Below, one piece after another: positions 1-64,000 of a DNA stretch of 64,000 bases. The stretch lies in assembly GCA_031291645.1 (NCBI GenBank), contig JARLIQ010000063.1:1-64000 (forward strand), written 5' to 3'. Every line of letters begins with the position of its first letter. The stretch's first letter is position 1. Below the pieces are notes generated by a model. It saw only the letters and a list, made by a program, of their open reading frames with translations, was not told the origin of the DNA and searched no databases. The translations under genes were made by a program, and so were the position numbers. Origin of the DNA: Caulobacteraceae bacterium. GTDB taxonomy: Bacteria; Pseudomonadota; Alphaproteobacteria; Caulobacterales; Caulobacteraceae.

Positions 1-60
1 CGGGCCGGCCCATCGTCAAGCCTGATCTGGCGCCACACGGCGCCGGCGCCGGAGGTTGAT

Positions 61-747
61 ATGAACCACACGCAAACCTCGTCCCGGCCGGCCTCGGGAC
101 GCTCATACAAGACCCTGCTCGCGGCCGCGGCGAGCCTGATCCTGGCCGTGCCGGTCGCGGCTTTCGCCCAATCGCAGAGCAGCCACGGCCCTGGCGGGGC
201 GCCCCACGGCGGCGGCCCGCAGGGCGGGCCGAGCCACGGCGGGGGCCCTTCGGGCGGCCCGCATGGCGGCGGCGGCCAGTTCCAAGGCGCCATACCCCAC
301 GGCGGACAGTCCCAGGGCGGTCCCGCTCATGGCGGCCCGGTCCAGGGCGGCCAGTCCCACGGCGGCCAGTCCCACGGCGGTCCGGCAGGTCCCGGCGGTC
401 CGCTGGCGCCGGGCGGCGTCTATCGCGGCTATGATGGCAGTGCGCAGCACGACGAGCACGGCAACGCCGGAGACCGCCGTGGCTTCGGGAACGATTTCCG
501 CTCGAGCCGCCGGTTCCATCCCGGCCCGTACCATCGGCCGCAGGGCTGGTACCAGCACAGCTGGCGCCACGGCGAGATCCTGCCGCCGCTGTTCTGGGGC
601 GAGGACTATTGGCTGATGGACTACTGGATGTTCAGCCTGTCGCCGCCGCCCTACGGCTATGTCTGGGTGCGCTACGGCGACGACGCCCTGCTCATCGACC
701 GCGCCACGGGCGAGATCGTCGAGGTGATCTACGGCGTCTTCTACTAG
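61..747 (+). CDS. RcnB-like secreted Gly/His-rich protein
   Basis: The 228-residue product starts with a basic stretch and a hydrophobic segment ending AAFAQS (about residues 20-38), a likely Sec signal peptide, so it should be periplasmic. Residues 40-115 are a low-complexity Gly/His/Gln/Pro region with repeated HGG and QGG units. The C-terminal 75 residues, with W-x-HG, PPPYGYVWVRYGDDALLI and a closing ATGEIVEVI, match the RcnB family, which in enterobacteria is linked to nickel/cobalt homeostasis. A GGAGG box lies 5 nt before the ATG. Metal binding by the His repeats is an inference; the family call rests on the C-terminal motif only. Confidence 0.8.
   Translation: MNHTQTSSRPASGRSYKTLLAAAASLILAVPVAAFAQSQSSHGPGGAPHGGGPQGGPSHGGGPSGGPHGGGGQFQGAIPHGGQSQGGPAHGGPVQGGQSHGGQSHGGPAGPGGPLAPGGVYRGYDGSAQHDEHGNAGDRRGFGNDFRSSRRFHPGPYHRPQGWYQHSWRHGEILPPLFWGEDYWLMDYWMFSLSPPPYGYVWVRYGDDALLIDRATGEIVEVIYGVFY
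346..375 (+). repeat. 15-bp exact tandem duplication in the RcnB-like gene
   Basis: The unit GGCGGCCAGTCCCAC occurs twice back to back and encodes GGQSH twice. Looser copies of the same GGxxHGG-coding unit surround it, so the repeat tract probably expands and contracts by slippage. Confidence 0.8.
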
Positions 748-887
748 CCGTCGCTGGGGCCCAGGCGCCGCGTGAGGTGGCGTCTGGGCCTCGCCCCCTG
801 GGGATTCCCCGTAGGGAAACGCCCCGAATTTTCAACCGGAAAGCCAGCCGTTAGCGTCCTCCCATACCTGCAACAGGGAGAGGTCCA

Positions 888-1136
888 ATGTCCGGGTTCA
901 CCCAGGTTTCCCACGCCGCCATCGTCTCGCGCCGCGAACTCGATCCCAAGGCGCCTGGCCTTTATCTGCAGATCAGCACCGAAGGCCCGCCGCGCTGGAC
1001 GCGGGACGCCGAGGCCGCCACCGCCTTCGAGTCGATGCGTGAAGCCTCGCGCGCCGCGGCCCGCCTTCCGGCGGCCCTTTGCGCCTACAGCATGCCCCGT
1101 GAAGTCGAACTGTTCGTCGGCCGCGAACTCAACTGA
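888..1136 (+). CDS. small conserved hypothetical protein
   Basis: This is an 82-residue soluble protein with no signal peptide or membrane segment. A strong ribosome site (GGGAGAGG, 4 nt from the ATG) supports it as a real gene. I do not recognise the family. The middle has a short Arg/Ala-rich helix and the end reads VELFVGRELN. It lies between the RcnB-like gene and the convergent indolepyruvate oxidoreductase gene, with 18 bp between the two stop codons. Confidence 0.6.
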   Translation: MSGFTQVSHAAIVSRRELDPKAPGLYLQISTEGPPRWTRDAEAATAFESMREASRAAARLPAALCAYSMPREVELFVGRELN

Positions 1137-1154
1137 CTGGGCCGCCGCGTCGCC

Positions 1155-4100
1155 CTACTCGGCGGCGATCGCGGCCGGTTGGTCGGCCCTGGCGAGCTCG
1201 GCCAGCAGCGCGGTGCGGGTGGTCTGGTGGGCGGCGATCGCCGCTTCCTTGACCGGGCCGTAGCCGCGGATTTCCGAAGGCGCCTGCGCCAACTTGATCG
1301 AGGCCGGCAGTCGGGCGGCGGTCATGCCGGCGCAAAGCCCCTCCACCATCATCAGATAGTCGGCCATCAGCCGGCGTTCCGCCCGGCGCTCGGCGGTGGC
1401 GCCGAAGGGATCGATGCGGGTTCCCCGCAGCCGCTTCAGCCCCGCCAGCAGCTTGAACAGGGTGAAGACCCAGGGGCCGAACTTGCGCTTGGCGGGCCGG
1501 CCGGTGGCCGGATCGATCTTGGAGATCAGCGGCGGCGAGAGCCAGACCGACAACCGCTTGGTGCTCGAGAACTGGCCGGCGAGCTCGGCCTTGAACGCCG
1601 GATCGGCGTAGAGGCGGGCGACCTCGTACTCGTCCTTGTAGGCCATCAGCCTGTAGGCGTTGACCGCCACGGCGCGGGCGAAGGCCTCGTCGATGTCCCC
1701 GCCCCTGCGGCCGGCGGCGCGGGCGGCGCTGACCAGCGCGCGATAGCGGTCGGCGTAGGCGGCGTCCTGATAGGCCGCCAGGTCGGCGGCGCGCCGGTCG
1801 ATCAGCGCATCCAGGCCCTCCGGCGCCTCGGGTTCGGCCGGGGCGAGGCCGGCGATGCGCTCGACCTCGGCCAGGTCGATGGCCGCCATCCGCCCCCAGT
1901 TGAAGGCGCGCTTGTTCAGGGCCACCGCCGCGCCGTTCAGCTCGATCGCCCGAGCGATGGCCTCGGCCGACAGCGGCGCCAGCCCCTTCTGCCAGGCGTA
2001 GCCCAGCATCAGGGTGTTGGCCGCCACGGTGTCGCCGAACAGGCCCTGGGCGAGGCCGGCCGCACGCAGCGACGTCGACCGATCAATGCCCGCGGCGCGG
2101 CGCAGGCGCGCGGACATCAGCGCCGTCGGCAGGCTGGCGTCGCGCTCGCCCACCACGTCGGCGGTCGGCGCCGCGTCGAGGTTGATCACCGCGGCGGTGC
2201 GGCCGCGAGAGAGCGTCTTCATCGCCTCGGGCGTGCTGGCGGCGACCATGTCGGTGGCGAGCAGCAGGTCGGTCTCGGCCGGTCCGATGCGGGCGGCGTG
2301 GATCTCGCTCGGCCGGGCCGCGATGCGGATCTGGCTGACCACCGCGCCGTTCTTCTGGGCCATGCCGGTGAAGTCGAGGACGCTGACGCCCTTGCCCTCC
2401 AGGTGTGCGGCGGCGCCGAGCAGCGCGCCGACCGTCAGGACGCCGAGCCCGCCGATGCCGGCGACATAGATGTTGTAGACGCCGGACAGGTCCGGAAGCT
2501 CGGGCGACGGCAGGGTGGCGAACCGCTCCGCCTCGATCCCCGCCAACCGGTCGGGAGCAGGCTTGCGCAACACCGGCCCGTCGACCTCGACGAAGCTCGG
2601 GCAGAAGCCCTTGGCGCAGGAGAAGTCCTTGTTGCAGGCGCTCTGGTTGACCTTGCGCTTGCGGCCGAAGGTCGTCTCCAGCGGCTCGACCGCGATACAG
2701 TTCGACTGGACCGAGCAGTCGCCGCAGCCCTCGCAGACCCTCGAATTGATGAACAGTCGCCGATCCGGATCGGGGAAGTCGCCCTTCTTGCGGCGGCGTC
2801 GCTTTTCCGCCGCGCAGGTCTGTTCGTAGACGATGGCGGTCACGCCGGGGACCTCGCGCAGCGTCTTTTGCACCGCGTCCAGCGCTTCGCGCCCGTGAAC
2901 CTCGACGCCCTCGGCCAGGCCCTCGGCCGACGTCCATTTCTCCGGCGCGTCCGAGACCAGCGCGATGCGGCCGACGCCTTCGGCGGCGAGCTGGCGGGTG
3001 ATGCGGGCGGGGTCGATCGCGCCTTCCGCCGGCTGGCCGCCGGTCATCGCGACCGCGTCGTTGTAGAGGATCTTGAAGGTGATGTTGGTCCGGGCCGCCA
3101 CGGCCGCGCGGATCGCCAGCAGGCCCGAGTGCTGGTAGGTGCCGTCGCCCAGGTTCTGGAACAGGTGGCGGGTCTGCGAGAAGGGCGCCGCGCCGACCCA
3201 CTGAAGCCCTTCGCCACCCATCTGGCTGAACACGGGCGTGCGCCGCTCCGGCTGGGCGAGGGCCATCACGTGGCACCCGATGCCGCCGCCGGCGATCGAC
3301 CCGTCGGGGACCTGCGTCGAGGTGTTGTGGGGGCAGCCGGAGCAGAAATACGGCCGCCGCGCGGGCGCGGCCTCCGCGGGCGCCGGAACCTTGGCGCGCG
3401 CCTCGAGCTCGGCGAGCCGGCCGGCCAGGGCCGCATCGACGCCGTTGGCGAGAAGACGGCCGGCGATCGCCCGCGCGACCATCAGCGGACTGAGTTCGCC
3501 CACCTCGGGCAGCAGCGGCCGGCCAGCCTCGCCGGCCTTGCCGAACACGCGGGGACGGCGGTCCGCCGGCAGGTCGTAGAGCGCGGACTTGACCTGGGCC
3601 TCGACGACGCCCCGCTTTTCCTCGACCACGATCAGCTCGCTCAGCCCCTCGGCGAAGCGGCGCACGCCCTCGCCTTCCAGCGGCCAGCTCATCGCCACCT
3701 TGTAGACCCCGACTCCAAGGCCGCTCAGCGTCCAGGCGTCCAGACCGAGGTCCGACAGGGCCTGCATCACGTCCTGGTGCGCCTTGCCGACGGTGACGAG
3801 GCCGATCCGGCGCCGCGGCGCCTCGACCACCGCCCGGTCCAGGCGATTGGCGCGGGCCCAGGCGAGCGCGGCGGGCAGCCGCTCCTCGATCAGCCGCCGC
3901 TCCAGTTCGGCCCGGCCGGCGGGCCAGGTCAGGGTGGCGTCCCAGTTCAGGCCGTGCGGCGGAAGCTCGAAATCGGCCGGGCGGGCGAAGCGCGGATAGG
4001 GATCGGGCAGGTCGAACGCGCCAGCGCTCTCGACCACCTCGGCTATGGTCTTCATCGCGACCCACAGTCCGGAAAAGCGCGAGAGGGCGAAGCCCGCGAG

Positions 4101-4655
4101 GCCGAGCGACAGGATTTCCGGCAGGCTCGACGGCTGCAGCACCGGCATCGACACCGCCTGGAAGATGCCGTCGGTCTGGTGCGGGAAGGTGGAGGACTGG
4201 GCGGCGTGGTCGTCACCGGCCACGGCCAGCACCCCGCCCAGCGGCGCGGTTCCCATCACGTTGGCGGTGCGGAAGACGTCGCCCGTCCGGTCGACGCCGG
4301 GACCCTTGCCGTACCAGATCCCGAACACCCCGTCGGCGCGCGTCGGCCCGAAGGCGCGATGCTGCTGCGCGCCCCACAGGGCGGTGGCCGCCAGGTCTTC
4401 GTTGAGGCCCGGCTGGAACAGCACGTCCTCGGCCTTGAGCAGCGTCTCCGCGCGCCAGAGCTGCTGATCGTAGCCGCCGAGCGGCGAGCCGCGGTAGCCG
4501 CTGACCAGGCCTGCGGTGTTCAGCCCCGCCGCGCGATCCAGCCGGCGCTGCATCATCGGCAGCCGCACCAGCGCCTGGATGCCGGTCATGAAGATCCGGC
4601 CGCGCTCCCGGCGATAGACCTCGTCCAGGGTGAAATCGAGGTCGATGATCGACAT
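1155..4655 (-). CDS. indolepyruvate ferredoxin oxidoreductase, fused IorA-IorB type
   Basis: This 1166-residue enzyme oxidatively decarboxylates aryl pyruvates (indolepyruvate, phenylpyruvate) to aryl-acetyl-CoA with ferredoxin as acceptor. Visible elements, in order: an N-terminal TPP/pyrimidine half; CSGCPHNTS near residue 436; a thiamine diphosphate motif beginning GDGTYQHSG near 505 and ending in ILYND; a ferredoxin-like cluster CEGCGDCSVQSNC near 638-650; then an IorB/gamma domain (VAGIGGLGVLTVGALL) near 730. The length suits the single-chain aerobic form. It is divergent from an Lrp/AsnC regulator, which probably controls it in response to amino acids. True substrate range cannot be read from sequence. 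Confidence 0.92.
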   Translation of the reverse strand: MSIIDLDFTLDEVYRRERGRIFMTGIQALVRLPMMQRRLDRAAGLNTAGLVSGYRGSPLGGYDQQLWRAETLLKAEDVLFQPGLNEDLAATALWGAQQHRAFGPTRADGVFGIWYGKGPGVDRTGDVFRTANVMGTAPLGGVLAVAGDDHAAQSSTFPHQTDGIFQAVSMPVLQPSSLPEILSLGLAGFALSRFSGLWVAMKTIAEVVESAGAFDLPDPYPRFARPADFELPPHGLNWDATLTWPAGRAELERRLIEERLPAALAWARANRLDRAVVEAPRRRIGLVTVGKAHQDVMQALSDLGLDAWTLSGLGVGVYKVAMSWPLEGEGVRRFAEGLSELIVVEEKRGVVEAQVKSALYDLPADRRPRVFGKAGEAGRPLLPEVGELSPLMVARAIAGRLLANGVDAALAGRLAELEARAKVPAPAEAAPARRPYFCSGCPHNTSTQVPDGSIAGGGIGCHVMALAQPERRTPVFSQMGGEGLQWVGAAPFSQTRHLFQNLGDGTYQHSGLLAIRAAVAARTNITFKILYNDAVAMTGGQPAEGAIDPARITRQLAAEGVGRIALVSDAPEKWTSAEGLAEGVEVHGREALDAVQKTLREVPGVTAIVYEQTCAAEKRRRRKKGDFPDPDRRLFINSRVCEGCGDCSVQSNCIAVEPLETTFGRKRKVNQSACNKDFSCAKGFCPSFVEVDGPVLRKPAPDRLAGIEAERFATLPSPELPDLSGVYNIYVAGIGGLGVLTVGALLGAAAHLEGKGVSVLDFTGMAQKNGAVVSQIRIAARPSEIHAARIGPAETDLLLATDMVAASTPEAMKTLSRGRTAAVINLDAAPTADVVGERDASLPTALMSARLRRAAGIDRSTSLRAAGLAQGLFGDTVAANTLMLGYAWQKGLAPLSAEAIARAIELNGAAVALNKRAFNWGRMAAIDLAEVERIAGLAPAEPEAPEGLDALIDRRAADLAAYQDAAYADRYRALVSAARAAGRRGGDIDEAFARAVAVNAYRLMAYKDEYEVARLYADPAFKAELAGQFSSTKRLSVWLSPPLISKIDPATGRPAKRKFGPWVFTLFKLLAGLKRLRGTRIDPFGATAERRAERRLMADYLMMVEGLCAGMTAARLPASIKLAQAPSEIRGYGPVKEAAIAAHQTTRTALLAELARADQPAAIAAE

Positions 4656-4733
4656 GGGCCGCCCCGTTGGATTTGTCCATGAGGTTAGGCTATCTCCCTT
4701 GGCAAGAGGGCCTAAATTGCGATACCGATCTGG

Positions 4734-4756
4734 CTAGTATTAGTAATGGTTACTAG
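4734..4756. promoter_or_regulatory. inverted repeat between the oxidoreductase and Lrp genes, likely Lrp operator
   Basis: The 130-bp divergent region holds a perfect 6-3-6 repeat TAGTAA-TGG-TTACTA at 4741-4755, nested with CTAGTA/TACTAG at 4734-4739 and 4751-4756. It lies 30 bp before the regulator start. Its size and position suit an Lrp/AsnC dimer site controlling both genes; binding itself is inferred. Confidence 0.5.
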
Positions 4757-4785
4757 TTGATGGCCAATTCACAGGTTGAATCACC

Positions 4786-5250
4786 ATGAAAGAATTGGAC
4801 GCCATCGATCGGCGAATCCTCCGGCTACTGAGCGAGGACGGCCGGATGGCCTGGCGCGACCTGGCCGAGCAGGTGGGCCTGTCGCTGACGCCGACGATCC
4901 GTCGCGTGCGACTCTTGGAGGAGCGCGGCTATATCGAGGGCTATACGGCGCAGTTGAGCGAAGAGCGGCTGGCCGGCTCGATGACCGTCTTCGTCTCGGT
5001 CACGCTGGAACGGCAGTCAGGCCATACCCTCAGCATCTTCGAGCAGGAAATCGCCCGCATCCCCAATGTGATGAGCGGCTACGTCATGACCGGCGGGGCC
5101 GACTACCTGCTGCGCGTGGTCGTGCGCGACCTGGCCGAATACCAGCGCTTCCTGACCGACGGCCTGACGCGAATTCCCGGCGTGGCCCACATCCAGTCCA
5201 GCTTCGCCTTGAAGCCGATCCTGCAGCGTTCGGCCAGTCCGCTGGTCTGA
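4786..5250 (+). CDS. Lrp/AsnC family transcriptional regulator
   Basis: The 154-residue protein has the standard Lrp layout: an N-terminal winged helix (LDAIDRRILRLLSEDGR, then the recognition region LSLTPTIRRVRLLE) and a C-terminal RAM/ligand domain containing YVMTGGADYLLRVVVRDL. Such regulators sense amino acids and usually control an adjacent catabolic gene. Here the neighbour is the divergent indolepyruvate oxidoreductase, so regulation of aromatic amino-acid breakdown is likely. No good Shine-Dalgarno precedes the ATG. Confidence 0.92.
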   Translation: MKELDAIDRRILRLLSEDGRMAWRDLAEQVGLSLTPTIRRVRLLEERGYIEGYTAQLSEERLAGSMTVFVSVTLERQSGHTLSIFEQEIARIPNVMSGYVMTGGADYLLRVVVRDLAEYQRFLTDGLTRIPGVAHIQSSFALKPILQRSASPLV

Positions 5251-5258
5251 CGACCGCC

Positions 5259-5630
5259 CTACTGGGCGGTGGTCGCGCGCGTCGCCCACTGCACGCCGAT
5301 GAAGGCGCCCTTGACCCGGGGCAGCAGGGTCAGGGTCGCGACCGAGATCGCCGTGAAGGTCACCGCGACCACCGCCGCCGCCGGCCAGGTCCAGATGAAG
5401 CTGAAGCAGAGCAGCGGCGCGACCACCAGGTGGCCGACGATCAGGATGGTGAAATAGGCCGGCCCGTCGTCGGCGCGATAGGCTGACAGGTCGTGCCCGC
5501 ACGCCTCGCACCGGGGCTCGACCTTGAGATAGCTGCGGAACAGGCGACCTTCGCCGCAGTTGGGGCAGTGGCCCATCAGCCCGCGCCTGAGACCTTCTCC
5601 AGCGGAACGGTCGTGATCGAAGCCGGCCAT
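5259..5630 (-). CDS. DUF983 family zinc-ribbon membrane protein
   Basis: From the ATG at 5630 the protein has 123 residues. This start is preceded by GGAGG at 8 nt, while the longer upstream readings overlap the inverted repeats. The N-terminal half has two CxxC pairs (CPNCGEGRLF and CEACGHDL) typical of a DUF983 zinc ribbon, followed by two hydrophobic helices (about residues 50-95). The function of DUF983 is unknown. It is convergent with the Lrp gene and follows the MocR-type gene on the same strand, but has its own promoter-like spacer. Confidence 0.85.
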   Translation of the reverse strand: MAGFDHDRSAGEGLRRGLMGHCPNCGEGRLFRSYLKVEPRCEACGHDLSAYRADDGPAYFTILIVGHLVVAPLLCFSFIWTWPAAAVVAVTFTAISVATLTLLPRVKGAFIGVQWATRATTAQ

Positions 5631-5659
5631 GTCCGGATCCTCCAATGACATGACCATTA

Positions 5660-5705
5660 TGTATGGATTCATGATCCATACATTCAATCAGTATGAATCC
5701 ATACA
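5660..5705 (-). promoter_or_regulatory. three TGTATGGAT half-sites upstream of the DUF983 gene
   Basis: TGTATGGAT occurs at 5660-5668 on the plus strand and at 5674-5682 and 5697-5705 on the minus strand. The first two copies form an inverted repeat with a 5-nt spacer. The block lies 30-75 bp before the DUF983 start and ends at the stop codon of the MocR-type gene. It looks like a repressor or activator site; the cognate factor is unknown. Confidence 0.5.
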
Positions 5706-5706
5706 A

Positions 5707-7116
5707 TCAGACCGTGCCGAGCGCCCAGACCGGGTCCTGGTCCAACAGCTCGCGCACCTGGCGCAGGGCGGCGGCGAGGTCGCGTCGGGTTTCCGGCGCG
5801 CCGAGGCTTAGGCGGACGGCCCCTGGCGGCTGGCCCGTGGTGCAGAAGGCGTCGCTCATGACCACACCCACCCCCCGCGCGCCCAGCCGGGCGGTGAAGG
5901 CGCCGCGGGTCCAGCCCGCCGGCAGCGGCAACCAGGCGTGGAAGGCGTCGGGCCGGCCGACGACATCGTGGCCGTCCAGGATCTGGCGCACCAGTGCGGA
6001 CCGCGCCTCGGTCTCACGGCGGATGGCGGCGAGGATGGCGAGCTCGGTCCCGTCCTCGATCCAGCGGCGGGCGATCGCGGCCGTCAGGGGCGAGGCCATG
6101 CCGACCGTGGCGCGCAGGGCGCCGGCCAACCGCCCGGCCCGCCGCGCGTCCGGCGCGGCCACATAGGCGATGCGCAAGGCCGGCGACATCACCTTGGCGA
6201 CGCCGGCGACATGCCAGCTCAGCTCCGGCGCCAGGGCGGCGAGCGGTGGCGGGGCGTCGGCCGGCAGACGGCCGTAGGCGTCGTCCTCGATGATCGGGAC
6301 GCCGTGCCGGCGGGCGACCTCGACGACGGCCGCGCGCCGGACCGCCGACTGGGTGGCCGTGGTCGGATTGTTCAGCGTCGGCGTGCAGTAAAGGGCCTTG
6401 GGCGCATGGGCGCGGCAGGCGGCGTCGAAGGCGTCGGGCAGCAGCCCCTCGGCGTCCATCGCCACCCCCTCGATCCGCACCCCCAGATGGGCCGCCAGCG
6501 CTCGGAAGCCGGGATAGGCCAGGGCCTCGGCGCAGACCACCTCGCCCGGCTTCGCCAGCAGGCTGGTGATGGCCAGGAGCGCGCCCTGGGCCCCGGCGGC
6601 GACCAGCACCCGATCCTCGGTCACGTCCGGCAGGCGATCGCGCAGCCACCGCACCCCGGCCGCGCGGTCTGCGCCCGAACCGCCGGCCTCCTGGTAGCCC
6701 AGCAGTAGCGGCAGGCCCTGGCTGCGCTCGACCGCGTCCAGCGCCCCCCACATGCGCCGCACCAGGGCGGGATCGTCGAACAGAGGCGGCAGGTTCATGT
6801 TCATGTCGGCCGCGCCGCGCAGGGGCGGGACCGCATGGCCCGCGCCCGCCGCGACGAAGGTGCCGCGCCCGACCCTCGCCTCCACCAGCCGGCGCGCGGC
6901 CGCCTCGCTGTAGGCCCGGGTGACCGTGGTCAGGTCGACGCCGAGCCGCCGCGCCAAGCTGCGCTGGGTGGGCAGGCGATCACCAGGCGCCAGCCGGCCG
7001 TCGCGCACCGCCTGGGCGATGGCCTCGACGATGGCGGCGTAGACCGGCCGCGCTTCCTTGCGGATATCGGCGGCCCAGGCCGGGACGGCTTCATTGTCGG
7101 AGGACGGCACACCCAT
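5707..7116 (-). CDS. MocR-type PLP-dependent transcriptional regulator
   Basis: The protein (469 residues from the ATG at 7116) joins an N-terminal GntR winged helix (IAQAVRDGRLAPGDRLPTQR, then LARRLGVDLTTVTRAYSEA) to a class I aminotransferase-like domain from about residue 110. The aminotransferase part keeps the PTLNNPT and EDDAYGR motifs and a probable PLP lysine in GVAKVMSPALR. MocR proteins usually act as PLP- or amino-acid-responsive regulators. It is divergent from an aminotransferase gene and a palindrome overlaps its start, so it probably regulates that gene and itself. A TTG start at 7128 is possible but has poor ribosome-site spacing. Confidence 0.9.
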   Translation of the reverse strand: MGVPSSDNEAVPAWAADIRKEARPVYAAIVEAIAQAVRDGRLAPGDRLPTQRSLARRLGVDLTTVTRAYSEAAARRLVEARVGRGTFVAAGAGHAVPPLRGAADMNMNLPPLFDDPALVRRMWGALDAVERSQGLPLLLGYQEAGGSGADRAAGVRWLRDRLPDVTEDRVLVAAGAQGALLAITSLLAKPGEVVCAEALAYPGFRALAAHLGVRIEGVAMDAEGLLPDAFDAACRAHAPKALYCTPTLNNPTTATQSAVRRAAVVEVARRHGVPIIEDDAYGRLPADAPPPLAALAPELSWHVAGVAKVMSPALRIAYVAAPDARRAGRLAGALRATVGMASPLTAAIARRWIEDGTELAILAAIRRETEARSALVRQILDGHDVVGRPDAFHAWLPLPAGWTRGAFTARLGARGVGVVMSDAFCTTGQPPGAVRLSLGAPETRRDLAAALRQVRELLDQDPVWALGTV

Positions 7117-7146
7117 GCAATAGCCCAATGCTCCCGCATTGCATGG
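7113..7146. promoter_or_regulatory. nested inverted repeat at the MocR start, likely its operator
   Basis: CCATGCAAT (7113-7121) and ATTGCATGG (7138-7146) are perfect inverted arms 16 nt apart. A second pair, CAATGC (7126-7131) and GCATTG (7136-7141), is nested inside. This overlaps the MocR start codon and faces the divergent aminotransferase, which suggests autoregulation. Confidence 0.5.
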
Positions 7147-7244
7147 ATTTCAAGCCGGGCCTTCGAGCCACCTCCCGGGGGCTGGCGCGGCGGCGCGGCG
7201 CGGGGCAACCTGCCGGGCCCGCCCCTGAACGCCGGAGACCGCTG

Positions 7245-8345
7245 TTGCGCTACGTCCGCATGCCGATCGAGAAGGAGTCGCCGGAGGAGTACGGCTACGA
7301 CCTGATCCGCTTCAACCTGTCGGAAAGCTCGGTCTCGGACCGCAGCTTCAAGGCCCTGGGCCTGGATCTGCCGGACATCACTCTGCTCTACGGCGAGCAC
7401 CGGGGTCCGCGCGAGCTGCGCGAGTTGATCGCCGCCGAGGGCGCGGGCCTGGCCGCCGACGACGTGCTGCTGACCGGCGGCGCGGCCGGCGCCCTCTTTA
7501 TCATCTCGACCGCCCTGCTTGGGCCCGGCGACCATCTGGTGGTGGTGCGGCCCAACTATGCGACCAATATCGAGACGCCCCGCGCGATCGGCTGCGACAT
7601 CGCCTATCACGACCTCAGGTTCGAGGACGGCTTTGCGATCGACGTCGAGCGCCTAGCCGCCGAGATCACCCCGCGCACGCGCCTGATCAGCGTCACCTGC
7701 CCGCACAATCCGACCGGCGTCGCGCTGAGCCTGGACCAGCTCCAGGCCCTCGTCGGCCTGGCCGAGCGGCATGGCTGCCGCCTGCTCGTCGACGAGACCT
7801 ACCGCGACCTGAGCTACACCCCGCCCCTGCCGCTCGCCGCCTCGCTCAGCCCGAGCGCGATCAGCGTCTCGTCCCTGTCCAAGGCCTACGGCGTGCCGGG
7901 CGTGCGCATGGGCTGGGTGATCACCCGCGATCCCGCGCTGCAGGAGACCTTCCTGGCCGCCAAGGAGCAGATCAGCATCTGCGGCAGCGCGATCGACGAA
8001 TGGGTCGCCCTCCAGGTCGTGCGCCGCAAGGCCGAGCTGCTGGCTGAGACCCTGCCGCAGATGCGCCGCCGCCTGGCCCTCGTCGCCGACTGGATGGCCG
8101 GCGAGCCGCTGCTGGAGTGGGTGCCGCCCACGGGCGGGGTCGTCTGCTTCCCACGCATGACGGCCGAGCCGGCCGGCGGGACAGCGGCCTTCTACCAGCG
8201 CCTGCTGCAGGCCCACGGCGCTTACGTCGGCCCCGGCCATTGGTTCGAGATGTCCGACCGCCACTTCCGCCTGGGCTATGGCTGGCCCACGTCCGAAGAG
8301 CTCGAAGGGGGCCTGAAGGCGATCTCGGCGGCGCTGCGGGGCTGA
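7245..8345 (+). CDS. class I/II PLP-dependent aminotransferase
   Basis: This cytosolic fold-type I enzyme has the core signatures CPHNPTGVALS (substrate and cofactor loop), DETYRDLSY (Asp for the pyridine nitrogen) and SVSSLSKAYGVPGVRMGW (Schiff-base lysine near residue 212). The start is taken as TTG at 7245, 6 nt after GGAGA; ATG at 7260 is the alternative. The N-terminus, with MPIEKESPEEYGYD, is typical of a small aminotransferase group of uncertain substrate. The divergent MocR gene is its probable regulator. Confidence 0.85.
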   Translation: MRYVRMPIEKESPEEYGYDLIRFNLSESSVSDRSFKALGLDLPDITLLYGEHRGPRELRELIAAEGAGLAADDVLLTGGAAGALFIISTALLGPGDHLVVVRPNYATNIETPRAIGCDIAYHDLRFEDGFAIDVERLAAEITPRTRLISVTCPHNPTGVALSLDQLQALVGLAERHGCRLLVDETYRDLSYTPPLPLAASLSPSAISVSSLSKAYGVPGVRMGWVITRDPALQETFLAAKEQISICGSAIDEWVALQVVRRKAELLAETLPQMRRRLALVADWMAGEPLLEWVPPTGGVVCFPRMTAEPAGGTAAFYQRLLQAHGAYVGPGHWFEMSDRHFRLGYGWPTSEELEGGLKAISAALRG

Positions 8346-8352
8346 GGCCGCC

Positions 8353-9036
8353 TCAGGGCGCCAGGGTCTCGCGCGAGATGGACCAGCCCGGGTCCGGCTC
8401 GCCCTCCATGGCGGGGGCCATCACGGCCAGGGTGGCCTGCACCAGCCGCTCGATCGCCAGTGTCGGATAGACCTTGGCGTAGCGCCAATAGGCCCAGGTC
8501 GAAGCCTCCATCCCATAGAGATTGACGGCTAGGTCGAAGAGGGCCGCGTCCGACCAGCGCGCGCCGCAAGCCTTCATGTCGACCACGAGCTGGTCCGCAA
8601 ACAGCAGGGTGTGCCGCTGCTCGATCTCCCAGAGTTCGGGCAGTGCGAAGATGGCGTCCGCCAGGCTGAAGTCGAAGTCGACCTCGCGTTCGGCCGCCTT
8701 GAGCGCCAGGAAATAGCCGCTGAAGTAGTCACGCCATGGCGTCAGGCCGGGCGCTCCGGGACGGTTGGCCAGGCCCAAGGCTCGGATCCGTTCGAGCTTC
8801 TCCTCGTAGAGCCGGCAGATGATCGACTCCTTGTTCGGGAAGAAGCGGTAGATGGCCCCGATCGACACGCCGCTGGCCTCGGCGATGGCGAGAGTGGTGA
8901 GCTGGCGCGCGCCGTGGGTCTTGAGCAGGGCGTGGGCCGCGTCCAGCACCTTCTGGCGGCTGACCTGGGCGCGGGCCTGCACCGGCTCGGCGCGCGGCCG
9001 AAGCTCGGCTCGGCGGCTGCGGGACGGGTTCGTCAT
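8353..9036 (-). CDS. TetR/AcrR family regulator
   Basis: The 227-residue protein carries a TetR helix-turn-helix at about residues 30-75 (LTTLAIAEASGVSIGAIYRFFPNKESI) and a mainly helical ligand domain. A basic N-terminal tail of about 25 residues precedes the DNA-binding domain. It is convergent with the aminotransferase (7 bp between the stops) and 36 bp downstream of the amidohydrolase gene on the same strand. It could therefore be the third gene of the receptor-amidohydrolase operon and its regulator. The target is not shown by the sequence. Confidence 0.88.
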   Translation of the reverse strand: MTNPSRSRRAELRPRAEPVQARAQVSRQKVLDAAHALLKTHGARQLTTLAIAEASGVSIGAIYRFFPNKESIICRLYEEKLERIRALGLANRPGAPGLTPWRDYFSGYFLALKAAEREVDFDFSLADAIFALPELWEIEQRHTLLFADQLVVDMKACGARWSDAALFDLAVNLYGMEASTWAYWRYAKVYPTLAIERLVQATLAVMAPAMEGEPDPGWSISRETLAP

Positions 9037-9072
9037 GGGACGGTCTTAGACCGCCGTCGCGGCGCCGTCATT

Positions 9073-11076
9073 TCAGGGCTTGGGCGCGGCGTAGACCCGT
9101 CGGCCCATGAACCAGGTCTCCAGCACCTTGGTCTTGCCGATCTGTTCGGCCTGCCCCGCGTCGGCGAGCGCCAGGATGTCCTGGTTCAGCAGGATGAAGT
9201 CGGCCGACTTGCCGACCTCCAGCGAGCCGATCTCGTCCGCCCGTCCCATGGCGTGGGCGCCGTTGATCGTATAGGCGTCGATCAGGTCGCGGATGTTCAG
9301 CCGCTCGTCCGGCGTCGCCGGCGGATAGGGCGGCTGGCGACGGGTCACGCCGATCTGCATGTTCACGAAGGGCTGCGGGTCGCGGGTGTTGACCGGGGCG
9401 TCGGAGCCCGCGACCAGGGTCGCGCCGGCCAGCTTGGTCGCCTTGTCGGGATAGAACTGCCGCTCGTAGTAGCTGTTCGGGTTGTGGAAGGCCGCAAAGC
9501 CAGCGCCCGAGACGTGTTCGAAGAACGGCACGACGCTGATGTCGTAGCTCGGGTCAGCCGTCATCCAGGAATAGGTGTAGGCCAGATAGAGGTGGTCGCG
9601 GCCGATACGCGCCACGTCCTCCGGCGAGACCAGCTGCAGGTGGGCGATGGTGTCGGGGGTCCTATCGTTGCCGTCCGCGGCCCGCGCGCCCTCGATGGCG
9701 TCGACCGCCGTGCGCACCGCCTCGTCGCCGATGGCGTGGATGTGCAGGGTGAAGCCGGCCAGGTGGGCGCGACGCGCATACTCCAGGATCACCGCCCGGT
9801 CGTGCTGCAGCTTGCCGGACGAGATGGCGCACTGGGCGGGGTGGAAGCCGTTGGCCTTGACGAAGGCGGCCACGGCGCCGGCGGCCTCGTAGCGGTCGGG
9901 CGCCGCCCGTTCGGCGACACAGACCGGGGAGTCCAGGTCGACGTAGCCCTTCACCGCCAGCTTGCCGGCCGCATCCGGTCCGAAGATCGGCTGGAGATAG
10001 GGCTTGATCGAGGGGGAATCCGGCAGGGTCGGCGGGACCGCGTAGGGGTTTCCCTCCAGCACGCCGTCGGCGAAGATCTTCAGCGCATCGGCCCGGACCA
10101 GTTCCGAGCCCGCGTATTTGCGATGCACAGCCACGGCCCCGGCCAGCAGGCGGTCGTAGTCGATGCGGCCGTCCGCGCCCTTGAAGTCCTCCGGCTCGTA
10201 GAGCTGCATCAGGTTGACCCTGACGGTCAGCTTCCCGTCCGCCAGGAGGGTGTCGTAGAAGGGCAGGATCGCCGGCGTGACCAGGGCGTCCTGCATCGCG
10301 GTGATGCCCACGCTGTTCAACCGCTCGGGGACCTTCTCCGGCGCCTTCATCAGGGCCTGAAAGTTCACCATCAGCAGGTCCGGCGCGCCCATGACATCGC
10401 GCCCGTCCTCGTTAACCGTGCCGTTGGGCTCGCCGGCGCCATCGACGCCGACCACCTTGCGGAACTGTGTAAAGTCGCTCGCCAGCGTCGCGCGGGACAA
10501 GCCGACCACCTTGCCCTCGGCGTTCCTGGCGCGCGCCAGGGCCAGGCTGTTGAAGGCGCCGTGGTGGCCGTCATTGCCCAGAAGAGCGACCGGATTGACG
10601 CTGGAGGCATGATCCAGGGCCGCGCGCAGGGTGGGATTGGCGGCGCTGGGGTCGTTGCCGCCGGTGAAGTTCCACTGCTGCACCGCGACCCATTCGCCCG
10701 GCGCGATGTGATAGCGGGCGATGCAGTCCTTCACGAACGGGACCAGGGCGTCGAGGGTGACCGGGCGGCTCTCGAGGCTGCAGACGTCCAGGTCGGCGAT
10801 GCCCGTCGGATGGATGTGCGCGTCCACCAGGCCCGGCAGCACCAGCCGTCCGCCGGCATCCTCGACCCGGGTCGCCGGCCCGACGAAGGCCCGGGCGCCG
10901 GCGTCGTCGCCGACATAGACGACCTTGCCGTCGCGCACGGCCAGGGCCTGGGCGGTCGTGCGGCCGGCGTCCTCCGTATAGATCCGGGCGTCGGTCAGGA
11001 CATAGTCGGCCGGCGCGGCGGCGGCGGCCAGCGGCGCGGCGAGGCAGAAGGCGGCGAGCGCCAGGCGTCTGATCAT
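9073..11076 (-). CDS. secreted amidohydrolase, YtcJ/amidohydrolase-3 family
   Basis: The 667-residue protein begins with a signal peptide (MIRRLALAAFCLAAPLAAAA) and then a metal-dependent hydrolase fold. DAHIHPTG near residue 85 supplies the first metal histidines and GFTLHIHAIGDEAVR near 435 the later ones; AGSDAPVNTRDP carries the catalytic Asp. The C-terminus shows the family's GKSADFILL. It probably hydrolyses an amide or carbamate in the periplasm. It sits 14 bp after a TonB receptor gene on the same strand, so uptake and hydrolysis of one compound is likely. The substrate is unknown. Confidence 0.9.
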   Translation of the reverse strand: MIRRLALAAFCLAAPLAAAAAPADYVLTDARIYTEDAGRTTAQALAVRDGKVVYVGDDAGARAFVGPATRVEDAGGRLVLPGLVDAHIHPTGIADLDVCSLESRPVTLDALVPFVKDCIARYHIAPGEWVAVQQWNFTGGNDPSAANPTLRAALDHASSVNPVALLGNDGHHGAFNSLALARARNAEGKVVGLSRATLASDFTQFRKVVGVDGAGEPNGTVNEDGRDVMGAPDLLMVNFQALMKAPEKVPERLNSVGITAMQDALVTPAILPFYDTLLADGKLTVRVNLMQLYEPEDFKGADGRIDYDRLLAGAVAVHRKYAGSELVRADALKIFADGVLEGNPYAVPPTLPDSPSIKPYLQPIFGPDAAGKLAVKGYVDLDSPVCVAERAAPDRYEAAGAVAAFVKANGFHPAQCAISSGKLQHDRAVILEYARRAHLAGFTLHIHAIGDEAVRTAVDAIEGARAADGNDRTPDTIAHLQLVSPEDVARIGRDHLYLAYTYSWMTADPSYDISVVPFFEHVSGAGFAAFHNPNSYYERQFYPDKATKLAGATLVAGSDAPVNTRDPQPFVNMQIGVTRRQPPYPPATPDERLNIRDLIDAYTINGAHAMGRADEIGSLEVGKSADFILLNQDILALADAGQAEQIGKTKVLETWFMGRRVYAAPKP

Positions 11077-11090
11077 GGCGGCGGCTTTCG

Positions 11091-13451
11091 TCAGTAGCGG
11101 CAGGTCGCAGTGACCCCGATGGTCCGCGGCCGGAAGGTGAAGTCGCGGTGAACCGGGTTGCCCAGCACCTCGGAATACCGGGTCAGGGCCGGATGGGCGT
11201 CGAAGAGGTTATCGACGAACAGCGAGACGTCATAGGCCCTCCAGCGCAGCCCGCCCCGCAGGGTGACGTAGTTGGTCGCCGGCGTCGCCCGCGCGGCGGG
11301 GTCATAGCCGCCGTTCTGCGGATCGCGGATCGCGGTCAGGGCCGAGTTGCTGTGATACTCGTAGTCGGCGCGGACATAGCCGTGGTGATCGCCCCACAGC
11401 GGCGCCTCGTAGGTCACCGCCGCGGTCGCGCTCCACGGCTGGGTGTCGATGTGGTCGCCCTTGGTGACGATGTTGGCCGCCGCGCCGGGGGCCTTGTTCA
11501 CCGTCTTGTCGAAGGTGGCGCTGGTGTAGCCGACCGAGCCCTCCAGCGTCAGGCCGGCCATGGGATGGGCGGCGAGCTGGATGTCGAAGCCGTTGCTGGT
11601 CGCCTCGCCCAGGTTGTCGACGAACTGCTGGCCACAGTTGCTCACGTAGACCAGCTGCTGAATGTTGCTCCACTTGATGTGGTAAACGCTGGTGCTGACC
11701 TCCAGGCGACGGTCGAACAGCTTGTCCTTGGCGCCCAGCTCATAGCTCCACAGGCTGTCGGACCGATAGGTCAGCGGCACGTTGGTATAGCCCTGCAGGC
11801 CGATGGCGCAGAAGCTCGACAATGGCGCATTGGCCCCGCCGATGCGGTAGCCCTTGGCGGCGGTGGCGTAGAGCAGGTTGTCCGGGTCCAGCTGGTATGA
11901 AACGCCGAACTTGGGTGTGACCGGGGTCTCGGTGGTGGTCGAGCGTGGCTGGATGATGGTGTCGCCGACGAACGGGCCCGTGGCGTAGCTGGAGCCGCTG
12001 AAGGAGGCGCGGGCGACGCGCACGCCGGCCGTCAGCTTCAACTGCGGCGTGACGTAGAAGTTGGCCTCGCCGAACAGGGCCGCCTGCTTGTCGGTTCCCA
12101 CGCTTCGGGCGACCAGCGAATCCACGCCGTTGATCAACGGCAGGCCGAGCGCGTTTTCCGGCGTCGTGCCGTAGGCGTATTCGGTCACCGCGCCGAACTG
12201 CGGGTCGACGATGGTCTCATAGGCCTTCTGGTCGGACTGCGACAGGAACAGGCCCGTCACCCAGGTCAGCCGCGCGTTGGGGTCCGACGACTGCACGCGC
12301 AGTTCCTCGGTATAGACGGTCTGCTTGTTGACCATGTTGGCGTAGGACGAATAGCCGGGCGAGCCGGGAATGAAGTTCACCCCCGCGAAGATGGCCGGAA
12401 CCAGGGTCGAATAGTCGTCGATCGCCCGGTCGATGCGCTGGTACATCGAGGTGTCCGAGATCACGTCGAAGCCTGGGAAGGCATAGCGCACGTGCAGCGC
12501 CGGCAGGATGAAACGGTCGTGGTCGGGCTGGGCCAGGGGCTGGCCGTTGATGAACTTCCCTGCGCCGGGGTTGGAGGCCGATTCCCAATAGGTGCCGATG
12601 TCGTGCAGGCGACGGTCCTGGAAGAAGATCGACGGGGTCACCGTCAGATGCGCGTCCGGCGCCCAGGTCAGGGCGAGACGGCCGACGACCGTGTCGTCCC
12701 AGTTGGCGTTCTTCTCGACGCTGGGATGGGTCAGCTCGGGGTTCTGGTCGATCCGGTCGACGTAGCCGCCGTCGTGCCTGGCCCAGAGGCTGGCGCGGAA
12801 GCCGAGCACGTCCTGGACGATCGGCCCGCCGACGGCGAGGCCCGCCTCGTAGCTCGGGTCGCCGTGCTCGGTGCCGCTGACCTCGCTGCGGGCGTAGGCG
12901 CTGTAGCGCGTCAGGCTGGGCGCCGGGGTGATGAAGCGGATGGTGCCGCCTTCCGAGCCCGCGCCGAACAGGGTGCCCTGCGGTCCGCGCAGCACCTCGA
13001 CCCGGTCGAGGTCGAACACGTCCGGGTAGGTGTTGGTCGCCGAATAGCCGACGATGCGCGTCTGGATCGGCGTATCGTCGATGTAGATGCCCGTGGTGGC
13101 CGCGCCCACCTGGGAGCTGACACCGCGGATCGAGATATCCGCCTGGGTGCCGAAGCCGTTGGGATTGAGCTCGATGCCGGGCGTCAGGCGCGTGATGTCG
13201 GCCATGCCCTTCACCCCGCGCGCGTCCAGCGCCTGTTCGTTGAAGGCCGTGATGCTCTGCGGCACCTTGCTGATCGACTGGGCCTGACGCGTGGCGGTGA
13301 CCACGATCTCGCCCATCGTGGTCGCGTTCGCGCCCTTATCATCCGCAATCTGTGATGCCTGAGCGAAGGCCAACCCGGGCAAACCTATCAAGGTCGCCGA
13401 CAACAATCCGCTCGTTAGCAGCCGAAGCTTACCGCTTTCGCGCCCACCCAT
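11091..13451 (-). CDS. TonB-dependent outer-membrane receptor
   Basis: The 786-residue protein has an N-terminal signal peptide (about residues 1-30, ending FAQ), a TonB-box-like segment GEIVVTATRQAQS, a plug domain (about 50-165, with the VEVLRGPQGTLFGAGSEGGT signature) and a beta-barrel ending in R-Y. This is the family that imports large substrates such as siderophores, oligosaccharides or aromatics. It is followed at once by the secreted amidohydrolase, which argues for a nutrient substrate processed in the periplasm rather than iron. Confidence 0.93.
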   Translation of the reverse strand: MGGRESGKLRLLTSGLLSATLIGLPGLAFAQASQIADDKGANATTMGEIVVTATRQAQSISKVPQSITAFNEQALDARGVKGMADITRLTPGIELNPNGFGTQADISIRGVSSQVGAATTGIYIDDTPIQTRIVGYSATNTYPDVFDLDRVEVLRGPQGTLFGAGSEGGTIRFITPAPSLTRYSAYARSEVSGTEHGDPSYEAGLAVGGPIVQDVLGFRASLWARHDGGYVDRIDQNPELTHPSVEKNANWDDTVVGRLALTWAPDAHLTVTPSIFFQDRRLHDIGTYWESASNPGAGKFINGQPLAQPDHDRFILPALHVRYAFPGFDVISDTSMYQRIDRAIDDYSTLVPAIFAGVNFIPGSPGYSSYANMVNKQTVYTEELRVQSSDPNARLTWVTGLFLSQSDQKAYETIVDPQFGAVTEYAYGTTPENALGLPLINGVDSLVARSVGTDKQAALFGEANFYVTPQLKLTAGVRVARASFSGSSYATGPFVGDTIIQPRSTTTETPVTPKFGVSYQLDPDNLLYATAAKGYRIGGANAPLSSFCAIGLQGYTNVPLTYRSDSLWSYELGAKDKLFDRRLEVSTSVYHIKWSNIQQLVYVSNCGQQFVDNLGEATSNGFDIQLAAHPMAGLTLEGSVGYTSATFDKTVNKAPGAAANIVTKGDHIDTQPWSATAAVTYEAPLWGDHHGYVRADYEYHSNSALTAIRDPQNGGYDPAARATPATNYVTLRGGLRWRAYDVSLFVDNLFDAHPALTRYSEVLGNPVHRDFTFRPRTIGVTATCRY

Positions 13452-13531
13452 ATTCGCCCGCCCCTATCACCCCTGCGCAGCGCCCGCACGGCCGCCCCAT
13501 CCGGCCCGGACCCATACACGAATAGGACTTC

Positions 13532-13560
13532 ATATTTTGAATGACGAACGTACAAGTCAA
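13532..13560 (-). promoter_or_regulatory. candidate sigma-70-type promoter of the receptor-amidohydrolase operon
   Basis: On the minus strand TTGACT (13555-13560) and AAATAT (13532-13537) are separated by 17 bp and lie about 80 bp before the receptor ATG. The rest of the 270-bp gap from 13452 to 13721 contains no gene I can support. Confidence 0.45.
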
Positions 13561-13721
13561 GTGTGATCTCAGGATGGAGACCTCGCAGATCCATGACGCC
13601 CAGGTTTTGGACGTGGCCCGACGCCCCCCGGCGCGCGACCGCGCAACGAATGGCCGGCGGGGTGGCGCGACGAGCCGCGCCCCGGTCCCCGACGAAGCGC
13701 CGGCGACCGGGGCCGCCGTGT

Positions 13722-14510
13722 TCAGGACGCGGCGCGGTAACGCTCGGCGGCGCGCACCTGCATGAAATTCGGCAGCATCGCGCGCCGGGCGGCGTCGAAA
13801 GCGGTCCACTGGTCCGCGTCCGGCAGCGGCGGGATGGTCACGGTCTCGCGGCGGTCGAAACCCACGAGGGCCGCGTCCACCAGATCGTCGACTTCCATCA
13901 CCGCCGGCAGCGAATCGACGTCCCGGCCCGACCGTTCCCAGATCTCCGTACGGGTGGCCGCCGGCAGGACGGCCTGGACGTAGACCCCCTTGGGCCCGAG
14001 CTCGAGCTCCAGCCCCTGGGTGAGGAAGAGGACGAAGGCCTTGGTCGCGCCGTAGACCGTAAGGCCGATCTCCGGAGCCAGGCCGACGATCGAGCCGATG
14101 TTGACGATCGCGCCCTCGCCCGCCGCGGCGAACCGTGGCGCGACGGCGCTGGCCAGGCGGGTCAGGGCGACGGCGTTGAGGCTGATCAGCTCGCCGACCT
14201 GATCGGGGTTCTGGTCCAGAAAGCCGCCCTTGGCGGCGGCGCCAGCGTTGTTCACCAGGACGCCGATCCGAGCGTCGTCGCGTAGCCGCGCCTCGACCTT
14301 CGCAAGGTCCGCCGGCTGCGTCAGGTCCGCCTTGAGGATGTCGACGGCGACGCCCGTCTCCCGCCGCAGCCGTTCGGCCAGGGCGCCCAGCCGGGCCTCG
14401 TCGCGAGCGACGAGCACAAGGTCATGCCCGCGTCGGGCGAAACGATCGGCGTAGACCGCGCCGATGCCGCTCGAGGCGCCGGTGATCAGGACAGCAGGTT
14501 TGGTGCTCAT
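13722..14510 (-). CDS. short-chain dehydrogenase/reductase
   Basis: The 262-residue protein is a classical SDR: TGASSGIG near residue 10 binds the nicotinamide cofactor, NNAG is near 88, and the YGATK segment near 150 supplies the catalytic Tyr and Lys. GGAGC lies 6 nt before the ATG. It is divergent from a TetR gene with two palindromes between them, so it is the probable target of that regulator. Its substrate cannot be inferred. Confidence 0.9.
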   Translation of the reverse strand: MSTKPAVLITGASSGIGAVYADRFARRGHDLVLVARDEARLGALAERLRRETGVAVDILKADLTQPADLAKVEARLRDDARIGVLVNNAGAAAKGGFLDQNPDQVGELISLNAVALTRLASAVAPRFAAAGEGAIVNIGSIVGLAPEIGLTVYGATKAFVLFLTQGLELELGPKGVYVQAVLPAATRTEIWERSGRDVDSLPAVMEVDDLVDAALVGFDRRETVTIPPLPDADQWTAFDAARRAMLPNFMQVRAAERYRAAS

Positions 14511-14531
14511 GGCTCGCTCCTATGGCGTTTA

Positions 14532-14577
14532 ATCATGACAATCATCATGATTGATATACATGACGATCATCATGTAT
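14532..14577. promoter_or_regulatory. two tandem palindromic operators between SDR and TetR genes
   Basis: Two perfect inverted repeats with 6-nt spacers lie side by side: ATCATGA-N6-TCATGAT at 14532-14551 and ATACATGA-N6-TCATGTAT at 14556-14577. Their centres are 25 bp apart. They occupy the 92-bp divergent region, so the TetR protein encoded at 14603 very probably binds here and represses both genes. Confidence 0.75.
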
Positions 14578-14602
14578 GGTGTCAAGCGCAACGGAGGTTC
14601 GA

Positions 14603-15166
14603 ATGAAGGTCAGTCGCGAACAGGTGGCGGAGAACCGGCGGAGGATCCTGGCCTCGGCCAGCCGGCTATTCCGGGAACGGGGCTTCGAGGCCGTCACCGT
14701 GGCCGAGATCATGAAGGCCGCGGGCCTGACCCACGGCGGCTTCTATGGCTATTTCAAATCCAAGGACGATCTCATCGCCCATGCCCTGGCGGACGTCTTT
14801 ACCGCGGCGCCGGCGGCGGACGCAGACCTGGCGGCCTACGCGGCCAACTATCTGACGCCGGCCCATCGCGACGACCGCGCCGGCGGATGCCCGACGGCGG
14901 GCCTCGCGGCCGAGACCATCCGTCAGTCGCCGGAGGCCCGCGCGGCCATGACGGCCGGCCTGCGCCGCCAGATCGATCAGCTGAGCCGCAAGGCGCCGGG
15001 CGCGACGCCCGCCGAGCAGCGCCGCGCCGCCATCGGCGGATGGGCGGCGATGGTCGGAGCCCTGATCCTGGCGCGGATGAGTGAGGACCCTCGGCTGTCC
15101 GAGGAGGTGCTGGCGCAGACCCGCGCCTGGATCGACCAGGCGGGCGGGGCGCCGCCCGCGCTCTAA
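14603..15166 (+). CDS. TetR family repressor
   Basis: From the ATG at 14603, 5 nt after GGAGG, the protein has 187 residues. The DNA-binding domain (ILASASRLFRERGFEAV, then IMKAAGLTHGGFYGYFKSKDDL) is at residues 10-58. The rest is a helical effector domain (TetR_C type with a GGCPTAGLAAE segment). It is divergent from the SDR gene and separated from it by two matching palindromes, the usual arrangement for a self-regulated repressor of a redox enzyme. Confidence 0.92.
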   Translation: MKVSREQVAENRRRILASASRLFRERGFEAVTVAEIMKAAGLTHGGFYGYFKSKDDLIAHALADVFTAAPAADADLAAYAANYLTPAHRDDRAGGCPTAGLAAETIRQSPEARAAMTAGLRRQIDQLSRKAPGATPAEQRRAAIGGWAAMVGALILARMSEDPRLSEEVLAQTRAWIDQAGGAPPAL

Positions 15167-15175
15167 CCCTGGGCC

Positions 15176-15961
15176 CTAAGCGGCCGTCCAGCCGCCATCG
15201 ATCGAAAGGTTGGCGCCGGTGATCTGGCTGGCGGCGTCGGAGCAGAGATAGATCGCCAGGGCCGCGACCTGTTCGACGGTGACGAAGGCCTTGGTCGGCT
15301 GGGCCTCCAGGAGCACCTCGTTGATCACCTGCTCGCGGGTCATGTCGCGGGCCTTCATGGTGTCGGGGATCTGCTTTTCGACCAGCGGCGTCCAGACGTA
15401 GCCGGGGCTGATGCAGTTGACCGTGATCCCGTGCGTCGCGACCTCCAGCGCCACGGTCTTGGTCAGGCCCGCGATGCCGTGCTTGGCGGCCACATAGGCC
15501 GACTTGAACGGCGAGGCGACGAGCGAGTGAGCCGAAGCGGTGGAGATGATCCGGCCCCAGCCCTTGGCCTTCATGTGCGGCACCGCCGCGCGCATGGCGT
15601 GGAAGGCCGAGGACAGGTTGATGGCGATGATCTGGTCCCACTTCTCGACCGGAAACGTCTCGATCGGTGAGACGAACTGGACGCCAGCGTTGGCGATCAG
15701 GATATCGACCGAGCCGAAGGCCTGCGCCGTCTGGTCGACCATGGCGGCGATCTCCGCCGGCTTGGTCATGTCGGCGGGAGAATAGAGCGCCTTGATCTTG
15801 AACTCGCTCTCCAGGCCGGCACGGATGGTCTCGATCTCGGCGGCGTCGCCGAAACCGTTGATCATAACGTTGGCGCCTTCCGCGGCGAGGGCGCGGGCGT
15901 AGGCCAGGCCGATCCCGCTGGTGGAGCCGGTGACGACGGCGGCTTTGGACTGCAGGCTCAT
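15176..15961 (-). CDS. bdhA: 3-hydroxybutyrate dehydrogenase
   Basis: This NAD-dependent SDR interconverts 3-hydroxybutyrate and acetoacetate in poly-hydroxybutyrate and ketone-body metabolism. It has 261 residues from the ATG at 15961 (AAGGAG 6 nt upstream). Signatures are TGSTSGIG near residue 10, SAYVAAKHG with the catalytic Tyr/Lys near 154, and the family-diagnostic ISPGYVWTPLVEKQI. It starts 16 bp after the patatin-like gene on the same strand, so the two are likely co-transcribed; both suit storage-polymer or lipid turnover. Confidence 0.92.
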   Translation of the reverse strand: MSLQSKAAVVTGSTSGIGLAYARALAAEGANVMINGFGDAAEIETIRAGLESEFKIKALYSPADMTKPAEIAAMVDQTAQAFGSVDILIANAGVQFVSPIETFPVEKWDQIIAINLSSAFHAMRAAVPHMKAKGWGRIISTASAHSLVASPFKSAYVAAKHGIAGLTKTVALEVATHGITVNCISPGYVWTPLVEKQIPDTMKARDMTREQVINEVLLEAQPTKAFVTVEQVAALAIYLCSDAASQITGANLSIDGGWTAA

Positions 15962-15976
15962 GGGGATCTCCTTCAA

Positions 15977-17125
15977 CTATTCGGGATCGGGCGAGGACGG
16001 CCCCGCGGGCGGGTTCCAGCCGGGATCGAACACCGCTGACTCACCATCGACCAGCCGGTCGAGCGAGCGGCCGGGCCGTGAGAGATAGCGTTCGACATTC
16101 TCCAGCCCCGCCGCCCAGTGGTCGAGCATGGACTGGCGCGAGAATTCGTAGTCCCGGGTGCCGCCCTCGTAAGGCTTCTGGCGATAGACCAGCTGGATGA
16201 CGGTCACCGCGCTCTCGTGGGCGAGTTCGGACAGGAGCTCGGCATGGGACTCCGAGATCAGGTCGGACGGCAGGGCCTCGATCAGGCTGCGCAGCGCCGC
16301 CTTGGCCTTGCGGATCTTGAGGTTGGCGTCGGTGTTCAGCCGGGTGCGGCTGGAGAAGCGGATGTCCTTCTCCCGCTCGGCCAGTTCCATCAGGTTGCGC
16401 GGCAGGGGACCGCGGCTGGAAAACAGGTCGACCTGGAAGACCAGGAGGTCGTCCTTGCCCTGCTCGTCCAGCACGTACTCCAGCGGGGTGTTGGACACGA
16501 GCCCGCCGTCCCAATAGTGCTCGCCGTCGATCTCGACCGGGGGAAAGCCCGGCGGCAGGGCGCCCGAGGCCATCACGTGCTCCGGCCCGATCTTTTGCCG
16601 GGCGTTGTCGAAATAGGTGAAGTTGCCGGTGCGGATGTTCACCGCGCCGACGCTGAAGCGCGTCTCGCGGGCGTTGATGCGGTCGAAATCGACCAGCCGT
16701 TCGAGCGTCGCCCTGAGCGGCGCGGTGTCGTAGAGGCTAAGCGCCTCGGGCGCGCCCGGCGGATAGAACAGCGGCCCCGGCATGCGCGGGGTGAAGAAGC
16801 CGCTGACGCCGAAGGCCGCGGCCAGGGCGGCGCTGGCCTCGTTGAACACGGTGCGCGGGGCCTCGCCTCCGAACGGTGGCGCGGGCAGAAGACCCGAGGT
16901 GACTTGCAGCCAGAATTCCTTGAGGCGCTCGACCCGGCGCTCCGGCGGGTTGCCGGCGATCAGGGCCGCGTTGATCGCCCCGATCGAGATGCCGGCCACC
17001 CAGTCGATCTGCTGGCCGCAACGCTGCAGGGCGTCATAGACCCCGGCCTGGTACGAGCCCAGCGCACCGCCGCCTTGCAGGACGAGCACACGTCTCGCCG
17101 ACCCCGACACACTCTGGTCAGCCAT
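15977..17125 (-). CDS. patatin-like phospholipase
   Basis: Taken from the ATG at 17125 the protein has 382 residues. The patatin fold is clear: oxyanion glycine loop QGGGALGSYQAG near residue 15, the GISIGA nucleophile elbow near 50, and WDGGL carrying the catalytic Asp near 205. This Ser-Asp dyad hydrolyses acyl ester bonds of lipids. The C-terminal 100 residues resemble the extra domain of longer bacterial patatins. It leads directly into bdhA, which suggests a common operon in lipid or polyhydroxybutyrate breakdown. Confidence 0.9.
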   Translation of the reverse strand: MADQSVSGSARRVLVLQGGGALGSYQAGVYDALQRCGQQIDWVAGISIGAINAALIAGNPPERRVERLKEFWLQVTSGLLPAPPFGGEAPRTVFNEASAALAAAFGVSGFFTPRMPGPLFYPPGAPEALSLYDTAPLRATLERLVDFDRINARETRFSVGAVNIRTGNFTYFDNARQKIGPEHVMASGALPPGFPPVEIDGEHYWDGGLVSNTPLEYVLDEQGKDDLLVFQVDLFSSRGPLPRNLMELAEREKDIRFSSRTRLNTDANLKIRKAKAALRSLIEALPSDLISESHAELLSELAHESAVTVIQLVYRQKPYEGGTRDYEFSRQSMLDHWAAGLENVERYLSRPGRSLDRLVDGESAVFDPGWNPPAGPSSPDPE

Positions 17126-17301
17126 GGAACAGGACCTCGAAGCCTCGTCTCGGACGCCCGCCGCAGGCCGGAGCCGGCGCCCGCCGATGCGACGAACGGG
17201 CGCAGGTTCAGGTCGCGCGGACCCTCTGCTGCAGCGCAGCATTTGTCAACCGGTACGCGGGTTCAAGCGGTCGATCCATCATGAGCTGCGCCGCGGGCGG
17301 G

Positions 17302-17763
17302 TCAGTTCGGATGGTCCGCCGTCCAGCCGAGCTGGTGGCCCGTCTCATGGCACAAGAGCCGCCCGATGAAGCCGGCGTCCGGAACGTCGCACGGATTGAT
17401 GACGGCGATGGCGTTCAGCGCCGGGATGTAGCAGCCCGCGGCGTCGGGGCGCTGGACGCCCCAGGCGTGGCAGTAGGCCGAAATGGCGTCCGGCGACTTG
17501 GTCAGCACCTTCACCGAGGTGTCGGCGCGATAGCGGGCGGGCGGAGCCTCGAAACTCACTTGGCCGGCGTGCGCGCTGCGGTCGACCAGCAGGCCGGCCC
17601 CGGTCCAGAACGCCACGCATGCGAGCAGCGGCAGGACCCGCGCCCAGTTCGGGCGAGGCCAGCCGGCGCGAGCCCGTTTCACGCGGCCTGCGCGATGGCC
17701 TTTCGGCCGAGATGGGGCCCCGATCGGGGCCACCCCTTGGTCTAGAATTTGGATTGCGTTCAT
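17302..17763 (-). CDS. small membrane-anchored protein with HExxH motif
   Basis: The start is uncertain; the ATG at 17763 gives 153 residues, and another ATG in frame lies at 17865. There is a basic region, one hydrophobic segment (about residues 41-57), then a domain that ends in LCHETGHQLGW near the C-terminus. HETGH fits the HExxH zinc-protease signature, but the protein is much shorter than known families and ends just after it. Three cysteines lie in the last 65 residues. Protease activity is only a possibility. Confidence 0.55.
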   Translation of the reverse strand: MNAIQILDQGVAPIGAPSRPKGHRAGRVKRARAGWPRPNWARVLPLLACVAFWTGAGLLVDRSAHAGQVSFEAPPARYRADTSVKVLTKSPDAISAYCHAWGVQRPDAAGCYIPALNAIAVINPCDVPDAGFIGRLLCHETGHQLGWTADHPN

Positions 17764-18111
17764 CGAAGTTAAGGCCCAGCCCGAATTTAGGGTCGGGGCG
17801 GATACGGCCTCTGAGAGCGATTGGATGCTCGCCAAATGGTCGCAGTGATCACAGAGACGACTCACGTCCGTTCCAACCGGAGCCTTCGACCCTAGTGCTC
17901 AGCTCGTCGCCCGAGACGGTTTCGACCGCCCTCCGAGAATCTATAAATTTATCATATCAATCAATGAATTATGCGGTTAAACAATTGGCTCGAAGAGCGC
18001 CATAAAATTCGACCTTTCAACGGGCTCCCGCAGCGCGCCGCCCGCAGCGCGCTGAACGGCCGGCGAGACATTCAGCCGCATAGGTCGCACCCCGCCTCCG
18101 CGGGTCCGGAC
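17764..18111. other. 348-bp gap with an AT-rich patch
   Basis: No gene is supported here. The segment at about 17940-17995 is strikingly AT-rich for this genome (runs such as TATAAATTTATCATATCAA), which fits a promoter or a regulator-binding region for the minus-strand gene that follows. I see no clear inverted repeat. Confidence 0.4.
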
Positions 18112-18762
18112 CTAGGCGTCGGCAGGCGCGCTGGCCCGGGCGAGCCAACGGTCGATGATCCCGAGCACCGCGCCAGGCGGCTGGAAGCCCTGGGCGACGA
18201 TGCCGTAGGCGCCTTCCGCGCCCGGCCCGCCGATCAATGTGGGAAAGCCGGTGACCCCCGCGCGCTGGGAAGTGGCGTAGTCGCGCCAGGTCTCCTCCTT
18301 CGAGGTCTCGGACGCGTGATCGGCCAGGAAGGCGTCGCGATCGAGGCTGAACTCGGCCGCCAGGTCGCCCAGCACCTGAGGGTCGGTGACGTCGCGGTTC
18401 TCGGCGTAGAAAGCGCGTTGCGTCCGCTCCAGGAAGTCGAGCGCCAGCTCCGGCCGGGCCCGCCGCACGACCACCACCGCCCGCGCGGCCGGATCGGTGT
18501 CGTAGACGAAGTCCTCGCGATCGAAGAAGCCATAGTCGAACGGCTGGCCGGATGCCTCGGTCACGTGGCCCCAGTGCGGGCGCATCGATTGCTTGGCCGC
18601 CTCGGTCATCGGCTCTTCCGTGCCAGGCCGCAGACCGCCCATGATCACCCGGATCGGCAGGATGTCGCCATAGCGCTCGCGCACGGCGGCGATGGTCGGA
18701 GCAAAGCCCCAGCACCAGGAGCACATCGGATCGGCGAAATAGATCAGGTGGACGCCATCCAT
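18112..18762 (-). CDS. DsbA family thioredoxin-fold protein
   Basis: The 216-residue protein starts at an ATG 6 nt after AGGAGG. DPMCSWCWGFAP near residue 11 carries a CSWC redox pair typical of FrnE/DsbA-like oxidoreductases, and a conserved GVTGFPTLIGG cis-proline loop lies near 172. There is no signal peptide, so it should act in the cytoplasm as a thiol oxidoreductase or isomerase. It is divergent from the response-regulator gene. Confidence 0.88.
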   Translation of the reverse strand: MDGVHLIYFADPMCSWCWGFAPTIAAVRERYGDILPIRVIMGGLRPGTEEPMTEAAKQSMRPHWGHVTEASGQPFDYGFFDREDFVYDTDPAARAVVVVRRARPELALDFLERTQRAFYAENRDVTDPQVLGDLAAEFSLDRDAFLADHASETSKEETWRDYATSQRAGVTGFPTLIGGPGAEGAYGIVAQGFQPPGAVLGIIDRWLARASAPADA

Positions 18763-18898
18763 GGCCGCCTCCTTTCCGGGTCGTGGCCAGCTCGCGAGCG
18801 CATGATACCCCACGCCGGGGCGACGCGCCGCAGCGTTTAACCCGCCGGTGACCATGGCCGTAAAGCCTTCCTAGAGACGGAGGGGCCATGCTGGCCGC

Positions 18899-19549
18899 AT
18901 GTCTTCGAGCCCGACATCCGTCCGTGAAGCCGCCGGCGCGTTGGCCGGCGCGCGGGTTTTGGTGGTCGACGATCACCCCTTCACCAGCCGGCTGGTCAAG
19001 GACACGCTCTACGCTGGCGGCGCCCAGTCGGTGCACGCCGCCCAGGACGGCGGCGAGGCGGTCGCCATGCTGCGCGGCTGCCAACCCCACATTGTGATCA
19101 CAGACTGGCGCATGCCGGGCCTGGACGGGTTGGACTTCACGCGCCTGGTGCGCCAGGCCGCCCTCACCCCCGATCCGCGCATTCCCGATCCGCAGGTCCC
19201 GATCGTGCTGCTGTCGGCCCACACCAGCGCGCGCACCGTCGAGACCGCGCGCCGCGCCGGGGTCAGCGAGGTGGTGGTCAAGCCCTTCACCATCGCCACC
19301 CTGATGCAGCGAATCCAGGCCGCGATGACGGCGCCGCGGCCGTTCGTGGTCTCTACCGCCTACGTCGGGCCGGACCGGCGCCGCCGCAAGGGCGCGTCCG
19401 GCGACGCGGTGCGCGTGCGGCGGATCACGGACCGGCCGCTGGCCGAGATCCCCGCCCCGGAAGGGGATTCGGTGCTGAAGCTGCTGCAGGCCGGGATCGA
19501 CGAACTGGGGCGTCCGCGCCGGGTCCCCAGGCAAGGCGACGCTCAGTAG
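18899..19549 (+). CDS. single-domain response regulator with C-terminal tail
   Basis: Residues 20-145 are a receiver domain: VLVVDDH (acidic pocket), ITDWRMPGLDG with the phosphoacceptor Asp near 71, a Ser in the VLLSAH segment and the conserved Lys in VVKPF near 127. The last 70 residues contain the Arg-rich YVGPDRRRR segment seen in several alphaproteobacterial receiver proteins, and no DNA-binding domain. It probably acts by protein contacts. No kinase is adjacent. Its stop overlaps the convergent SDR gene by 7 bp. Confidence 0.88.
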   Translation: MSSSPTSVREAAGALAGARVLVVDDHPFTSRLVKDTLYAGGAQSVHAAQDGGEAVAMLRGCQPHIVITDWRMPGLDGLDFTRLVRQAALTPDPRIPDPQVPIVLLSAHTSARTVETARRAGVSEVVVKPFTIATLMQRIQAAMTAPRPFVVSTAYVGPDRRRRKGASGDAVRVRRITDRPLAEIPAPEGDSVLKLLQAGIDELGRPRRVPRQGDAQ

Positions 19550-20343
19550 TGGATGGCGCCGCGGCTGCCGCCGCCACAGGCGATGGCGTCCCCGGTGATC
19601 GAAACGCTCTTGGGCGAGGCCAGGAAGGCCACCACATAGGCTACCTCCTCGGCGTCGACGAGCCGGCCGATCACGGTGTTGGCGGCCATCCTCCGTTCCA
19701 CCTCTTCTTCAGAGTGGCCGCCGGCCGCCGCCCGGCTGGCGATCAGGCCCGCGGTCCTCTCGGTGCGAGTCACGCCCGGGTGCACCACGGTGACGTTGAC
19801 GCCTGAAGGGCCAAGCTCGTCGGCCAGGTTCTTGGTCAGGGCCGCGACCGAGACGTTGCGGACCGAGCCGATGATCGAGCCGGCCAAGCGCGCGTTCAGC
19901 CCACTGACGTTGATGATCCGGCCCCAGCCCTGGGCGACCATGTGCGGCGCGGCTTCGCGGGCGCAGCGCAGATAGCCCATCACCTTGATATTGACGTCGT
20001 CCCAGAAGCGCTCGTTGGTCACCTCGGCCAGCTTGGGCGGCGGGGCCAGGCCGGCCGGCATGGCGGCGCTGTTGACCAGTATGTCCAGCCCGCCGAGCCG
20101 CTCCACCACCGTCTCGACCAGCCGCTTGACCGAGGCGTCGTCGCCGGTGTCGGCGGAAATCCCGATGACCTCCGCGCCGGTCTCGGCCGCGAGGGCCGCC
20201 ACCGCCTGGTCCAGGGCTGCCTGATCGCGGGCGGCCAGGGCGACCCGCGCGCCTTCCCGGGCCAGTTCGCGGGCGATGGCCAGGCCTATGCCCCGGCTGC
20301 CGCCGGTGACCAGCGCCCGTTTTCCCTTCAGCTCCAGATCCAT
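19543..20343 (-). CDS. SDR-family protein lacking the catalytic Tyr-Lys
   Basis: The 266-residue protein has a normal Rossmann start (TGGSRGIG near residue 13) and an SDR-like core (IINVSGLNARL, then ALTKNLADELG). Where active SDRs have Tyr-x3-Lys, the aligned segment reads GSVRNVSVAALTK, so Tyr is replaced by Gly and Lys by Asn. The nucleotide may still bind. The protein may use another mechanism or be a non-catalytic homologue. The ATG at 20343 fits the family N-terminus (MDLELKGKRALVTGG). Confidence 0.85.
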   Translation of the reverse strand: MDLELKGKRALVTGGSRGIGLAIARELAREGARVALAARDQAALDQAVAALAAETGAEVIGISADTGDDASVKRLVETVVERLGGLDILVNSAAMPAGLAPPPKLAEVTNERFWDDVNIKVMGYLRCAREAAPHMVAQGWGRIINVSGLNARLAGSIIGSVRNVSVAALTKNLADELGPSGVNVTVVHPGVTRTERTAGLIASRAAAGGHSEEEVERRMAANTVIGRLVDAEEVAYVVAFLASPKSVSITGDAIACGGGSRGAIHY

Positions 20344-20490
20344 GCCGCCTGCTCCGATCGACCCTGCCTGAGAATGCCGAGATAGGGCCGAACCCGAGGG
20401 CTGAACAGGCGTTGCGGACCATAGGCATCCCGGCCATGGTGGCCCCGTCGCGGGACGCCACACGTCGCACTGTACAGGTAGAGAACGAGC

Positions 20491-20949
20491 ATGAAGCGCA
20501 TTTCCCTCTGGATTTCAGCCGGGCTGATCATCGCCGCAACCGCCGGCGCGGTCGCGGCCGCCGACATGGCCAGCGTGATCCACGCCCGCCAGGCCCACTA
20601 CAAGGAGATCGGCAAGGCGACCAAGGGCCTCAGCGAAGCGCTCAACTCACCCTCGCCGCAGCTTCCCGCGATCCAGGCCTATGCGCGCCAGATCGACCAG
20701 CTCGCGCCTCAGATTCCGTCGTGGTTCCCCGCCGGCAGCGGTCCCGAAGCGGGCGTGAAGACCGGCGCCAAGCCCGACATCTGGGCGAAGAGCGCCGAGT
20801 TCAAGGCGGCGGCCGCCGCCTTCACGACCGAGGCGCACAGGCTCGACCAGGTCGCCGCGGCCGGCGATCTCAACGCCGTCCGGGCCGAGTTCCCCGCGCT
20901 GGGCAAGGCCTGCAAGACCTGTCACGAGTCCTTCCGCCAGAAGGACTGA
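20491..20949 (+). CDS. cytochrome c' (class II c-type cytochrome)
   Basis: The 152-residue precursor has a signal peptide (about residues 1-23, ending AVAA) and a four-helix-type sequence ending in CKTCHESFRQKD, a single haem-binding CxxCH near the C-terminus as expected for cytochrome c'. It should be a periplasmic haem protein. The cytochrome b gene begins 3 bp after its stop, so they are co-transcribed and probably form an electron-transfer pair. Confidence 0.92.
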   Translation: MKRISLWISAGLIIAATAGAVAAADMASVIHARQAHYKEIGKATKGLSEALNSPSPQLPAIQAYARQIDQLAPQIPSWFPAGSGPEAGVKTGAKPDIWAKSAEFKAAAAAFTTEAHRLDQVAAAGDLNAVRAEFPALGKACKTCHESFRQKD

Positions 20950-20952
20950 TCC

Positions 20953-21618
20953 ATGGCCGCAGAGGCGCGCGTGCGGGTCTGGGACGGGCCCGTGCGCATC
21001 GTCCACTGGCTGATCGCCCTGGCCGTCCCGGCCCTCTGGTGGACGGGGGAGCATGACCAGCTCGATTGGCACCGACGCATCGGCTACGGCGTCCTGGGGC
21101 TGTTGCTGTTCCGGCTGATCTGGGGGTTCGTGGGCGGTTCGACCGCCCGCTTCGCCGGCTTCATCCGCGGCCCCCGCACGGTGGCTGGCTACGCTTCACG
21201 GCTCTTTCGCGGAGAAAAGGCCGCCGTCGTCGGCCACAATCCCATGGGCGGCTGGAGCGTCGCGGCCCTCCTCGCCCTGGTCCTGGCCGAGGTCGGGCTA
21301 GGCCTGTTCGCGGTGGACGTCGACGGCCTGGAGCCTGGCCCCCTGTCGCGGTTCGTCGACTTCGACGCGGGTCGCGCCGCAGCCCAGTGGCACGCCTGGG
21401 TGTTCTACGCGTTCCTGGCGATGATCGGCCTCCACCTGGCCGCCATCGTCTTCTACGCGGCGGTCAAGCGCGACAACCTGGTCGGGCCGATGCTCACCGG
21501 CCGCCGGACGGCCGTTGAGGGCGCGGCGCCGATGGCCGCCGCGCCCTTGTGGCGCGCGCTGGTCGCCGCCGCGGTCGCGACGGCCCTGGCGGTCTGGATC
21601 GCGCGGGGTCTGCGCTAA
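20953..21618 (+). CDS. membrane cytochrome b (b561 type)
   Basis: The 221-residue protein begins with RVWDGPVRIVHWLIALAV and has about five hydrophobic helices. Histidines in the first helix (VHWL), in DWHRRIGYG, in WHAWVFYAF and in IGLHLAAIV match the haem-binding pattern of the Ni/Fe-hydrogenase-like b-type cytochromes. It probably exchanges electrons with the cytochrome c' encoded just before it. Its stop overlaps the convergent MAPEG gene. Confidence 0.92.
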   Translation: MAAEARVRVWDGPVRIVHWLIALAVPALWWTGEHDQLDWHRRIGYGVLGLLLFRLIWGFVGGSTARFAGFIRGPRTVAGYASRLFRGEKAAVVGHNPMGGWSVAALLALVLAEVGLGLFAVDVDGLEPGPLSRFVDFDAGRAAAQWHAWVFYAFLAMIGLHLAAIVFYAAVKRDNLVGPMLTGRRTAVEGAAPMAAAPLWRALVAAAVATALAVWIARGLR

Positions 21619-22007
21619 AGCAGGATCTGGCTCGCCACCATGACCAGGCCGGCGGTGGCCGCCAGCCAGACCAGCGAGCGGATCTGGCGCACCCCGAAGG
21701 CGTACAGCGGCACATAGGCCACCCGGCCCCAGAAGTAGATCTGGGCCCCCAGGGCGGTGATATGGTTCTCGCGGTTCGCGACGTGAGCGATCAGCACCGC
21801 AGCGATGAACAGCGGCAGGGTCTCGTAGAGATTGTCCTGAGCCCGGCGCAGACGCTCGGCCCGGGCGTCCAGCGGCGGCATGGTCTCGTCGCGCGGACCG
21901 GTGTTCCACTTCAGCCCGTACTGGCTGGTCCGTGCGACGTCGAACAGCAGGATCTGTACGAAGGCCAGGACCAGCGTCCAGGCCAGCATCTTCAGTTCAA
22001 TGGTCAT
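21615..22007 (-). CDS. MAPEG family membrane protein
   Basis: The 130-residue product starts at an ATG 5 nt after GGGAGG. It has four hydrophobic segments and the family segments YGLKWNTGPRDE, RRAQDNLYETLPLF and FWGRVAYVPLYAFGV, matching the bacterial MAPEG group (relatives of microsomal glutathione transferases). The function of the bacterial members is not established. It overlaps the cytochrome b gene by 4 bp tail to tail. Confidence 0.9.
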   Translation of the reverse strand: MTIELKMLAWTLVLAFVQILLFDVARTSQYGLKWNTGPRDETMPPLDARAERLRRAQDNLYETLPLFIAAVLIAHVANRENHITALGAQIYFWGRVAYVPLYAFGVRQIRSLVWLAATAGLVMVASQILL

Positions 22008-22101
22008 GTCGCCCTCCCCGAGGCCGCGCGTCTGGTGCGCGGGCCGCAAGGCCGAGCTTAGGGCCGTGAGCCGGAAGGTCCAGGCCCCTCGGAACGAAGG
22101 C

Positions 22102-23955
22102 TCAGGCCGCCTCGACCCCGAACTGAAGTTTGGCCAGGCGGGCGTAGAGGCCGCCGCGCGCCGAGAGCTCGGCGTGGCTGCCCTCGTCGACCACGTGGCC
22201 GTCCTCCATCACGATGATCCGGTCGGCCTCGAGCACGGTCGCCAGGCGGTGGGCGATCACCAGGGTGGTGCGGCCGACCATGGCCTCGTGCAGGGCCTTC
22301 TGCACCAGCCGCTCGTTCTCCGCGTCGAGGGCGCTGGTCGCCTCGTCCAGCAGCAGGATCGGGGCGTTGCGGACCAGGGCGCGGGCGATGGCCAGGCGCT
22401 GGCGCTGACCGCCGGACAGGGTCTTGGCCCGCTCGCCGATCGGGGTGTCGAAGCCTTCCGGCAGGGCCTCGATGAAGCCCCTGGCCTGGGCCGCGGCGGC
22501 GGCGGCCTGCATCTCGGCGATGCTGGCGTCCTCGCGACCGAAGCGCAGGTTTTCGAATGCCGAGCCGGAGAACAGTGGGGCATCCTGGCCCACGAGGGCC
22601 ATGCGCGCGCGCACCTCGGCCGGATCGGCGTCCTTCAGATCGACCCCGTCGATGCTGACGACCCCGGACTGCGGGTCGTAGAAGCGCAGCAGCAGGCGCA
22701 GCACCGTGCTCTTGCCCGCCCCGGACGGGCCGACCAGGGCCACCCGTTCGCCCGGGCGCACATGCAGCGAGAAATCGCTGAGCGCAGCCAGGTCCGGCCG
22801 GCCGGGATAGGCGAAGGTGACGTGCTCGAAAACCACCTCGCCCCGCGCCGGCTTGGGCATGGGCGTGACCTTGGCGGGCGGGGCGATCTCCGGTTGGGCG
22901 GCGAGAAGGTCGTCGATCCGGCCCATGGCCCCGGCGGCCTTCTGCAGTTCGCCCACCACCTCGCCGAGCTGGCCCACCGAGCTGGCCGCGAGCACTGACA
23001 GGAAGATGAACTGCAGAAGCTGGCCGCCGGTCATGGTGTGCTGGATGAAGACGGCGACGGTGGCCTTGTAGAGGATGAAGCCGATCCCCGCGTAGATGAT
23101 CACGATGACCAGGCCGGTCATCTGGCCGCGGGCCCTGACCCGGGCGAGCGAGGCCTTGAACGCGGTCTCGACCGCCTGGCCGAAACGCTGGGCGACATTG
23201 GCCTCGCGACCGAAGGCCTGGACCGTTTCGAGCGCGTCGAGGGTCTCGCCGGCGAAGCCGACCGCCTCGGCGAAGCGGTCCTGCGCCTTCACCGACAGGC
23301 GCCGCACATGGCCGCCGAAGAGGTAGAGCGGCAGCAGCACGGCCGGAACCAGCAGCAGCACGTAGAGGAAATACTGGGGCGCAACGAACAGCAGGTACGC
23401 GATCGAGCCCGCGACCATCAGCAGGTTGCGCAGCGCGATCGACGACCAGGTGCCGACCATCGCCTCGACGATGGTGAGGTCGGTGGTGATGCGCGACAGC
23501 ACCTCGCCGGTGCGGGTCTTCAGGAAGAAGGCCTGGTCGAGCGTCAGAATGTGGTCGTACAGCACCTTGCGCAGGTCGGCGGCGACCCGCTCGCCCAGCT
23601 TGGTGATGTAGTAGAACCGCGCCGCCGTGCCGACCGCGAGCACGATAACCACGGCGGTCAGCAACAGGAAGGTGTGGCGCAGCGACTGGTAGGTGTGCAT
23701 CTCCACGCCGCGGTCGACCACCACCCGAACCGCCCAGCTGAGGCCAAGGGTCGCACCGGTCGAGACCAGCAGGAAGACCAAGGCGAGGATGGCGTCGATC
23801 TTGTGGGCGCGGACAAACGGCGAGATGTTCGCAAGCGGCCTGAGATCGCGGGCTCGCGCCCTGCGTTCCGCCGACTGCGCGATCTCCTGGGTCAGAAGAA
23901 CACCCGTGGTCGGCCGGCCGATCGCCGTGGCCTCGCCGGAGTTCGCCTCGCTCAT
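22102..23955 (-). CDS. ABC exporter, fused permease-ATPase (MsbA-like)
   Basis: The 617-residue half-transporter has six membrane helices (about residues 50-345) followed by a nucleotide-binding domain: GPSGAGKST (Walker A, near 407), LSGGQRQRLAIARAL (signature, near 518), ILLLDEATSALD (Walker B) and a switch His in IAHRL. It should work as a homodimer exporting a lipid or hydrophobic compound. It is divergent from rpmE. As I recall, Caulobacter has a similar gene at this locus. Confidence 0.93.
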   Translation of the reverse strand: MSEANSGEATAIGRPTTGVLLTQEIAQSAERRARARDLRPLANISPFVRAHKIDAILALVFLLVSTGATLGLSWAVRVVVDRGVEMHTYQSLRHTFLLLTAVVIVLAVGTAARFYYITKLGERVAADLRKVLYDHILTLDQAFFLKTRTGEVLSRITTDLTIVEAMVGTWSSIALRNLLMVAGSIAYLLFVAPQYFLYVLLLVPAVLLPLYLFGGHVRRLSVKAQDRFAEAVGFAGETLDALETVQAFGREANVAQRFGQAVETAFKASLARVRARGQMTGLVIVIIYAGIGFILYKATVAVFIQHTMTGGQLLQFIFLSVLAASSVGQLGEVVGELQKAAGAMGRIDDLLAAQPEIAPPAKVTPMPKPARGEVVFEHVTFAYPGRPDLAALSDFSLHVRPGERVALVGPSGAGKSTVLRLLLRFYDPQSGVVSIDGVDLKDADPAEVRARMALVGQDAPLFSGSAFENLRFGREDASIAEMQAAAAAAQARGFIEALPEGFDTPIGERAKTLSGGQRQRLAIARALVRNAPILLLDEATSALDAENERLVQKALHEAMVGRTTLVIAHRLATVLEADRIIVMEDGHVVDEGSHAELSARGGLYARLAKLQFGVEAA

Positions 23956-23988
23956 CTCGTCTCCAACGCTTGTAATCGACGCTTCGTC

Positions 23989-24018
23989 TTGCCTAGGCGG
24001 GGGGCCTTCGTGTATAGC
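23989..24018 (+). promoter_or_regulatory. candidate rpmE promoter
   Basis: TTGCCT at 23989-23994 and TATAGC at 24013-24018 are 18 bp apart and lie about 75 bp before the rpmE start, in the divergent region shared with the ABC exporter. Confidence 0.4.
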
Positions 24019-24092
24019 CGCCCATCCTCGCGGCCGGCGGGTATGACATCTCGTCCGGCCCCCCGTCCATCCAGAGTCGGCCCGAACCCGCC

Positions 24093-24317
24093 ATGAAGCA
24101 AGACACCCATCCCGACTACCACTTCATCACCGTGGTGATGACGGACGGTACGACCTATCAGACGCGCTCGACCTACGGCAAGGAAGGCGCGACCCTGAAC
24201 CTGGACATCGATCCGAAGACCCATCCGGCCTGGACCGGCGGCAACCAGCAACTGCTGGACCGCGGCGGCCGCGTGTCGCGCTTCGCGGCCAAGTTCGGCG
24301 GCTTCATGAAGAAATAG
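24093..24317 (+). CDS. rpmE: 50S ribosomal protein bL31
   Basis: The 74-residue protein shows the bL31 landmarks [31 protein letters not shown] and [13 protein letters not shown]. It lacks the zinc-binding cysteines of the C+ form, as is usual in alphaproteobacteria. It is a single-gene unit, with a promoter candidate upstream and a strong hairpin terminator after it. Confidence 0.98.
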
Positions 24318-24340
24318 GGCGCGAACGCGCCTGCGGTTTC

Positions 24341-24371
24341 AGCCGGCTGCGGCGACGCAGCCGGCTTTTTC
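24341..24371 (+). terminator. intrinsic terminator of rpmE
   Basis: A perfect 11-bp stem, AGCCGGCTGCG (24341-24351) with CGCAGCCGGCT (24356-24366), closes a GCGA tetraloop and runs into a T tract. It is the clearest Rho-independent terminator in the window. It may also serve the convergent rcdA transcript, because the stem is symmetrical. Confidence 0.9.
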
Positions 24372-24391
24372 TATGCCGCGGACGGGGCCGT

Positions 24392-24940
24392 TCAGCCTCG
24401 GAAGGCCGCCTGCAGCCGCTCGATCTGCGAGAGCACCGGATGCGGCTGCTCGGTCTCGGCCGGGTCCAGATACATGCGCCGATCCAGGTGCATGACCCGT
24501 TCGTAGAGCCGGTCCGAACGATCCAGAAGGTCCAGGAGGCCGACCGGCAGGCGGCCTCGTCCGCGTTCCTCGGTCTCCGCCGCCGCCACGGCCTCTCGCG
24601 CCATCCGGTAACGGGCGTCACAGGCCAGCGCCGGATCCATCTCGCCCTCACGCACGGCCCGCTGCACCAGAAGCCAGGACGCGACCTGCATCAGCCGCGT
24701 GGTCAGCCTCATGCTCTCGCTGGCGTAGCCCAGGGCCGACTTGCGATCGAGGTGCTTGGACTCCTGGCGGCCCGCACCGTCCAGATAGCTGGCGGTCTCC
24801 TCGACCAGTTCCATGCCTTCCTGGAAGGTGCGCTCGAACAGTTCAGACCGGGCGAAATCCTGGACCACCCCGGCGCGCCAGCGACCGTTCTCGGCTTCGT
24901 CGCTTGCGATGGTGGTCAAGCCCGCGGTCTCGTTCATCAT
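24392..24940 (-). CDS. rcdA: ClpXP protease adaptor RcdA (DUF1465)
   Basis: The protein (183 residues from the ATG at 24940; the next ATG is adjacent) matches the DUF1465 family. The core FARSELFERTFQEGMELVEETA and ALGYASESMRLTTRLMQVAS is nearly what I recall for Caulobacter RcdA. RcdA bridges CpdR-primed ClpXP to substrates such as CtrA during the cell cycle. The sequence is helical with no membrane segment. A DUF1192 gene follows the same strand upstream, and trcR lies nearby, a cell-cycle neighbourhood. Confidence 0.92.
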   Translation of the reverse strand: MMNETAGLTTIASDEAENGRWRAGVVQDFARSELFERTFQEGMELVEETASYLDGAGRQESKHLDRKSALGYASESMRLTTRLMQVASWLLVQRAVREGEMDPALACDARYRMAREAVAAAETEERGRGRLPVGLLDLLDRSDRLYERVMHLDRRMYLDPAETEQPHPVLSQIERLQAAFRG

Positions 24941-25076
24941 ACTCGCCTTTCGTCCAGCCGCCGGAAGGCGCCTCCCGCCGGACTTCGGTCGGTCTGCAAC
25001 CGCCATGCCAACCGGACGTCCCTCGCAAGATCGTAAACCGGCATGGTTTCCATGATTTGAACGCCTGGTGCTTGAA

Positions 25077-25277
25077 CTATTGCTTGAACAAGGCGTCCGC
25101 CGCGGCCCGCCCCGACTGTTTCCGGTCGATCTGGGACTGGGAACGGCGAATCTCCGCCTGCAGCGTCTCGATTCGCTCCTCCAACTCGGCGACCGCGTAG
25201 AGGTCGAGGTCCTCGCGCGTCACCTCGATCAGGGCCTGGCCTCGGATCCGCCTGGGCTCGGCGGGTTCATCCGACAT
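25077..25277 (-). CDS. DUF1192 family small protein
   Basis: The 66-residue protein starts at an ATG at 25277 (MSDEPAEPRR) and has the DUF1192 pattern: an acidic start, LIEVTREDLDLYAVAELEER, then a short coiled coil with QAEIRRSQSQIDRK. A much longer reading frame continues upstream but is antisense to the quinone oxidoreductase. DUF1192 proteins are widespread in alphaproteobacteria and of unknown role. It probably shares a transcript with rcdA. Confidence 0.88.
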   Translation of the reverse strand: MSDEPAEPRRIRGQALIEVTREDLDLYAVAELEERIETLQAEIRRSQSQIDRKQSGRAAADALFKQ

Positions 25278-25361
25278 TGATACGCCTCCCCTGTTGCCCC
25301 AGCGCCAAAGCCCGCTATCTGACGCTTTGCGGCCTTCAGAGGCAAGCCCGGGAGCGGCCAG

Positions 25362-26348
25362 ATGATTCCAGAACAAATGACCGCCATCGCCGTCGAAGGC
25401 GGCAAGGGGCCGGCCGAGGCGCTGAGGCCCGAGCAGATCGCCACGCCCAAGCCCAGCAAGGGCCAGATCCTGATCCGCGTGCGCGCCGCCGGGGTCAACC
25501 GCCCCGACCTGATGCAGCGCCAGGGCTTCTATCCGCCGCCGCCCGGCGCGCCGACGACGCTGGGCCTCGAGGTCGCCGGCGAGGTGGCCGCGCTGGGCGA
25601 GGCGGCGGTGCACTGGCGCGAGGGCGATCGCGTCACCGCGCTGCTGGGCGGCGGAGGTTATGCCGAATACGCCCTTGTGGACGCACGCCACGCCCTGCCC
25701 ATCCCCGCCGGGCTCGACTTCGTCCAGGCCGCGGGCCTGCCCGAGACGGTGTTCACCGTCTTCGCCAACGTGTTCGAACACGGCGGGTTGAAGGCCGGCG
25801 AAACCCTGTTGGTGCACGGCGCCACCTCCGGCATCGGGGTGACCGCCATCCAGATGGCCAAGGCCGCCGGCGCCCGGGTCATCGCCACCGGCCGCGGCGC
25901 CGACAAGGCCGCGAAGGCCCGCGCGCTCGGCGCCGACATCGCCGTCGATTCCAGCACCGAGGACTTCGCGGAGGCCGTCAAGGCCGCCGGCGGGTGCGAC
26001 GTGGTGCTGGACATGGTCGGCGGCGACTTCGTGGCGAAGGACCTTGACGCGCTGAACCGCGGGGGACGGCTGGTCATGATCGCCACCCAGGCCGGGGCCA
26101 ACGTCGAGATCAATCTGCTGAAGATCATGCAGAAGCAGCTGACCCTGACCGGATCGACCCTGCGCCCGCGCAGCGCCGACGAGAAGGCGAGGCTGGCCGC
26201 CGTGGTGGAGGCGGTGGTCTGGCCCTGGATCGAATCCGGCAAGCTGACCACCGTCATCGACCAGACCTTCCCGCTGGCCGACGCGGCCAAGGCCCATGCC
26301 CGCGTCGAGAGCGGCGGCCACGTCGGCAAGGTGGTGCTGGTGACCTGA
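25362..26348 (+). CDS. NAD(P)H quinone oxidoreductase, PIG3 type
   Basis: The 328-residue zinc-free medium-chain reductase has the GroES-like half (VRAAGVNRPDLMQRQGFYPPP near residue 44), the signature LLVHGATSGIGVTAIQ near 150, which starts the Rossmann cofactor site, and a C-terminal HARVESGGHVGKVVL. It belongs to the PIG3/Qor group that reduces quinones or related enals with NADPH. The ATG at 25362 has GGGAG 7 nt before it. It is divergent from the DUF1192 gene. Confidence 0.92.
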   Translation: MIPEQMTAIAVEGGKGPAEALRPEQIATPKPSKGQILIRVRAAGVNRPDLMQRQGFYPPPPGAPTTLGLEVAGEVAALGEAAVHWREGDRVTALLGGGGYAEYALVDARHALPIPAGLDFVQAAGLPETVFTVFANVFEHGGLKAGETLLVHGATSGIGVTAIQMAKAAGARVIATGRGADKAAKARALGADIAVDSSTEDFAEAVKAAGGCDVVLDMVGGDFVAKDLDALNRGGRLVMIATQAGANVEINLLKIMQKQLTLTGSTLRPRSADEKARLAAVVEAVVWPWIESGKLTTVIDQTFPLADAAKAHARVESGGHVGKVVLVT

Positions 26349-26435
26349 TCGGCCGTCGGCAGGGTCCGCCAAACCCAAAAACGATAGTCGTTTCAATCGT
26401 CCGCAAACGGCTCTATATATCCGCCCCAGAACACC

Positions 26436-26457
26436 CGCCCGGCCGAAAGGCCGGGCG
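26436..26457 (+). other. strong GC hairpin before trcR
   Basis: CGCCCGGCC-GAAA-GGCCGGGCG forms a 9-bp stem with a stable GAAA tetraloop, followed by CCGTCATTTT. It lies between a TATATA box (26414-26419) and the trcR start. It could end the quinone oxidoreductase transcript or form part of the trcR leader. Confidence 0.55.
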
Positions 26458-26488
26458 CCGTCATTTTAGGACACCGGAAAAGACCCGC

Positions 26489-27139
26489 ATGACCGACATC
26501 CTCATGCCCAAGGCGACCGCCGTCTGGCTGATCGACAACACCTCGCTGACGTTCGAGCAGATCGCGGATTTCTGCCAGCTGCACCATCTCGAGGTCAAAG
26601 GCATCGCCGACGGCGAAGTGGCGCGCGACATCCGCGGCGCCGACCCGATCGCCAACGGCCAGCTCTCCCGCGAGGAGCTGGACGCCGCCCAGGCCAACTC
26701 GAACTATCGGATGAAGCCCCAGAAGTCGCGCCACGCCGAGCTTCTGAAGCCGGTGAAGAAGGCGCCCCGCTACACGCCCGTGTCGCGCCGCCAGGACCGG
26801 CCGGACGCCATCGCCTGGTTCCTGCGCAACCACCCGGAAATCACCGACGGCCAGATCGTCAAGATCCTGGGCACCACCAAGGCGACCATCGAACAGGTGC
26901 GCAACCGCACCCATTGGAACGCCGCCAACATCAAGCCGGTGGACCCGGTGACCCTGGGTCTTGTCACCCAGCTCGAGCTCGACGCCGTCGTCAAGAAGGC
27001 CGCCGAGAAGAAGGCCAAGGACGACGCGCGCAAGGGCATCGTCGACGACGGCCCCTCGCTGAGGCCGGCGTCCGAGACCGGCCTGCTGGAAGACGATGAG
27101 GTGGAAGTCGAAGTCGAGACCGAGGGCTTCGAAGACTGA
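26489..27139 (+). CDS. trcR: cell-cycle transcriptional regulator TrcR (DUF1013)
   Basis: The 216-residue protein matches DUF1013/TrcR along its length: PKATAVWLIDNTSLTFEQIADFC near residue 5, GADPIANGQLSREEL, PDAIAWFLRNHPEITDGQIVKILGTTKATIE near 107 with a helix-turn-helix, then an acidic tail. TrcR is an essential alphaproteobacterial protein known to associate with RNA polymerase in Caulobacter. It is preceded by a TATATA box and a hairpin. The neighbours (rcdA, DUF1192, quinone oxidoreductase) match the Caulobacter order as I recall it. Confidence 0.93.
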   Translation: MTDILMPKATAVWLIDNTSLTFEQIADFCQLHHLEVKGIADGEVARDIRGADPIANGQLSREELDAAQANSNYRMKPQKSRHAELLKPVKKAPRYTPVSRRQDRPDAIAWFLRNHPEITDGQIVKILGTTKATIEQVRNRTHWNAANIKPVDPVTLGLVTQLELDAVVKKAAEKKAKDDARKGIVDDGPSLRPASETGLLEDDEVEVEVETEGFED

Positions 27140-27243
27140 TCGGCCGGCGCGGACGCTCGCCCGGCCCGCGATCGGTGGCGAATCCGGCCGCCGATCGCAC
27201 AATTGGTTGACAGAAGCTTAACAGCGCCTCTAGGCCAAATTGA

Positions 27244-27271
27244 CGCGGCGCCGCTTTTGCACGGCGCCGCG
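27244..27271 (+). other. 10-bp-stem hairpin between trcR and the next gene
   Basis: CGCGGCGCCG (27244-27253) pairs with CGGCGCCGCG (27262-27271) across an 8-nt loop. There is no T tract after it, so it is either a weak terminator for trcR or a leader structure of the gene at 27317. A TTGACA lies upstream at 27207 without a good -10 partner. Confidence 0.5.
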
Positions 27272-27316
27272 CTGACGGGATGATTTCGAGATCCCGGCCT
27301 TGAGGAGACGGCGCCG

Positions 27317-27652
27317 ATGCGCGTGATGACCCCGATGCTGCTGGCCGCCCTGTTCGGCGCCACCGCGACCGCCGCCATGGCCACCCCGTCGTTCCAGTCG
27401 GACCGGATGTTGGGCGCCCAGGCCGAGCCCGCCGGCGTCGCCGCCATCCAGTGCGTGCTGGCCGAGCAAGGCGCCCTGACCGGCTGCAAGGTGCTGAGCG
27501 AAAGCCCGACTGGCATCGGCATCGGCGAGCAGGCTCTGAAGATGGCCAGCCAGTTCAAGATGCCCGCCGGCGAGCCCGGCCGCGTCGTCACCATCCCGCT
27601 GCGCTTCATGCTGGCTCCCGGCCAGCAGACGCCGGCCCTGCCGACGCCCTGA
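27317..27652 (+). CDS. secreted TonB C-terminal-like protein
   Basis: The 111-residue precursor has a signal peptide (about 1-22, ending AAMA) and a single domain with GALTGCKVLSESPTGIGIGEQALKMASQFKMP, which resembles the C-terminal beta domain of TonB. The membrane anchor and proline-rich spacer of a true TonB are absent, so it cannot transduce energy alone. The cysteine pair near residues 51 and 59 could form a disulfide. Its periplasmic role is unknown. Confidence 0.75.
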   Translation: MRVMTPMLLAALFGATATAAMATPSFQSDRMLGAQAEPAGVAAIQCVLAEQGALTGCKVLSESPTGIGIGEQALKMASQFKMPAGEPGRVVTIPLRFMLAPGQQTPALPTP

Positions 27653-27706
27653 GACGCCGTCCCGGCGCTGGACACCCACCGCCGAGCGGACGCACAGAGC
27701 GGGCCC

Positions 27707-27809
27707 GCGGAAAAGTGCGAAGCGGTTTTCCGCCCGCAACCCGCTCTAACTTTTTAGGATCGATCACGTTTATGATTTTGGATTGATTCAATCCAAAATC
27801 ATCGTGATC
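27707..27809. repeat. intergenic element with two hairpins
   Basis: Hairpin 1 is GCGGAAAA (27707-27714) with TTTTCCGC (27726-27733). Hairpin 2 is a near-perfect 31-bp palindrome: 15-bp arms at 27772-27786 and 27788-27802 around one T, flanked by GATCACG (27762-27768) and CGTGATC (27803-27809). The whole resembles dispersed palindromic intergenic elements I recall from other alphaproteobacteria. It ends 9 bp before the hydroxylase ATG, so it is also in the leader. Confidence 0.6.
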
Positions 27810-27817
27810 TATGGGCG

Positions 27818-29071
27818 ATGGCGCGCTCCCCTTCACCCGATGTGATCATCGCGGGCGCCGGCATGGCCGGCTCGACCCTGGCCCTGGCCCTGGCGCATGG
27901 GGGCCTCACGCCGCTGCTGATCGACCCGCAGCCGTTCGAGGTCCAGCTCGAGCCGACCTTCGACGGCCGCTCATCGGCCATCGCCTTCTCCTCGTTCCGC
28001 GCCTGGGACGCCATGGGCGTCGGCGACGCGCTGCGTCCCTACGCGCAGCGGATCGAACAGATCCTGGTGACCGACGGCCACGCGGCCGGCGCGTCGTCGC
28101 CGGGCCCCTCGCCCTTCTTCCTGCGCTTCGACGCGGCCGAGATCGCCGATCGCGTTCGCTCCGAGCCGCTCGGCTACATGCTGGAGAACCGCCGCACCCG
28201 GGCGGGCCTGTCGCAGGCGGTGGCCGCGGCGGGGATCGAGGTCCTGGCCCCGTCCCGCATCGAGACGGCCGAGTTCGAAGGCGCCGGCGCCCGCGTGCGC
28301 CTGGCCGACGGGCGCGAGCTTTCCGCGCCGCTGGTGGTGGGCGCGGAGGGGCGCGCCTCGCCCCTCCGCCGCTGGGCCGGGATCAACACCATCGGCTGGG
28401 GATACGGCCAGAGCGGCGTTGTCGCCACGGTGAAGCTTGAAAAGCCGCATGGCGGCGTCGCCCACGAATACTTCCTGCCCAACGGCCCTTTCGCCATCCT
28501 GCCGCTGACCGAGAACCGGGCGAGCCTGGTCTGGACCGAAAGGACCGAGGCCGGCGAAGCGCTGCGCAAGGCGCCGCCCGGGGCGCTGCTGTCGCTGCTG
28601 CGCCGCCGGTTCGGGCCGTTCCTCGGCAAGGTGGAGGTCGTCGGCCCGACCTTCGTCTATCCCCTGTCGATGCAACTCGCCGAGCGGCTGGTCGCCCCAC
28701 GCCTGGCCCTCCTGGGCGATGCGGCGCACGGCATCCACCCGATCGCGGGCCAGGGGCTGAACCTGGGTCTGAAGGACGCCGCCGTCCTGTCGCAGGTGCT
28801 GGTCGACGCCGCGCGCCTGGGTGAGGACATCGGCTCCGCCGCGGTGCTGGAGCGCTATGCGGCCTGGCGGCGGTTCGACAACGTCTCGGTCGCCGCGGCG
28901 ATGGAGGTGTTCACCCGGCTGTTCTCCAACGACGTCCCGGCGCTGCGCCTGGCGCGGGGCGTCGGCATGGCGGCGGTGAACCGCATCGGGGCGGCGCGCC
29001 GCTTCTTCATGCAGGAAGCAGGCGGCGCTGTCGGCGACCTGCCGCGGCTGTTCAGGGGCGAGGCGCTGTAG
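27818..29071 (+). CDS. UbiH/UbiF-type FAD hydroxylase
   Basis: The 417-residue protein is a flavoprotein monooxygenase of the ubiquinone-biosynthesis family. It has the dinucleotide motif IIAGAGMAGSTLALAL at residues 10-25, the GRSSAIAFSS segment near 50 where UbiH/COQ6 proteins have GR-A-L, and RLALLGDAAHGIHPIAGQGLNLGLKD near 295 (the DG/GD flavin motif). It should hydroxylate the aromatic ring of a quinone precursor. The exact ring position is not readable. Confidence 0.9.
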   Translation: MARSPSPDVIIAGAGMAGSTLALALAHGGLTPLLIDPQPFEVQLEPTFDGRSSAIAFSSFRAWDAMGVGDALRPYAQRIEQILVTDGHAAGASSPGPSPFFLRFDAAEIADRVRSEPLGYMLENRRTRAGLSQAVAAAGIEVLAPSRIETAEFEGAGARVRLADGRELSAPLVVGAEGRASPLRRWAGINTIGWGYGQSGVVATVKLEKPHGGVAHEYFLPNGPFAILPLTENRASLVWTERTEAGEALRKAPPGALLSLLRRRFGPFLGKVEVVGPTFVYPLSMQLAERLVAPRLALLGDAAHGIHPIAGQGLNLGLKDAAVLSQVLVDAARLGEDIGSAAVLERYAAWRRFDNVSVAAAMEVFTRLFSNDVPALRLARGVGMAAVNRIGAARRFFMQEAGGAVGDLPRLFRGEAL

Positions 29072-29126
29072 TCATCGGCCGAGGCGCGGGCAGGCCCGCC
29101 ATTTCAACGCACAGGCCGCCCTTGCG

Positions 29127-30383
29127 ATGATGGTTTCACCGGCCGCTCTGCTGACCTGGGGCATCGCCGCCCTGGCGACCGCGGGGGTCGTCACAAGGCC
29201 GTTCAGGTGGCCCGAGGCGATCTGGGCCGGCGCGGGCGCTATCCTTCTGGTCGCGCTTGGCCTTCTGCCGGCGGGCGAGGCGCTGGGCGCCGTCGGCCGG
29301 GGACTGGACGTCTATCTGTTCCTGATCGGCATGATGCTGCTGTCGGAGACCGCGCGGCGCGAGGGCCTGTTCGACGCCGCCGCGGCCCTGGCGGTCAACC
29401 TGGCCGGAGGCTCGACGCGGCGGCTTCTGGCCCTGGTCTACGCCGTCGGGGTGGTGGTCACGATCTTCCTGTCCAACGACGCGACCGCCGTGGTGCTGAC
29501 GCCGGCCGTGTTCGCCGCCGCCCGCAAAGCCAAGGCCGATCCGGATCCGCTGCTGTTCAGCTGCGCCTTCGTGGCCAATGCGGCGAGCTTCGTGCTGCCG
29601 ATCTCAAACCCGGCCAATCTCGTGCTCTACGATGGCCACACCCCGCCGCTGGCCGCCTGGACGAGCCGCTTCGCCCTGGCCTCGATCCTTTCGATCGTCG
29701 CGACCTACGCCGCCTTGCGGATCGCCGAGCGGCGCCGCCTGGCCGGTGCGTGCGCCGCGTCGGTGGAGCAGCCACGCCTGACCGCCAGCGGCTGGACCGC
29801 CCTGATCGGGCTCGCGGCGACCGCCGCCGGCCTTCTGGCCGTCTCCGCGCTTGGCCTGCCGCTCGGCCTGCCGACCTGCATCCTCGGCGCGGCGACCATG
29901 CTGGTGGTGTTAGTCCGCGACCGGGCTCTGCCCTGGCCGGTGCTGAAGGAGGTCTCGTGGTCCGTCATCCCGCTGGTCGCCGGCCTGTTCGTGCTGGTCG
30001 AGGGGCTCGCCCACACCGGCGTGATCTCCGCCCTCGCGACACTCCTGCGGCAGGCCGGTGAACGCCACGTCCAGGGCGCAGCCGCCGCAGCCGGCGGCCT
30101 GGTGGCGGTGGCGTCCAACCTGATGAACAACCTGCCCGCCGGCCTGATCGCCAGCTCGACGGTCCGGCAGGCCCATGCGCCGCTGGCGGTCGTCGACTCC
30201 CTTCTGATCGGCATGGACCTTGGCCCGAACCTGTCGATCACCGGCTCCCTGGCGACCATCCTCTGGCTCGCCGCGATCCGGCGCGAAGGTGAGGCGGTAA
30301 GCTTCTGGCGGTTCCTCAAGGTCGGGGCGGTGGTGGCGCCGCCGGCCCTGCTCGCGGCGCTGGCGGCCCGGTTGCTGGCCTGA
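29127..30383 (+). CDS. ArsB-type arsenite/anion transporter
   Basis: The 418-residue protein has about eleven hydrophobic helices. It carries the ArsB/NhaD-family core FLSNDATAVVLTPAVFAAA near residue 115, LPISNPANLVLYDG near 155, and MNNLPAGLIASSTVR and LGPNLSITGSLATILWL towards the end. ArsB exports arsenite or antimonite driven by the proton gradient. No ArsR, ArsC or ArsA gene is adjacent, so the physiological substrate is open. It follows the UbiH-type gene by 55 bp. Confidence 0.85.
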   Translation: MMVSPAALLTWGIAALATAGVVTRPFRWPEAIWAGAGAILLVALGLLPAGEALGAVGRGLDVYLFLIGMMLLSETARREGLFDAAAALAVNLAGGSTRRLLALVYAVGVVVTIFLSNDATAVVLTPAVFAAARKAKADPDPLLFSCAFVANAASFVLPISNPANLVLYDGHTPPLAAWTSRFALASILSIVATYAALRIAERRRLAGACAASVEQPRLTASGWTALIGLAATAAGLLAVSALGLPLGLPTCILGAATMLVVLVRDRALPWPVLKEVSWSVIPLVAGLFVLVEGLAHTGVISALATLLRQAGERHVQGAAAAAGGLVAVASNLMNNLPAGLIASSTVRQAHAPLAVVDSLLIGMDLGPNLSITGSLATILWLAAIRREGEAVSFWRFLKVGAVVAPPALLAALAARLLA

Positions 30384-30581
30384 CGCGCCTCGGGCCCAAC
30401 CGCACCACCGGCGCCCGCAATCGGCCGTTTGACATCTTCGCTCAAACTGGGCGGCTCACCGCCATTTTGGACCGTCAATGCGGCGCTTGTTCCGCAGGGC
30501 TGTTGTTAGGTTTCGGTCAGTGTGGCCGAGGATTGAGGCAGGCAATCGACGCTGAGAGCGTTCAGCCGGTCGTCCTGAGAT

Positions 30582-30612
30582 TGTCGGCACGGACAAAGGA
30601 ACTGTGCCGACA
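30582..30612 (+). promoter_or_regulatory. inverted repeat spanning the ribosome site and start of the next gene
   Basis: TGTCGGCAC (30582-30590) and GTGCCGACA (30604-30612) are perfect arms; the 13-nt loop holds an AAGGA ribosome site and the last A is the first base of the start codon. It could be an operator or an RNA hairpin controlling translation. The rest of 30384-30611 has no gene. Confidence 0.5.
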
Positions 30613-31127
30613 TGCCGTCAACGGACGATGCTGATCTGCGGGATCAGATCCTCCACTTCCTGCTGACCCTGCCGTCGACGATCCGCGAGGACGTCGTCAT
30701 CCTGGTGCTCCTTTATGCGACGGGCGAGAACCGGCTGGTCGAGGCCGAGGCGGTGGACCGCCTCGCGAAATTCCTGGGTGAGGCGCCCGGTCCCCGGCTC
30801 GTCGGCGCGCTGCTTCGGACCATCATGGCGACAGACTACGTCCTGGCCCGTGATCCGCGCGGCTCGCAGGACCACGCTTTCCTGTCCGGTCTCGCGAAGC
30901 AGACGCCGTCTCCGCTCGCCGCGCTCGCAGAACAACTGCTGCTCGGCTTGCCGCTTCGCGAGCGCCACCATCGCGCGGCGTGGGCCAAGTGGTCCCATCT
31001 TCGCGCCGCGGTCTTGACCCTTCAGGCCGTGCGCAACCTCGAGGCGGAAGGCCTGGGCTCGGCGTTCGAGCGGGCCATGGTCAAGCCCGATGCTTCGAAG
31101 CTGTTGGACGAGCGTTCTCGATCCTGA
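30612..31127 (+). CDS. hypothetical helical protein
   Basis: The 171-residue protein is soluble and probably all alpha-helical, with Leu-rich segments (ILHFLLTLPSTIREDVVILVLL near the start and RHHRAAWAKWSHLRAAVL near 117). I do not recognise the family. It is the first gene of a run (XRE regulator, HTH-DUF433 protein) on the same strand leading towards the coiled-coil/MreB pair. An inverted repeat over its ribosome site suggests it is regulated. Confidence 0.65.
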   Translation: MPSTDDADLRDQILHFLLTLPSTIREDVVILVLLYATGENRLVEAEAVDRLAKFLGEAPGPRLVGALLRTIMATDYVLARDPRGSQDHAFLSGLAKQTPSPLAALAEQLLLGLPLRERHHRAAWAKWSHLRAAVLTLQAVRNLEAEGLGSAFERAMVKPDASKLLDERSRS

Positions 31128-31209
31128 TGCGTCTGATGTCACTCACGCGGCGATCGCCAGGGTTCCCGTCGTTGCAGACCGATGACGCGTGGATCGGGCT
31201 GGATCGACT

Positions 31210-31740
31210 ATGACGCAGGCCGGCGGTCAGGACCCGAACAAGCGTAGATCAGCCCTCGTCGATCAGTCCGTAGGCGCTCGCATCCGAGCGCTACGGCGCG
31301 AAAGAAAGCTCACCCAGGCCGACTTCGCGCGAGCGCTGGGGGTGACGTTCCAGCAGATTCAAAAATACGAACTCGGGCGCAACCGCGTGAGCGCGTCGCG
31401 GCTCTACGACATGGCGTTCGTCCTGAACGTTCCGCTTGCGGTCTTCTTCGAGGACCTGCCCGCGCCAAACGTCGTGCCGCCCGACCGGGGGCGCTCCATC
31501 GCGCTGACGCGTTTCCTGCGCACGCCGTACGCCGAGGCCCTGGTGGGCGGCTTTCTGGACCTGACTTCTGACCGGCTGCGGGCCCTGGTCGTCGAGTTGG
31601 CGTGCGCCCTGGCGGCCAAAGGTTCGGACGCAGGCCTGAACCCCGGCCCGGCCGGGCCCGCCGGCGCGGCCGCGGTCGTCCGGCCCGACCCACCGACGGC
31701 CAACGCCCCTGCCGAGCCGCACGCGGCCGCGGGCCGGTGA
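31210..31740 (+). CDS. XRE-family helix-turn-helix regulator
   Basis: The 176-residue protein has an N-terminal XRE domain at about residues 20-75 (VGARIRALRRERKLTQADFA, then LGVTFQQIQKYELGRNRVSA), of a type common in alphaproteobacteria. The following FFEDL segment is normal for this group. The last 50 residues are a Gly/Ala/Pro-rich low-complexity tail. Its stop codon overlaps a possible GTG start of the next gene (GTGA at 31737-31740), so the two may be translationally coupled. Confidence 0.88.
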   Translation: MTQAGGQDPNKRRSALVDQSVGARIRALRRERKLTQADFARALGVTFQQIQKYELGRNRVSASRLYDMAFVLNVPLAVFFEDLPAPNVVPPDRGRSIALTRFLRTPYAEALVGGFLDLTSDRLRALVVELACALAAKGSDAGLNPGPAGPAGAAAVVRPDPPTANAPAEPHAAAGR

Positions 31741-31787
31741 CCACGACGCCTCAGGGTGTTCCCATTCCTTCGGGCGAAGACGATCCG

Positions 31788-32351
31788 ATGAACGTCAGCT
31801 TCACGCCCCGGGAGGTTTCGGAACTGTCCGGAACGCCGAGATGGACTGTCGAAAAGGCGATCGAGCAAGGCGTTCTGACGCCTGCGCACGCCCGGCTCCG
31901 GCGTCACCGCCGCCAGCGGCTGTTGCCGCTCTATGCGATCGCCTACGTCAGGGTTATCGACGGCATCGACCTGGGACTGTCCAAGCCGATGAAGAAGCGG
32001 CTGGCGGACGGGCTGTCAAAGCTCGATGTCCAGGCGTTCGCCAACGCCAGGATCGAGATCACGCCCGCCGTCGAACTTGATCTCGGCCGTCTGGTCGGAG
32101 ACGCGATGACGCGCGCCCACGCCTACGGGCTCGCGCGCGACGCACTGATTGTCGAGGACGGCGAGGCGCCGGGCGGGGAACGGGTGATCAAGGGCGTGGG
32201 GGTCAGCGTCTACGCCCTGGCGAGCCGGGCCCTCAAAGCCCGGCGCCTAGCCGACCTGCGGAACGAATACCCCGACCTGCCGGAAGGCGCGATCGAAGCG
32301 GCCCAGATCTACGCTCGCGCGCACCCGCGCCTCGGCCGGCGCCCCGCCTGA
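31788..32351 (+). CDS. HTH-DUF433 protein, antitoxin-like
   Basis: The 187-residue protein starts with a MerR-like helix-turn-helix (FTPREVSELSGTPRWTVEKAI). It ends with a DUF433-type domain: GGERVIKGVGVSVYALASRAL near 132, then LRNEYPDLPEGAIEAAQIYA and HPRLGRRP. DUF433 proteins often act as antitoxins beside a PIN-like DUF5615 toxin, but no such partner is present here. The alternative start is GTG at 31737, overlapping the upstream stop. It may work as a regulator on its own. Confidence 0.8.
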   Translation: MNVSFTPREVSELSGTPRWTVEKAIEQGVLTPAHARLRRHRRQRLLPLYAIAYVRVIDGIDLGLSKPMKKRLADGLSKLDVQAFANARIEITPAVELDLGRLVGDAMTRAHAYGLARDALIVEDGEAPGGERVIKGVGVSVYALASRALKARRLADLRNEYPDLPEGAIEAAQIYARAHPRLGRRPA

Positions 32352-32400
32352 TCGCCGTCTCGCCGGACATCGGACGGGCCGGGGAAGGTCGGCTCCCCCT

Positions 32401-33777
32401 TCAGGAGGCCTCCTCGCCCGCCTCGATACCCCGGGCCTTGCTGCGCTTGGTGGCGCCGAGCGCGCCGCGCAGCATGCTGATCTCCGACTTCTGCTGGGCG
32501 ACGACGCCCTGAAGCTCCTGGTTGTCGTGCAACAGCCTGACCTTGAGTTGCTCGCGTGAGGCCTGCAGCGCCGCCAGTTCGCCGGACTTCTGCTCGACGG
32601 CCAGGTCGGTCCGGGCCAGGCGGGCTTCCAGGTTTGTCACCTCCTTGGCCAGAACATCCGCGCGGAGGACCGCCGCGCTCCGAGCCATCTCCAGGTCGAC
32701 ACACTGCCGCCGGGCCTCTTCCTTGGCGGTCTCGTGGCTCTCGAGTCGCTTCTTCAGTTGGCCGACGTCGACGTCCCGCGCAGCGACGATGCGAAGCAGG
32801 TCAGCGCGTTCGGCCGTCAAGGCCTGCAGTTCGACGACCGACGTTTCCCGCACCGCCTCCAGACGCGCGCATCGGGACTGTGCGTCCTCCAGCCGGTCCT
32901 TGAGTTCCGCCAGCTCCGCCCGCCTCTGATCTTCGGTGGCCTGCAACGCGGCGATGGTGCGGCCGGACTCCGCCCTTGCGGCGGCGAGTTGGGCCTCCAG
33001 CGCCGCGACGCGGTCACGTTCCGCGGCGAGCGCGAACGTCAGGTCGTCGGCGATCCGCTCGAAACGGACGGCGTCGGCGCGAGTCTCTTCGTAGCGCTTG
33101 CGCGCGCCGGCCAGCTGGTCGTTCGCCAGCACGAGGTCTTCGTGAAGCTGGTCGGCCCTGCCCTTGAGGTCACCCTGAGCCCTGACCAGGTTCTCGACCT
33201 GGCTCTTCAACGCGGTGTTGGCGATCTCGAGGACGGCATGGTCCTCGCGCTGTTGGGCCAGTTCGCGGCCCATCTCATCGAGCTCGCTGGCGGACTGGGC
33301 GAGCGCGGGCCGCAGTTCGAGCACCTCCGTTTCGGCGGCCAATCGCGCGGCGGTCAGCTGTTCGACGACCTCCTCCAAACGGCCGGCCTTGTGCAGGGTC
33401 TCCTCGAGCTGCCGAGCTGCGGCCTTGTGCTCGGCTTCGGAATCCGCCAGCCGCGCCAGCGCCGTGAAGAGCTGCGCCGAGAGACTGGCGGCCCGGGCGT
33501 TCTCTTTCAGCCGGGCCCTGAACTCCGAGCGGATAGGGCCCTTGAGGTTCTCCAGCGACAGTCGCAGGGCCTCAATGCGGCCGAGATCGTCGGCGACGTC
33601 GTTGATGATGCTCGCGATGTGTTCGAGCCGCTCGCCGTCCTCCTGAAACGCCCGCTCGATCTGCGCCTGTTCGGGACCGGCCAGGTCGGCGACTGGCGCC
33701 GGGCGGGTCGCCCGGCGGCCCATGATCAGGGTTAATAGGGGATTGGTCGCCATCGATGCCCGTGCTCGCTTGCCCAT
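32401..33777 (-). CDS. crescentin-like coiled-coil filament candidate
   Basis: The 458-residue protein has a short basic, hydrophobic N-terminus (TNPLLTLIMGRRATRP) and then an almost continuous coiled coil from about residue 40 to 440, rich in Ala, Glu, Arg and Leu in heptads. There is no ATPase, membrane helix or enzyme motif. Length, basic N-terminus and rod layout resemble Caulobacter crescentin (about 457 residues, an intermediate-filament-like curvature determinant). Many coiled coils look alike, so this is a hypothesis. It is divergent from an extra MreB gene. ATG at 33753 is an alternative start. Confidence 0.7.
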   Translation of the reverse strand: MGKRARASMATNPLLTLIMGRRATRPAPVADLAGPEQAQIERAFQEDGERLEHIASIINDVADDLGRIEALRLSLENLKGPIRSEFRARLKENARAASLSAQLFTALARLADSEAEHKAAARQLEETLHKAGRLEEVVEQLTAARLAAETEVLELRPALAQSASELDEMGRELAQQREDHAVLEIANTALKSQVENLVRAQGDLKGRADQLHEDLVLANDQLAGARKRYEETRADAVRFERIADDLTFALAAERDRVAALEAQLAAARAESGRTIAALQATEDQRRAELAELKDRLEDAQSRCARLEAVRETSVVELQALTAERADLLRIVAARDVDVGQLKKRLESHETAKEEARRQCVDLEMARSAAVLRADVLAKEVTNLEARLARTDLAVEQKSGELAALQASREQLKVRLLHDNQELQGVVAQQKSEISMLRGALGATKRSKARGIEAGEEAS

Positions 33778-35297
<1,520 letters not shown>

Positions 35298-35311
35298 GCT
35301 TAGGCCGCCGC

Positions 35312-35929
35312 CTATGAACTGAATCCCACGTCGCCGACGAGCTTCAGGCTCTTCAGCGCGATATCGGTGCGGCCTCTCGCGCCGAGCTTCACGCCGGCCG
35401 ATCGCAGGGTGCTCTTTACGGTGACCTCGTCGAGGTCCAGGTGCTTGGCGATTTCCTTGTTGGTCCGCCCACGACGCAGCTCGGCGACAACCTCCTGCTC
35501 CCGCAGGCTGAGCTCCGGCTGGGCCCGGCCGCCGACGACGAAGAGGTTGGCGGGAAAATAGGTCTCCCCAACGTCGATTAGACGGAGCGCAGAGACCAGG
35601 GCCGTGCCTGCCAGCGTCTTTGGGATGAAGCCGCGCACGCCCCCGCGCATCGCCCGGACGATATCGACCGAACTGGCCTGACCCGACATCAGCACCACCT
35701 TCTTGCCGGCGTTCTCTTCGACGAACCTGACGATGCTGCTGACGCCGTGTATGCCGGGCATGACGAGATCGAGCAGGAGCAGGTCAAACTCGGGCTGGTT
35801 CCGGAGCACCTCCACAACCCCATCGAGTGATCCGGCCGTCGCCACAACCCCATGGGGATCACCTCGCCGCACGAGCTCGCAAAGTGCGTCGCGGACCAGA
35901 TCATGATCGTCGGCGATAACTAAGCGCAA
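35312..35929 (-). CDS. NarL/FixJ-type response regulator
   Basis: Taken from TTG at 35929 (GAGG upstream) the protein has about 205 residues; an ATG further upstream at 35983 is possible. The receiver domain has VIADDHDLVRDAL, LLLLDLVMPGIHG with the phospho-Asp near 52, and GFIPKTL with the conserved Lys. The C-terminal LuxR helix-turn-helix reads LSLREQEVVAELRRGRTNKEIA and LDLDEVTVKSTL. It is convergent with the MreB paralogue and downstream of an HTH gene. A soluble PAS kinase at 37142 is a plausible partner. Confidence 0.9.
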   Translation of the reverse strand: MRLVIADDHDLVRDALCELVRRGDPHGVVATAGSLDGVVEVLRNQPEFDLLLLDLVMPGIHGVSSIVRFVEENAGKKVVLMSGQASSVDIVRAMRGGVRGFIPKTLAGTALVSALRLIDVGETYFPANLFVVGGRAQPELSLREQEVVAELRRGRTNKEIAKHLDLDEVTVKSTLRSAGVKLGARGRTDIALKSLKLVGDVGFSS

Positions 35930-36048
35930 TGCCCTACCTCGAAAGCGCCGCTTTGACCCAAACCCCGATGGCACGGCTCTCACCAGGTCTTTTCTGGCGA
36001 CGGAACCCCGTACTTGAGCGCCAGAGACCAGGAGATTCGAACTTATTT

Positions 36049-36558
36049 TTATCTATTTCTGTATTCGGCGGCGTATCCCGCCGAATCGACCACGAGAGCG
36101 ACAGGATTTATACGTCCGAACCGCTCTGATAAGTTGTCTACGGTGTCACTATCCACATCCAGTCGAAAAAGACCCCCTTCATCTACTGTCAGGAGCCCGC
36201 GAGCAACCAGCGCCTGGCACTTTCGGCGCACGGTTTCCCGCGGGATGCCGGTCATCTCCGACAGGCTCTGAGCGGAGAGGACGCCTGGCGCATAGCCGGG
36301 CGCACACCTCAGGGCTGCGGCATCCCTGAGGGTGTCCGCCGCGGCGGCGACCAGAAAGGCGCTGAACACAACCCAAGCCTTGTAGTCCTGACCAAAATCC
36401 CGTCCCGCATCCTGCAGGATCGAAAACAGAGCGTTAACGGCTCCATGGAATTGATAGGCCTTGGCCACGGCCACGGACGGATCGAAACCGTCCACAGGCA
36501 ATCCAAGGTCACTGCGGGTCGAAGGCGTCATGCGGATCGATGTGTGACGTTGGCTCAT
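36049..36558 (-). CDS. winged-helix regulator without sensor domain
   Basis: The 169-residue protein has a C-terminal winged helix (LSAQSLSEMTGIPRETVRRKCQALVARGLL near residue 95) like that of Crp/Fnr or MarR proteins, but the N-terminal 90 residues are helical and contain no cyclic-nucleotide domain that I can see. It precedes the NarL-type regulator on the same strand. The long spacer upstream contains palindromes that could be its operator. Confidence 0.75.
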   Translation of the reverse strand: MSQRHTSIRMTPSTRSDLGLPVDGFDPSVAVAKAYQFHGAVNALFSILQDAGRDFGQDYKAWVVFSAFLVAAAADTLRDAAALRCAPGYAPGVLSAQSLSEMTGIPRETVRRKCQALVARGLLTVDEGGLFRLDVDSDTVDNLSERFGRINPVALVVDSAGYAAEYRNR

Positions 36559-37141
36559 ATGGGCATGGTGCGTCAGCGTTGCCGTTCCTTGGAGCCTGAT
36601 TTTCGGGCACGCACCTGCGCAAATGGCGTTGCGTTAACGCAAATGATGAATCTTCACCTCATTTGAGTTAACGACGCCTCTGAATTATCCAGATTTCGCC
36701 AGGGCATGCACATTGGCGGCCGGCATAGCGCGCAACCCAGGCTGGTCTTCCGCCGCCAGTGCGCAGCGATGCAGCCAACAGCGACCATCGACCGATTCGG
36801 CGAGGTTGGTTTCGGCGGGGCGCCCGTAATGGGTTCCGAAGGCCATCTGCGCGAATTGTGGCTAACGGGTAGCGCGCTAAAACTCAGCATGCGGAGGAGG
36901 CCCCGGCGACCTCGATCCCAAGCATGGCGCGGACCATTTCGGAGCTTTTATGGGCGGTAGGCAGCAGCCATATCCGCCTGGCCCGACGAGCGAAGGTCTT
37001 CGCAGCCTTTCGTGCGCGTCTTAGGCCCCTCGATGGCTTTCTACGATGCGGGGCCCCACTGCCCGATCTGGTTGATGGTGTCGTCTGGCGGCCCGCTTTA
37101 CCTACGGCTCTCAGTCTAGGCGTTGACGTGAAAGGCCCGTA
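36559..37141. other. 583-bp divergent region with a palindrome and repeat
   Basis: No gene is supported. TGCGCAAATGGCG (36616-36628) is an exact copy of a 13-mer at 34018-34030. Next comes a perfect 14-bp palindrome TTGCGTTAACGCAA at 36629-36642, then further GCAAATG and CAAATGA half-sites. The cluster lies 60-110 bp before the winged-helix gene and 500 bp before the histidine kinase. Confidence 0.5.
36629..36642. promoter_or_regulatory. palindrome TTGCGTTAACGCAA
   Basis: This perfect 14-bp palindrome immediately follows the repeated 13-mer and is 70 bp upstream of the winged-helix gene, an obvious candidate autoregulatory operator. Confidence 0.5.
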
Positions 37142-39001
37142 ATGCAACCGTTTAGTCCAGAAGATGCCCCCAAGGGTGGCGCGCTCGACTTTTCGATCCT
37201 TGACCTGGTCTCCGCACCGTTCACCCTGCTCAGAGCGGATCATGGCGTGGTCTACGCCAACGCGGAGGCGGCTGCGGTCCTGGGAATCCCAGCCTCCGAG
37301 CTCGTGGGCCGCCGCCTGGGCGACGTCATCACCGATGGCGCGCTGGAAGCCAGTCTATCGAACCTGGCTGCGGGAGCCGTTCGACAGACCGTCGACCTCG
37401 GACCGAAGAACCTGGGCGAAACGTCCGGCGTCCGGGTCGCATTGCGCCGAGGGGGCGGCCTCATCGGGCTGACCTGGCGTGCGCCGGAGGCCGCCCAGCC
37501 CCTCGCACCCACAGCCGAGGGATTTGTGCGACGGATCGGACCGCCCACGGCCCTCCTGAGCCCGGAGGGCCGCTGGCTCGAGGTCAACGAAGCCATGTGC
37601 GCCATCCTGGGTTACGACCGCGATCAACTACTGAAGATCGACCTGACGAGCCTGATCGACGCCGATCCTCCCGCCTCGGAGGTTTGGTCCTCCCTGCGGG
37701 AGAGGGCCGGCGCCGGTGCGCCCGTCGAGGCCGAGTGGCGGCTTCGGCGGGGCGACGGCGCGTCCATATGGGTCCGGGCTAACATGACCATGGCGGACGA
37801 CGCGCCTCTCGGTCCCGCCCCCTACGTCATTAGCCTGAACGACATAACCTCGAGCAAACAGGAGGAAGCGAGGCTGCGCGAAAGCGAGGAGCGTCTGCGC
37901 CTCGTCATCGAGGCTCTGGACGATGTCTTCTGGATTTTCGATCCCGACACCAACGGGCTGGTCTACATCAGCCCTGGCTATGAGAGCCTTTGGGAACAGC
38001 CTCGAACGAGCCTCTACGCCGATCCGGACTCCTTTCTCGACAAGGTCGTCGAAGACGACCGGCAAAGCGTGAGGGAAAGACGGATCCTCCTGGCGGAAGG
38101 ACGACGAGCCGACGTTGACTACCGGATCATCAAGGACGATGGAACCACCCGCTGGATCCACAGCAAGGCCGTTCCGATCCGGGATTCACAGGACGCTCTG
38201 ATCTGCTACGTCGGCATGGCGACCGACGTCACGGAAGCCAGACGAATCCAGCAGTTTCACGATGAAGCCGACCGGCTCGAGACGATGGGTGAGTTCACGG
38301 CGGAACTCGCACACGACTTCAACAACCTTCTCGCGATCATCAATGTAAACGCGGGCCTGCTGCTCGACGAGGGGCTTGAGCCATCGGCGCGGCGCATCGT
38401 CAACAAGATCCTTTCCGCCGCCAAGCTCGGAACCGCAATCACCAGGTCGCTGCTGTCCATCGGCGCAGAACACGCGCTCGATCCCACCATCTGCAACCTG
38501 AACGAGGTGGTGCGGGACAGTTACGAGTTGCTCGCCGCCGCCGTCGGCCCATCCGTCAAGGTTACCGTGCTCGAGGCGCCATTCGAGGTGGCGGTGCTGA
38601 TCGACCCCAACAAGCTGTCGAACGCGCTGCTGAACTTGGCCGTCAACGCGCGGGACGCCATAGCCGGAGAAGGCGAGTTGCGCATTGAGGTCGCCAAGGT
38701 CTGGCTGGCCGAAGACGACCCGGTCGGCGGGGCCTTCAGCCTCCCGCCGGGCCCCTACGGCCTGATCATCCTCTCCGACACCGGATCCGGCATGACGCCG
38801 GAAGTCGCCGCCCGCGCCTTCGAACCCTTCTTCACGACCAAGGCCACCGGCCTGGGAGCGGGCCTGGGCCTGCCCGCGGTCGACAGCTTCGCGCGTCGGT
38901 CGGGCGGCGGCGTGACGATCGAAAGCGCGCCCGGCAAAGGCGCGAGCGTCAAGATCTATCTGCCGCTCGCGGAAGGGGGCCAAGGCTCCGCCTCAGGCTG
39001 A
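37142..39001 (+). CDS. soluble PAS-domain sensor histidine kinase
   Basis: The 619-residue protein has no membrane helix. It carries three PAS-type modules (about residues 10-115, 130-240 and 255-365, the last with YISPGYESLWEQP). A dimerisation domain has the phospho-His in AELAHDFNNLLAI near 388, and the HATPase domain has NLAVNARDAI (N box near 500), DTGSGM (G1) and GAGLGLP (G2). It should autophosphorylate in response to a cytosolic signal. It has no receiver domain, so the NarL-type protein at 35312 is a candidate partner. Confidence 0.93.
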   Translation: MQPFSPEDAPKGGALDFSILDLVSAPFTLLRADHGVVYANAEAAAVLGIPASELVGRRLGDVITDGALEASLSNLAAGAVRQTVDLGPKNLGETSGVRVALRRGGGLIGLTWRAPEAAQPLAPTAEGFVRRIGPPTALLSPEGRWLEVNEAMCAILGYDRDQLLKIDLTSLIDADPPASEVWSSLRERAGAGAPVEAEWRLRRGDGASIWVRANMTMADDAPLGPAPYVISLNDITSSKQEEARLRESEERLRLVIEALDDVFWIFDPDTNGLVYISPGYESLWEQPRTSLYADPDSFLDKVVEDDRQSVRERRILLAEGRRADVDYRIIKDDGTTRWIHSKAVPIRDSQDALICYVGMATDVTEARRIQQFHDEADRLETMGEFTAELAHDFNNLLAIINVNAGLLLDEGLEPSARRIVNKILSAAKLGTAITRSLLSIGAEHALDPTICNLNEVVRDSYELLAAAVGPSVKVTVLEAPFEVAVLIDPNKLSNALLNLAVNARDAIAGEGELRIEVAKVWLAEDDPVGGAFSLPPGPYGLIILSDTGSGMTPEVAARAFEPFFTTKATGLGAGLGLPAVDSFARRSGGGVTIESAPGKGASVKIYLPLAEGGQGSASG

Positions 39002-39338
39002 CGGCTGGGCCGACAGGGCGGCAAGGCGGCCTCCAGACCGGCCCCCACCGCCTGGCCGCTCAACTTGAGCGCGTGACGGCCAAAATGAGCGATACGCCGC
39101 CCCTGCCCCGCCCGGCGCCCGCCTAAGCTTCGCCATGAGGTGAGCGGGTGTAGAGGCGCTGGCGCGGTCTTGAATTCGGGGCGCGGCATGGCGGCGTTCC
39201 TTAGAGTCGAAGCGGCGAGGGCCGCCGTAAACGCGGCCCATCATCCTTCGCGCCGGCCGCGACACTCGCGTCGCGACGGCTCAGCCCGACGGCGCGGACC
39301 TGGCCTGCCATCTCGACCAGTCAATCGACGGCGGCCCG
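39002..39338. other. 337-bp gap, no gene seen
   Basis: Open frames here are GC-skew shadows without ribosome sites. The only structure I see is a short palindrome CGCTCAA-C-TTGAGCG at 39057-39071, perhaps an operator for the tyrosine kinase gene. Confidence 0.4.
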
Positions 39339-41600
39339 ATGAATTTCACCAGCTACACCCTCGCGCCGTCCACCAGGACCAGCGAACTTGAACGCGGCGA
39401 CACGCTGCACCGATGGCTTGTGGTGTTCCGCAGCCGCTCGAGGCTCTTCGCCTGCGTAGCCCTTGTCATCATCGCCTCTTCAGCGCTGGTCACCCTCCAA
39501 GTGACGCCGCGCTACACCGCGACCTCCCGCGTTATGATCGACCCGCGCCACCACGAGGTCTCGGACATCCCAGACGTGCTGGGCGGACTGGGGAACGACA
39601 GCAACATCATCGACACCGAGGTGCGCATCCTTGAATCACGCTCGCTGGCCGAGCGTGTGGTCGCCGCCCAGAAGCTTGATCAGGACCCCGAGTTCAACGC
39701 GGCGCTCCGCCGCCCGAGCGCAGCGCGAGCCGCGCTGGCCGGGCTGATCGGCGAGCTTGACCTCTTCGGACCGACGCCGCCGCAGGTGGACGCGCGGCTG
39801 CAGGCGCTCGAAGCCCACGAGGCCGTCGTCGACGCGGCCCTCTCCAGGCTGAAGGTCCACCGCGCGGGCCTGACCTTCGTCATCGACATCAGCTTCCAGT
39901 CGGAAGATCCCGCCAAGGCCGCCCGGATCGCCAACGCCTTCGCGAACCTCTACCTGACCCAGCAGCTCCAAGAGAAATATGAGGCGACCCAGCAGGCCAC
40001 CCTCTGGATCGAACACCGTCTCGCCGATCTGCAGCCCAAGGTCGCGGCCGCCGCCACGGCGGTGGAGACCTACAAGGCGCAGCACGGACTTCTGGAGACG
40101 GTCGGCTCCACGTTGACCCAGCAGGAAGTGTCCAACCTCAACGATCAGCTGGCGGTGGCGCAGGCCGCCGAAGCGGCCGCCGAAGCCAGACTCCAGACCG
40201 CCCAGCAGGCGCTGGCGTCAGGCGCGGACGGCCAGAATCTCAGCGGCCCGCTCAACTCCCCCACGGTCATCCAGCTGAGGAGTCAGGGCGCAGAGCTCAG
40301 CGGCAGGCTCGCCGCGCTTCAATCCAGGTACGGGCCGGCCCATCCCGAAGTCCAAAGGGCCGCGCGGGCGTTGGCCGACAACGTCGCGCAGATCCACAGT
40401 GAGGTCGCGCGCCAACTGTCCAGCCTGAAGTCCGAAGAAGAGATCGCCCGCGGCCGCGTCGCCTCCCTGCAGGGGAGCCTCGATCACGCCAAGGCCACCC
40501 TGGCCGGCAATGGCGCCGCCTCCGTCGAACTCGCGGACCTGCAGCGGCAGGCGAGCGCCATCAGCAGTCTTTACGACAGCCTGCTCAACCGCGTTCAACA
40601 GACAACCGCCAGCCAGGGTGACGAGACGCCGGACTCGCGGGTCATCTCGCTCGCCAAGTCGCCGACAGCGCCGAGCTATCCGAGCATCGGTTTGAACTTG
40701 GCTCTCGGCCTGCTGCTCGGCCTGGCCGGCGGTACGGCCTCGGTTCTTCTCGCGGAATCCCTCGACAGCGGCCTCGCCACCTCCGCCGACGTGGAGCGCG
40801 CCCTGTCGGCGCCGCACCTAGGCGCAATCCCCGCGCTCAACAGCACGCTGACCGGAAAGCCCGTCCGGACCACGCCGGAGACCTACGTGGTCGAGAGACC
40901 GCTCTCCACCTTCGCGGAAGCCTTTCGCAACCTGCGAACCTCGATCCAGTTCTCGAAGATCGACACGAAGGTCAAGGTCATCCTGGTCACCTCCTCCCTG
41001 CCTGGAGAGGGCAAGACCACCACGGCCTTCTGCCTCGGCCGGTCCATGGGCCTATCGGGCTCCCGGGTAGTGGTGGTGGATTGCGACCTCCATCGCCGCG
41101 GCGTCAACCGTCTCCTCGACGTGGAGCCGTCGGTCGGCCTGGTCGAGGTGCTGCAAGGCTCGGCGAGCCTTGATGAGGCGCTGGTGCTGGACGAGCCCAG
41201 CGGCGCCTGGTTCCTTCCACAGGCGCGGACACGCCATACGCCTCGCGATCTCTTCGGATCCCAGGCGATGGACCGGCTGTTGGCGGAGCTGCGCGATCGT
41301 TTCGATCTCGTCCTGCTCGACACCGCCCCGGTGCTGCCGATCGCCGACACGCGCGTGCTGGCGCCGAAGGCCGACGTCGTGGTCTTCCTCGCCAAATGGC
41401 GGACGACCCCCATCAAGGCGGTCACGCTCGCCTTGGGCCTTCTGACCTCGGTCGGCGCGGACATTGCGGGCGTGGCGCTGACGCTGGTCGACGCCAAGAG
41501 GCACGCCAAGTACGGCTACGGCGACGGCAGCTACTATTATTACCGGGCTTACCGCAGCTACCGGCCCTATCCGACCGGGCAGAACGAAAACGTATTGTGA
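39339..41600 (+). CDS. Wzc/ExoP-type tyrosine autokinase
   Basis: The 753-residue protein has the layout of a polysaccharide co-polymerase. There is a first membrane helix near residue 35-53, a Wzz periplasmic domain with long coiled coils, a second helix near 447-468, then a cytoplasmic BY-kinase. The kinase has Walker A SSLPGEGKTTTA near 551, Walker A' VVVVDCDLHR and Walker B LVLLDTAPV. The C-terminus has a tyrosine cluster (YGYGDGSYYYYRAYRSYRP) for autophosphorylation. Such proteins control the length and export of exopolysaccharide. No glycosyltransferase, Wza or Wzx gene is adjacent. Confidence 0.93.
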   Translation: MNFTSYTLAPSTRTSELERGDTLHRWLVVFRSRSRLFACVALVIIASSALVTLQVTPRYTATSRVMIDPRHHEVSDIPDVLGGLGNDSNIIDTEVRILESRSLAERVVAAQKLDQDPEFNAALRRPSAARAALAGLIGELDLFGPTPPQVDARLQALEAHEAVVDAALSRLKVHRAGLTFVIDISFQSEDPAKAARIANAFANLYLTQQLQEKYEATQQATLWIEHRLADLQPKVAAAATAVETYKAQHGLLETVGSTLTQQEVSNLNDQLAVAQAAEAAAEARLQTAQQALASGADGQNLSGPLNSPTVIQLRSQGAELSGRLAALQSRYGPAHPEVQRAARALADNVAQIHSEVARQLSSLKSEEEIARGRVASLQGSLDHAKATLAGNGAASVELADLQRQASAISSLYDSLLNRVQQTTASQGDETPDSRVISLAKSPTAPSYPSIGLNLALGLLLGLAGGTASVLLAESLDSGLATSADVERALSAPHLGAIPALNSTLTGKPVRTTPETYVVERPLSTFAEAFRNLRTSIQFSKIDTKVKVILVTSSLPGEGKTTTAFCLGRSMGLSGSRVVVVDCDLHRRGVNRLLDVEPSVGLVEVLQGSASLDEALVLDEPSGAWFLPQARTRHTPRDLFGSQAMDRLLAELRDRFDLVLLDTAPVLPIADTRVLAPKADVVVFLAKWRTTPIKAVTLALGLLTSVGADIAGVALTLVDAKRHAKYGYGDGSYYYYRAYRSYRPYPTGQNENVL

Positions 41601-41652
41601 GGGCCTCGGCGCGCGGACGCGGCGGTGAGCGATCCGTGGGCGGACTCGTCGA

Positions 41653-41997
41653 TCAGAGCGTTCGCGGGGCCGAGGGCCGGGGCCCGCCTTTGGTCACCCT
41701 CAGCCCCTCCAGCCCAAATCGCTGGAAGCGCGCCACCCAGCCGTCGAGTTCGGCCTGGCCGAGGTCGTAGGCCAGCCGCGCGTCGTCGAAGCTGATCAGG
41801 CCGATCTGTATCGCTCGCGCGACGGAGGCCTTACGCTGCGGCGTCCAGCGCAGACAGCCTCTCAGGGGCAGGCCCTGGAACCACGGATCGGCGACCGGGC
41901 GCGGCGCGTAGGACCGGGCCGCTCGGCTCTGGCCTGCGCCAGTAGACGACGCGCTCGCAATACCGAATGAAGAGCAAGCCACCGCATCGTCAGCCAT
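41653..41997 (-). CDS. DUF1153 (SciP-like) protein
   Basis: The C-terminal 55 residues (LRWTPQRKASVARAIQIGLISF, then FQRFGLEGLRVTK) match DUF1153, the helix-turn-helix family of the CtrA inhibitor SciP. SciP of Caulobacter is about 90 residues; this protein has 114 from the ATG at 41997, with a different Ala/Ser-rich N-terminus. It is probably a paralogue rather than SciP itself. It is convergent with the tyrosine kinase gene and may regulate nearby genes. Confidence 0.75.
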   Translation of the reverse strand: MADDAVACSSFGIASASSTGAGQSRAARSYAPRPVADPWFQGLPLRGCLRWTPQRKASVARAIQIGLISFDDARLAYDLGQAELDGWVARFQRFGLEGLRVTKGGPRPSAPRTL

Positions 41998-42172
41998 CGA
42001 CGTCCGCCCCAACTCAAAACCGGCACGCTTCGCGCCGCAATCTGAACTCGGGAAGGCTAGTGCAAGTCCGATTCTATTCGCCAGGACACAAGCCGCCCAC
42101 TCTGAGCGGTCTGGGCTCAAAAGGGGATAGATGGATATAGAAGCGACGCCGGGGTGAGGAAATCATCCGGTC

Positions 42173-42637
42173 ATGCTCAGGATACTGAATCAGATCCTCC
42201 GTATAACCCCCTCGACGGGGCGACAATATGAGCTTCCGCCATCGCCGCTGACCTCCAGCGCGCCCGACACCCGGCCCGGGGGACGCCGACGTCCGTGGGC
42301 TCACCTGGAGGCCGACCTGCCAGCCGAGGACGATCCCTGGAGCCCGGAAAACTATGCGAGGGCCTTGGACGAGGCCCGGATCGCCGCCGTCCGCCGTGCG
42401 GATCTGTTGAGCGACGCCCTTTGCGAACGGGACGATGAGATCGAACGGCTCAAGGCGAAGCTGGCGACATTCGAAGCGGCGCGCCAAGACGCTGGCGGTC
42501 CGATCGAGGTTGACGACCTGGACCGGCTGAGCGAACGCCTGGACGCCCTGCGCGACAGCCTCGCGCGCTCCTTGCGTGACATGCGCGCCGGCATGGAAAG
42601 GCGCATCGACACCGCCAAGCAGGGCCGCGCCGTCTGA
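42173..42637 (+). CDS. hypothetical protein with coiled coil
   Basis: The 154-residue protein has a proline-rich first third and then a charged helix (RADLLSDALCERDDEIERLKAKLA near 85) that should form a coiled coil, followed by a second helical stretch with DDLDRLSERLDALRDSLA. No known family is recognised. The ribosome site is weak (AGGA 13 nt before the ATG). Confidence 0.55.
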   Translation: MLRILNQILRITPSTGRQYELPPSPLTSSAPDTRPGGRRRPWAHLEADLPAEDDPWSPENYARALDEARIAAVRRADLLSDALCERDDEIERLKAKLATFEAARQDAGGPIEVDDLDRLSERLDALRDSLARSLRDMRAGMERRIDTAKQGRAV

Positions 42638-42731
42638 TGCCCTGATCGAGGCGCCGTTGGCCGGCCACGCGGGTTCATGTCTGGCCCGCGGACTGGACGC
42701 GCGTTGACCGGGCCCTTACATATCGCTCGGT

Positions 42732-43343
42732 ATGGAAACGCAGACAGCAACAACGCTGCGCGGTCGCCCTCGGGAGTTTTGCACCGAGGAAGCCCTGGCG
42801 GCGGCCCTGAGGGTATTCTGGAGCAAGGGCTACGAAGGCGCCTCGCTGACGGAACTGACCCAGGCGATGGGCGTCACCCGGCCTAGCCTCTACGCGGCGT
42901 TCGGGAACAAGGAATCCCTGTTCCGCAAGGCGCTCGACCTCTACGAACGCGACAAGCTGGCCTACGTCTCGGCGGCGCTCGAGGCGCCGACGGCGCGAGG
43001 GGTGGCCGAGCGGCTGCTGCACGGCGCCTTGGCCATGCAGACCTCGGGGACGGACCCCAAGGGCTGTCTCGGCGTGATCAGTTCGGTGGCCTGCGGCGCC
43101 GAGGCGGAGTCGATCAAGGCCGAGGTGCTGGCCCGGCGAAAGTCGTCGGACGCGGCGCTATTAGCGCGGATGGAGCGCGCCAAGGCGGACGGCGACCTGC
43201 CTGAACACATCGCACCGGCCGAACTCGTCCGCTACCTGAGCGCCGTGCTCCAGGGGCTCTGCATCCAGGCGGGCTCGGGCGCCTCGGCAACGGAGCTTCA
43301 CGGCCTGGTCGAGACAACCCTGGGGTTGTGGCCGGGCCGCTGA
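42732..43343 (+). CDS. TetR family regulator of the RND operon
   Basis: The 203-residue protein has a TetR DNA-binding domain at about residues 18-62 (ALRVFWSKGYEGASLTELTQAMGVTRPSLYAAFGNKESLF) and a TetR_C-type domain containing DPKGCLGVIS. It lies 128 bp before an RND efflux operon on the same strand, so it is the likely repressor of that operon. TACCGAT-type sites occur in the spacer to the adaptor gene. Confidence 0.92.
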   Translation: METQTATTLRGRPREFCTEEALAAALRVFWSKGYEGASLTELTQAMGVTRPSLYAAFGNKESLFRKALDLYERDKLAYVSAALEAPTARGVAERLLHGALAMQTSGTDPKGCLGVISSVACGAEAESIKAEVLARRKSSDAALLARMERAKADGDLPEHIAPAELVRYLSAVLQGLCIQAGSGASATELHGLVETTLGLWPGR

Positions 43344-43413
43344 GTCGCCCAGAAATAATTTCCTACCGATCGATAGCCAAAGCCTTGACGCACTGCAACA
43401 TCGCCCCATATCC

Positions 43414-43430
43414 GTACCGATTGGTATAAA
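43414..43430 (+). promoter_or_regulatory. candidate operator/promoter of the efflux operon
   Basis: The palindrome TACC-GATT-GGTA (43415-43426) overlaps a TATAAA box at 43425-43430. A related TACCGATCGATAG lies upstream near 43364. The TetR protein encoded just before is the likely ligand. Confidence 0.45.
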
Positions 43431-43471
43431 ATGGGGTGGCGGGTTGGCCGCTCCGGTTTACGGGGATATCG

Positions 43472-44620
43472 ATGTCCAACGCACCCCTCGCCGGCCGGCT
43501 TGCGGCCCTGCTCGCAGTCCTTTTCCTGACTGGATGCGACGCAGTCGCCCGGTCGCCTGCGCCACCCGCGCCGCCAACCGTAGTCGAGGTCGCCAAGGTC
43601 GAAATCCAGCCTCTGCGGGCGTGGGACGACTTCACGGGCCGGCTCGAAGCCGTCGATAATGTGGACCTGCGCGCCCGGGTGTCGGGCCAGATCGTCGCGA
43701 CCCCCTTCGTCGAGGGCGCGCGCGTGCGCAAAGGGCAGCTTCTCTTCCAGATCGATCCCCGCCCGTTCCAGGCCGAGGTCGACCGGCTGACCGCCCAGGT
43801 CCAGCGGGCCCGGGCGACGGCGCAGCTCGCGTCGGCGGACGACGATCGCGGCCAGCGGCTCGTAGCGCAGAACGCGATCGCCAAGGAGGAGGCCGAACGC
43901 CTCGCCTCCGAGGCCCGGTCGGCCCAGGCCGATCTCGGCGCCGCCGAGGCCTCGCTGCGGGCCGCCGAGCTCAACCTGTCCTTCACGCGGGTCACCTCGC
44001 CCATCGACGGACGCGTGTCCAAGGCCATGATCACCCGCGGAAACCTGGTCACGCCGGCAGACCTGCTGACCACCGTCGTATCGGACACGCCGATCTACGC
44101 CGCCTTCAACACCGACGAGCAGACCTACCTCAAGTACGCCGCCGCCCAGAGAGGCGGGAACGAGCCGGTCTACATGGGTCTGATGACCGAGCAGGGGTTC
44201 CCGCACGCCGGTAAGCTGCATTTCCTGGACAACGCGGTGGACGCCCGCAGTGGCACGATCAGCGGCCGTGCGGTGTTCGACAACGCCGACGGCGCGCTCA
44301 CGCCGGGCCTCTTCGCCCGGATCCGGCTGATGAGCAACGACGTGAAGCCGGCGACGCTCGTGCCCGAGCAGGCGCTGGGCGCCGATCTCGGCAAGCGTTT
44401 CGTCCTGGTGCTGGGGGCCGGCGACCACGTCGAGTACCGGCCGGTGACCCTCGGCCGCGCGGTCGGGGAATATCACATCGTGCTTTCCGGCCTGCAGCCC
44501 GGCGACACCATCGTCGTCTCCGGCCTGCAGAAGGTGAAGCCCGGCGACGTCGTCGCGGCGCGGCCAAGCGCCGTGCGCCTGAGCCGGTCCGATCTGGCGG
44601 CCCTCGCCGCGGTCAGCTGA
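43472..44620 (+). CDS. RND efflux periplasmic adaptor lipoprotein
   Basis: From the ATG at 43472 the protein has 382 residues. The signal peptide ends in the lipobox LFLTGC, so it is lipid-anchored. The MexA/AcrA pattern follows: biotinyl-lipoyl-like (VDLRARVSGQIVATPFVEGARVRKGQLLFQIDPRPF), an alpha hairpin (QLASADDDRGQRLVAQ), and a beta-barrel segment (FTRVTSPIDGRVSK). It links pump and outer-membrane channel and is the first gene of the operon. Confidence 0.95.
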   Translation: MSNAPLAGRLAALLAVLFLTGCDAVARSPAPPAPPTVVEVAKVEIQPLRAWDDFTGRLEAVDNVDLRARVSGQIVATPFVEGARVRKGQLLFQIDPRPFQAEVDRLTAQVQRARATAQLASADDDRGQRLVAQNAIAKEEAERLASEARSAQADLGAAEASLRAAELNLSFTRVTSPIDGRVSKAMITRGNLVTPADLLTTVVSDTPIYAAFNTDEQTYLKYAAAQRGGNEPVYMGLMTEQGFPHAGKLHFLDNAVDARSGTISGRAVFDNADGALTPGLFARIRLMSNDVKPATLVPEQALGADLGKRFVLVLGAGDHVEYRPVTLGRAVGEYHIVLSGLQPGDTIVVSGLQKVKPGDVVAARPSAVRLSRSDLAALAAVS

Positions 44621-44690
44621 ACGCCGCGTCCCTGTCGACTGTCCCCGGCCGCGCCGCCGGCCGCCTGCCACATCCCTCACCGGGGCCCCA

Positions 44691-47600
44691 ATGAACATCT
44701 CCAACTTCTTCGTGGACCGCCCGCGGTTCGCCGTGGTGCTGTCGATCATCATCTTCGTCGCCGGCCTGATCGCCCTGCCGGTGCTGCCCGTCGGGGAGTA
44801 TCCGGAGGTCGTCCCGCCGACGGTGGTGGTCCGCACCGCCTACGCCGGCGCCGACACCAACGTGATCGCCGAGACGGTCGCCGGCCCGCTTGAGCAGTCG
44901 ATCAACGGCGTCGAGGGGATGCTCTACCAATCCTCCCAGTCCACGCCGGACGGGGCCATGGCGCTGACGGTGACCTTCGCCCTCGGCACCGACCCGGACA
45001 AGGATCAGGTGCTGGTCCAGAACCGCGTGGCGCAGGTGCTGTCCAAGCTTCCCCCGGAAGTGCAGCGGGTCGGCGTCACCACCACCAAGGCGTCCCCGGC
45101 CCTCATCGAGGTCGTGCACCTGACCTCGACCGACAGCCGCTACGACATGCTCTATCTAGCCAGCTACGCCCAGCTGCACGTGAAGGACGCCCTGGCGCGC
45201 ACCTACGGCGTCGGCGACGTGCAGATGTTCGGCCAGGGGCCGTACTCGATGCGGATCTGGCTCGATCCCGAAAAGCTGGCCGCCCGCTCGATGACGCCGG
45301 GCGACGTCGTGGCGGCTCTTCGCGAGCAGAACGTGCAGGTGGCCGCCGGCCAGGTCGGCGCACCGCCCGCGCCGGGGCAGGCCGACTTCCAGATCTCGGT
45401 GAACACCCAGGGGCGGCTCGAGACGGAGCAGCAGTTCGGCGACATCATCATTCGGGCCGGACCGAACGGCGAGATCAGCCACCTTCGCGACGTCGCGCGC
45501 ATCGAGCTCGGCTCGGACAGCTACGCCCTTCGCGCTCTGCTGGACAACAAGCCTGCGATCGCCCTGCCCGTGTTCCAACGGCCGGGGACCAACGCGCTGC
45601 AGATGGCCGACGACGTCAAGAAGACGATGGACGGCCTCGCCAAGGACTTCCCCCAGGGCGTGCAATACCACATCGTCTACGACACCACCGGCTTCGTGCA
45701 TGAATCGATCAACGCGGTCGTGCACACCCTGCTGGAAGCGCTGCTCCTCGTCGTCCTCGTCGTCATCCTGTTCCTGCAGAACTGGCGCGCATCCATCATC
45801 CCTCTGGCGGCGGTGCCCGTCAGCCTGGTGGGCGCCTTCGCGGTGCTGCTGGTGCTGGGCTTCGGGCTGAACGCCCTGACCCTCTTCGGACTGGTCCTGG
45901 CCATCGGCATCGTCGTCGACGACGCCATCGTGGTGGTCGAGAACGTCGAGCGGAATATCGGCCTCGGACTCTCGCCGCGCGAGGCGACCCGCAAGGCGAT
46001 GAACGAGGTGACCGGGCCGATCGTCTCGACCGCGCTCGTACTATGTGCGGTCTTCGTCCCGACCGCCTTCATCTCCGGACTGACCGGCCAGTTCTACCGC
46101 CAGTTCGCCCTGACGATCGCCATCTCGACGGTGATCTCCGCGTTCAACTCCCTGACCCTTTCGCCGGCGCTGGCGGCCGTGCTCCTGCGCGCGCACGACG
46201 CGCCCAAGGACCGGTTCGAGGTGCTGATAGACCGGAGTTTCGGCTGGCTGTTCAGGCCGTTCAACCGCGCCTTCGCCTGGATGTCGCACTCCTACGTCGG
46301 CGCCGTCTCGCGGCTCCTTGGCCGCAGCTCCATCGCCCTCGTGATCTATGGCGTCCTGATCGCCCTGACCGTCTTCACCTTCGCCAAGACCCCGAGCGGG
46401 TTCGTGCCGCAGCAGGACAAGCTGTACCTGATCGCCGTGGCCCAGCTGCCCGATGCCGCCACCATCGACCGCACCGAGGCGGTCGTCCGCAAGATCAGCG
46501 AAATCGGCCTCAAGACGCCAGGCATCACCCACGCGGTCGGCTTTCCGGGCCTGTCGGTCAACGGTCTGGTGAACAGCCCCAATTCCGGGGCGGTGTTCTT
46601 CCCGCTCGACAACTTCGAGAACCGGCGGTCGAAGGACCTTTCCGCCGGCGCGATCGCCGCCAAGCTGAACGCACAGCTGTCGGGCATTCCAGACGCCGTC
46701 ATCGCCGTCTTCCCGCCGCCGCCGGTGCAGGGTCTCGGCAACATCGGCGGCTTTCGGATGCAGATCGAAGATCGGGCGGGGCTTGGTCCGGACGCGCTCT
46801 ACCAGGCGACCCAGAAGATCATCGCCGATGCGTCCAAGGACCCGAACCTGACAGGCGTCTTCTCGTCCTACCAGATCGGCGTACCCAAGATCCGCGCGGA
46901 CATCGATCGCGAGAAGGCGCGCGCGCAGGGCGTCTCCCTGACCGACCTGTTCGAGACGATGCAGGTCTATCTCGGCTCGCTGTACGTGAACGACTTCAAC
47001 CGGTTCGGCCGGACCTACCCGGTCAACGTCCAGGCCGACCAGCGCTTCCGCCTCCAGCCCGACGACATCCTGCAGCTGCAGACGCGCAACACCGCCGGCC
47101 AGATGATCCCCTTGGGCGCCTTCGTCACCACCCACGAGACCACCGGCCCCGAACGCACCGCCCACTACAACGGCCTGCTCACCGCCGAGATCAACGCCGG
47201 TCCGTCCGCGGGCCACAGCAGCGGCCAGGCGCAGAAGGCGCTGGAGGCGATCGCCGCGCGCGACCTGCCCAACGGGATGGGCTTCGAGTGGACCGAGCTG
47301 ACCTATCAGCAGATCCTCGCCGGCAATACCGCGGTTCTGGTCTTCCCGATCTGCGTGCTCCTGGCCTTCCTCGTCCTGGTCGCCCAGTACGAGAGCTGGA
47401 GCCTGCCTCTGGTGGTCATCCTGATCGTGCCGATGTGCCTGCTTTGCGCCCTGGTCGGCGTGCAGATCAGCCGCGGCGACGACAACGTCTTCACCCAGAT
47501 CGGCCTCATCGTCCTGGTCGGCCTGGCCTGCAAGAACGCCATCCTGATCGTCGAGTTCGCGCGCGAACGGGAGAAGGAGGGCGAGCCCCTGCTCGCCGCC

Positions 47601-47921
47601 ATCCTCGCAGCCTGCCGGCTGCGGCTGCGGCCGATCCTGATGACCTCGATGGCCTTCATCATGGGTGTCGCGCCGCTGGCGGTCTCGACCGGCGCCGGCT
47701 CGGAGATGCGCCGGGCCATGGGCGTGGCGGTCTTCTCGGGCATGCTCGGCGTGACGATCTTCGGCCTGCTGCTGACTCCAGTCTTCTACTGGACCGTCCG
47801 CAGGCTGACCGGCGCCCGGAAATCCCCCCGCGCCGCCGGCGTTCCGGAGCCAGCCCCGTCCCCGCACGGCTCCCCTCCGGCCAGCCCTGAACGCGCCGAC
47901 GCGCTGACCCCTGCCGAGTAG
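44691..47921 (+). CDS. RND multidrug efflux permease (HAE1/AcrB type)
   Basis: The 1076-residue pump has the AcrB layout: an N-terminal FFVDRPRFAVVLSIIIFVAGL helix, twelve membrane helices in two halves with large periplasmic loops after helices 1 and 7, the proton-relay Asp pair in GIVVDDAIVVVENVER, and QNWRASIIPLAAVPVSLVG. Trimeric pumps of this type export drugs, dyes and aromatics by proton antiport. It sits 70 bp after the adaptor gene and 10 bp before the outer-membrane factor gene. Confidence 0.97.
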   Translation: MNISNFFVDRPRFAVVLSIIIFVAGLIALPVLPVGEYPEVVPPTVVVRTAYAGADTNVIAETVAGPLEQSINGVEGMLYQSSQSTPDGAMALTVTFALGTDPDKDQVLVQNRVAQVLSKLPPEVQRVGVTTTKASPALIEVVHLTSTDSRYDMLYLASYAQLHVKDALARTYGVGDVQMFGQGPYSMRIWLDPEKLAARSMTPGDVVAALREQNVQVAAGQVGAPPAPGQADFQISVNTQGRLETEQQFGDIIIRAGPNGEISHLRDVARIELGSDSYALRALLDNKPAIALPVFQRPGTNALQMADDVKKTMDGLAKDFPQGVQYHIVYDTTGFVHESINAVVHTLLEALLLVVLVVILFLQNWRASIIPLAAVPVSLVGAFAVLLVLGFGLNALTLFGLVLAIGIVVDDAIVVVENVERNIGLGLSPREATRKAMNEVTGPIVSTALVLCAVFVPTAFISGLTGQFYRQFALTIAISTVISAFNSLTLSPALAAVLLRAHDAPKDRFEVLIDRSFGWLFRPFNRAFAWMSHSYVGAVSRLLGRSSIALVIYGVLIALTVFTFAKTPSGFVPQQDKLYLIAVAQLPDAATIDRTEAVVRKISEIGLKTPGITHAVGFPGLSVNGLVNSPNSGAVFFPLDNFENRRSKDLSAGAIAAKLNAQLSGIPDAVIAVFPPPPVQGLGNIGGFRMQIEDRAGLGPDALYQATQKIIADASKDPNLTGVFSSYQIGVPKIRADIDREKARAQGVSLTDLFETMQVYLGSLYVNDFNRFGRTYPVNVQADQRFRLQPDDILQLQTRNTAGQMIPLGAFVTTHETTGPERTAHYNGLLTAEINAGPSAGHSSGQAQKALEAIAARDLPNGMGFEWTELTYQQILAGNTAVLVFPICVLLAFLVLVAQYESWSLPLVVILIVPMCLLCALVGVQISRGDDNVFTQIGLIVLVGLACKNAILIVEFAREREKEGEPLLAAILAACRLRLRPILMTSMAFIMGVAPLAVSTGAGSEMRRAMGVAVFSGMLGVTIFGLLLTPVFYWTVRRLTGARKSPRAAGVPEPAPSPHGSPPASPERADALTPAE

Positions 47922-47931
47922 GTCATCCTCC

Positions 47932-49347
47932 ATGATCCATCCCCTCCGCCCCCTGCTCGTCGCCTCCGCCCTGAGCCTCGCGGGGTTCCAGGCCGCGTGG
48001 GCCATCGGGCCGACCTATCGGCCGCCTTCCGAACCGCCCGTGAACCTGGCCGCGTCCGACCCGCGCGTGACCACCGGTTCGGCGCCAGCGTCGGCCTGGT
48101 GGCGCTCGTTCGGCGACAAGGAGCTGGACGACCTGATCGCCCGCGGCCTCGGCGCGAACCTCGACGTTCGCATGGCTTTGGACCGGGTGGGCGAGGCTAG
48201 GGCCCTGTTCCATGAGAACCGGCTCAACCTGCTGCCACACGTGACCACCGAGGGGGCCTATTCCCGCAGCAAGGAACAGGTCCCGGGTTTCACCAAGGAT
48301 CGGATCGACATCGAACAGGCCGACCTCGGCTTCGACGCCACCTGGGAGATCGACCTGTTCGGCCGGGTCCGGCATCAGGTGGAATCCGCCCGGGCCGACG
48401 CCCAGGCCGCGCGCGAGGACGTCAGGAACGCCCAGGTCGTCGTGGTCGCGGAGATCGCGCGCAACTACATGCAACTGCGCGGGGCCCAGGCCCGGCGAGC
48501 GGTCGCGGAGGAAAACCTCCGCACGGCGCAGGACACGCTGCATCTGACGGAAGTGCGCTATCAGGTCGGAACCGGCGATCCGGTGGACGTGGACAGCGCC
48601 CGGGCGCGGCTGAACGCCACCGAGGCCGCCATACCGCCGCTCCGCGCGGCCGAAGCCCAGGCGGCGCATCGCCTGGCGGTGCTCGTCGGCGCAAGGCCGG
48701 GAAGCCTGGACGCCGAACTGTCGGCGCCGCCGCCCACGGCGCTCACCGCCCCCGCGGCCGTTCCGATCGGCGACGCCTCCGACTTCCTTCGGCGGCGGCC
48801 GGACGTGAAGGCGGCGGAGCGGCGCCTGGCGGCCGAGACGGCCCGCACCGGCGTCGCCACGGCCGACCTGTTCCCACGCATCAACGTCACCGGGTTCGTG
48901 GGTTTCCTCTCAGGCGACGTCTCCGCCCTGTTCAAGAGCGGCTCACAGGCCTGGGCCATCAGCCCGGCGGTGTCATGGCCGGGCCTGGACCTGGGAAGCG
49001 CGCAGGCGCGCTTGCGTGCGCAGCGCTCGCGTCAGGACGAGAGCCTCGCGGCCTACGACCAGACCGTGCTCCGCGCGATCGAAGACCTGCAGGACGCGCT
49101 CGTCGCCTACCGTGAGCGCCAGATCGAGGTCGTCAGCCTGTCCCAGCAGGTCGAGGCCTCGCGCCGCGCCGCCGACCTGGCGCACATCCGCTACAAGGAA
49201 GGCAGGATCGACTTCCTGCGGGTGCTGGACGCCGAGCGCAGCCGGCTCGAAGCGGAGGACGCCCTGACGCTCGCGCAGACCAACGCCAATATCGACGTCG
49301 TATCGATCTATCAGGCGCTCGGCGGCGACGTTCGGCCGGGGGCCTGA
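47932..49347 (+). CDS. outer-membrane efflux factor (OprM/TolC family)
   Basis: The 471-residue precursor has a signal peptide (ending about residue 21; no lipobox cysteine is visible). Two repeats of the outer-membrane efflux fold follow, with WWRSFGDKELDDLI near 50, ARNYMQLRGAQAR near 180 and the matching RAIEDLQDALVAYRE near 380. It forms the trimeric outer-membrane channel of the RND complex. It ends the TetR-adaptor-pump-channel operon. Confidence 0.95.
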   Translation: MIHPLRPLLVASALSLAGFQAAWAIGPTYRPPSEPPVNLAASDPRVTTGSAPASAWWRSFGDKELDDLIARGLGANLDVRMALDRVGEARALFHENRLNLLPHVTTEGAYSRSKEQVPGFTKDRIDIEQADLGFDATWEIDLFGRVRHQVESARADAQAAREDVRNAQVVVVAEIARNYMQLRGAQARRAVAEENLRTAQDTLHLTEVRYQVGTGDPVDVDSARARLNATEAAIPPLRAAEAQAAHRLAVLVGARPGSLDAELSAPPPTALTAPAAVPIGDASDFLRRRPDVKAAERRLAAETARTGVATADLFPRINVTGFVGFLSGDVSALFKSGSQAWAISPAVSWPGLDLGSAQARLRAQRSRQDESLAAYDQTVLRAIEDLQDALVAYRERQIEVVSLSQQVEASRRAADLAHIRYKEGRIDFLRVLDAERSRLEAEDALTLAQTNANIDVVSIYQALGGDVRPGA

Positions 49348-49380
49348 GGCGACAGGACCGGGTCGGCCCGCGGCCGCCGG

Positions 49381-50925
49381 TCAGCCGACGGCCCGCTCCC
49401 GGCCACGCCAGAAGCGCTCGCGGATCTCGGCCTTGACCACCTTGCCAGCCGGGCTGCGCGGAAGAGCGCGCCAGATCTCCACCGACTTGGGCGCATGGAC
49501 CGGCCCGAGGCGTTCGCGCACGAGCGCGATGACATCCTCGGGCGCCAACACGGCGCCGAGCTTCAGCTCCACCACCGCCTTGACCGCCTCGCCCCATTTC
49601 GGGTCCGGCACGCCGATCACCGCGCAGTCCAGCACCGACGGATGCTCCAGGATCACCTGCTCGACCTCGGCGGAGAAGACGTTGAAGCCGCCGGTGATGA
49701 TCATGTCCTTGGCGCGATCGACGATGTAGACGAAGCCCGCCTCATCCTGGAAGCCGACGTCGCCGGTGCGCCGCCAGCCGTCGCTCGTGATCGCCGCGGT
49801 CGCCTCGGGGGCGCCGTCGTAGCCCACCATGGTCAGATTACCCCGCGCGACGATCTCGCCGCGCTGGCCAGCCCCTAGCATGGCGCCGTCCGAACCCATG
49901 ACGCCCAGCCGCGTCGCCAGCGTAGAGCGGCCGCAACTCGACCACCTCGCCTCCGGCCCAGCGGCCAAATCGCAGGTCGACAGGAAGGTCAGGAACATCG
50001 GCGCCTCGGCCTGGCCGTAGCACTGGCACACCACCGGCCCGAACACCGCCATCGCCTCGCGCAACTTGGCCGGCGAGATCGGCGACGCCGCAATCACCAG
50101 GTATCGCAGCGAACTGAAGTCGCGCTCGCGCACCCCGGGATGGTCGAGCAAGCCGTAGACCACGGTCGGCGGCAGATAGAGGTGGGTGATCCTGTGGCGC
50201 TCGATCGCCTCCAGAATCAGGTCCGGGCTGGGCTTCTTCAGGATGACGTTGGTGGCTCCGCCCGCGATGGCGCAAAGCGCCAGCACGCCGGCCGCATGGG
50301 TCATCGGCCCGGCCACCAGGTGAACGGGCGGCTCGGGCGACGGCAGGCATTGCCAGAAGGCGCCGACCAGCGTCTCCCAGGTCTGCAGGCTCCACAGTGC
50401 GGCCTTGGAAAGGCCGGTCGTGCCGCCGGTGGGGAACAGGCTGGCGATGATGTCCGCCCCGTCAGGCGGCTCGGGGGCGGGCGGGTAGTCGCCCGCGGCG
50501 AACCGCTCCAGCGACGGCGATCCGCCGGAGCCTTCCCGGTCGAGGCAGACCGTCAGACCAGGCGCCGCCAGCACCGGCGCCAGGGCCAGCGCTTCGGCCT
50601 CCAGGCTGGAATGGTAGAACAGCGCCTGGCACCGCGACAGGCCGAGCCAGTGACGGTTCGCCGCCTCGCTGTTGCGCGCGTTGATCGGGGTCCAGACCGC
50701 GCCGAGCCGGAAGGCCGCCAGTATGGCGACAAAGGCGGCTGGATCGTTGGGACTGAAGACGCCGATCCGGTCGCCGGCCTTCAGGCCCGCCGCGGCCAGG
50801 GCGGAGGCCAGGGCCTCGACACGCGCGTCAGCCTCGGCCCAGGAGACGACGCCGGTCTCGTCGGCGAAGGCCGCTCGCGCGGGGCCATGCCTCAGGCCCC
50901 GCTTGAAATAGTCGATGACGCGCAC
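49381..50925 (-). CDS. AMP-dependent acyl/aryl-CoA ligase
   Basis: The 514-residue ligase starts at GTG 50925, 11 bp after the cupin gene. Adenylation motifs are present: FPTGGTTGLSKA (P-loop, a variant), YGQAE (A5), GWRRTGD (A7), DRAKDMIITGGFNVFSAEVE (hinge) and PRSPAGKVVK with the catalytic Lys near the end. It should activate a carboxylic acid as its CoA thioester. It is the last gene of a receptor-FAH-cupin-ligase operon, so the acid is probably a catabolic intermediate. Confidence 0.93.
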   Translation of the reverse strand: MRVIDYFKRGLRHGPARAAFADETGVVSWAEADARVEALASALAAAGLKAGDRIGVFSPNDPAAFVAILAAFRLGAVWTPINARNSEAANRHWLGLSRCQALFYHSSLEAEALALAPVLAAPGLTVCLDREGSGGSPSLERFAAGDYPPAPEPPDGADIIASLFPTGGTTGLSKAALWSLQTWETLVGAFWQCLPSPEPPVHLVAGPMTHAAGVLALCAIAGGATNVILKKPSPDLILEAIERHRITHLYLPPTVVYGLLDHPGVRERDFSSLRYLVIAASPISPAKLREAMAVFGPVVCQCYGQAEAPMFLTFLSTCDLAAGPEARWSSCGRSTLATRLGVMGSDGAMLGAGQRGEIVARGNLTMVGYDGAPEATAAITSDGWRRTGDVGFQDEAGFVYIVDRAKDMIITGGFNVFSAEVEQVILEHPSVLDCAVIGVPDPKWGEAVKAVVELKLGAVLAPEDVIALVRERLGPVHAPKSVEIWRALPRSPAGKVVKAEIRERFWRGRERAVG

Positions 50926-50936
50926 GGCCGGCCGGC

Positions 50937-51470
50937 TCAGGCGGCCGGATGGGCGTCGACCAGGATCGCCGCCATGACGCAGGGGACCTGGCCGCGATTG
51001 CTCCAGGCGTGCTTGGTCCCGCGCTGGACGATGCAGTCCCCGGGGCGCAGCAGCATCTCGCCATCCTCCATGATCATGTGCATCTCGCCGGAGATGACCA
51101 CGAGATAGTCCACCGAGTCCGTGGCGTGCATGCTGGCGTGCTTGGCGCTGTCCTCGGCGGTCGGGACCCGGGCGCTGCCCAGTTCGGCGAACGCCGCGGC
51201 GGTGTCGATCGTCGTCTTCGACTCCGGCGGAATCTCGACCACGCGGAAGATCGTGCCGCCGGGCGTCGGGTCGTGACGGATCGGCCGCGCGCCGCGGTCG
51301 ACCAGGCCGGTGTTGTCGACCGGAATTTCCTCGGTCACCCAGATCTCGGTCACCCGCGAGCCGGGCCAGGCGGCGCTGTCGAGCACATTGGGCGCGTCGC
51401 CGACGAAGGTGATGTTCGAGCGGCCCTGGGCGTCGTGCCCGGTGACGATACGGCGGATGGCTTGAGGCAT
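50937..51470 (-). CDS. cupin-domain protein
   Basis: The 177-residue protein has a C-terminal cupin barrel: SVDYLVVISGEMHMIMEDGE (motif 1 region; the usual His pair is not conserved) and RPGDCIVQRGTKHAWSN (motif 2, with one His). With few metal ligands it may bind a ligand or act as a weak dioxygenase or isomerase; the reaction is unknown. It sits between the FAH-family hydrolase and the CoA ligase and is probably co-transcribed. Confidence 0.85.
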   Translation of the reverse strand: MPQAIRRIVTGHDAQGRSNITFVGDAPNVLDSAAWPGSRVTEIWVTEEIPVDNTGLVDRGARPIRHDPTPGGTIFRVVEIPPESKTTIDTAAAFAELGSARVPTAEDSAKHASMHATDSVDYLVVISGEMHMIMEDGEMLLRPGDCIVQRGTKHAWSNRGQVPCVMAAILVDAHPAA

Positions 51471-51497
51471 GATTGAAATCCCTGGTGACTGGAACGC

Positions 51498-52478
51498 TTA
51501 CGCGGGCCGGCCGACGACCCGGTTGCGCAGGACGCCGATGTTCTCGATCTCGAGCTCGACGAGGTCCCCGATCGCCAGCCGCCGTCCCAGCTCGAACCCG
51601 CAGCCCGAAGCGACCGTGCCCGAGCCGATCACTTCGCCGGCGCGCAGGGTCTTGCGCCGGCTGAACTGGACCACGGCGTCCTCGAAGCTGTGGTGCATGG
51701 TCGAGGTCGAGCCGCGCGACCATTCCTCGCCGTTGACGCGCGCGGTCATGGTCAGGGCGTAGGGATCGTCGAACTCGTCCGGGGTGGCGATGCAGGGCCC
51801 AAGGCCGTTGCCGTTGTCGAAGTCCTTGCCTTCGCCCGGTCCGAGCCGGGCGTCCATGACCGGGATCTGGACGTCGCGGGCCGACCAGTCGTTGAAGATG
51901 GTCAGGCCGAAGATGTGGTCGCGCGCGCGGTCCTGAGTGATATCGCTCCCGGTGCGCCCGATCACGCAGGCCCACTCCAGCTCGTAGTCGATCCAGTCGG
52001 AATAATCCGGCCAGACGATGTCGACCTCCGGTCCGCTGACCGCCAAGTGGTTGCTGTTGTAGTAGACCACCTGCTGCTTGAAGATCGGCTTGAGGTCGTA
52101 CTGGCCGCTGGCCATCAGCCCTTCGAACGCCGCCTCGGGGTCGGGTTCCTGAGCCGCCAGGTTGCGGGCCATCTGCACCAGCGCCTTTTCCATGTGCTCC
52201 AGGAACAGGCTGCAGTCGCGCAGCCGGATCGGCTTGGGCAGGGGCGCCAGCAGCCTCGCCTCGCCCGAGACCATGGCCTCGTCGGGACGCTTGGCGATAA
52301 CCGTGCGCGCCTCGTCCCAGGCTCCGTCGCCGGCGTCGATCAGCGCCTGCATCGAGGCGAAGGCCGCCCCGCCGCCGCCGAGGCGTTCGCACGCCCCGGC
52401 CAGGTCCAACACGCCCCCGCCGGGCGCCATCGCCCCCAGCCGGGGGCCGCTCTCGGCCTGATAGGTGACCAGTTTCAT
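51498..52478 (-). CDS. fumarylacetoacetase-family hydrolase 1
   Basis: The 326-residue protein shows the FAH fold: DYELEWACVIGRTGSDITQ near 163, with metal-binding Glu residues, FGLTIFNDWSARDVQ and KDFDNGNGLGP near 215. The family cleaves C-C bonds of acylpyruvates or isomerises and decarboxylates ring-fission products of aromatics. It follows a TonB receptor gene by 34 bp and precedes a cupin gene on the same strand. A second FAH member lies at 54850, so two steps of one pathway are likely. Confidence 0.92.
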   Translation of the reverse strand: MKLVTYQAESGPRLGAMAPGGGVLDLAGACERLGGGGAAFASMQALIDAGDGAWDEARTVIAKRPDEAMVSGEARLLAPLPKPIRLRDCSLFLEHMEKALVQMARNLAAQEPDPEAAFEGLMASGQYDLKPIFKQQVVYYNSNHLAVSGPEVDIVWPDYSDWIDYELEWACVIGRTGSDITQDRARDHIFGLTIFNDWSARDVQIPVMDARLGPGEGKDFDNGNGLGPCIATPDEFDDPYALTMTARVNGEEWSRGSTSTMHHSFEDAVVQFSRRKTLRAGEVIGSGTVASGCGFELGRRLAIGDLVELEIENIGVLRNRVVGRPA

Positions 52479-52512
52479 GACGGCGTCCTCCTGGAGGCGG
52501 CGATCGCGATGA

Positions 52513-54684
52513 TCAATGGAACTTGACGTTCAGCGTGGCGCCGTAGGTCATCGGATCACCCGGCACGGCCAGGCCGGTCCCGCTGGCCACCGCGATGTTG
52601 CGGTAGTAGTGGGTGTCACCGAGGTTCTTGCCCCAGAACGCCACGCTCCAGTCGCCGCGCGCCGGCGTATAGGTGACGCGGGCGTTGGCCAGGCCGTAGC
52701 CGGGCTGATAGAGGCCGGCGGTGCGGGTATTGGCCGCGTCGAAGAACTCCTGGGCCTGGTAGGTGTACTCGGCGCGCACCGCGAGGCCCGCGCCCTGCGG
52801 CAAGTCGAAGTCGTATTCGGCGCTGTAGCTGCCGGTGAAATCCGGCGAGCGGAGCTGTTCGCGACCGGCGTAGCTCGCAGCGCCGTTCTGGTACTTCAGG
52901 AATCGCGCCTTCTGGTAGGTCATGCTGGCGTCCAGGCTGAGGCCGTGCACCGGCTTGGCGCTCAAGGTGACGTCCACCCCGTCAGCGCGCGTGGCGCCGG
53001 CGTTGTCGATGGTCTGGAGCGCCGGGCCGGTGATCCGCAGGATCTGTTGGTTGGTGATGTCCTGGCGGAAGACGGCGATATCGGCCAGCAGGCGATGGTC
53101 GAACCATTCGCTCTTCAGGCCCACCTCGTAGGCCTTCACGTTCTCGGGCTGGAACGGCTTGTTGGCGACCGCCGCCGTGCTGGGCAGGAGGGTCTGGAAG
53201 CCGCCGCTCTTGTAGCCCTGGCGATAGGACACATAGGTCAGGATGTCCGGCGTCAGCTTGAAGTTCAGCGACGCGGACGGATCGAACGAACTCCACTGAG
53301 CGTGAGGGTCGACGCTGAACGGCGAGGCCGCCAGGAAGCCCTTCACCTCGCGCTGATCGCGCTTGTCGTCGATCGAATAGCGGCCGCCGGCCGTCAGGCT
53401 GAGCTGGTCGGTGAAATCGTAGGTCGCCTGGCCGAACAGCGCATAGGCGTCGGAGGTGATGACGGAATCGTCGGTCGCGGTGTGGTTCTCGACGACGGCC
53501 GTGGGGAAGGCCGGGCCGGCCTTCAACACCCAGTTGTCGGTCACCCGGCCATGGTAATAGTAGAAGCCGCCGATCCACCGCCAGCGGGCCGCCTGGCCTG
53601 CAAGCCGCACCTCCTGGCTGAAGGTCTCGTCGCGTTCGTGGGTCGCAAGAACGTAGGAGTCGGCGATCGTCGCGTCCTGGTCCTGCAGCCGGTCGAACAG
53701 GTTCGAGCGCAGGGCGGTGATCGAGGTGATGGTCCCGACGGGGGTCTTCCACTCCAGCCGGCCGGTCAGGTCGCCCAGGGTCTGATGCTCGAACCCGTCG
53801 ACGTTGTAGTAGTGCTTGTAGAAGCTCTCGCCCGGCGGCAGGGCGGCGATGGCCGCCGGACTGAGCAGGCCGGACTTGTTGGCCGAGGCGATGAACTGGT
53901 TGGTCATGCCATCGCGGGCCTGCAGGCCGTCGGCGGTCAGCAGGAAGGTGACCGTGTCGCCCACGTATTCGATCTGGGCGCGGCCGCCATAGCTCTCGAT
54001 CCGGCCCGGGTCGGGCCCGCCGGCCAGGTTCTTGGTGAAGCCGTCGCGGTGGCGGTAGCCGAGCGCGAGCCGGTAGAGCCAGTGGTCGTCCTTGTCGAGC
54101 GGGCCTGTCACCCCGACGCGGGCGGTGTAGTCGCCATAGTCGCCCACCTCGGCGTCCAGCGTGCCGCCGAACACCGGCGACGGACGCTTGGTGGTGACGC
54201 TGATCGCGCCGGACGCGGCGTTGCGGCCGAACAGGGCGCCCTGCGGGCCCTTCAGCACCTCGACGTGGTCGATGTCGAACAGGTCGAACTGCAGGCCGGC
54301 GGTTCCGCCGATGTAGACCTCGTCGACGAAGTAGGCGACGCTCGGATCGGAGCCGGCGTCGATCTGGTTGGTGCCGCCGCCGCGCAGATAGGTGTAGCTG
54401 ACGAACCCGGCGCCCACCGCCGAGATGGTCAGGCCCGGCGCAAAATGCTGCAGGTCGTCGATGTTGGTGACGCCCGACTTGGCTAGGGTCGCGCCCGACA
54501 GGGCGTTGATCGAGATCGGCACGGCCTGGACGTTCTCTGCCCGCTTTTGGGCGGTGACCACCACGGCCTCGACTTCGTCTGCCGCCTGAGCGGGGGCCGG
54601 GGCCGCCGCCTGCGACTCGCCACCGGTGACGGTTGCGGCAAGAACCACAAGACTCGCGCCGAGCATAAGCAAATCAATACGCAT
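52513..54684 (-). CDS. TonB-dependent outer-membrane receptor
   Basis: The 723-residue receptor has a hydrophobic signal region (about residues 5-28, ending GGESQAAA), a TonB-box segment EAVVVTAQKRAENVQAVPI, a plug domain with VEVLKGPQGALFGRNAASG and a barrel ending NVKFH (C-terminal aromatic His variant). GGAGG lies 5 nt before the ATG. It opens the receptor-FAH-cupin-ligase operon. The palindrome at 54816 is just upstream of its promoter, so it probably imports the compound degraded by this cluster. Confidence 0.94.
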   Translation of the reverse strand: MRIDLLMLGASLVVLAATVTGGESQAAAPAPAQAADEVEAVVVTAQKRAENVQAVPISINALSGATLAKSGVTNIDDLQHFAPGLTISAVGAGFVSYTYLRGGGTNQIDAGSDPSVAYFVDEVYIGGTAGLQFDLFDIDHVEVLKGPQGALFGRNAASGAISVTTKRPSPVFGGTLDAEVGDYGDYTARVGVTGPLDKDDHWLYRLALGYRHRDGFTKNLAGGPDPGRIESYGGRAQIEYVGDTVTFLLTADGLQARDGMTNQFIASANKSGLLSPAAIAALPPGESFYKHYYNVDGFEHQTLGDLTGRLEWKTPVGTITSITALRSNLFDRLQDQDATIADSYVLATHERDETFSQEVRLAGQAARWRWIGGFYYYHGRVTDNWVLKAGPAFPTAVVENHTATDDSVITSDAYALFGQATYDFTDQLSLTAGGRYSIDDKRDQREVKGFLAASPFSVDPHAQWSSFDPSASLNFKLTPDILTYVSYRQGYKSGGFQTLLPSTAAVANKPFQPENVKAYEVGLKSEWFDHRLLADIAVFRQDITNQQILRITGPALQTIDNAGATRADGVDVTLSAKPVHGLSLDASMTYQKARFLKYQNGAASYAGREQLRSPDFTGSYSAEYDFDLPQGAGLAVRAEYTYQAQEFFDAANTRTAGLYQPGYGLANARVTYTPARGDWSVAFWGKNLGDTHYYRNIAVASGTGLAVPGDPMTYGATLNVKFH

Positions 54685-54778
54685 GATATCCTCCCCCTAC
54701 ATCTTATTTTTCTCGGGAATGAAGCTGGCCTATCCCACTGTCTGGCGACCAAATTCATATCCAACCGAACTATACTGA

Positions 54779-54833
54779 CGTATCATTTTCATTGTCGGCG
54801 GTGACAAGCTGCGAATATGGACACTCGTCCACA
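54779..54833 (-). promoter_or_regulatory. promoter with GGAC-N2-TCGTCC operator, receptor operon
   Basis: The operator TATGGACACTCGTCCACA (54816-54833) matches 15 of 18 bases of the perfect palindrome at 56934. Its lower edge is 8 bp from a -35-like TTGTCA (54802-54807, minus strand), with a weak -10 near 54779-54784. A site just upstream of -35 is typical of activator sites. Confidence 0.6.
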
Positions 54834-54849
54834 CCGCGCCTCGCCACAG

Positions 54850-55785
54850 CTAATCGACGTCCTGGAAGACGACACGATTTCGCAACCGGCCCAGACCCGA
54901 AACCTCCATTTCGATGACGTCGCCGTGCGCCAGCGGCTGGCCGTACTCCAGGCCGCTGCCGCCGCCCACCGTGCCGGAGGCGAAGAACTCGCCAGCGTGC
55001 AGCGTCTCGTCGCGCGAAGCGTGGACGATGATGTCGACGAAGCTGTGCATCATGTCGCGGCTGGAGCCTCGACAGCGCTCCTGCCCGTTCACGCTCACCG
55101 TCATGGTCAGGTTCCCCGGATCGGGAATCTCGTCGGCGGTGACCAGCCAGGGGCCCATGACGTTGCCGGTGTCGAAGTCCTTGCCCTTGGACGGGCCGAG
55201 CATGGCCGGCATCTCGCGGTACTGCTGGTCCCGCGCGCTGACGTCGTTGTAGATGCAGTAGCCGAAGATGTGCGAGGCGGCGTCCGCTGGCGAGATGTTC
55301 TTGCCCGACCGGCCCAGGAAAACCCCGAACTCCAGTTCGTAGTCGAGCCATTGGCAGTAGCGCGGCCGAACGATGTCCACCCCCGTGCCGACGACGCTGA
55401 ACCGGTTCGGCTTGTAATAGACGGGGATGTCCTTGAACACGTTCGAGAGCACGCCGGGCATGCTGGCCGCCGCTTCGCCCAGCACCAGATGCTTGTTGGC
55501 GCGCGCCTGCAGCAGGTGCTTCTCGAACGTCAGGCAGTCGTACATCTGCTGGGGCACCGGCACCGGCGCCAGAAGGCGGACCGTCTCCAGCGGCTTGACC
55601 ACGACCGGCCGCTCGACCAGCGCCCTCGCCTCCTCCAGCGCGGGCGCCCCGCCGTCGATCAGCGACAGCATGTCCTCGAAATGGCGCGCCGCGCTGGCGG
55701 CGGTGAAGTCCGCGATGGCGGACTCTCCGGGCAGCATGGCGCCGATGTGGGCGCCGTCGTCGGTCGCAAAGGTGACGAGTTTCAC
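54850..55785 (-). CDS. fumarylacetoacetase-family hydrolase 2
   Basis: The 311-residue protein begins at GTG 55785 with GGAGA upstream. Family signatures are DYELEFGVFLGRSGKNIS near 150, FGYCIYNDVSARDQQ near 175 and KGKDFDTGNVMGP near 200. It resembles the FAH protein at 51498 but is clearly distinct. It is 60 bp after the metallo-hydrolase gene on the same strand, so the two form a short operon. Reaction on a 2-oxo or 1,3-diketo intermediate is inferred from the family. Confidence 0.92.
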   Translation of the reverse strand: MKLVTFATDDGAHIGAMLPGESAIADFTAASAARHFEDMLSLIDGGAPALEEARALVERPVVVKPLETVRLLAPVPVPQQMYDCLTFEKHLLQARANKHLVLGEAAASMPGVLSNVFKDIPVYYKPNRFSVVGTGVDIVRPRYCQWLDYELEFGVFLGRSGKNISPADAASHIFGYCIYNDVSARDQQYREMPAMLGPSKGKDFDTGNVMGPWLVTADEIPDPGNLTMTVSVNGQERCRGSSRDMMHSFVDIIVHASRDETLHAGEFFASGTVGGGSGLEYGQPLAHGDVIEMEVSGLGRLRNRVVFQDVD

Positions 55786-55845
55786 CGGTCGGTCTCTCCG
55801 CTTCGGTTCGGATGGGCGCCTCGGCCCGATCCCGGGCCGGGACGT

Positions 55846-56856
55846 CTAATGCCTGTGATTGGGATCGCCGCAGCCGCAGGCTGCGGTCGCCGCCGCGCGG
55901 CGGGTCTCCCGCGTCTTGTAGTAGCGGGCCATCAGGGCCCAGAGCTCCTCGCGCGGGACGACGGGGCGGGTTCCGCTGAGTTCGCCCCAGATCTCCATGA
56001 CGTTGGGCACCATCCGTTCGGCGTCGCCCCAATTCTCGAAGTCGCCCATGGCGATATCGAACGCCGCGTCCAGGCAGTTCATGCCGGCGTCATAGCGCTT
56101 CTTGGTCTCGTCCCAGACGTACTGCAGGTAGGCCTTGAACTCGCGCACCGCCGCCTTGCCGACGATCGGACCGTGCCCGGGCACGATCACCTCCACGTCC
56201 CAGCTCAGGATCAGGTCGCAGGCCTTGATCCAGTTGGCGACGGGCCCCGCCCAGATCGCCGGATGGGCGCCGGCGAACAGGATGTCGCCGGTGTAGACCA
56301 CCTTGTCCTTCGGGGAGTGGATCAGGATGTCGCTCTTGGTGTGCGCCGGGCCGACATCGATCAGCCGGATATCCTTGTCGCCCACCTTCAGGTCCAGGGC
56401 GCCCTCGAAGGTGTCGGTGGCGTGGGTGATGGTGATGCCGTGGAAGTCGAAGGCGCCGAACACCTGGCGCATGAAGGCGCCGCCCTCGCCCCACTCACGC
56501 CAGCGGTCGAGCATGTCCGCCAGCACCGCCGGGGGCACGTGCTCCATGTCGTCGTCGACAGCCTTGGTGGTCAGGATGCGCGCGCCCTTCACCAGCTCGT
56601 TGCCGTAGGTGTGGTCGCCGTTCGAGTGGGTGTTGACCAGGGTCCCGATCTGCTTGGCGGCCGGCACGGCGTCGCCCATCGTCTGGAGCATTTCCGCCGT
56701 CAACTTCAGATCAAACAGCGTATCGACAAGTAAAGCCTCGCCGCTGTCTTCGATCAGGCCGGCGTTGCTCCAGCCCCAGCTCCCATCCGGCAGGATATAA
56801 CCCCAACAGCCACCGCCGAGATCCTGCAATCCCTTGTTGAATCCCCAGCGCGGCAT
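55846..56856 (-). CDS. metallo-beta-lactamase-fold hydrolase
   Basis: From the ATG at 56856 (GGTGGA upstream) the protein has 336 residues and no signal peptide. The binuclear metal site is visible: THSNGDHTYGNE near 125 (HxNxDH type), GPAHTKSD near 202 (His), GDILFAG near 222 (Asp) and VPGHGPI near 255 (His). The C-terminus has a CGCGDPNHRH tail. The fold hydrolyses thioesters, lactones or ring-cleavage products. It is divergent from the MFS gene, with the palindrome at 56934 between them. Confidence 0.92.
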   Translation of the reverse strand: MPRWGFNKGLQDLGGGCWGYILPDGSWGWSNAGLIEDSGEALLVDTLFDLKLTAEMLQTMGDAVPAAKQIGTLVNTHSNGDHTYGNELVKGARILTTKAVDDDMEHVPPAVLADMLDRWREWGEGGAFMRQVFGAFDFHGITITHATDTFEGALDLKVGDKDIRLIDVGPAHTKSDILIHSPKDKVVYTGDILFAGAHPAIWAGPVANWIKACDLILSWDVEVIVPGHGPIVGKAAVREFKAYLQYVWDETKKRYDAGMNCLDAAFDIAMGDFENWGDAERMVPNVMEIWGELSGTRPVVPREELWALMARYYKTRETRRAAATAACGCGDPNHRH

Positions 56857-56897
56857 GCTTCCACCAATATAAGAACTATTGTTGATTTGCGGGCCGA

Positions 56898-56951
56898 ACG
56901 GTAGCGGGCCGCCGGGGGCCGGCAAGTCTCGAATGTGGACGATCGTCCACA
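56898..56951. promoter_or_regulatory. divergent promoter region with perfect 18-bp palindrome
   Basis: TGTGGACGATCGTCCACA at 56934-56951 is a perfect palindrome. For the metallo-hydrolase gene it lies 8 bp upstream of TTGCCG (56920-56925), which is 16 bp from TACCGT (56898-56903). The MFS gene starts 103 bp to the other side, so both genes may be controlled from this site. Confidence 0.7.
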
Positions 56952-57053
56952 GCCGCCCCGCTGGGCGTAGGGCTTTCGGCTTGCTAAGGCGGCGCCCGCA
57001 CAAGACGGTGGGTCGTGGCGAAGGCCGCCCGCAGACAGTTTGAGAGAGCCGCC

Positions 57054-58439
57054 ATGACCTCGGAAACGGCCAGGCCCGTCGGCTATCCGACGCGCCGCGA
57101 TGCATACTACGTGGCGTTCATCGTCTTCACGGCGACGGCCTTCTCCTTCCTCGACCGGCAGGTCCTCGCCATTCTGGTCGACCCGATCCGCCACGATCTG
57201 CAGGTGTCCGACACCCGGATGAGCCTGCTGTACGGATTCGCCTTCGTGATCCTCTATTCGACGCTGGGCCTGCCCATCGGCCGGCTGATCGACCGGAGCC
57301 AGCGCCGGCTGATCCTCGCCGCCGGGGTGGCGACCTGGAGCGTGATGACCATCGCCTGCGGCCTGGCGCACGACTACTGGACGCTGTTCGCCGCACGCAT
57401 CGGCGTCGGCGTCGGGGAGGCCTGCCTGACGCCGGCCGCCTGTTCGTTGCTGGCCGACTGTTTCGAGCCGCGCGTCCGCGGGCGGGCCATGAGCGTCTAT
57501 CTCTTGGGCGTCTATGTCGGCCTCGGCCTTTCGATGGCCGTCGGCGGAGCCTTGTACGAGGCCCTGCGGCGGGGCGTTCACCTGCCCTTCATCGGCGCCC
57601 TGGCGCCCTGGCGCGCAGTGTTCGTGCTGATCGGCGCGCCCGGCCTGCTGATCGCCGCCCTGGCGCCGACCATGCGCGAGCCGCCGCGGCAGGACCTGGC
57701 GGCCGCGACCGGCGGCGGCGCGCCGGCCGATGACGCGAACCCTGGCCTTGTGCGCTATCTGCGGCTCAACGCCTCGACCATCGCCACGGCGCTGGCGGCC
57801 CACGGGTTGCTCGCCTTCGTCAGCTACGCCCTGATGGGCTGGGCGCCGAGCGTGCTGGTGCGCCAGTTCCACCAGCCGCGCGCCGCTGTCGGCCTGACCC
57901 TGGGCGTCCTGTCGCTGGTCGGCGGGGTCGTGGGCGCGCTCTGGGGCTCGATCGTCTCCGATCGCTGGACAGCGCAGGGGATGACCGCGGCCAAGTTCAG
58001 GGTCTGCGCGATCGGTGCGGGCTTCGCAGCGGTCGGCCTCACCATCCTGCCGTTCGCGACAGCGGCCTGGACAGCCTTCGCCGCCATCACCCTCTGTCTG
58101 ACCGCCCTGCCCTTCGCGTCCGCGAGCGGCCAGACCATGGTGCAGGAGTTGTTCCCCAACCGCTTGCGCGGTCAGGGCTCGGCGATGATGGTGCTGCTGA
58201 TGGGCCTGTTCGGCGCCGGCGGCGGCCCGCTCGCGGTCGGGCTGCTGAGCGACACCCTGCTGCGCCGGCAGGGACTATCCGTCGCCATCGTCTCAACGGG
58301 CCTGCCCGCGGCCATCGCGGTGCTCCTGCTCTATCTCCTCGGACGCGACGCCTATGAAGCCGCGCGCCGGCGCGTGAAGCGGCAGGCCGAACCTACGGCG
58401 CCGTCCGGTCTGCTCACGCCGCGGTCGCACCCCGCCTGA
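57054..58439 (+). CDS. MFS transporter, spinster-like
   Basis: From the ATG at 57054 the protein has 461 residues and about 12 membrane helices. It has the spinster-family start TAFSFLDRQVLAILVDPI near residue 30, the loop-2/3 motif GRLIDRSQRRLIL near 84 and a GVGVGEACLTPAACSLLADCF helix near 120. It should carry an organic anion or aromatic compound by proton symport across the inner membrane. It is divergent from the metallo-hydrolase gene with a shared operator. The TetR gene overlaps its 3' end by 26 bp tail to tail. Confidence 0.93.
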   Translation: MTSETARPVGYPTRRDAYYVAFIVFTATAFSFLDRQVLAILVDPIRHDLQVSDTRMSLLYGFAFVILYSTLGLPIGRLIDRSQRRLILAAGVATWSVMTIACGLAHDYWTLFAARIGVGVGEACLTPAACSLLADCFEPRVRGRAMSVYLLGVYVGLGLSMAVGGALYEALRRGVHLPFIGALAPWRAVFVLIGAPGLLIAALAPTMREPPRQDLAAATGGGAPADDANPGLVRYLRLNASTIATALAAHGLLAFVSYALMGWAPSVLVRQFHQPRAAVGLTLGVLSLVGGVVGALWGSIVSDRWTAQGMTAAKFRVCAIGAGFAAVGLTILPFATAAWTAFAAITLCLTALPFASASGQTMVQELFPNRLRGQGSAMMVLLMGLFGAGGGPLAVGLLSDTLLRRQGLSVAIVSTGLPAAIAVLLLYLLGRDAYEAARRRVKRQAEPTAPSGLLTPRSHPA

Positions 58440-59100
58440 GGCCGGGCTTGCGGGCGGCCCGGTCCACGAGGCCCTGCATGCCGCTGACGGCGAATTCGAC
58501 CAGGTATTCGACGATCTCCTCGGGGTCGTCGTCCGGGGAGCCGACGACCTCGTCGTAGCGGTTGTCCATGATCTCCCACGAATAGAGCGCCCCCACGACG
58601 AAGGAGAAGCCCCAGACCGCCTCGGATTTGGTCAGGGTCGGGCAGACGCCGCGGACGCTGTCGATCCAGCGCCGCAGGGAATCGGCGGTGTTGCTGCGGC
58701 GCCTGAGCTCGACCTTGACGTCGGGCGGCGCGCTGACCCATCGCCGCAACAGGTTAGGCAGCCGCCGGTCCGCTTCGGTTGTGCTGCGGGCGCGATCGAC
58801 GATCGGCTTGACCAGGGCGAAGACGATGTCGCGAAGGTCGGCGGGGCCTCCCTTGGCGGCGATCCGCGCCGCCAGCAGCGCGCTGCGCTCGACCTCGATC
58901 TCGCGCCAGAGCTGGGATGCGACCGCAACGAAAAGATCGCTCTTGGTCCCGAAGTACATGTTGATGGCGCTGAGCGGGGTGCGCGCGCCGGCGGCGATGT
59001 CGCGCAGCGAAGCGCCCTCGTAGCCAACCTGGGAAAACACCGTGGTGGCGCTTTCCAGGAGGGCGGTGATCGTCTCGCCTTTCGAGCTCCGTCTGGCCAT
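58414..59100 (-). CDS. TetR family regulator
   Basis: From the ATG at 59100 (GGAG upstream) the protein has 228 residues. A TetR DNA-binding domain (LLESATTVFSQVGYEGASLRDIAAGARTPLSAINMYFGTKSDLF) lies at residues 12-57, and the rest is a TetR_C-type helical domain. It is downstream of the carboxymuconolactone-decarboxylase-like gene on the same strand (83 bp), whose promoter carries a copy of the shared palindrome. It is one candidate to bind that palindrome. Confidence 0.92.
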   Translation of the reverse strand: MARRSSKGETITALLESATTVFSQVGYEGASLRDIAAGARTPLSAINMYFGTKSDLFVAVASQLWREIEVERSALLAARIAAKGGPADLRDIVFALVKPIVDRARSTTEADRRLPNLLRRWVSAPPDVKVELRRRSNTADSLRRWIDSVRGVCPTLTKSEAVWGFSFVVGALYSWEIMDNRYDEVVGSPDDDPEEIVEYLVEFAVSGMQGLVDRAARKPGLRRGATAA

Positions 59101-59183
59101 GGCTGGCTGCTCCAGCGCCGGCGGTCCAGCCGCCGCCAACAACTGAGCCCTTATTGGCCCCTCCACGGCCCGGGGAGAAGCCC

Positions 59184-59744
59184 TCACCCGACCCTCTCCC
59201 CGACTGACGCGTTTTCGGGCTCGACCCCCAACCCTACGAGCACGCGGGAGACCATGTTGTAGGATGCGATCACCATCAACAGCTCGAGGAATTCGTCCGG
59301 GTCAGGAAAGGCCTGCCTGACCGCGGCCAGGGTCGCCTCGCCGATCCGCACGTCGCGCGTGCTGTCGCGCGCCATGGCCAGCACCGCCCGCTCGGCCGGC
59401 CCGAACAGCGCCGTGTCCTTCGACGCCGCCTCGATGTCGACAAGCGCCTCGACCTGGCCCGGCGCGCCGCCGGCGGCCACGAACGGCCCGATGTGATGGT
59501 TGAACTCGTAGTCAGCGCCGTTCAGCCTGGCCACCGCGCAGATGGCGAGTTCCCGGTGCAGCGGCGACAACCGGTAGCCCTTTCGCACGCGTGAGAACAG
59601 GTGCGCCCAGCCCTCGGCCAGCGGCGGGCTGTGCAGCAGCATGCGGTCGAGGTTCAGCAGGCGTCCGCCCCGACGCTCCCGCGTCGCCGCCGCGACCCGT
59701 TCCGCCTCGCCGTCGAACTCGGTCCGATAGGGAATATTCGGCAT
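59184..59744 (-). CDS. carboxymuconolactone decarboxylase-like protein
   Basis: The 186-residue protein (ATG at 59744, GGAG 4 nt upstream) is helical with the family core RELAICAVARLNGADYEFNHHIG near residue 65. The usual redox CxxC of AhpD relatives is absent; His residues after the Glu remain. CMD enzymes act in protocatechuate/beta-ketoadipate degradation, but many homologues have unknown roles. Association with the TetR gene and FAH genes suggests catabolic use. Confidence 0.88.
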   Translation of the reverse strand: MPNIPYRTEFDGEAERVAAATRERRGGRLLNLDRMLLHSPPLAEGWAHLFSRVRKGYRLSPLHRELAICAVARLNGADYEFNHHIGPFVAAGGAPGQVEALVDIEAASKDTALFGPAERAVLAMARDSTRDVRIGEATLAAVRQAFPDPDEFLELLMVIASYNMVSRVLVGLGVEPENASVGERVG

Positions 59745-59797
59745 GATGCTCCTCACCTGCATTTTTGCCCGCATGCTGTGAGGGTGCGCCGGCGAGG

Positions 59798-59829
59798 ATA
59801 CAAGTAAGGTCTTGGGACGCTCGTCCTGG
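59798..59829 (-). promoter_or_regulatory. third GGAC-N2-TCGTCC site, CMD-like/TetR operon
   Basis: TTGGGACGCTCGTCCTGG (59812-59829) keeps the GGAC-N2-TCGTCC core (12 of 18 bases of the perfect site). It again lies 8 bp upstream of a -35-like TTGTAT (59798-59803, minus). The -10 is weak. Arm matches are poorer than in the other two copies. Confidence 0.45.
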
Positions 59830-59902
59830 TCGCGCGCGGCCGAGCGGGCCGGCCGGATGGATCAGGCCGCCGCCGGATCGATCGGGATGCGCCGGGCGGG
59901 GC

Positions 59903-60619
59903 TCAGGCCGCCAGCCAGTCGCGCATGGCCCCGGTCACGGCCTGCGGCCGCTCCATCGCCACCATGTGGCCGGCGCCGTCCACCACCACGAGGCGGCTTT
60001 GCGGGATGCGCGCGGCCATCTGGCGATGGACCTCCACCGGGCGAAGCGCGTCCTCGGCGCCGGCGAGCACCAGGGTGGGCCGCAGCACCTTGGGCAGCAT
60101 GTCGGCATAGTCAGGCCGCGTCAGCCCGGCGTAGGTCTGGGCCGCAAGACGCTCGGCGGGCTGTCGCGCCATCATCGCGACCACCTCGGCGACCAGGGCC
60201 TCGTCCGCAAGGCTGTCGTGGGCCAGGATCTGGCGGACCCACATCCTGGCGAATCCGTCCATGCCCTCGCTGGCGACCTTCGCCATCATCGCCTCACGGC
60301 GGCCTTCTTCGGCGGCGCGCGCGGCGGCGTCCAGATGGCCCCGGTAGTCCGTGGCGAGCAGGGCCAGCCTGTCGACCCGTCCGGGCGCGCGGCGATAGAC
60401 CTCCTGGGCGACGCGCCCGCCCATCGAGTGTCCGGCCAGGGCGAACCGCTCCGGCGCGGCGGCCAGCACGGCCTCGGCCATGCCGCCCAGGTCGTCGAGC
60501 AGGCCGTAGGACATCACCCGCGGGCGGCAGACGTCCGCCAGGCCCTCGACCTGCGCGCGCCAGGAGGCCTCGTCACAGAGCATGCCGGGCAGCAGCAGCA
60601 GGTGGGGTCTTTCGTCCAC
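59903..60619 (-). CDS. alpha/beta-fold hydrolase
   Basis: Taken from GTG at 60619 (GGAAG upstream) the protein has 238 residues; an upstream frame to 60670 exists. The fold's motifs are LLLLPGMLCDEASW (oxyanion region), ALAGHSMGGRVAQEV with the nucleophile Ser near 85 and a final GAGHMVAMERPQ with the catalytic His near 220. It should hydrolyse an ester, lactone or ring-fission product. It is divergent from the IclR gene and is its likely target. Confidence 0.9.
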   Translation of the reverse strand: MDERPHLLLLPGMLCDEASWRAQVEGLADVCRPRVMSYGLLDDLGGMAEAVLAAAPERFALAGHSMGGRVAQEVYRRAPGRVDRLALLATDYRGHLDAAARAAEEGRREAMMAKVASEGMDGFARMWVRQILAHDSLADEALVAEVVAMMARQPAERLAAQTYAGLTRPDYADMLPKVLRPTLVLAGAEDALRPVEVHRQMAARIPQSRLVVVDGAGHMVAMERPQAVTGAMRDWLAA

Positions 60620-60678
60620 GGGATCGTCTTCCGAACTGAACCTAGGGGATGGGCCGAAGCCGCCCCGCACCTAGCATT

Positions 60679-60714
60679 ATTTCGATATGTGGAAAAGTAT
60701 TCGACTATCGAAAT
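60679..60714. promoter_or_regulatory. inverted repeat in the IclR/hydrolase divergent region
   Basis: ATTTCGATA (60679-60687) and TATCGAAAT (60706-60714) are perfect inverted arms. The inner TTCGA-CTA-TCGAA (60700-60712) resembles sites of aromatic-catabolic IclR regulators such as PcaU/PcaR (GTTCGATAATCGCAC, recalled). It overlaps an upstream ATG at 60687, which argues for a later IclR start. Confidence 0.5.
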
Positions 60715-60764
60715 TTTTCATCCGGCCCGATCGGGTCGTAGACAAGCGGCCGGCGGCGCGCCAA

Positions 60765-61622
60765 ATGGACAGGATTTCGGAAAGCGAAAGTCTGGAGCGT
60801 GATTTCGATATGGATAGCGACGAAGAAAAGCACGCGGACTCCGAATATCTGTCGACGCTGGAACGCGGCCTGTCGGTGCTGCGGGCCTTCGGGCGCGAAA
60901 ATCCGCAGATGACGCTGAGCGAGGTGGCGGAGGTGACGAGCCTGTCGCCAGCGGCGGCGCGGCGCTGTCTCAACACCCTGGTCAAGCTCGGCTACGTGGC
61001 CAAGTACCACCGACACTTCCTGCTGCGGCCGGAGGTGATGAGTTTCGCCTCGGCCTATCTCGACTCGATGAGCCTCGGCGAACTGGTGCGGCCGCACCTG
61101 CAGGCGGTGCGCGACGAGACGGGGGACAGCTCGTCCCTGGCGGTGCTCAGCGGGCAGGACATCCTTTACCTGGTGCACGTCTCCACCAACCGGATGGTGC
61201 GGCTGGCGGCGGGCATCGGGACGCGCTTTCCCGCCTACGCCACTTCGCTCGGCCGCGCGATCCTGGCGTTCGAGGACCCCGAGGTCAGGATGCGCTACCT
61301 CGACACCTGCAACCTGACCACCTTCACCGAGCACACCGTCTCTTCGCGCGGCGAGTTGCAGGAGGTGCTGTCCCAGGTGCGGCGCGACGGCTATTCGGCG
61401 GTCAAGGACGAACTCGACTATGGGCTGATCTCCATCGCGACGCCGATCCTGGATGACAGCGGCCGGGCGATGGCCGCGATCAACTGCTCGACCTCGACCT
61501 CGCGCGTCGGGCTGGACGAACTGGTGCGCACCCGCCTGCCGATCCTGCACAATGCGGCGCGCCATATCGAGGCGGCCCTGCGCCGCCAGCCCTTCCTGCT
61601 GAGGTCCGTGCATTCGAACTGA
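60765..61622 (+). CDS. IclR family transcriptional regulator
   Basis: The protein (about 285 residues from ATG 60765; ATG 60810 is an alternative) has the PcaR-like start STLERGLSVLRAFG, a winged helix (MTLSEVAEVTSLSPAAARRCLNTLVKLGYV) and the effector domain with DTCNLTTFTEHTV and LISIATPILDDSGRAMAAINCS. IclR proteins of this subgroup regulate aromatic-acid catabolism. It is divergent from the alpha/beta hydrolase, with an inverted repeat between. Confidence 0.94.
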   Translation: MDRISESESLERDFDMDSDEEKHADSEYLSTLERGLSVLRAFGRENPQMTLSEVAEVTSLSPAAARRCLNTLVKLGYVAKYHRHFLLRPEVMSFASAYLDSMSLGELVRPHLQAVRDETGDSSSLAVLSGQDILYLVHVSTNRMVRLAAGIGTRFPAYATSLGRAILAFEDPEVRMRYLDTCNLTTFTEHTVSSRGELQEVLSQVRRDGYSAVKDELDYGLISIATPILDDSGRAMAAINCSTSTSRVGLDELVRTRLPILHNAARHIEAALRRQPFLLRSVHSN

Positions 61623-61693
61623 GGCGGCGGGGCGTGTGGGGCCGCCCCGCCGACCTGCCGGCGAAGCCGGCATCCGCGCCTCGGCTTCCCGCT

Positions 61694-63976
61694 CTAGAAG
61701 CGGCGGGTCAGATCGACGCCGAACGTCCGCGGCTCGCCCTTGAACAGGAAGCCGCCGGTCGAGTATTCGGTGTTGTACTTGGTATCGAACAGGTTCTTCG
61801 ACCAGAACACCAGGCGCCAGGCGTCCATCTGCAGACTGGCCCGCAGGTCGAACAGGTTCACCGGGTTACGCGCGATCGGCTTGGATTCGCCGGCGGCCGG
61901 AACGGGGATCACGAAGGTCGTAGGGCCGATCAGGTTGTCGTCGATCCGGATCATCGCGTCCCAGTCACGCCAGACCGTGTGCGAATACTGCAGCCCGACA
62001 TTCAGGGTGTAGTCGGACACCAGTGGCACCTTGGAGCCCACCACGAGCCCGCTCGAGGCGCCGGGGAACTTGGTCACGCGACTGTCGGTGTAGCCGAAGC
62101 CGATGTTGCCCGTCAGGTCGTTGGTGAACATCGCCGTGGCGTCAAGGTCGACGCCGGTCAGCCGCGCTTCCTTGATGTTCCCGAGGTTCTGGGTCGAGTT
62201 GGAGGCCAGGAAGACGAAGTAATAGTCGTTATGGTCCAGGGTCCCGTAGACGCTGCCGTTGACGATCAGCCGGTTGGCGAGCCAGCGGCTCTTGAAGCCG
62301 GCTTCGACGGTGTCGGCCGTGTTGGCGTTGAACGTGTCGCCGACGTTGTCGAAGCCCGCAGTCTTGGCGGCCTGGGCCACGCCCGTCTGGTTGAAGCCGC
62401 CGCTTCGAAAGCCCCGGCTGTAGCTGGCGTAGACGTTGACATTGTCCAGCGCCTGATAGCGCAGCACCGCCTGGGGCTGGAACGCCGACCAGGTATTGGC
62501 CCGCGAAGAGCCAGTCGTGGTCGGAATGCCCGCATTGTCGAGGAAGACCTGCGGCGTGTCGGTGGTGTCGCGCCGATGGTCGCTGTCGTAGCGGAAATTC
62601 AGCGACAGTTCGAGGTCCTTGGTCAGGTTGGTCGAGGTGTCGAAATAGCCGGCCCAGGCGAACTGCTTCTGCGAGTCCGCCAGGTATGAGATCTGGCCGT
62701 GCGGCTCGTAGATCGGCGGGTTGGGCGTGCGGTAGATCGCCTGCACCCCTTCGTCGGCGATGTCGTACATGTTGCCGGTCGAGATGAACCGGTCCGTGGC
62801 GAAGATCTGCGCGCCGGCGATCCACCGGAAGCGCTTGTCCGCCGGCGAGGTGAAGCGGAGCTCCTGGCTGAAGGTCTTGGCGGTCAGGAACTGGCTTTGG
62901 CTGTAGTCGAATCCGGTCTGGGCCTTGCCGAAGGGATCGAAGGGATAGCCGTCGCCGGTCAGGATCTCCCACACGGTGCTGTAGCCGGTGATCGAGGTGA
63001 AGGTGCCGAAGCCAGTGTTGTAGTTGAGCTTTAGCGCGCCGTCGTAGATCTTCCGGTCGTCCATCCCCGAGTTGTTCAGGTCGATCGGCTGGCCAGTGTA
63101 GTTCGGGTCGTTGAAGTGCGGCGATCCGAAGGGCGCCACGGTGTAATAGAGGCCGCGCGTGTTCAGCAGGTCGGTCGACAGGCGCAGGTCCGCCGAGAAG
63201 TTGCTGGTCGGCTGGTAGAGGAGCGAGACCCGGGCGCTGAAGTCCTTGATCGGGTCGGCGAACTTGGAAGCCGAGGCGTCGGTGGTGTCGACGTTGCGCA
63301 GGTGGCCGACGGTGTCGAAGTAGTTGACCGCGGCGCGGACCTTCAAGGTGTCGGTGATGGGGCCGCTGACCGTGCCCTGCAGGCGATAGCCGGGGCCGCT
63401 CTCGTAGCCCACGGTCGCCTGGCCCTTCCACTGGTCCGTGGGCTGCTGGGTGGTGATCAATATGGCGCCGCCGATGGCGTTGCGGCCGTAGAGCGCGCCT
63501 TGCGGGCCCTTCAGCACTTCGATCTGCTGAACGTCGACCAGCGCCTGGTTGAACTCGGCCGGCTGGGTCATCGGCACCCCGTCGACCACGACCGCGACCG
63601 ACGGCTCGCTGTTGCGGGCCTGGGCGATGCCGCGGATGACGATGAAGCTGGTGCCGGCGTTCTGGGTGGCGACGAAGGTCACGTTGGGCACGGCGTCCAG
63701 GAAGTCGGCCGGGCTGTTGATGCCCTTGGCCTCGATCGCCTTGGAGGTGAAGGCGGTGACCTGGGCCGGGACCTTCTCGATGTCTTCTCGCCGCTGGCGG
63801 GCGGTGACGACGACTTCGCCGACCGAATAGGACGCGGGCGGAGCGCTGGCGACCGGCGCAGCGGCGGCGGTCTGCGCCGAGGCCTGACCGGCCGCGATCG
63901 CACTGCCTGCGATGGCAGTCGTTCCGAACAAAACTTTTACGAGAATACCGGTGCGTCGAGCGCTGGGCCGATTCAT
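61694..63976 (-). CDS. TonB-dependent outer-membrane receptor
   Basis: The 760-residue receptor is complete; GGGGGGAA lies 3 nt before the ATG and its promoter is outside the window. The signal peptide ends near residue 34 (GQASAQT). The TonB-box segment VGEVVVTARQRREDIEKVP, plug signature VEVLKGPQGALYGRNAIGG and barrel ending in RRF are clear. It is convergent with the IclR gene and is the second receptor of the catabolic cluster. Confidence 0.94.
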   Translation of the reverse strand: MNRPSARRTGILVKVLFGTTAIAGSAIAAGQASAQTAAAAPVASAPPASYSVGEVVVTARQRREDIEKVPAQVTAFTSKAIEAKGINSPADFLDAVPNVTFVATQNAGTSFIVIRGIAQARNSEPSVAVVVDGVPMTQPAEFNQALVDVQQIEVLKGPQGALYGRNAIGGAILITTQQPTDQWKGQATVGYESGPGYRLQGTVSGPITDTLKVRAAVNYFDTVGHLRNVDTTDASASKFADPIKDFSARVSLLYQPTSNFSADLRLSTDLLNTRGLYYTVAPFGSPHFNDPNYTGQPIDLNNSGMDDRKIYDGALKLNYNTGFGTFTSITGYSTVWEILTGDGYPFDPFGKAQTGFDYSQSQFLTAKTFSQELRFTSPADKRFRWIAGAQIFATDRFISTGNMYDIADEGVQAIYRTPNPPIYEPHGQISYLADSQKQFAWAGYFDTSTNLTKDLELSLNFRYDSDHRRDTTDTPQVFLDNAGIPTTTGSSRANTWSAFQPQAVLRYQALDNVNVYASYSRGFRSGGFNQTGVAQAAKTAGFDNVGDTFNANTADTVEAGFKSRWLANRLIVNGSVYGTLDHNDYYFVFLASNSTQNLGNIKEARLTGVDLDATAMFTNDLTGNIGFGYTDSRVTKFPGASSGLVVGSKVPLVSDYTLNVGLQYSHTVWRDWDAMIRIDDNLIGPTTFVIPVPAAGESKPIARNPVNLFDLRASLQMDAWRLVFWSKNLFDTKYNTEYSTGGFLFKGEPRTFGVDLTRRF

Positions 63977-64000
63977 GACTTCCCCCCTGTTGCCGGCGAT

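Follow-up and report, generated by a model that had tools for sequence, protein, structure and literature searches.

Regulators of the TetR family are among the commonest in bacteria, and most of those that have been characterised act as repressors, as does NicR2, the regulator of nicotine degradation. PsrA, which binds GAAAC-N4-GTTTC, is an activator of rpoS and a repressor of its own gene (PMC13104628). Both activation and repression have been proven for the Vibrio regulators LuxR, HapR and SmcR, and a 2008 paper on LuxR noted the absence of any described mechanism for activation by TetR proteins (PMC2628434). In the IclR family, the group-1 consensus is GKTYCRY-W3-4-RYGRAMC, and the published sites of PcaR, PcaU and PobR have the form TCGATWATCG (PMC8222616).

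The gene cluster described here lies in a 64,000-nucleotide stretch of a Caulobacteraceae genome (the window) and encodes a TetR-family protein. This protein matches the helix-turn-helix domain Pfam TetR_N with 39.9 bits (cut-off 24) and the C-terminal all-helical domain TetR_C_30 with 38.3 bits (cut-off 26.3), and its AlphaFold2 model is all-helical with a pLDDT of 83. Among solved structures, its profile was closest by sequence to 2fbq (PA3006), which we take to be PsrA (full length, E 2.5e-16), followed by NicR2; by fold, NicR2 (5fgl/5fhp) was the best match (Z 20.6, 206 residues, rmsd 2.4). Like NicR2, it appears to be the local regulator of a catabolic cluster, but the two are 24% identical and NicR2 is a repressor. 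PsrA shares the fold (Z 16.8) and the operator layout of two 5-bp half-sites with a 4-bp gap. In contrast, identity to PsrA is about 24%, the half-sites are GAAAC there and TGGAC here, and PsrA is a broad regulator that senses fatty-acid status, whereas the protein studied here looks confined to one catabolic cluster. The protein scores 50.9 bits against the PsrA family model NCBIfam NF053516 (cut-off 300), and the palindrome combined over nine sites, TGGAC-N4-GTCCA, fits the PsrA operator C/GAAAC-N2-4-GTTTG/C in spacing but not in half-site letters. LuxR, HapR and SmcR have the same fold (Z 15.2 for SmcR) and proven activation and repression in their own systems (PMC2628434), but these global quorum-sensing regulators use many sites at varying positions, whereas here the sites are few and stand in one exact register.

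Palindromic sites and putative promoters of the cluster

The features of the cluster are as follows, with the three predicted operators denoted s1 to s3 and locations in the two related genomes, G668 and G719, given by locus (L038 and L039, respectively).

49381-50925, minus strand: AMP-dependent acyl-CoA-ligase-like protein, s1 operon (start approximate)
50937-51470, minus strand: cupin-domain protein, s1 operon
51498-52478, minus strand: FAH-family hydrolase FAH2, s1 operon
52513-54684, minus strand: TonB-dependent receptor, first gene of the s1 operon
54780-54785, minus strand: candidate -10 box of s1, TGATAC, 16 bp beyond the -35-like box
54802-54807, minus strand: -35-like box of s1, TTGTCA, putative promoter
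54816-54833, minus strand: s1, predicted operator, 15/18 match TATGGACACTCGTCCACA, 5' of the receptor operon; equivalents L038:7571 (G668) and L039:11446 (G719)
54850-55785, minus strand: FAH-family hydrolase FAH1, second gene of the s2 operon (Pfam FAA_hydrolase, 188 bits)
55846-56856, minus strand: metallo-beta-lactamase-fold hydrolase (metallo-hydrolase), first gene of the s2 operon (Pfam Lactamase_B, 72.8 bits)
56898-56903, minus strand: candidate -10 box of s2, TACCGT, conserved with G668
56920-56925, minus strand: -35-like box of s2, TTGCCG, putative promoter
56934-56951, strandless: s2, predicted operator, perfect palindrome TGTGGACGATCGTCCACA, between the divergent metallo-hydrolase and MFS genes; equivalent L038:9655 (G668)
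57054-58439, plus strand: MFS transporter, divergent from the s2 operon, doubtful target here (Pfam MFS_1, 144.2 bits)
58414-59100, minus strand: TetR-family regulator, proposed binding protein, found in 3/3 motif-bearing clusters (start codon chosen by alignment with relatives)
59184-59744, minus strand: carboxymuconolactone-decarboxylase-like protein (CMD), first gene of the s3 operon (Pfam CMD, 32.3 bits)
59798-59803, minus strand: -35-like box of s3, TTGTAT, putative promoter
59812-59829, minus strand: s3, predicted operator, weaker, 12/18 match TTGGGACGCTCGTCCTGG, 5' of the CMD-TetR operon and putatively autoregulatory; equivalent L038:12519 (G668)

These genes point to a pathway in which a compound enters through the outer membrane and a ring-cleavage-like product is then activated with CoA and hydrolysed.

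Read on the gene strand, the sites are TGTGGACGAGTGTCCATA-ttcgcagc-TTGTCA at s1, TGTGGACGATCGTCCACA-ttcgagac-TTGCCG at s2 and CCAGGACGAGCGTCCCAA-gaccttac-TTGTAT at s3. The 18-mer is thus separated from TTG by exactly 8 bp at each of the three, on the minus strand, just as the first-pass annotation had described; its positions and match counts (perfect at 56934, 15/18 at 54816, 12/18 at 59812) were likewise correct. Measured from the 12-bp core GGAC-N4-GTCC, the same spacing is 11 bp, and the pattern common to the three sites is GGACGA[GT][CT]GTCC-N11-TTGNNN. By its palindrome letters alone s3 is weak, with a PWM score of 15.3 against 13.8 for the best unrelated site of the window, and it was accepted because of its N11-TTG geometry and the equivalent site in G668. 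The candidate -10 boxes of the s-site promoters are weak. The -35 form of Caulobacter RpoD promoters is TTGNCNS (PMC8144410).

A search of the genome with the motif, which had been suggested together with the sites, returned the common pattern three times in 4.4 Mb, namely at s1, s2 and s3, and the same three sites were the only perfect matches to GGACGNNYGTCC-N11-TTG. At two mismatches the latter pattern occurred 218 times, compared with 338 in a reversed control, so the looser matches are background. Within the window, two copies with at most three mismatches were found against 0.04 expected from shuffled windows. In seven genomes without this TetR protein, GGAC-N4-GTCC-N11-TTG occurs nine times in 29.7 Mb; three matches within 5 kb (P ~6e-10 at this background rate, ~5e-7 once corrected for the number of 5-kb windows) are therefore far beyond chance. 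Further GGAC-N4-GTCC matches in the window, at 3553, 21968 and 44009, lack the geometry. A genome-wide regulon was considered and rejected: the other complete GGACGNNCGTCC palindromes of the genome sit inside mechanically called ORFs and all lack a TTG at offset 11. Most genomes of the family with a match to the pattern have a single one, a level similar to that of the reversed control, and some of the matches are recurring near-identical strings.

Related clusters and candidate regulators

Related clusters were sought through the metallo-hydrolase, which is present in six of 390 genomes of the same family, the window's own included. In G668, which belongs to another genus, nearly the whole cluster is present and syntenic, with identities of 76% for TetR, 73% for CMD (which shares the N-terminus MPNIPYRTEF), 70% for MFS, 85% for the metallo-hydrolase and 88% for FAH1, and, in the s1 operon, 57% for the receptor, 73% for FAH2, 87% for the cupin protein and 71% for the ligase-like protein (L038:3448-4989). 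G719, from a third genus, has a shorter cluster that runs in one direction (TetR, metallo-hydrolase, FAH1, receptor, MFS, cupin, ligase), and its Pfam AMP-binding protein (L039:15121-17061) is 34% identical to the ligase-like protein of the window.

The regular geometry noted in the first-pass annotation is kept in both genomes. In addition to the three equivalents listed above (5' of the receptor, between metallo-hydrolase and MFS, and 5' of CMD-TetR), G668 has a palindrome at L038:796; all four have N11-TTG, the divergent one on both sides, and five of the six pattern matches of that genome sit within its 12-kb cluster. G719 has one palindrome 5' of the receptor, with TTG, and another 5' of the metallo-hydrolase, with TCG instead. 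Pairwise promoter alignment of the window and G668 showed conservation of the palindrome core and of CAAG, the reverse of CTTG. Over these sites, nine of the 10 sides that face a gene have TTG at offset 11, and the 59 other offsets of those sides together hold four TTG; gene-free sides never have it at offset 11. The shared ancestry of equivalent sites makes these counts partly dependent. The comparison rests on three genomes, and each of the three sites of a single genome has a promoter of its own. The three other metallo-hydrolase genomes have no match to the TetR profile and, in their metallo-hydrolase loci (L040-L042, ~50% identity), no GGAC-N4-GTCC, and no site was found in three plasmid metallo-hydrolase loci (Novosphingobium, Pseudosulfitobacter and Neorhizobium). 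In the Novosphingobium locus the metallo-hydrolase has a TetR gene beside it, whose product is no more than remotely related (25% over 85 residues).

Of the 390 genomes, three encode a TetR protein of this group, and precisely these three carry the clustered sites. It is the only regulator common to all three clusters; Pfam scans of the G668 and G719 flanks revealed no second shared regulator family, with LacI in one and an HTH_3 protein in the other. Elsewhere, no orthologue was detected in a search of genome contigs (where Nonomuraea has one distant protein, 35% over 86 residues), in sampled sets of 385 genomes of the class and 359 of the phylum, in viral contigs or on plasmids (at most 33% identity among the matches listed). 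The local TetR protein is the most likely factor to bind the palindromes, because it is the sole common regulator, because G668 and G719 lack a counterpart of the neighbouring IclR protein at E 1e-25, and because the PsrA site has the same 5-4-5 layout. A local regulator also fits because the spaced sites occur only in the cluster. Thus, of the two candidates originally put forward, TetR and IclR, the former is supported and the latter has been dropped, while the proposal of a single factor for the receptor, metallo-hydrolase and CMD-TetR operons gains support from the recurrence of sites and spacing in G668 and of the palindrome in G719.

Binding of the palindromes by the IclR protein, which would activate the cluster just as PcaU and PobR activate their own pathways, had some appeal: its gene adjoins the cluster, it scores 264.1 bits against the PcaR/PcaU/PobR model (cut-off 284.75) and so is close to a subfamily with activators, and regulators of that type control clusters for aromatic compounds. 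We nevertheless rejected this possibility as highly improbable. Its counterpart is missing at E 1e-25 from G668 and G719, which have the same sites; the nine palindrome sites with their GGAC-N4-GTCC core do not fit the group-1 consensus, nor do they fit the PcaR/PcaU/PobR consensus WWWRKTCGATWATCGSAYRRW and similar forms (PMC8222616); and a PcaR/PcaU-type site, TTCGACTATCGAA, lies in the promoter region of iclR itself (60700-60712), together with further TTTCGATA boxes at 60680 and 60803 that resemble the three-box sites reported for PcaU. The only perfect match found to TTCGANNNTCGAA is 5' of iclR. Matches to this string are not rare as such, 1.5 being expected per window with one mismatch. 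Because of the perfect site, the extra boxes and the subfamily match, the IclR protein probably acts at its own promoter region and not at the palindromes.

Proposed activation and its alternatives

From the sites, their geometry, their conservation and their co-occurrence with this TetR group, we infer that the TGGAC-N4-GTCCA palindromes are operators of the local TetR protein, and we consider it fairly probable that this protein binds them and activates the three operons. Activation is suggested by the fixed spacing upstream of the -35 box combined with the weak -10 boxes. A TetR dimer would sit about 51.5 bp upstream of the predicted transcription start, in a fixed register beside the -35 box, and would recruit or stabilise RNA polymerase at these weak promoters, the trigger probably being a substrate or intermediate of the pathway. 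The operator centre of about -51.5 was computed with a 16-bp promoter spacer, chosen because TACCGT stands at that distance in the metallo-hydrolase promoters of both the window and G668; it is about one helical turn away from the classical activator position of -41.5. Through s1 the protein would turn on the receptor, FAH2, cupin and ligase genes, through s2 the metallo-hydrolase and FAH1, and through s3 CMD and its own gene. Control of the MFS gene, which had been raised as a further possibility, is doubtful in the window genome because the side of s2 that faces this gene has GCTGGG, not TTG, 11 bp from the core, but is likelier in G668, where TTGCGG stands there. Against activation speak the G719 site with TCG in place of TTG and the chance that TTG is a further protein contact.

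The same protein could instead be a repressor released by a pathway metabolite, hindering the polymerase from just 5' of the -35 box, with the fixed distance being steric or inherited. Most characterised TetR proteins repress, as does the catabolic regulator NicR2, the nearest by fold, PsrA represses its own gene (PMC13104628), and s3 stands 5' of the gene pair that includes tetR. However, PsrA represses from a site that spans the start region (-18 to +20; PMC13104628), whereas here every site is upstream of the -35 box, overlapping neither that box nor the -10 box and keeping a single distance to the -35 box. Occlusion needs neither one exact distance at three promoters nor TTG equidistant on either side of the divergent palindrome, so we regard repression as rather unlikely, although it deserves more weight than the idea that a factor encoded elsewhere binds the palindromes or that TTG is part of an enlarged operator and not a -35 box. 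The latter idea draws on the fact that the local TetR protein is tied to the sites by co-occurrence and on the weakness of s3 as a palindrome. We consider it improbable, given that the spaced sites are confined to the cluster, as suits a local regulator, that they track this TetR group over three genera, and that TTG is asymmetric, on the gene side, unlike part of a symmetrical operator.

Activation by the local TetR protein could take a more specific form, that of an activator dedicated to one catabolic cluster and constrained in its geometry, with a single dimer at about -51.5, one register, the housekeeping polymerase, and both divergent promoters served from one palindrome; the case for this form we judge to be evenly balanced. 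A text search of the literature for several spellings of the palindrome turned up two papers with one of them, neither of which, judged by title, concerns a TetR operator. What is described here adds a new regulon and operator to a family of regulators already known. The motif gives an uncharacterised uptake-and-degradation cluster a regulator and a set of co-regulated genes, an assignment that narrows the search for its substrate. Because the spacing between operator and -35 box is exact to the base pair, activation by a TetR protein becomes directly testable, and the dedicated activator, if true, would provide a compact model of activation by TetR proteins.

Palindromes on the MFS side and in a second genus

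The perfect palindromic operator s2 (56934-56951), the predicted TetR site between the divergent metallo-hydrolase and MFS genes, has no TTG box on its MFS-facing side (56952-57054), whereas the equivalent site of G668, a genome of another genus with a syntenic cluster, has one, so control of the MFS gene through this geometry may have been lost, or never gained, in the window genome. A fourth G668 palindrome (L038:796, equal to G668:C37:50795) is followed by TTGCCA 11 bp from its core and by TACATT 16 bp beyond. These boxes point, in antisense orientation, into the gene for a second TetR paralogue, which shares 41% identity with the TetR of the window; the FAH2-cupin-ligase operon lies beyond that gene.

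CMD start and a candidate IclR site

For the carboxymuconolactone-decarboxylase-like gene (mechanical ORF 59184-59774, minus strand), 59774 is too early; the start common to the window and G668 (MPNIPYRTEF) is 59744. Between the alpha/beta hydrolase gene and iclR, 60680-60712 together with 60803-60812 forms a candidate three-box IclR site of the PcaR/PcaU type:

60680, candidate box, TTTCGATA
60700-60712, candidate palindrome, TTCGACTATCGAA
60803 (span 60803-60812), candidate box, TTTCGATATG

A Novosphingobium plasmid cluster

A plasmid of Novosphingobium sp. EMRT-2 (NZ_CP039697.1) carries a related catabolic cluster encoding a receptor, VOC protein, FAD oxidoreductase, two FAH-family hydrolases, metallo-hydrolase and MFS protein. 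Its TetR differs from the window TetR and the palindrome is absent from this locus; the cluster apparently represents the same pathway type with another regulator in charge.
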